Source: a virus. From it: a stretch of DNA of 21,229 bases. Below, one piece after another: positions 1 through 21,229 of the stretch. Both the position numbers and the translations under genes were made by a program. Within the stretch, counting starts at the first letter, position 1. Each line of letters begins with the position of its first letter. The DNA lies in IMG/VR virus record IMGVR_UViG_3300046714_000088, positions 1 through 21,229 of that record. One strand, written 5' to 3'. The notes beneath the pieces are model-generated. The model did no database searches and had not been told where the DNA came from. It worked only from the letters and a program-made list of their open reading frames with translations.

Positions 1-1746
1 GGCTTCCTGCCGCTTGCGGTCGTAGAGCACATCGAGCGCGATCTTGTCGTTGACGTAATCCTTGTTGGTCTTGATGCTCTTCTCGAGAGTGGCCTTCTCG
101 TGCTCGTACCAGCGCTCGATTTGATTTTGCTCAACCTGGTAGAAATCCGAGGAACCCTTCTCAACCAGCGTGAAGTACTGGTCCCAATACGCCGCGGCTT
201 TGTCGATGCCAGCCAACGTATCAGCCTGTATTTTGTTCGTCTCGGATGTCGGTGTCTTCAGGAACCTCGAGTTGTCGTCACCAGGTTTCTTTGCGCCGCC
301 GGCACCTGGTAGACTCAGTACACCACCAAGCACACCCTGGTTCAACTGTCCGCCGAGCACCGCAGGACCAAGCGCTGCGCCGCCGAAGCCGGTGCCATAG
401 AGCTGGCCCGCTTCCTTGCCGGCGTTCAACATCTTGCCCTTGATGATCTCGAGTTGCGTTATGACAGCCTCGGACATCGCAGGCGCGTTGTCGCGCAGAT
501 TGAGAAGTTGCAGTGTGCTGTCGGCCAGGATACCTATCTGCTTGTTCAGGTCCTGGATCTCTTTCGACTTCGCGGCGTTCTCTGCGTTGCCTGCTTTGAA
601 GTTCAGCCATGCCGATTCCGCGCCCATGACACCGAGGCGGAACTCATTGATCTTTATGAGCAGCCCTGCGATCTGCTGCCCAATGATAATGACAACGCGT
701 ACGGCTATCTCAGCGATGTCAATCAGCACAACGCCGATGGACTTGATACTGTCGTTGATGGCGTTAATTGTTTTCTGCTGATTCTGATCGAAGATCGCTG
801 TGATCGCATCGCGGATGCCCGTGAAGGCCGCGACAACAGCGGGTGATTCTGCGATCGTTTGTTTCAGCTTATTCTGGAAGTTGGTCCACAGCGTGGAGAC
901 CTGGTCAACCATATCGCCGACGCCATCGGTCTGCACGCCGAGACGCTTCTGGGCATCGGCCATGGCATCGATGATGCCGAGTCGGTGCGCCTCGATCCGG
1001 CCTTCCTCGCTCAGATGGTCGCGGGTGGTGTTCAGGGCTTTCGCGAATTTCTCTTCAGCCGCGATCATATTGATGCGGCCTGTGAGCTGACTCAACCCTG
1101 CGGCGTTGCCGGTGAGCAGCGCCCGGTTGACTTTATCGAGGGCCGTTACGACATTCGTGCCGGTGGCTTGGGCCAGGGCTTGGGATGCCGTCGACATGAT
1201 CTTGTACTGGTCAGCCGTCAGGTCCAGACCAGCCGCCAGGTTCGCGCTCACCTTCGTCATGAGCGTGAGATCATCGACCGTGCGGTGCGTGCCTTCACGC
1301 AAAGCGCCGACCAGTTCAGCGCCGACCTTGCCAACGCTCTCAGTCAAGTGATCGAAGTTCGAGGCGATACTGCTAATGCGCGATCCTTCGATCGCCATTT
1401 CTGGGAACAGTTTGACCAGTTTCGTGCCCTGTTCCCAGGCGAAGTTCATGGCAGTGCCGATCGCCTCGATAGCGATGACACCAGCGCCGACCGCGACACC
1501 CAGGGCACCTATGCCAGCGGCCGCTGAAGTTGCCGAAGAGCCAAGCTTAGCGGTTGCACCCTCGTGCTTCGCCATCGAGGCTTCGACTTTGCTGAAGGCT
1601 TTGTCGAGTCGCTTATCGGCCGTGTCTGCAAGTTTCTGCCAGTAGTCATCAATCTTCTTTGTTGAAGCGATGACCTTCTCGGCCTCCGGCGTGAACTTAT
1701 TCTCGAGGGTGACTTTACTAGTGATGTCACTGATTTCTGTGGCCAA
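1..1746 (-). CDS. Tape measure protein (partial, TTG start)
   Basis: This is an open frame of 582 codons that continues past the left edge of the window. Tape measure proteins set tail length, fill the tail tube and assist DNA entry. The frame is long, Ala/Gly/Thr-rich and largely helical. A hydrophobic Ala/Gly stretch lies near residues 71-100 and another near 335-365 (KSIGVVLIDIAEIAVRVVII). A Gly-rich region follows at about 448-485, then a charged helical region. It follows the tail chaperone genes directly, which is the standard place for this gene. The only start codon near the beginning is TTG at 1746-1744, preceded by a purine-rich AGGGGG about 6 bases upstream and lying 9 bases after the upstream stop. 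The next in-frame ATG is about residue 58. Function is confident; the full length is unknown. Confidence 0.9.
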   Translation of the reverse strand, partial: MATEISDITSKVTLENKFTPEAEKVIASTKKIDDYWQKLADTADKRLDKAFSKVEASMAKHEGATAKLGSSATSAAAGIGALGVAVGAGVIAIEAIGTAMNFAWEQGTKLVKLFPEMAIEGSRISSIASNFDHLTESVGKVGAELVGALREGTHRTVDDLTLMTKVSANLAAGLDLTADQYKIMSTASQALAQATGTNVVTALDKVNRALLTGNAAGLSQLTGRINMIAAEEKFAKALNTTRDHLSEEGRIEAHRLGIIDAMADAQKRLGVQTDGVGDMVDQVSTLWTNFQNKLKQTIAESPAVVAAFTGIRDAITAIFDQNQQKTINAINDSIKSIGVVLIDIAEIAVRVVIIIGQQIAGLLIKINEFRLGVMGAESAWLNFKAGNAENAAKSKEIQDLNKQIGILADSTLQLLNLRDNAPAMSEAVITQLEIIKGKMLNAGKEAGQLYGTGFGGAALGPAVLGGQLNQGVLGGVLSLPGAGGAKKPGDDNSRFLKTPTSETNKIQADTLAGIDKAAAYWDQYFTLVEKGSSDFYQVEQNQIERWYEHEKATLEKSIKTNKDYVNDKIALDVLYDRKRQEA

Positions 1747-1755
1747 CCCTACCCC

Positions 1756-2154
1756 CTAAGACGCCGGCTGTTCGGGCTTCTTCTTCTTCGGCTTAGCGAA
1801 CTTGAGGAACGTGGCCTTGAGAATAGCCCACTGTTCCTTCGCAGTCTGACGGCGCGTCGGCGCATTCGGGTCTGGCCGGTCGCCAATCAGCAACAAGAAA
1901 TCTTTAAGCGGTCGGTACTGTGGCGTGCGTCCACGTCCGGCCGTCTTCGCAATCTGGACATTCCAAATTGCCTGCGCGATCTGCGCCGTGCGCAAGTCCT
2001 CGCGGTCTTCACCAACAGGGTTCAGTGAGAGATACATTTTCCACAGCTCCCACTCGACCGCCGTCATATCCTTCAGCATCTGCATCGGACGCGAATGCCC
2101 AAGTGTAACGGCCAGGTCGAATGCGAGCCGTAGTTCTGTGCCTCTCTTTAGCCG
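1756..2154 (-). CDS. Tail assembly chaperone gpT-like part, made by -1 frameshift
   Basis: This frame supplies the C-terminal half of a gpGT-type tail chaperone, which binds the tape measure protein and recruits tail tube subunits. The frame is open from the slippery site at 2154-2160 to a TAG at 1756, adding 133 residues to the 144 read from the upstream gene, for a fusion of about 277 aa. The first ATG at 2085 has no Shine-Dalgarno sequence, so independent initiation is unlikely. The stretch MTAVEWELWKMYLSLNPVGE resembles the conserved segment of gpT-like proteins. The C-terminus is Lys-rich (KPKKKKPEQPAS). The next gene, the tape measure, starts 9 bases after the stop. Confidence 0.83.
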   Translation of the reverse strand, partial: RLKRGTELRLAFDLAVTLGHSRPMQMLKDMTAVEWELWKMYLSLNPVGEDREDLRTAQIAQAIWNVQIAKTAGRGRTPQYRPLKDFLLLIGDRPDPNAPTRRQTAKEQWAILKATFLKFAKPKKKKPEQPAS

Positions 2155-2588
2155 TTTTTTACTTCAGCCTCATCGGCGTCATCCCACTTCTGCTTCACCA
2201 GTGCGATGACATTGCCGTCGACGCCTGCCGACTGAAGAATGCTGAGCACCGATGCCCAGCTCTTGTCTGGCCGCGCCATGCCATTCAGTTGCAGCAGGAA
2301 GTCCTGGGCACGAAGAAACACCGCAAAGCTCTTTTCTTTCAGCTTTGCCATTGCTTCCGGCTCGGCGAACAGTTGACGCCCGTCCGCCGTGCATGCGCAT
2401 TCCGCGAAGATGTTCACCACGGTGTCGCCACCAGTTCCAGAGCGCATTTGCTCGCGGAACTTGATGGCACGCTTGGCTGACATGACCTTGAAGTAGATCG
2501 TGCCGCCCCACTCCGGGACGTTGAACGGCACCGGCTTCAGGTCTTCTACGGCAATGATATCGTCGAGCGTGAGATCTTTCTTTTCCAT
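2148..2588 (-). CDS. Tail assembly chaperone gpG-like
   Basis: A 146-aa acidic, helical protein, sitting between the tail tube and tape measure genes in the usual position for the gpG chaperone. The short product ends at TAA 2148-2150, and a fraction of ribosomes should shift frame just before that stop to make the longer G-T fusion. The region KPVPFNVPEWGGTIYFKVMS resembles the N-terminal fold of phage tail chaperones, which take a short beta-rich start followed by helices. A Shine-Dalgarno sequence (AGAGGAG) lies about 10 bases before the ATG at 2588. Synteny plus the slippery site make the call firm, although the sequence family is divergent. Confidence 0.85.
   Translation of the reverse strand: MEKKDLTLDDIIAVEDLKPVPFNVPEWGGTIYFKVMSAKRAIKFREQMRSGTGGDTVVNIFAECACTADGRQLFAEPEAMAKLKEKSFAVFLRAQDFLLQLNGMARPDKSWASVLSILQSAGVDGNVIALVKQKWDDADEAEVKNG
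2154..2160 (-). promoter_or_regulatory. Programmed -1 ribosomal frameshift site (A AAA AAC)
   Basis: Read on the minus strand, the upstream gene ends GTA AAA AAC GGC TAA. The heptamer A AAA AAC is in the correct zero-frame phase for a -1 slip (X XXY YYZ). The -1 frame is open straight into the downstream chaperone frame. Frameshifting between the G and T tail chaperones is conserved in long-tailed phages. I did not identify a stimulatory RNA structure downstream. Confidence 0.85.
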
Positions 2589-2611
2589 CTGAATCTGTCT
2601 CCTCTGAAGTT

Positions 2612-2634
2612 GTCCGGGTCAGAACGACCCGGAC
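2612..2634 (-). other. Hairpin at the start of the tail chaperone leader
   Basis: A 9-bp perfect inverted repeat (GTCCGGGTC / GACCCGGAC) flanks a 5-base loop and overlaps the stop codon of the upstream 84-aa gene. On the minus strand it is followed by CAACTTCAG and then the Shine-Dalgarno sequence of the tail chaperone gene. There is no T-run, so a simple intrinsic terminator is unlikely. An mRNA-stability or processing element is possible. Confidence 0.5.
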
Positions 2635-2873
2635 TTCCGTTCGTTGCGCTGCAAGTCGTCAATGACCTCGTGGTCCTTGCGACCGAAGTTGTGCGTGATC
2701 TGGGCTTCAGCGATCGTGAAGCCCTTCTGCCGCATCTGCTGCACGAAGTCGTAGGACATGCAGTCCGGGCACCCGAACTTCCCACATCGTCCGTGCAGCT
2801 TGTCCCCTGGTTGCGAGCGCCGGTCGCAACCGTCGGGACCGATCGCTGTTATCGTGACATTAAACTGACCCAT
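2619..2873 (-). CDS. Conserved phage protein with Cys/CPDC motif, tail region
   Basis: An 84-aa protein between the tail tube gene and the tail chaperones. It begins with a short beta-like stretch (MGQFNVTITAIG) and has four cysteines at C16, C30, C35 and C38 (GCGKFGCPDC-type spacing), which could bind a metal. A helical segment and a basic C-terminus follow (VIDDLQRNERKSGSF). From memory this layout (GxxGC, then CPDC, then a V-DDL segment, then R-x-GSF) recurs in small proteins near phage tail genes, but the function is not known. A clear GGAGG lies 7 bases before the ATG at 2873. A role in tail assembly is inferred from position only. Confidence 0.72.
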   Translation of the reverse strand: MGQFNVTITAIGPDGCDRRSQPGDKLHGRCGKFGCPDCMSYDFVQQMRQKGFTIAEAQITHNFGRKDHEVIDDLQRNERKSGSF

Positions 2874-2905
2874 GCTAACACCTCCGCACTGACCGAGTGG
2901 CGAAA

Positions 2906-3397
2906 CTAGTCGCCGTATTCCACGTCGTCGAGGATGAAGTTGCCCGTCGCGCGGATGACCACGTTGGCCGTCTGCACGCCGTCGACCGGGTTGGTCTGCT
3001 TCATCTCTTTGACTGCGCCCGAGAACACCAGCACGCCACCGTCCGGCGACGACACCCTGAAGCCGTTCTTCATGTTGGTGTTGCTGTCGGAGTTCAGCTG
3101 CGCGGCCTGGAGGATCTGGTGCGACGTGATCTGCTTGTTGAAGAACATCGGGAACGTCACCGGATCCCTGCGGAGGACGCCGACGACGTACTGGTCGATG
3201 TTCTTCGAGTGCGGTGTGATGTCGAACTCGTTCCGCGTGAACCCAGGCATCTGGAGATCACCGAGCTCGGCGATTTCGATCCAGTCAACTTCTCCGACCG
3301 GCATCATCTCGATAGTGGTGCCGTGCGAGGAAATGCCCTGGAGGCCTTCCTGTGGTACTTGCGGGACTACCCGCGGTGCCGGTTTGTCTGGAAGCAT
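2906..3397 (-). CDS. Major tail (tube) protein
   Basis: A 163-aa protein in the place of the tail tube subunit, after the terminator gene and before the tail chaperones. The sequence looks beta-rich, with segments such as VDWIEIAELGDLQMPGFTRN and a C-terminal FSGAVKEMKQ...ANVVIRATGNF region. These fit the beta-barrel tube proteins that stack as hexamers to form the non-contractile tail. The length is at the short end for the family, which usually runs 130-250 aa. AAGGAG lies about 10 bases before the ATG at 3397. No Ig-like C-terminal extension is present. Confidence 0.82.
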   Translation of the reverse strand: MLPDKPAPRVVPQVPQEGLQGISSHGTTIEMMPVGEVDWIEIAELGDLQMPGFTRNEFDITPHSKNIDQYVVGVLRRDPVTFPMFFNKQITSHQILQAAQLNSDSNTNMKNGFRVSSPDGGVLVFSGAVKEMKQTNPVDGVQTANVVIRATGNFILDDVEYGD

Positions 3398-3413
3398 GTC
3401 TCTCGTTCTCCTT

Positions 3414-3833
3414 CTACTGTGTGGTGGTGGGTCTGCCCATCGCAGTTAGTGCGAATGTAAAGCGTGGTCTGCCTCGCTCGTCTGGCTCTAGTTCCTGCGG
3501 TTCTGACGTATTCGGCCGAATCCAAAGGTAAAACGTGCCGCCGATAATCTCGTTGTTGACGTCGCACACGGACATTGCCTCGAGGATTTTCTCCTTGGCA
3601 ATCGTCGATGTGGCTGCTCGAACAGTGATATGCGCCGAGGGCTTGCCGTAGAACGGCGAAGTCCCATTCCGACGCTCAGGTATCGAACCGCCGATTCCCA
3701 CGAGTGTGAGGTACGGCCCTGGACCCTCGGGTATCTTCGCTGCGCGGTTCTTGAAGAGATCCACGCCCCGTCCACTACAGACACCCTTGTCGATCAGCCG
3801 CGTCTCGAGATCATCGATGATCAAGCTTCCCAT
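3414..3833 (-). CDS. Tail terminator / minor capsid-type neck protein
   Basis: A 139-aa protein that overlaps the preceding gene by 13 bases and precedes the tail tube gene. The central PYLTLVGIGGSIPERRN followed by AHITVRAA resembles the pattern of phage tail terminator or minor capsid proteins, which cap the finished tail tube and join it to the head. The C-terminal half has alternating beta-like segments (IIGGTFYLWIRP, PRFTFALTAMGRP). A GGAG sits about 9 bases before the ATG at 3833. The assignment rests on weak motif similarity and strong position. Confidence 0.72.
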   Translation of the reverse strand: MGSLIIDDLETRLIDKGVCSGRGVDLFKNRAAKIPEGPGPYLTLVGIGGSIPERRNGTSPFYGKPSAHITVRAATSTIAKEKILEAMSVCDVNNEIIGGTFYLWIRPNTSEPQELEPDERGRPRFTFALTAMGRPTTTQ

Positions 3834-4279
3834 TCCACTAACTCCAGACTGTACGGAATGGTCCTGAAGTCGCCGACCAAGTGCTTTGCGATGCGCGCAG
3901 GCAAGAATGGCGCCGACTCATGGAGCACACCACGCATGAAGTTCCATTCACCTGTCGCGTGAAAGGCATCCGGATCTTCATGCACAAACAGGGCATAGTT
4001 CACAACCTGATTGCCGAAGGAGAAGACGAACGTGATCTTTCCAGGCTGAATATCTGGTGGTGAGAGACGACCACTCGCACGCAGCGAACCAGGCGCATGC
4101 CCTGGCGGCACTTTCCGTTCTGGATTCCAGACCGGTGTGCGAGCCTTCATCTCTCTGGCTTCTACGGCCAACTCCTGATACGCCGCAGCGGCGAGGATCA
4201 GCGGAAAGCGCTCCTTGATCTTCGACATGTCCTGCGTAGCACTCTTGGTGTTGTAGTAGAACCACTTGTTGCCAGCCAT
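3821..4279 (-). CDS. HK97 gp10-like head-tail joining protein
   Basis: A 152-aa protein with the features of the HK97-gp10/neck family: an N-terminal helix, then RTPVWNPERKVPPGHAPGSL with LRASG, and a later stretch with YALFVHEDPDAFHATGEWNF. The T-P-V...G-x-L-R-x-S-G and Y-x-x-x-V-H-E elements are typical of this family, which sits at the head-tail junction or completes the tail. It starts immediately after the stop of the glycosyltransferase gene (TAA|ATG), so translation is probably coupled. The stop is within the next gene's start region. Confidence 0.82.
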   Translation of the reverse strand: MAGNKWFYYNTKSATQDMSKIKERFPLILAAAAYQELAVEAREMKARTPVWNPERKVPPGHAPGSLRASGRLSPPDIQPGKITFVFSFGNQVVNYALFVHEDPDAFHATGEWNFMRGVLHESAPFLPARIAKHLVGDFRTIPYSLELVEWEA

Positions 4280-5473
4280 TTATTCAGCCATCGAGAACTC
4301 TACGGCTCGACCCGCCAGGGTCGTCTTTACCAGGTCTGTGAATGACGCCCCGGCGGACTCCCACCGGAACCGATCTTCATGCACACGAAGAAGCCCTGAT
4401 GCGCTGAGCATTCTGCGGTGGCTGTGATCTCGATACAGTGCATCGAGCGCATCGACGGCTTGACGCTTGTCCATTACACCGCCGACTGTGTTGGTCTGAT
4501 CTGGATGCACCGCGATGGACGTGCAATCGACCAGGTATCCGGCGCCATGGAGGAGCTCCCCCAGAGCCGACCAGTTCGGGGCAATCACTGGCACACCGCA
4601 GGCCATTGCCTCGAACATCGGCAGACCAAACCCCTCGCCCAGGGTTGTCGTGAAGAGTGCATCGAAGCACGCGATGGTCCGCGCCATGATGGGTTCCGGC
4701 GTGCCTTCGACTGACAGCGGAATCTTCGGCACAGCCACACGCTCCGCAATGCGGAACAGTTTGGCCATATCGATCAGGTCCCACGCGTCGTTGCCGCTTG
4801 GTGCCGAGTGCACCCAGAGCAGCGCATCCGTGATACCCCTCGAGTGCACCCACTCAGCGAAATACTCCATCGTCAGGTCCAGTCGCTTGCGCCACTGGTT
4901 CCGGCACACGACACCGACGATGAAGGAATCGGCCGCTAAGCCGCGCCGCGAAATCGCTCGAGCCATTCCGGTCCGCTCTCGAGCCGCTAAGCGGTCGGCT
5001 GGTTGGTAGATTTCAAGGTCCACGCCAAGCGGAATCACGGACGCTTGACCGACGTAACCGCCCTTCCGCGCTTCATCCAGGGCGAACTGGGTCCAGAACG
5101 CCGCATGCGCGAGACCGTTCAGCTCAGTCCCCTTGGCATTCTTGCCATCAATGGCGATGTAGCCAATCACCGGGACGTTGCCGGCTCGTTCCAGGTAGGC
5201 CTGGATATGCCACGGATCGTTCTGCACCACGATGACCGACGGCCCGAGGTGCTCAACCAACTGCTTCACTCGGCCAACGCCCATGAAATCGCCGCCCGGC
5301 ATGCTCGGCCACACCTTGAACGGATAGCCGTGTGGATCGCCGTGGTAGTTGATCCCGAGGACATGCACTTCGTACGTCTTGTTCAGCTCGGCACAGATGT
5401 ACCGAGTTGCGCGCTCAAAGCCTGTTGAGGCCCCGGCGTCACCTATCCAGAGTAACCGCTGCCGTGTTTCCAT
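4280..5473 (-). CDS. GT4-type glycosyltransferase within the neck operon
   Basis: A 397-aa GT-B fold glycosyltransferase. The C-terminal domain has the hallmark E-x7-E element (E280-GFGLPMF-E288) followed by EAMACGVPVIAPNWSALGEL, and an R/K donor-phosphate segment near residues 191-197 (RNQWRKR). The N-terminal domain begins with LLWIGDAGASTGFERATRYI, a Gly-rich acceptor-side loop, and a switch segment VIPLGVDLEIY lies at 146-155. These enzymes transfer a sugar from a nucleotide-sugar donor; the sugar and acceptor cannot be deduced. It lies between the stopper gene and the gp10-like gene, and is coupled to the latter (TAA|ATG), so it is co-expressed with virion genes. A GAGG precedes the ATG. 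Virion-protein glycosylation is the best inference. Confidence 0.9.
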   Translation of the reverse strand: METRQRLLWIGDAGASTGFERATRYICAELNKTYEVHVLGINYHGDPHGYPFKVWPSMPGGDFMGVGRVKQLVEHLGPSVIVVQNDPWHIQAYLERAGNVPVIGYIAIDGKNAKGTELNGLAHAAFWTQFALDEARKGGYVGQASVIPLGVDLEIYQPADRLAARERTGMARAISRRGLAADSFIVGVVCRNQWRKRLDLTMEYFAEWVHSRGITDALLWVHSAPSGNDAWDLIDMAKLFRIAERVAVPKIPLSVEGTPEPIMARTIACFDALFTTTLGEGFGLPMFEAMACGVPVIAPNWSALGELLHGAGYLVDCTSIAVHPDQTNTVGGVMDKRQAVDALDALYRDHSHRRMLSASGLLRVHEDRFRWESAGASFTDLVKTTLAGRAVEFSMAE

Positions 5474-5494
5474 GTCGCCTCTGACTGATTCTGA

Positions 5495-5836
5495 CTATAG
5501 ATAAACTTCGGCGATGAGATGACCTGTCGCGTCAACTGGAGTGCCTACGCCCATGACCTTGCCGCCGGTCCCATCTGCGAGGTAGATCTCATCGAACTCC
5601 GTGATCGGAATCGGCGTTGTGAACGTCAGAACGGCTTTGCTCACGCCAAGCTCACCGCTGAACGTCCGAAACTGCCGTTGCTTCATCTCGATGGCCGCTT
5701 GGCGGTTGACTATCTTGAATCCCGCATCACCGACACCACCGTCACCGGTGAACATCTTGTGCTTCACGTCACCCTGCATGCCAAGCGACTTGGTCACGCT
5801 GTCGATGATGGAGACGCCTTGGCTGAGAATCGTCAT
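5495..5836 (-). CDS. Head-tail stopper (connector) protein
   Basis: A 113-aa protein directly after the adaptor gene, overlapping it by ATGA, with GAGG about 8 bases upstream of the start. The content looks beta-rich (KAVLTFTTPIPITEFDEIYL, GKVMGVGTPVDATGHLIAEV), which fits the small beta-barrel stopper or head-closure proteins found between the adaptor and the gp10-like genes in siphoviruses. No diagnostic motif is recognised, so the call depends on position and size. Confidence 0.65.
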   Translation of the reverse strand: MTILSQGVSIIDSVTKSLGMQGDVKHKMFTGDGGVGDAGFKIVNRQAAIEMKQRQFRTFSGELGVSKAVLTFTTPIPITEFDEIYLADGTGGKVMGVGTPVDATGHLIAEVYL

Positions 5837-6420
5837 TCAATCACCTCGAACTCGAAGGACAGTGAGCCCTCGATCGTCTCCTGGGTATACCAGGACGGAA
5901 CCAGGAGGAACGAGACCACATCGGGGATAACCTTCGTGACCATGACCCCATCGATGCCGGCGAACGAGACTGAGACCGAACCAGCCTTGACGTTCGTGAT
6001 GCCCTGGACAGCCGCCGTGTTATCCAGACTCCGGTCAGCAACGGCCAGTTGACCCGCGAACTCCGCAACCGCTTCCTTGAGCGACGGCGGAATCACGTCA
6101 TTCGGGATGGGTGCACCGTTGCGGTTCATCATCCCTTCGCGCGGCCAGCACAGGGCCTGTGTCTCAGGCGACGTAGCCCGGCCTGTCCACATCGGCGCAA
6201 CCACGTAGGTTGCAGGTTGGCCGCTCCCGCCACTCACCTTCATCCGGACGCCAGAATACATTGCGTCGATGAGCCTTGTAGCGTGCATCAACAACGCTTC
6301 CTGACTGGGCGCTGATTCCCAGGCCGGCAGTGGAGCCCGAGACTGGTAGTACAGCTGCGCTTCCTCGAGAGTGAGGTAACTGTTTGCAGTCGGCGCACCG
6401 GGTGTCGGATCGAGTGGCAT
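5833..6420 (-). CDS. Head-tail adaptor protein (connector, DnaT-like family)
   Basis: A 195-aa protein. Its N-terminus (ANSYLTLEEAQLYYQSR), the helix carrying SAPSQEALLMHATRLIDAM, the segment ALCWPREG and the helix PPSLKEAVAEFAGQLAV follow the pattern of phage adaptor proteins that databases often label 'DnaT-like ssDNA-binding protein'. These form the ring under the portal that joins it to the stopper. A beta-rich C-terminus follows. The start at 6420 lies 2 bases after the upstream stop with a GAGG at the junction. The position after the capsid genes and before the stopper agrees. Confidence 0.84.
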   Translation of the reverse strand: MPLDPTPGAPTANSYLTLEEAQLYYQSRAPLPAWESAPSQEALLMHATRLIDAMYSGVRMKVSGGSGQPATYVVAPMWTGRATSPETQALCWPREGMMNRNGAPIPNDVIPPSLKEAVAEFAGQLAVADRSLDNTAAVQGITNVKAGSVSVSFAGIDGVMVTKVIPDVVSFLLVPSWYTQETIEGSLSFEFEVIE

Positions 6421-6422
6421 GG

Positions 6423-6854
6423 TTACCTCAGTTGCGCTTTAACGTTCATCGCCTGGCCGTCGATCTCGATCTTGACAGGACCCGGCTGCATGTCTGCCGG
6501 CACCAGGCCTTTGACCGAACCATCACGCCACGCGGTCAGTTGAACAACGCGGCCATTGAGCGTGACAACCCCAGGGTCGCCGAACTCTCCATACATCGCG
6601 AACGGCATACCAGGAGAGCCGCCGAACTCCGCGATCTTGCTGTCCTTGGCCGGAATCCCGAGAACAGTTCCAGCAACGGCGCTCGCGGCCTGACCCTTGG
6701 CTTCAGCCGCACTGTTCTCAGCGCGAATAGCCCGAGCCTCTGCCGATTTCGCGGCGTCCGATGCTTCCTTGAGCTTCGCCCGGATGTCCGCCAGATCTGC
6801 CGCAGAAATCCGTACTTCCTCGGTTACCGTGTCGGGCTTTTTCTCTTCTGCCAT
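6423..6854 (-). CDS. Coiled-coil plus TIG/IPT-like virion protein after the capsid gene
   Basis: A 143-aa protein. Residues 1-60 form an Ala/Glu/Lys-rich helix likely to be a coiled coil (ADLADIRAKLKEASDAAKSA). Residues about 85-143 resemble a TIG/IPT immunoglobulin-like domain: FGDPGVVTLNGRVVQLTAW, then LVPADMQPGPVKIEIDG. TIG-like domains of this kind occur in phage decoration and fibre proteins. It lies between the major capsid gene and the adaptor. AAGGAG lies 8 bases before the ATG at 6854. A capsid-associated role is inferred; the exact function is unknown. Confidence 0.75.
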   Translation of the reverse strand: MAEEKKPDTVTEEVRISAADLADIRAKLKEASDAAKSAEARAIRAENSAAEAKGQAASAVAGTVLGIPAKDSKIAEFGGSPGMPFAMYGEFGDPGVVTLNGRVVQLTAWRDGSVKGLVPADMQPGPVKIEIDGQAMNVKAQLR

Positions 6855-6886
6855 GATCTATCTCCTTCTGACTGATGCTGAAAGTT

Positions 6887-6911
6887 GACCCGGGCGAGCC
6901 ACACCCGGGTC
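6887..6911 (-). other. Hairpin after the major capsid gene
   Basis: A perfect 8-bp inverted repeat (GACCCGGG / CCCGGGTC) with a 9-base loop lies in the 65-base gap between the capsid gene and the next gene. On the minus strand it is followed by AACTTTCAG with no T-run. It could be a weak terminator, an attenuator, or a 3'-end stabiliser that raises capsid mRNA relative to downstream genes. It resembles the hairpin at 2612-2634. Confidence 0.5.
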
Positions 6912-6919
6912 TGTGATGC

Positions 6920-7966
6920 CTAGGCGAGCGTGCCGATGCAGACGCCGGAGTTGCCGTCGTAGTCGGAACGAACGCGCGGGATCATGATCCCCATGACCAG
7001 GTTGTTGACCTTGAAGCCGTCGAGCGACGTCCACGGGATCACCGTGGGACGCTGGCCGTCGACGATCTCGATCACGTCCGAGGTCATCTGCACGAGTGCC
7101 ACCTTGTTGGCTGGCATCATGTCAGCAGTGCGGATGCGCAGGTTGCGGCCGCCGACGTTGATCTCCTGGAGACGCTGGAGGATCGAGTCGTTGCCGTTCG
7201 CCTTGAAGTCCATGTTGAGGGAGATGCCAACCGCGGTCGGCACGTACAGGTTGTACGGACCGTACTTCTTGTCCGCCTGCTCCTTCGTGATCATGGACAG
7301 CACTTCCGACTGGACGGTCGTGCCGTTCGGTGCCGCACCGCCCCACGCAGCCGCTGTGAGCTGCTGGGTGTTGGCGTTCGGTGCGTTCAGCAGACCGGGC
7401 GCGTTGTAGCCGGCCACCACGAGGTCCTGACCATCGAGAGTCGTCGCGCCGTTGATGGCCGCGTCCTCGATGGCTTCGTTGACCGCGCGAGTGCAGGCTT
7501 CGATGTTCGAGGTGTCCAGCGGCGTGCCGACCCGCTGAGAGACCTTGAGCGTGCGGATGTCCAGCTCGAAGCCGTCCATCGTGAGGTAGATCGGGAGGCG
7601 CTGGGGCAGAACAATCGGGAGCTTGTTCTCGTAGCGCGACGAGGGCGTCATGCTGCGGTACGCGGCTCCGACCTTGTTCTGCTTGTTCCACTCGAGTTGA
7701 GTGACAGACAGCGGATCGTTGAGGTTGTACGTCAGGCCTTCCGCGAGGATGTCGGCCACGAACGTCAGGCGCTGAAGCCCGACCTTGATGACCGCTTTGT
7801 CCAGGAGGACCTGCGCCTTGTCAACGAGCGGCGCCAGGGCACGGAAGCCCGGGGCGCGGAACGACGGGATGTCGAGGTTTCCGCCCTGCTCCAGGGCCCG
7901 GAGAACCGTGTCCGCGAGGGGACTGTTGTCCGCCGCCGCGGTGTACCGCATGGTGTTGAAGCGCAT
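6920..7966 (-). CDS. Major capsid protein, encapsulin-like HK97 fold
   Basis: A 348-aa protein forming the icosahedral shell. The segment LPIYLTMDGFELDIRTLKVS, then RVGTPLDTSNIEACTRAVNE and AIEDAAINGATTLDG, follows the pattern of encapsulin-like capsid proteins (E-loop and P-domain helix), and the C-terminus IMIPRVRSDYDGNSGVCIGT ends in the same style. It lacks the ~100-residue N-terminal delta domain of HK97 gp5, consistent with a separate scaffold encoded upstream. A GGAGG lies about 10 bases before the ATG, inside the end of the preceding gene. The order decoration protein then capsid matches lambda D-E. A later ATG at residue 6 is possible. Confidence 0.92.
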   Translation of the reverse strand: MRFNTMRYTAAADNSPLADTVLRALEQGGNLDIPSFRAPGFRALAPLVDKAQVLLDKAVIKVGLQRLTFVADILAEGLTYNLNDPLSVTQLEWNKQNKVGAAYRSMTPSSRYENKLPIVLPQRLPIYLTMDGFELDIRTLKVSQRVGTPLDTSNIEACTRAVNEAIEDAAINGATTLDGQDLVVAGYNAPGLLNAPNANTQQLTAAAWGGAAPNGTTVQSEVLSMITKEQADKKYGPYNLYVPTAVGISLNMDFKANGNDSILQRLQEINVGGRNLRIRTADMMPANKVALVQMTSDVIEIVDGQRPTVIPWTSLDGFKVNNLVMGIMIPRVRSDYDGNSGVCIGTLA

Positions 7967-7968
7967 GG

Positions 7969-8412
7969 CTACAGCACCTCCACTCGGATGCGCGCGTCAC
8001 CAGGACCCGCAGTGTTGTTGATTGCCTCGAGCGCGCGGAAGGCCTGCGATGCACCAGCACCGGCCACGAGCTTGCCGTTGCCGGCGTTCTGGAGGGTGGC
8101 GCCGAATGCAACGTTCGCGCCGGATGCGATGAGCGCCCACACGGTGGCGCCCTGGCCCATCGTGCTGGTCTCGACCAGATCGTTGATGTTGTAGACGTCA
8201 TCGACGCCTTTGTTGAGCATCGCCTGGTCGGTGGCGAAGGTCGTGCCGGGGCCACCAGCGGTTGCGGCCTTCTTCCAGCGGTTGACACCGCCGGTCGAAT
8301 CCGGGTCGACGAGCATGCCGGGGGTGATGACTTCCTTCGCCGCCAGCGTGTTGTTTTCGACCCTTGGCCCGCCCAGGTACACCACGTTCGGTGCGTTTCG
8401 GGTGATTGCCAT
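7969..8412 (-). CDS. Head decoration (capsid cement) protein
   Basis: A 147-aa Ala/Gly/Val-rich protein immediately upstream of the major capsid gene, 2 bases apart. It begins MAITRNAPNVVYLGGPRVEN and has the segment KEVITPGMLVDPDSTGGVNR. The 'x-I-T-P-G-M-L-V' element resembles DUF2190-type decoration proteins that sit on the outer capsid surface. The C-terminal half is a run of beta-like segments with Ala/Gly turns. An AGGAG lies about 9 bases before the ATG. The call rests on position and composition. Confidence 0.75.
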   Translation of the reverse strand: MAITRNAPNVVYLGGPRVENNTLAAKEVITPGMLVDPDSTGGVNRWKKAATAGGPGTTFATDQAMLNKGVDDVYNINDLVETSTMGQGATVWALIASGANVAFGATLQNAGNGKLVAGAGASQAFRALEAINNTAGPGDARIRVEVL

Positions 8413-8468
8413 TGCTACTGTTCTCCTGTCCTAAGTGAAAGTTCGGAACGCGAGTCTGGTGACGCTGC

Positions 8469-9002
8469 TTACTTCGCGGCCTGGAGCGCCTTCAGGTCTT
8501 CGGCGTACGGGTCGGGCGGGGCGAACGATGCCGGCGACTCCTGAGCGTAGCGTGGGATGCCACGACCGGAGTAATCGGCGGGGGCTTCGACCTTCGCCAG
8601 GGCAGCGAGCTTCTCGAGCTCACCGATCGGCTTGGCCTTCAGCTCTTCTTCCGTGAACGCGGACTGTGCGGTCTTGAGCTGGCCGATGAGCGCATCGGTC
8701 TTGGCCGCGAGAGTTGCCTTGTTGCCGGCAACGATGTCGCGGATCGACTGGGGTGCCGCCGCGAGGAAACCATCCTCGGTCTTCAGGGTCTCGGCCGCCG
8801 TCTCGAGAGCCTTGATGCTGGCCTGCGCGGTCTTCAGCGCGTCGCCGTCTTCCGTGGCCTTGTCAGCCGAGGCCTTGGCTGCAGCTGCGGCCTTCTCGGC
8901 CTGCTCGAGTTCCTCGTCGGTCAGCACTTCGAGAGCCTTCAGACTCTTGACAGTGCTGTGTGGGTTCGCGGCCAGCGCCGCGATACGCTGCTTCCTTTCC
9001 AT
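8469..9002 (-). CDS. Internal scaffolding protein (nested, in-frame)
   Basis: A predicted 177-aa product starting at the ATG at 9002 inside the protease-scaffold gene, same frame and same stop. AAGGAG lies 8 bases upstream, a better ribosome binding site than most in the window. The sequence is a charged Ala-rich coiled coil (DEELEQAEKAAAAAKASADK and similar), typical of capsid scaffolds. In lambda, Nu3 is made the same way from inside gene C. Whether it is really expressed is an inference from the signal. Confidence 0.62.
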   Translation of the reverse strand: MERKQRIAALAANPHSTVKSLKALEVLTDEELEQAEKAAAAAKASADKATEDGDALKTAQASIKALETAAETLKTEDGFLAAAPQSIRDIVAGNKATLAAKTDALIGQLKTAQSAFTEEELKAKPIGELEKLAALAKVEAPADYSGRGIPRYAQESPASFAPPDPYAEDLKALQAAK

Positions 9003-11681
9003 GTCTTTTTCTCCTTCAGCCGCGATCGCGGCATGGTCATGGGTGCATTCGTCGCACGTACCTCCGCACCCGCAGGCGGCACGCAATTCCAACTCTTCTG
9101 ACTTTACCAGCGTCTTGAGCTTGCGGTCAGTTCGATCGTCCTTGACCACCATCTCAGATGCCCGATTCAGCATCCACTTGAGATTCTTGTCCTTCACTGG
9201 GCCAAGCTTCTCGTGCTCCCAGTCGTTCCCGGCCCGGCGATAGCTGTGGACCGTGGTGTGACCAGGAACCCGGATGCCGAGCACGTGCGCCGCAGCTCCG
9301 GCATGGTACTGTTCCGAGGTTTCTACGTGCCCTTCGCCGATGTGCGCTGAATCCAGCCCGCGGCCATGGTCATCCTTGCCACTCTTATCTGGCCACGCCG
9401 CGCGGAATTCTTCCTCTTCCTCGGAGGCAGATGCCACCTTGAGCTTGAATCTCTTCAGCCAGTGCGCCGAAACCCGTTCATCGTCAGGCGCCATTCCATG
9501 CCCTGGATGATCCGGCCTCACTACGATGATGTGATGACCGATCGTGTTCTTGTTGGTTGACACGCGTTTCACGACGCCGTGCGTATCTCTTTTGGGATGG
9601 AAAAGACCGCCAGCACTTTTTGTGAATGTTACACGATCACCAACGTTCGGCTTCTCACCTGGTTTGAACGCCTCCGGATCAACATCATCATTTCCGCCGC
9701 TTCCGTCTCGCCCATGGTCGTCCTGCCCGGATTTATCCGGCCACGCTGCACGGAACTCCTCGAAGTCATCGTTGTCGACGTCCTCGTCACTTTCGGCGAT
9801 GGATCCGAACAGTGCCGAGAGAATCCTAGACATCAGACCAGGGTTTTCTTCGGTCACTTCCTCGGCTGCACGCATCTCTTCGGTCCACTCCTCGGCCGCT
9901 GCCAGGTAACGGCCGCCACGAATCTTGACCTCGTGGAAACCGCGGTGCCCCTTGGCGTAGTCGCCGGGAATCACGCCTATAAATGCCTTCTCGACCGACA
10001 CGTGGCCTTTGGTCGGGTGATGCCAATGCTCACCCTCCCAGCCGCTACCTTTGTCAGCGCTCTGCTTTGCGAAACCCTGGCTTTTCAGCTCGATCTTGAG
10101 GCTCTCGTAGTGATTCCTGGCGGCCTCGCGATCATCCTGCTTGAACTTGCGCGTGATTTTGCCGCCTTCTGGGTGGGCTGATGCTTTGCCGACGTCATTC
10201 ACCGCCTTTTTAGAGAAGCCGGGGAATTTCTTCATCATGTCGTTGATGGTGGTCTTCGCGCTCAGCTCGGGGGCCTTGTCAAGTGTATAGCCCTGCTTCT
10301 TCAGGCTGAGATGCGTCTCAAGCACGTCGTGCGCACTCATTTCACCGGGCTTGCCGTAGTCCACTTCGGTCTTGCCGTGGACCGGATGCGTGTAGCTGTG
10401 GACGCCGCCGCCTTCAGGTCGGCCGTGATCGTCTTTCCCGCTCTTGTCCGGCCATGCCGCACGGAAATCCTCGTCTGCGGCCTGAAGGAGTTTGTGACTG
10501 GCACCCTTCCAGCTTGGATGGCCGACGAACTTACCAACCTCGGTATGCGACTCAGACATCCGGTTCAGGTGATCTTTGGCCTTCAAGTGATCCGCATACT
10601 TACGGCCACCTATGTGTGCACCTTTGGGATTGTGCACTTCCATGTAGACCTTGCCGCCGGAGTTCGGGATGCGCGTGATCTTGGCTTTCCATCCACCAGG
10701 CGCTTCATGGTGCATCTCCGCAAACCCTGCATGTTCGCCGCGCTGGACCTTGACATGATGCTCATCCGCATCGCGGCCGGCATCTTTATCAGCACCAAGC
10801 ATCGACTTGGTGATGTGCACATGCCCTTCAGTCGGATGCACATGATGCTCGGTCTCCCACCGTGGCCCCTTGTCCTTGGACATTTCCTTGTAGCCGCGGC
10901 TCTTGAGTTCACCACGGACTGCATCGAAGTGTTCTTGAGCCTTGCTAGAATCCGAGAACTTTCGGACATGCTCCCCGGCGGATTTCGACTCGTTGAGTGC
11001 GTCACCCGCATGGCTGTGACCCTCGGATCCGTCGCGCCCATGCGAGTCCTTGCCGGTCTTGTCCGGCCATGCGATACGGAAGTCATCGTCGAAGTCTTCC
11101 GCACCCTGGGCAGCACGAATGCCGCACCCCATGGCCGCACTGCACGCGCCGACCTGTCCTTCGGCCAGGAGGGCCAGGTGGTCAGGTGTCATCGAGGCCC
11201 ATTCAGCGCTGTAGCCGCGGCCGTTCCACTCACCCATCGTGGGCACTGCATCGACGAACACGCCGACACTCACCTCGATCAGATCATTGGCCTTTGCGCG
11301 CTCGAGCAAGCGCCGACCTTCCGGGTTGGCTGCGCACCGGTCCGGGTCCAGCCACGCTTCCATGAGGAGCCGCTTACCGTCAACCCTGGGATTGAACACC
11401 CGGCCGAGGCATGTCTCGAGGACATCCGGGGTGTTCCCGGAGACTGGCGAACCGTTTTTCAGCGGGTGGCCAGCGAACAGTGGTCGGCCGTTCCAGGAGG
11501 ACAACGTCCTCGAGAACAGGTCAGCCTTGACCAGTTCGCGCGTCGGCGCATTGACTGGATGGATAACGCCCTCGACCAGGGCGACGACAGGCACGACCAG
11601 GTGCTCACGGCCGTCATGCTTCATCAGGCGTGATTTGCCGGTGGCACCAGCCAAGGCGACGATGCGAACGTCAGTGTTCAT
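8469..11681 (-). CDS. Capsid maturation protease-scaffold polyprotein with inserted cassettes
   Basis: A 1070-aa protein. Residues about 20-180 match the DUF2213-type phage protease/head-maturation domain: HLVVPVVALVEGVIHP, FAGHPLKNG with H72, and LIEVSVGVF with S138; H72 and S138 are candidate catalytic residues. Residues 894-1070 are an Ala/Glu/Lys-rich helical scaffold. Between them lie four linkers (FRAAWPDKSGKDDHGR-type at 201-216, 406-421, 643-658, 759-774) separating cassettes. Cassettes 1 and 2 contain a duplicated His-rich unit (246-296 and 517-569), cassette 3 has an SH3-like barrel look (VGDRVTF...GVVKRV), and a Cys cluster CGCGGTCDEC lies at 870-879. The start is ATG 11681 with GAGGA just upstream, 7 bases after the previous stop; an in-frame ATG 15 codons earlier overlaps that gene. 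The usual family length is a few hundred residues, so this is much expanded. Confidence 0.85.
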   Translation of the reverse strand: MNTDVRIVALAGATGKSRLMKHDGREHLVVPVVALVEGVIHPVNAPTRELVKADLFSRTLSSWNGRPLFAGHPLKNGSPVSGNTPDVLETCLGRVFNPRVDGKRLLMEAWLDPDRCAANPEGRRLLERAKANDLIEVSVGVFVDAVPTMGEWNGRGYSAEWASMTPDHLALLAEGQVGACSAAMGCGIRAAQGAEDFDDDFRIAWPDKTGKDSHGRDGSEGHSHAGDALNESKSAGEHVRKFSDSSKAQEHFDAVRGELKSRGYKEMSKDKGPRWETEHHVHPTEGHVHITKSMLGADKDAGRDADEHHVKVQRGEHAGFAEMHHEAPGGWKAKITRIPNSGGKVYMEVHNPKGAHIGGRKYADHLKAKDHLNRMSESHTEVGKFVGHPSWKGASHKLLQAADEDFRAAWPDKSGKDDHGRPEGGGVHSYTHPVHGKTEVDYGKPGEMSAHDVLETHLSLKKQGYTLDKAPELSAKTTINDMMKKFPGFSKKAVNDVGKASAHPEGGKITRKFKQDDREAARNHYESLKIELKSQGFAKQSADKGSGWEGEHWHHPTKGHVSVEKAFIGVIPGDYAKGHRGFHEVKIRGGRYLAAAEEWTEEMRAAEEVTEENPGLMSRILSALFGSIAESDEDVDNDDFEEFRAAWPDKSGQDDHGRDGSGGNDDVDPEAFKPGEKPNVGDRVTFTKSAGGLFHPKRDTHGVVKRVSTNKNTIGHHIIVVRPDHPGHGMAPDDERVSAHWLKRFKLKVASASEEEEEFRAAWPDKSGKDDHGRGLDSAHIGEGHVETSEQYHAGAAAHVLGIRVPGHTTVHSYRRAGNDWEHEKLGPVKDKNLKWMLNRASEMVVKDDRTDRKLKTLVKSEELELRAACGCGGTCDECTHDHAAIAAEGEKDMERKQRIAALAANPHSTVKSLKALEVLTDEELEQAEKAAAAAKASADKATEDGDALKTAQASIKALETAAETLKTEDGFLAAAPQSIRDIVAGNKATLAAKTDALIGQLKTAQSAFTEEELKAKPIGELEKLAALAKVEAPADYSGRGIPRYAQESPASFAPPDPYAEDLKALQAAK
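9011..9016 (-). promoter_or_regulatory. Internal Shine-Dalgarno for nested scaffold
   Basis: On the minus strand AAGGAG is followed by an 8-base A-rich spacer and ATG at 9002. It sits exactly at the border between the Cys-rich cassette and the scaffold domain. Confidence 0.62.
9360..11081 (-). repeat. Four-copy 16-residue linker repeat (FRAAWPDKSGKDDHGR type)
   Basis: Copies lie at 11034-11081 (FRIAWPDKTGKDSHGR), 10419-10466 (FRAAWPDKSGKDDHGR), 9708-9755 (FRAAWPDKSGQDDHGR) and 9360-9407 (FRAAWPDKSGKDDHGR). Each follows a stretch of acidic residues. The DNA copies differ at synonymous positions, so the amino-acid sequence is what is conserved. The cassettes between copies are not copies of each other except for the duplicated His-rich unit. 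Confidence 0.95.
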
Positions 11682-11688
11682 AATGTCC

Positions 11689-12087
11689 TCAGTCTGCTGT
11701 TGCCTTCTCAGGCGCAAAATCACCACGGCACAGGACAGTTTCCTTCGCCGTGTCCGTGCGTTTCCATGAGTGCCGATACGTCTTCGCGCCGCTCGACAAA
11801 TTAGACCCTTTGAACTGGTCCATCTCGTCGCTGGTCAGGGTCACGACAGCACGCTGCGTGTTGTTCACGCGAACAGATGCGAAGACACCTTCGACAACCG
11901 CATCCTTCTTCAACAAGATGACTGTCGCGTTATCCTTCTCGCGGATGTCGAAGACGATCGACCATGCCGCGATGTCAACTGGCACACCGTTCTTTGCCGG
12001 GTCGTTATCGAGAACCTCGAGGTACAGGACCTTGTCCTCACCGACGAACAGTTCGCCAGCGCCGCCGAGTGCAACTTCTGTGGCCAT
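11689..12087 (-). CDS. Putative virion/baseplate protein, BppU-N-like
   Basis: A 132-aa protein starting at ATG 12087, with AGAGGAAA upstream; a longer frame from 12141 would overlap the previous gene and is less likely. The sequence alternates beta-like segments: FVGEDKVLYLEVLDN, PVDIAAWSIVFDIREKDN, ASVRVNNTQRAVVTLTSDEM. The 'D-x-x-G-x-P-V-D-I-x-x-x-x-I-x-F-x-I' layout recalls the N-terminal domain of phage BppU-type proteins, which anchors receptor-binding modules. It follows the decapeptide-repeat genes and precedes the capsid protease. The family match is weak; a structural role is inferred. Confidence 0.58.
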   Translation of the reverse strand: MATEVALGGAGELFVGEDKVLYLEVLDNDPAKNGVPVDIAAWSIVFDIREKDNATVILLKKDAVVEGVFASVRVNNTQRAVVTLTSDEMDQFKGSNLSSGAKTYRHSWKRTDTAKETVLCRGDFAPEKATAD

Positions 12088-12100
12088 CAGATTTCCTCTC

Positions 12101-12334
12101 TCACGAACAGCAATTGCACTCGCCTTCTCCACTGAGTTCAAGGACCTGTACCGATGCGCCGACTAAGCCGATCGTCTCTACCTGGATGCCGACCACGTTC
12201 AGATCGGTTACCATCTCGCCGCTCAGGTTGACACCGGCGATCGCAGCTGCTAACACGTCGATGACCGGACGATGCGTGCCCACGAGAGGCAGAGCATGCG
12301 CGTAAGAGCCGACGAGATCAATTTTCGTCGACAT
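12101..12334 (-). CDS. Small decapeptide-repeat protein B
   Basis: A 77-aa protein. After MSTKID it consists of six consecutive ten-residue units with no insertions (LVGSYAHALP, LVGTHRPVID, VLAAAIAGVN, LSGEMVTDLN, VVGIQVETIG, LVGASVQVLE), ending LSGEGECNCCS. Position 1 is aliphatic, position 3 is Gly in five of six and position 9 is always L, I or V. A regular beta arrangement is likely. It overlaps the upstream paralogue by 17 bases; GGGGAT precedes the ATG. Function unknown; the neighbours are virion genes, so a structural role is plausible. Confidence 0.75.
   Translation of the reverse strand: MSTKIDLVGSYAHALPLVGTHRPVIDVLAAAIAGVNLSGEMVTDLNVVGIQVETIGLVGASVQVLELSGEGECNCCS
12137..12316 (-). 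repeat. Six perfect decapeptide repeats (protein B)
   Basis: Residues 7-66 of the 77-aa protein, period exactly 30 bases. Consensus is [LV]-[VS]-G-x-x-V-x-x-[LIV]-x. The DNA units are too diverged to be seen as simple nucleotide repeats. Confidence 0.8.
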
Positions 12335-12587
12335 ACAGTGAATCCCCAGTCATCTCAATCTCAGGCAGATACGATCCAACCAGTGACAGCGCCGGGATTG
12401 CCGCTCCAATCGATCCCGCCGGGCCTAAGCGCACAAACGTCATCAACGGCAGTTCAACGATGTACGATCCGACCATCGCGAGGACCATCACACTTCGGCC
12501 AACCAGGTCAATACCTGGATGGCAAAAATCCACTCCACGTGGCGAGGCAAATACTCCCTCGGCGAACTGATCCTCGGCGAAGATCAT
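12318..12587 (-). CDS. Small decapeptide-repeat protein A
   Basis: An 89-aa paralogue of the downstream protein. The first 27 residues are unique (MIFAEDQFAEGVFASPRGVD onward). Residues 28-88 form six ten-residue units with one extra Gly: LVGRSVMVLA, MVGSYIVELP, LMTFVRLGPA, G, SIGAAIPALS, LVGSYLPEIE, MTGDSLYVDE. The G at position 3 and aliphatic residues at 1, 6 and 9 match the other protein. The gene overlaps the glycosyltransferase stop by ATGA and has no clear Shine-Dalgarno sequence, so translation is probably coupled. Function unknown. Confidence 0.72.
   Translation of the reverse strand: MIFAEDQFAEGVFASPRGVDFCHPGIDLVGRSVMVLAMVGSYIVELPLMTFVRLGPAGSIGAAIPALSLVGSYLPEIEMTGDSLYVDEN
12324..12506 (-). 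repeat. Decapeptide repeats (protein A)
   Basis: Six units with a single one-residue insertion after the third. The same consensus as in the adjacent gene indicates duplication of a repeat gene or a shared ancestor. Confidence 0.72.
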
Positions 12588-13594
12588 GCGGTAACCAACG
12601 CTTCAGTATACCAGCCCTGTTCCTGGAGCGTCGTGAGCCGCGAGAAGTACGCTTCATACTGATGGGCCACTACGCCCATGCTGAAGCGGTCCACGGCCCG
12701 GCGATTGATCAGCACCGGATCCAGGCCTCTGCACTGTTCGACGGCATCCAGGAACTCGCCCAGGTAGCGGCATCGAAAGCCCGTGATGCCGTGTGCCACG
12801 GTCTCAGGATACGCGCCCCAGTCTGTGGTGATGACTGGTGTACCGCAGAACTGGGCCTCAACCGCGACGCCGCCGAATGGTTCGAGATACAACGTCGGAC
12901 TCAGCAAAGCCTGCGCTCTCGAGAGCAGGATGCCGCGCTGTTCCGCATCGACGACGCCCAAGTACTCGACACACGGGTCAGTCGGTGGAACGCCCTGGCC
13001 GCAGACCACGAGCCGCTTGCCCAGACGCTTAGCGATATCGACCGCAACGTGCAGGCCCTTGTCTTCGTTCAGCCGCGCCATGAACAGGAGATAGTCATCC
13101 TTCTCAGCACTGAAGGGGAAGTCACGTGGGTCGTAGTAATTCGGAATCACCGCGTCGTAGAACCGACCAGTCATCTGCCCCATGCGGCCATAGACGTGGG
13201 CCTGGTGGGCATACGACTCGAAGACCAGGAACGGAGCGAAGACGCCGTAGTAGCCGATTCCAAACTCCACGGCTGGCAGCATGCCAGTGAACGCGTCAGC
13301 GATCTGCTTCTGGCAACGGCCGGCGATGAGGCACAAGAAATCCCCAGGCGCCGCGTTGATGTTGATCGCGTTGATCATGCGTTCGTTCTGCCGCTGCCAC
13401 ACCGGATTCTCCGGGTCGAACGGAAACTCAAGATACTTCTCCGGCGGAAGCGGTTCGTCGCTTACGTAGGTGAAGACTTCATGACCCAGGCCAGGCATCA
13501 TGATGCCGAACTTCCGCACCTTCTCGGTGTAGGCGCAGCGCACGTATTCCTTCGTCGGCAGCGTGTGCGGCAGTGCCGGGACGTGGAATCTCAT
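12584..13594 (-). CDS. GT4-type glycosyltransferase, fibre-proximal
   Basis: A 336-aa GT-B fold enzyme. The C-terminal donor domain has the E-x7-E motif (E238-PFGGVAV-E246) followed by AQFCGTPVITTDWGAYPE, and MARLNEDKGLHVAVDIAKRL at 172-191 carries the usual R...K donor-phosphate pattern. The acceptor-side domain includes MPGLGHEV. The start chosen is ATG 13594, which overlaps the upstream stop by ATGA; the frame extends to an earlier ATG at 13627 but that would overlap the upstream gene further. The stop overlaps the next start by ATGA as well. It is only distantly similar to the other glycosyltransferase in the window. Donor and acceptor are unknown; modification of fibre or capsid proteins is inferred from the operon. 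Confidence 0.9.
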   Translation of the reverse strand: MRFHVPALPHTLPTKEYVRCAYTEKVRKFGIMMPGLGHEVFTYVSDEPLPPEKYLEFPFDPENPVWQRQNERMINAININAAPGDFLCLIAGRCQKQIADAFTGMLPAVEFGIGYYGVFAPFLVFESYAHQAHVYGRMGQMTGRFYDAVIPNYYDPRDFPFSAEKDDYLLFMARLNEDKGLHVAVDIAKRLGKRLVVCGQGVPPTDPCVEYLGVVDAEQRGILLSRAQALLSPTLYLEPFGGVAVEAQFCGTPVITTDWGAYPETVAHGITGFRCRYLGEFLDAVEQCRGLDPVLINRRAVDRFSMGVVAHQYEAYFSRLTTLQEQGWYTEALVTA

Positions 13595-13956
13595 GACGGT
13601 GTATCGATGCCTCCGAGGGCATTCCACAGGGTCGTGATCTGGGACTCGAGGTCAATGTCCGCCGCGTGACACGTCGAAGTCTGCGTCTCCGGATCCCAGA
13701 CCGTCGCGGCGATGATGTTCACGCCCATGACGACCTGCGGCCCGGCCTGGGTCGCCGCTTGCTGCGGGCTTTGAATGACCAGCTTCGCGTAGAACGCGCG
13801 GGACGGGTGATACGCCGTCGTGCCCGGCTCGGCGAGGACGACACCGGCCACGCGGGCCAGCATGGCCTGCACGCGCTCCATGAAGCCACCCGGGCCAATG
13901 TCGCGCGTCAGCGCCATCTGAATCGTCGAGGTCTCTGGCGGTGCGATATCAGGCAT
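13591..13956 (-). CDS. Conserved-looking phage protein of unknown function
   Basis: A 121-aa protein not recognised. It has an amphipathic helix (GGFMERVQAMLARVAGVVLA), a beta-like segment (SRAFYAKLVIQSPQQAAT), then GPQVVMGVNIIAATVWDPET and a C-terminal helix (IDLESQITTLWNALGGID). Its start overlaps the end of the upstream coiled-coil gene by 8 bases and its stop overlaps the glycosyltransferase start by ATGA, so the three are probably one translational unit. AAGGGA lies about 9 bases before the ATG. A virion-assembly role is possible, by context only. Confidence 0.62.
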   Translation of the reverse strand: MPDIAPPETSTIQMALTRDIGPGGFMERVQAMLARVAGVVLAEPGTTAYHPSRAFYAKLVIQSPQQAATQAGPQVVMGVNIIAATVWDPETQTSTCHAADIDLESQITTLWNALGGIDTPS

Positions 13957-14149
13957 TGCCGTTTCCCTTCTTCAGTAATTCCTGCTGCAACTGCGCGACT
14001 TGATTCGTGAGCTTGACCACTTCGCCCTGCAGCTTAAAGCGAAGCATCTCCTTCTCGCCGATGACCTGATACAGCTCTTCAAGGGTGACTGCCATCCCCT
14101 GCTGCTGCGGGGTCTCTTGCGGTCGACCCGGTGACAACACGTCGTCCAT
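13949..14149 (-). CDS. Small coiled-coil protein
   Basis: A 66-aa protein beginning MDDVLSPGRPQETPQQQGMA. Residues 21-61 form a heptad-like helix (EELYQVIGEKEMLRFKLQGE, then VVKLTNQVAQLQQELLKK), so a coiled coil or oligomer is likely. The start at 14149 is set by a strong GAGGAG 7 bases upstream; a much longer frame starting at 14428 is antisense-like low-complexity shadow of the glycine-rich gene and is rejected. A second ATG at residue 19 is possible. Function unknown. Confidence 0.7.
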   Translation of the reverse strand: MDDVLSPGRPQETPQQQGMAVTLEELYQVIGEKEMLRFKLQGEVVKLTNQVAQLQQELLKKGNGNA

Positions 14150-14160
14150 TCTGACTCCTC

Positions 14161-14931
14161 CTACCAATTCGTCAAATTCAGCATCATTCCACCGCCCTTC
14201 GGAGACACGGTGAATGTCCCGCTGGCCGTGAACGTGTGGATCGTATAGCCCCCGACGTAACTGATAGCGCCTCCCGATGCGACAAGTGCTCCGGTGACAT
14301 ATCGAATGATGACGATGCCTTGATAACCCGCACCGCCGTATCCTGAGACACGCGTGCCTCCACCGCCGCATCCGTAGTAGGTCGCATTGCCTCCGCCTCC
14401 GTAGTTTCCTGCGCCACCACCGCCCCATCCGACGCCACCAGTACCTGACCCGGCCCCACCTCCACCACCGGAATAGTTCTGCGCTGCGCCCGACGTCGAG
14501 GCCGTATAGCCCGCGCCACCGTTGCCGCCCGCATTACCACCGGGACCGTCTCCACCATTCCCGGAGAACCCACCGCCGCCGCCGCCGCCGTTTGATCCGT
14601 AATACCCGCCACGCGTGGAGGTTCCAGCGCCTGGCTGACCGTACCATCCTGCTCCACCGCCGGAGTGCCAGGCACCCGCCGTGTTCTCGTTCCCACCACC
14701 GCCGCCTCCGCCCCCGACACCATAGCCCGGGAAGGACGACGTTCCGCCATTGCCACCGATCGCAGCATTGGCTCCGCCTCCGCCACCGGCACCCACGACA
14801 ATGGCATAGGCTCCGACGGCGACTTCGATGGACGGCATCCAGTAGACACCGCCACCACCGCCGCCCCCGCCATTGTCACCACTGCCACCTCCTCCGCCTC
14901 CGCCTACGACAAGGAACTCAATCGCAGCCAT
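14161..14931 (-). CDS. Glycine-rich virion protein
   Basis: A 256-aa protein, mostly Gly runs broken by aromatic and polar residues. It begins MAAIEFLVVGGGGGGGSGDN, then has a short beta region and repeated Gly blocks, and ends with GIVIIRYVTG and VGGYTIHTFTASGTFTV. This 'GYTIHTFTxSGTFTV' segment is common in glycine-rich phage tail proteins. Such proteins can fold into packed polyglycine helices, as in fibre-tip adhesins of some Salmonella phages; that comparison is an inference. The gene begins directly after the stop of the upstream fibre gene (TAA|ATG), so coupling is likely. Confidence 0.78.
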   Translation of the reverse strand: MAAIEFLVVGGGGGGGSGDNGGGGGGGGVYWMPSIEVAVGAYAIVVGAGGGGGANAAIGGNGGTSSFPGYGVGGGGGGGGNENTAGAWHSGGGAGWYGQPGAGTSTRGGYYGSNGGGGGGGFSGNGGDGPGGNAGGNGGAGYTASTSGAAQNYSGGGGGAGSGTGGVGWGGGGAGNYGGGGNATYYGCGGGGTRVSGYGGAGYQGIVIIRYVTGALVASGGAISYVGGYTIHTFTASGTFTVSPKGGGMMLNLTNW

Positions 14932-16869
14932 TTATTGACTCGCTACGCCGACCAGATACCAATAACCAGTGTAAGAGGCATAGCGGAAGCCAATCCACAT
15001 CATGCGTCCACCACCGGGTGACGCTGCCGGAAGTCCCTGCGTTGACATGCCTGCCCAATTACCAGACCAATACAGCGGCCTCGCCGTGCCATCATCACGA
15101 ATTGCGATAACCAAGGATTGACCGTCACGCCCATTCACCGGCGAGCTAAACGTGCAGCCGTAGTTGATGGCGTAATGCGTCACCATTTCCGTGGTGTTCA
15201 TATCAGGTTGGAAACCTTGCGCTCCTGCGGCTAACCCAGCGACACGCGGTGCCTGAATCCCTTGAATCAAACTTGCTGAGTAGATCGGTCCCGCGCAGTA
15301 CAACCCAGTGTTCGAGTACAGACCATACGCGCCGTGACTGCCGATATACCAGCTCGCTTGGATGCTGCCCGTGCCAATCGCAACGTCCACACGACCGGGA
15401 TAGATGACCCCGCGCGGCTGGAACGAGTTGCCGCCCGTGATCGCGCAGGCGTTCAGCTCTAGCCCACCGCCTGCGCTGCCGACGTTCATGGAGGCGCGAC
15501 ACGTCAGGTCACCGAGATTATTGCCCGTCGCCTGCGAGTAGTAACTCGCAGCGGACATGATCGCCCACCGCGAGTTGTCGCCAGACACGAGCGCCAACGT
15601 GTCCGCTGCCGGATCAGGACGCAACGCGGGCTGATTGTTCGCGCCACCAATCTTGAGGCCGATGACATTCGCGGCTACATTCACCACGACGGCCGCCGAA
15701 AACGCCCCACCCGCCGCAAACGTCCCATTGCCCCCCGTGTCCACGCGGAACAGCATCGCGGCCGTGCGGGGATTCGCACCGGGCGAGAGCCAGTCGAGTT
15801 CAAGAGCGAAGTTGCCAAACGACGCTAACTGAACACCATTCGTCGCCGTGTCATCGAGGTAGCACGCACCCCCGGCGAAGCGGAAGTTTCGCGTCAGCCG
15901 GAAGTCATTCGCGCTCCACGATGTGAGGCGCGTGAGCGCCGTGTTCGCGGGCGCCTGCAAAACATACGTCGGGTAGTCAGGATCGGCCCCGCCAATCAGG
16001 GTCATCGTGCCCCGGTCCGACAAGCGCAACATCGTCCAGTTGACCGCCGTCTCCGCATCGTTCAGCACGTCGAACGTCAGGAGTTGAGCGGACAACCAGA
16101 TGCGCCACTTCTGACGATCCACCGGTTGCCCAGTCGCCTGTAATTGAATCAACGGCAACGGCGCGACGATCTGCAACTGCGGATAGGCGCCCGTCAGTTT
16201 CAGTTGAACCATGTCGGCCTTACCACTGCGATAGAGCGTCAGCGGCGTCGCAAGGCCCGTCGTCCCAGCATCGTTTAGTGCGTTGAATGTCAGCGGACTC
16301 CCTGCCGACAGCGCGCTGTTGACGATGCTCCACAGCTTCAGATCGGTGCCACCACCCGTATCGTTTAGTCGAAGGCGAGGAATCGCCTTGCTGATGGTCT
16401 GGTCCTGCGTGAACACGTTGGCGACGTTCAGCCACGCTGCCCCCACGAGCGCGTCAGCACCGCCCGGTTCGTGCGTCACGTGATGCGCGGCCGTCGATCC
16501 CGCTGGCCCAGTCGCGCCCGTGGCTCCACTCGGGCCCGTCGCGCCGATGCCCGTGGGCCCCGTTGGCCCGGCCGGTCCCACGATGCCCTGAATCCCTGTC
16601 GGGCCTGTTGCGCCAGTCAACCCGATGACGCCGGTCGGACCTGTTGGCCCCGTCGCACCAGTGAGGCCGATGACGCCGGTCGGACCCGTTGGCCCCGTGA
16701 GGCCAATGATGCCCTGTGGCCCCGTCGCACCGATTGGACCGGCCACACCAGTAGGACCGGTCGGACCCGTCACGCCAGTCGGCCCTGTCGGTCCCGTAGG
16801 ACCGCTCAGCGTAGGATTCCAGACTGGAACCCACTCAACTGTCGCCGGATCAGGAAAAGGAAAAGACAT
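14932..16869 (-). CDS. Collagen-like tail fibre protein 3
   Basis: A 645-aa protein. The N-terminus ([11 protein letters not shown], residues 11-21) matches that of the upstream fibre and may be its attachment peptide. Residues 23-124 are Gly-X-Y repeats. [16 protein letters not shown] at 128-143 is shared with the other two fibres, and [13 protein letters not shown] follows. The rest is a beta-rich shaft with repeated segments of the type [10 protein letters not shown] and [10 protein letters not shown], and the C-terminus ends [11 protein letters not shown], a plausible receptor-binding tip. No tail-fibre chaperone or autocleavage domain is visible. GAAGG overlaps the upstream stop just before the ATG at 16869. 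Confidence 0.85.
16498..16803 (-). repeat. Collagen-like Gly-X-Y region, fibre 3
   Basis: About 34 triplets rich in GPT and GAT, with one one-residue interruption (GPTGIGATG). This should form a trimeric triple helix. Confidence 0.9.
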
Positions 16870-16871
16870 CG

Positions 16872-18554
16872 TTACCTTCGGAAATACACCAGGGTGTCAA
16901 GATGCACTTGTTCACCGCTACCACTCACCGCGAGAGTACCGTTCCCATGTGTATGATCCCCAACTGCCGTCGCCGTGATGTTATGCGCGTGCGCGGCCAC
17001 TGCTGCGACCGTGATCGTATGTGCATGGTTGCCGTCGGATACGATAACCGCATTGTGCGCGTGCGCTGCAACAACGTCTGTGCCTGCCGTGTGGCTATGT
17101 GCGCCACCTGCCGTTACTGTCAGTCGGTGACTATGGAATCCTGCGTCACCGGTGTTCCCATCGAAGTCAACACCGTGTACGTGCGTGCTGCGCGACATCG
17201 CACCGCTCTGGCCCGCGTCGACGTTCATTGACCCTGCTGAGTCCGTACCCGACAGCACGTGGATGCCATAGTAGTGGTTGTGCGTGCCATCGGCTGTCGT
17301 TTCACCGCCGTGTGTGTGGTCGCCGACGCCGTTAACCGTGACACCATGACCGTGCGAGCCTTGCGCGTCCGTATAGCTGCCCGTATGGACGTGAGCCCCT
17401 GCTGCTGTCGCTGTCGCCGTCGGAGTATGTGCACCGGCCGCATCCGTTGCACCAGTATGGCCATGCGCTCCAGCCGCTGCGATCGCACCAACCAGGGTCG
17501 GTGTTGAAGCCCCACCCAGAATCCCGCTGTATGCCGATCCAGCCTTGAGATACGCCCCAGCCAAACTCGGAGGCGTGAACGCTGTCGCCGTGATCGTGGC
17601 ACCACCGACCGTAAGGTAATCAGTCGCAACGCCGTTGCAGAGCGCCCACCCAGGTTCTTGCGGGGCAAACACGCGATGCGTGAAATAGCCGTTGCCGCAA
17701 TCACCGGGAGCAAACTGCCAAGCCGCTCCATCCCACCGACACACATGGTTGTATGGAGCCGTCACCATGTAGAGCAAACCAGCGTGCGCCGCGGTCAAGC
17801 CAGTCGGTTGCTGCGCAAGCGTTCCCGCTGCGATCGAGCCGTACAACGTAGTTCCAACCATCTTCAGGCCCGCGAGGTCGATCTCTTGCATCGGGCCCGC
17901 TGCCACACTTCCTCGACCGAATAGTCTCGAGGGTGCCGACAGTTGTAAGACGTCTGAGCCGCCTGGTTCGTGCGTCACGTGATGCGGCGGCATTCCCGCA
18001 CCTGGCATCGTGGGCCAGGGCTCGGGAGGCGTTGTGACGTTGCTCTTTACGCACAGGTACGTGATGCCATCGGCCGCAACAACGAGATCACCATTCTGAT
18101 AGGTGACTGGTGCTGGCAGGTTGTAGCCGCCGAGATAATCAAGAACCTCCCCATCGAGACCAGGTAATCCTGTCGGACCTGTTGGTCCCGTTGCGCCTAC
18201 GCCCGAGGGACCGGTTGCGCCTGTTGGTCCTATTGCACCTGTCAGACCGGTCGGACCTGTTGCGCCGGTCAAGCCGATCACACCAGTCGGACCTGTTGGC
18301 CCAACCACGCCCGTCAAACCTGTTGGGCCTGTAGCACCTGTCAGGCCGATCACACCCTGGGGACCAGTTGGTCCTATCGGACCCGTTGGTCCTGCAACGC
18401 CTATTGGACCCGTGACACCCGTCGGACCTGTGGCACCTGCTGGGCCCGTGACACCAGTCGGTCCACCCGCCGGACCTGTCGGTCCTTGCGGGCCGACGAC
18501 TTGTGGGTTCCAGACTGGGACCCATTCAGTTGTAACCGGATTCGGGCCGCTCAT
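16872..18554 (-). CDS. Collagen-like tail fibre 2 with collar domain and HxH needle
   Basis: A 560-aa protein. N-terminus [10 protein letters not shown] (9-18); collagen-like Gly-X-Y at 21-135; then a short module [20 protein letters not shown] with DGITYLC that looks like a carbohydrate-binding fold; [13 protein letters not shown] at 191-203; a phage tail collar-type segment at about 299-340 ([10 protein letters not shown]...[14 protein letters not shown]); and a C-terminal region 363-536 holding twelve H-x-H motifs. H-x-H repeats in phage fibres, such as T4 gp37, bind metal ions along a trimeric needle. The protein ends [10 protein letters not shown]. It starts 6 bases after the upstream stop with a weak Shine-Dalgarno sequence. 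Confidence 0.87.
16947..17468 (-). repeat. Twelve H-x-H motifs, putative metal-binding needle
   Basis: Motifs include [77 protein letters not shown] and GDHTHGN. A thirteenth site reads GAHTPTA and has lost the second His. Spacing is mostly 10-20 residues. Confidence 0.85.
18150..18494 (-). repeat. Collagen-like Gly-X-Y region, fibre 2
   Basis: About 38 triplets, GPT-rich, with one one-residue break near PSGVGATG. Confidence 0.9.
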
Positions 18555-18560
18555 AACTCT

Positions 18561-21229
18561 CTAGTTAATCGCAACGGTCAACTGGAAAGCGAGGCGCACC
18601 GTCCCACTCGGCAGAAACCCGCCGCCGCCCATGACGTCGCGATAGAGGCGAACGATGTCGTTCGGAGCCGTGTTGACCGAACAGACGATAGGTGGTGAGG
18701 CATTCACAAAGACCGGCGTCGCGCTGTACCCTGCCGTGGTATAACCACCCGGCAAATAGAAGAACCACGAACTGTTGTTCGCTGGCCCCACCACATCGGA
18801 CAACAGCGACAGGAACAGCGTTTTCCCCATCACCATGTACCTAGCCCCGTAGACTGTCCCATTGGGTATCACCGAACTGCCTTGGTCATACATCTGGGGC
18901 GTGAAATTAATCCAGTGCCCGATTGGCGTTGTGCGGCCCTTCTCGTAATGGTCGCGCGTCGCGATGATGTCCCGCGCCGCCGTGAAGTCGCCTGTGCGCG
19001 TGAACAGCGCGGCATTCGACTGATACCCGCCAAGATCGTTGTTCGTCTGCACATAGAGGGTCTGGCCTGTATTCACCAGACTGAAGCGTCTGGCGTCCGC
19101 TACCGCTGCGTCATCACTCAACGTCAACCGAGCTGCCCCGAATTTAATCGTCTGTTCAGCGGTGAACACGTTAGCGAGGTTCAAACGTGGCACGTTAGTC
19201 GCGATACGTGCATCAGGTACCAGACCACTGGTCAGCACCGAGGCATTTAGCGACGTTAACGCATCAGCCCCACCCGGTTCATGCGAAGCACGATGTGGTG
19301 GAAACGCACCACCTACTGTCGGCCACGGCTCGGGCGGCGTGTTCGTCCCGTCAACCACACAGACGTAGGTGATACCGTCTGGTGCGACAACGAAATCGCC
19401 ATCCTTGTAAACCGTCGGCGGCGTGTAATCACCCAGGTACGCAAGACCGCCGCCGCCCGTTCCTGCACCGCTTGGGCCTGTTGGCCCTTGTGGACCCGTA
19501 ACTCCTATCGGTCCTTGCGGACCAGTAACGCCTGTTGCACCTACCCCTGTTGGGCCTGTTGCTCCTGGTACGCCGTCAATACCTGCAACGCCACTCGGAC
19601 CTGTTGGCCCTGTCGCACCTGGAGGACCTGTTGGGCCGACGTCACCAACTCCTGGCCCCGTAGCGCCGATGGGTCCTGTCGGTCCGGTTGGTCCGGTAGC
19701 ACCAACGCCTGCGGGACCAGACGCACCCGTTGGACCCGTTGGACCTGCTGGACCCAGTAACCCATCGGCGCCTGTTGGACCAGTCGGACCGACTGCTCCC
19801 TCGGGACCTGCCACACCGCTTGGACCGATAGGCCCGACTGGACCGGTCGCACCATCAGGACCAACAGGGCCAATACCACCGGCCACACCGCTGGGTCCTG
19901 TCGCTCCGATTGGACCTGTGGCACCAGCATCGCCTGTAAGACCGATTGGACCTTGATCACCAGTTGCACCTATCGGGCCTGTTGCGCCTGTGACTCCTGC
20001 ACCTGTCGGACCAGTCGCTCCAGGAGGACCAGCCACGCCGCTCGGTCCTGTTGCGCCTGTTGCTCCAAGCCCAGTCGGACCGGTTGCACCAGGAGGACCG
20101 ACTGTTCCTGCACCGCCGCTAACTCCCGAGGGTCCTGTTGCGCCGGTCGGACCGAAGCCACCTGTGAGGCCCATCGGGCCAGTCGGCCCAGTCGCTCCAG
20201 TCGGGCCAACCAAACCCTGCGGTCCAAGCGGACCGGTCGGACCTGACGGACCAGGTATTCCCTGTGGCCCTGTTGCGCCGGTTGCTCCAGCTCCAGTCGG
20301 CCCAGTCGCACCGGCCGGACCGGCCACACCCTGGGGACCGGCCGCACCGCTTGGGCCGATCGCGCCGATTCCAGTCGGGCCTGTTGCACCTGCTGGACCA
20401 GCCGGGCCAGTCACTCCGACCCCAGTTGGGCCAATCGGACCGGCCACACCCTGAGGACCGCTTGCCCCGATGCCTCCTGGAGGTCCCTGGGGGCCCGTTA
20501 CGCCGATTCCAGTCGGTCCGGTAGGGCCTACAGCACCAGGCACACCCTGAACGCCCTGGAGGCCACCAGGACCTGTCGCACCAACTGGCCCAGTTGAGCC
20601 TGCCGAGCCTGTCGGACCAGCTGGACCCTGGATGCCCGAGGCGCCAGGTCCTCCAGTCAGCCCAGTCGGGCCTGTCGCACCAGCCGGACCAGGACCACCG
20701 ATCGGGCCTTGCGCGCCTGTCGGACCGGTCGGTCCTGAAGGCCCAGAGGGTCCTACCAAACCTTGGGGGCCGACGGGACCAGTGGCTCCAGTTACGCCAG
20801 CGCCTGTCGATCCGGTAGGACCTTCTGGACCTTGCGGACCTGATGGACCGCTCGGGCCGCTTGCTCCAATTCCCGTGGCGCCTGTTGGACCCTCGATGCC
20901 TTGCGGCCCAGTCTCACCTACGCCAGTCGGGCCGATCTCACCTTGTGGACCACTCGGACCAATCGGTCCCTCGAATCCTTGCGGACCTCGCGGTCCTTCC
21001 GGCCCCTCAGGGCCTGTGGCACCGGTTGCTCCGGCTCCCGTTGGGCCCACCGGACCAGTTGGTCCCTCAGGTCCGGTCGGTCCTTCCGGTCCAGTGGCTC
21101 CAGGTGGCCCAATCGGACCGCTTGGACCCATCGTGCCTTCGAACAGTTTCTCGAGATCCTCGATCGTCTTCCGCGTAATCGTGACAGCGACTTGGTGTCC
21201 CTGTAGGATCGCGATGGTTTTGAACGGCT
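18561..21229 (-). CDS. Collagen-like tail fibre protein 1 (5' end outside window)
   Basis: The frame is open to the right edge, with 32 residues before the first in-window ATG ([20 protein letters not shown] and [12 protein letters not shown]), so the true start is outside. Of 888 visible residues, about 558 are Gly-X-Y triplets with about a dozen one-residue breaks. The C-terminal 298 residues hold [20 protein letters not shown] with DGITYVC (carbohydrate-binding look), [26 protein letters not shown], and a beta-rich tip ending [10 protein letters not shown]. The two following fibres share parts of this. The helical N-terminal segment may join it to another virion part. The role is as a trimeric fibre; the receptor is unknown. 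Confidence 0.86.
19458..21131 (-). repeat. Long collagen-like Gly-X-Y region, fibre 1
   Basis: About 558 residues, rich in GPT, GAT, GPS and GPQ triplets, without the charged GEK/GKD-type triplets of many collagens. Regular one-residue breaks (GPTGAGATG-type) recur along it. Confidence 0.92.

Follow-up and report, generated by a model that had tools for sequence, protein, structure and literature searches.

One gene in the window, a 21,229-base virus fragment from IMG/VR, probably gives rise to several distinct proteins within the virus head, because a peptide repeated along its product looks like the cutting site of the product's own enzyme. The gene is a single minus-strand ORF (window 11681-8469; ATG at 11681, stop at 8469; 1070 aa) that encodes, in order, a DUF2213 head-maturation protease, four cassettes and a scaffold. 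Genes for a head decoration protein and then the major capsid protein (MCP) come after it. A linker of 16 residues stands ahead of each cassette, and these linkers are likely prohead-protease cleavage sites that would divide a head polyprotein probably able to cut itself. The initial annotation had described four linkers and their cassettes between a protease-type head and a scaffold tail in one frame, and the ORF, the profile matches and the linker positions confirm this anatomy. It had placed the feature at 9360-11081; the linkers do lie there, but the feature is wider, spanning 8469-11681 and extending to the MCP. The features are as follows (a slash marks a predicted cut):

11109-11681, minus strand: DUF2213 head-maturation protease domain (aa 1-191), ending in the predicted site GIRAA/Q
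11034-11081, minus strand: linker 1 (aa 201-216), FRIA/WPDKTGKDSHGR
10455-11069, minus strand: predicted released cassette 1, His-rich (aa 205-409); its N-terminal unit recurs in cassette 2
10791-10976, minus strand: duplicated His-rich unit, copy 1 (aa 236-297), found by blastp
10419-10466, minus strand: linker 2 (aa 406-421), FRAA/WPDKSGKDDHGR
9744-10454, minus strand: predicted released cassette 2 (aa 410-646)
9972-10163, minus strand: duplicated His-rich unit, copy 2 (aa 507-570)
9708-9755, minus strand: linker 3 (aa 643-658), FRAA/WPDKSGQDDHGR
9396-9743, minus strand: predicted released cassette 3 (aa 647-762); dN/dS 0.03 in the part aligned to relative L010
9360-9407, minus strand: linker 4 (aa 759-774), FRAA/WPDKSGKDDHGR
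9075-9395, minus strand: predicted released cassette 4 (aa 763-869), replaced in relative L014
9075-9086, minus strand: sixth predicted cleavage site, LRAA/C, at the scaffold start (aa 866-869)
8469-9074, minus strand: Cys motif, scaffold and stop codon (aa 870-1070), by homology to relatives
7969-8412, minus strand: head decoration protein (phrog_766, 1e-10)
6920-7966, minus strand: MCP, with the N-arm site GFRAL/APLVDK at aa 41-44 (Pfam accessions PF19774, 2e-13, and PF09950, 1e-7)

The head domain matches DUF2213 (Pfam accession PF09979, E 1.4e-5; 25.6 bits, which passes the curated cut-off of 22) as well as phrog_530 (head maturation protease, 1.4e-9) and phrog_760 (1e-19). Residues H72, S138 and H168 are conserved in aligned full-length DUF2213 heads and may form an assemblin-like His-Ser-His catalytic site. 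Homologues of the scaffold tail form the C-termini of protease-scaffold proteins in relatives and, in genomes G006-G008, a separate downstream ORF.

Each linker is preceded by an acidic run and follows the consensus FR[AI]AWPDK[ST]G[KQ]D[DS]HGR. Linkers consist of two parts, a phage-variable P4-P1 stretch and then a constant segment, which reads WPDKSGKDDHGR in the window and GGPGSG..GHxGRPG..GGS or GDxxGHxFxGNQ elsewhere. The constant segment is common to phages with different P1 residues and is thus unlikely to determine protease specificity. The ORF contains six copies of the motif [FLI]R[AIT][AL], compared with 0.23 expected, and none of 500 shuffles gave more than two. All six positions (aa 188, 201, 406, 643, 759 and 866) are domain boundaries: the end of the protease, the four linkers and the start of the scaffold. 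Further matches in the window (one in the decoration protein, one in a glycosyltransferase and three more in the MCP) indicate that the motif alone is insufficient to call a site.

We propose that the DUF2213 serine protease would cut after [FLI]R[AIT][AL] inside the procapsid, with P4-P1 of each linker serving as the phage-specific cleavage site. Cuts are predicted at the end of the protease domain, at the four linkers, before the scaffold and in the MCP N-arm. The predicted products are the protease (1-191), four cassettes (205-409, 410-646, 647-762 and 763-869) and the scaffold (870-1070). The freed cassettes (about 107-237 aa) would stay in the head, each retaining the constant segment as an N-terminal tag, and by analogy with relatives might enter the host together with the DNA.

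A scan of IMG/VR for linkers of the GGPGSG type yielded a non-random sample of at least 271 linker copies on at least 95 contigs. Among the matches listed, removal of related contigs left 32 independent genomes with linkers in two or more ORFs, and removal of paralogous pairs left 29 genomes with usable pairs. Among the matches listed, 84% of pairs drawn from different ORFs of the same genome agreed in the residue before GG (P1), compared with 19% after permutation. In these same listed matches, within-genome agreement also exceeded permuted values at P3 (40 vs 13%), P2 (23 vs 9%) and P4 (24 vs 13%), and was at background in the flanks beyond P5. P1 differs between the listed genomes, some of which are all-R, all-K, all-D, all-E or L/A. 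Being uniform within genomes and variable between them, P1 follows the pattern expected of a site read by each phage's own protease. The GHxFxGNQ type repeats this result more weakly, with agreement peaking at the residue before GDxxGH (0.67 vs 0.42 among the matches listed).

The same kind of site appears in capsid proteins. The MCPs of the window and of eight relatives carry [FL]R[AST][LA] at one alignment place, the junction between the variable N-arm and the conserved body. Four R-genomes have FV[SAG]R at the MCP N-arm junction, two D-genomes have RFD in the MCP, and the MCP site of K-genomes is ambiguous. These sites were initially chosen by eye. A blind leave-one-out matrix over seven groups recovered the match in two of them, ranking the right group first for six of seven L/A MCPs and three of four R MCPs, which are homologous within a group and thus not independent; it did not resolve the D- and E-genome MCPs. 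As in a polyprotein processed by a prohead protease, the motif was found at each boundary of the window ORF and in MCP N-arms.

DUF2213 proteases accompany L/A sites as well as D sites. The Peptidase_S77 protease (1e-13; PDB 5jbl) of the all-E genome is related to T4 gp21 and occurs together with a Gp23-family MCP, and T4 gp21-type proteases cut after Glu (PMC5694885; PMC9026906). A search of the R-genomes identified no protease. The genome-specific P4-P1, the MCP N-arm match and this one protease of known specificity strongly support the earlier proposal that the linker is a processing signal that releases cassettes in the procapsid.

A linker that serves mainly as a capsid-targeting (packaging) signal, with cleavage incidental, would resemble the T4 CTS peptides, which direct internal proteins to the capsid and are afterwards cut off by gp21 (PMC9958956). 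Among the matches listed, 45-49% of ORFs have their first linker no more than 60 residues from the in-frame stop upstream, compared with 17-21% at random. This placement near the N-terminus in about half of the listed ORFs is a signal position, not a spacer position, and short N-terminal presequences that end at the predicted protease site are common in relatives. The linkers of the window ORF are internal, however, and a copy that lies between two domains would add nothing to targeting. Genome specificity is moreover highest at the single position beside the constant part, as expected of P1, and we regard targeting as the main role as unlikely.

We give still less weight to the idea that each linker acts as a flexible spacer, or as a small folded scaffold- or capsid-binding motif, by which the cassettes stay joined, uncut, to the protease-scaffold. 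The constant segment would suit such a role, being rich in Gly, charge and His and kept across phages that differ at P1. But a spacer has no use for a single position whose residue is specific to the genome, would not be expected near N-termini, and leaves the same motif in the MCP N-arm unexplained.

Comparison of cassettes among relatives, a check that the initial annotation had named, revealed that the content of the slot varies. Relative L010 retains cassette 3 (in the part present), linker 4 and cassette 4. Relative L014 has an MCP 81% identical to that of the window and a conserved scaffold, and its slot holds FRAA, then GDKPGHDFHGNQ and a different last cassette. In more distant DUF2213 proteins, the slot is empty (L025) or contains a cassette with a GGPGSG-type (L022-L024) or GHxFxGNQ-type (L026) linker.

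The linkers are conserved as peptides. At the DNA level, they form a four-copy family with 75-77% identity to the reference copy; linkers 2 and 4 encode the same protein with 11 of 16 codons silently different, indicating that the peptide and not the DNA is conserved. These silent changes, together with a dN/dS of 0.03 between linker 4 and its L010 counterpart (20 codons), indicate that the linker is kept as a peptide. In the same comparison, the portion of cassette 3 present in both gave a dN/dS of 0.03, which points to strong purifying selection on it; cassette 4 gave 0.15 and the scaffold 0.21. Silent sites of linker copies across genomes differ at a proportion of 0.64 among the matches listed, where 0.71 would be random, and fourfold sites of the copies in G007/G008 and G009 are 66% different, compared with about 70-73% for random sites.

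It is therefore highly improbable that the linkers are recombination joints, short homologies for cassette swaps kept alike by gene conversion: cassettes and linker types do vary among close relatives (L014) and unrelated ORFs carry the same linkers, but conversion or recent exchange would prevent the near-random silent sites, found even within single genomes, and purifying selection acts on the linker peptide. Cassette swapping, which had been raised earlier as the other possible role of the linker, does occur, but is not supported as the cause of the copies' likeness; the linker may now and then be used as an exchange point.

Cassettes 1 and 2 share a 64-residue His-rich unit (44% identity, blastp 9e-14), which bears out the duplication noted previously. 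None of the four cassettes has a Pfam or PHROG match. The AF2 model of cassette 1 (pLDDT 71) has no significant fold match, and the structure model of cassettes 3-4, which bears on the SH3-like barrel suggested earlier, has a pLDDT of 34. Recognised effector domains of polyvalent proteins were likewise absent from cassettes 1-4 in the Pfam and PHROG searches and in the fold search with cassette 1. The GTDB genomes searched with the cassettes contained no relative, plasmids gave no match, and among the IMG/VR matches listed the His-rich unit occurs, besides the window, only in a near-identical contig. The cassette 1 unit resembles the L024 cassette too weakly (21% identity) for a relationship to be claimed. 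Searches of phages with the whole protein and the middle region (tblastn) matched only the protease domain, plus a Gordonia protein at E 7 that was judged spurious after reading the protein. Linker peptides gave no usable tblastn match, probably owing to their short length, and a limited search of the PMC literature for exact strings of the other linker types returned no match.

Linkers extend well beyond protease proteins. The window linker type occurs twice in the unrelated phage G001, as FRTLWPDTQGHDDHGR and LRALWPDKTGKDDHGR, in a 1656-aa protein that adjoins the portal and has an ART domain at its C-terminal end. One linker type has nine copies in G007/G008, spread over five ORFs that encode portal, ART, MuF and protease proteins, and G009 has eight copies over three ORFs. 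Effector-type domains were recognised in G001, G007 and G009, and relatives' linkers border ART, zeta-toxin, 2H-phosphoesterase and kinase domains. From these domains, it is plausible that the cassettes are injected with the DNA.

Three further cases were recorded. A G009 ORF (L039, 528-4340) joins a portal, a 2H phosphoesterase (Acb1-like, 3.6e-4) and a zeta toxin; its linkers lie at aa 695 and 922. A phage with a gp21-type protease (L188, G031) has linkers in six ORFs, one of which has a PI3/PI4-kinase-like domain. Some linkers of contig 3300025785_000013 (L263, L267) are chimeric (KGGPGSGAQAGHPFEGNQ) in a genome that otherwise uses K and then GDxxGHxFxGNQ; in these, the tag changes and the K is kept.

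It is already known that a prohead protease can cut several head proteins at a single motif, and polyvalent proteins with proposed peptidase release are known as well. In T4 (gp21), phiKZ (gp175) and SPN3US (gp245), one protease cuts itself, the MCP and many head proteins at a short motif; propeptides are lost and the mature proteins remain in the head (PMC10052503; PMC9958956). The predicted cuts of the window would likewise pair one phage protease and one short motif with several head proteins. The substrates in those phages are mostly separate genes that lose N-terminal propeptides, whereas the window joins protease, several cassettes and scaffold in a single polyprotein, predicted to be cut at every boundary and to leave each product with a constant tag. 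By comparison with T4, SPN3US and the relatives, the cassettes may be retained in the head and injected.

Polyvalent proteins are multidomain, lie near late genes, and include portal and MuF fusions with ART, 2H and toxin domains (Iyer, Burroughs and Aravind 2017; PMC5512222). Their release by peptidases, mainly embedded metallopeptidases, has been proposed, and the parts of that account consulted describe no shared linker or genome-specific cleavage code (PMC5512222). The cassettes of the window differ in matching none of the known domains. DUF2213 fusions in Hafnia phage Pocitis76 and Brevundimonas phage vB_BpoS-StAshley have, as in the window, a protease head and a scaffold-like tail followed by a decoration protein and MCP. 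Each has one short insert domain and L025 has no cassette, whereas the window has four cassettes with repeated linkers. A non-exhaustive literature search found no description of a protease-cassette-scaffold polyprotein with its own repeated sites, or of many phages coupling a genome-specific site to a constant tag.

We lean slightly towards a broader reading, in which diverse tailed phages mark head-packaged cassettes with a common two-part signal, a phage-specific protease site plus one of a few constant tags, so that the raw sequence of a phage would reveal its prohead protease specificity and likely cargo. The tag may have its function once the cut has been made, for instance during ejection. 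If this is true, the specificity of uncharacterised prohead proteases could be predicted from linkers in the same genome, and capsid maturation sites could be placed without proteomics. Head-borne and probably injected proteins, including these four family-less cassettes, could also be listed across viromes, making testable the long-standing question of which proteins phages inject.

The window contains several other features. Upstream of the head genes, three successive minus-strand ORFs (14932-21131) encode collagen-like Gly-X-Y repeats (GPTGPTG). Two group-1 glycosyltransferase genes (4280-5473 and 12584-13627) lie within the structural cluster, and the former is also present in L010 (850-2043). 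An ORF in the head-tail region (5833-6420) matches Pfam DnaT_2 (5.6e-23), probably a misnamed structural family. Antisense to the protease, a 440-aa plus-strand open frame (10311-11633) is most likely a by-product of high GC content.
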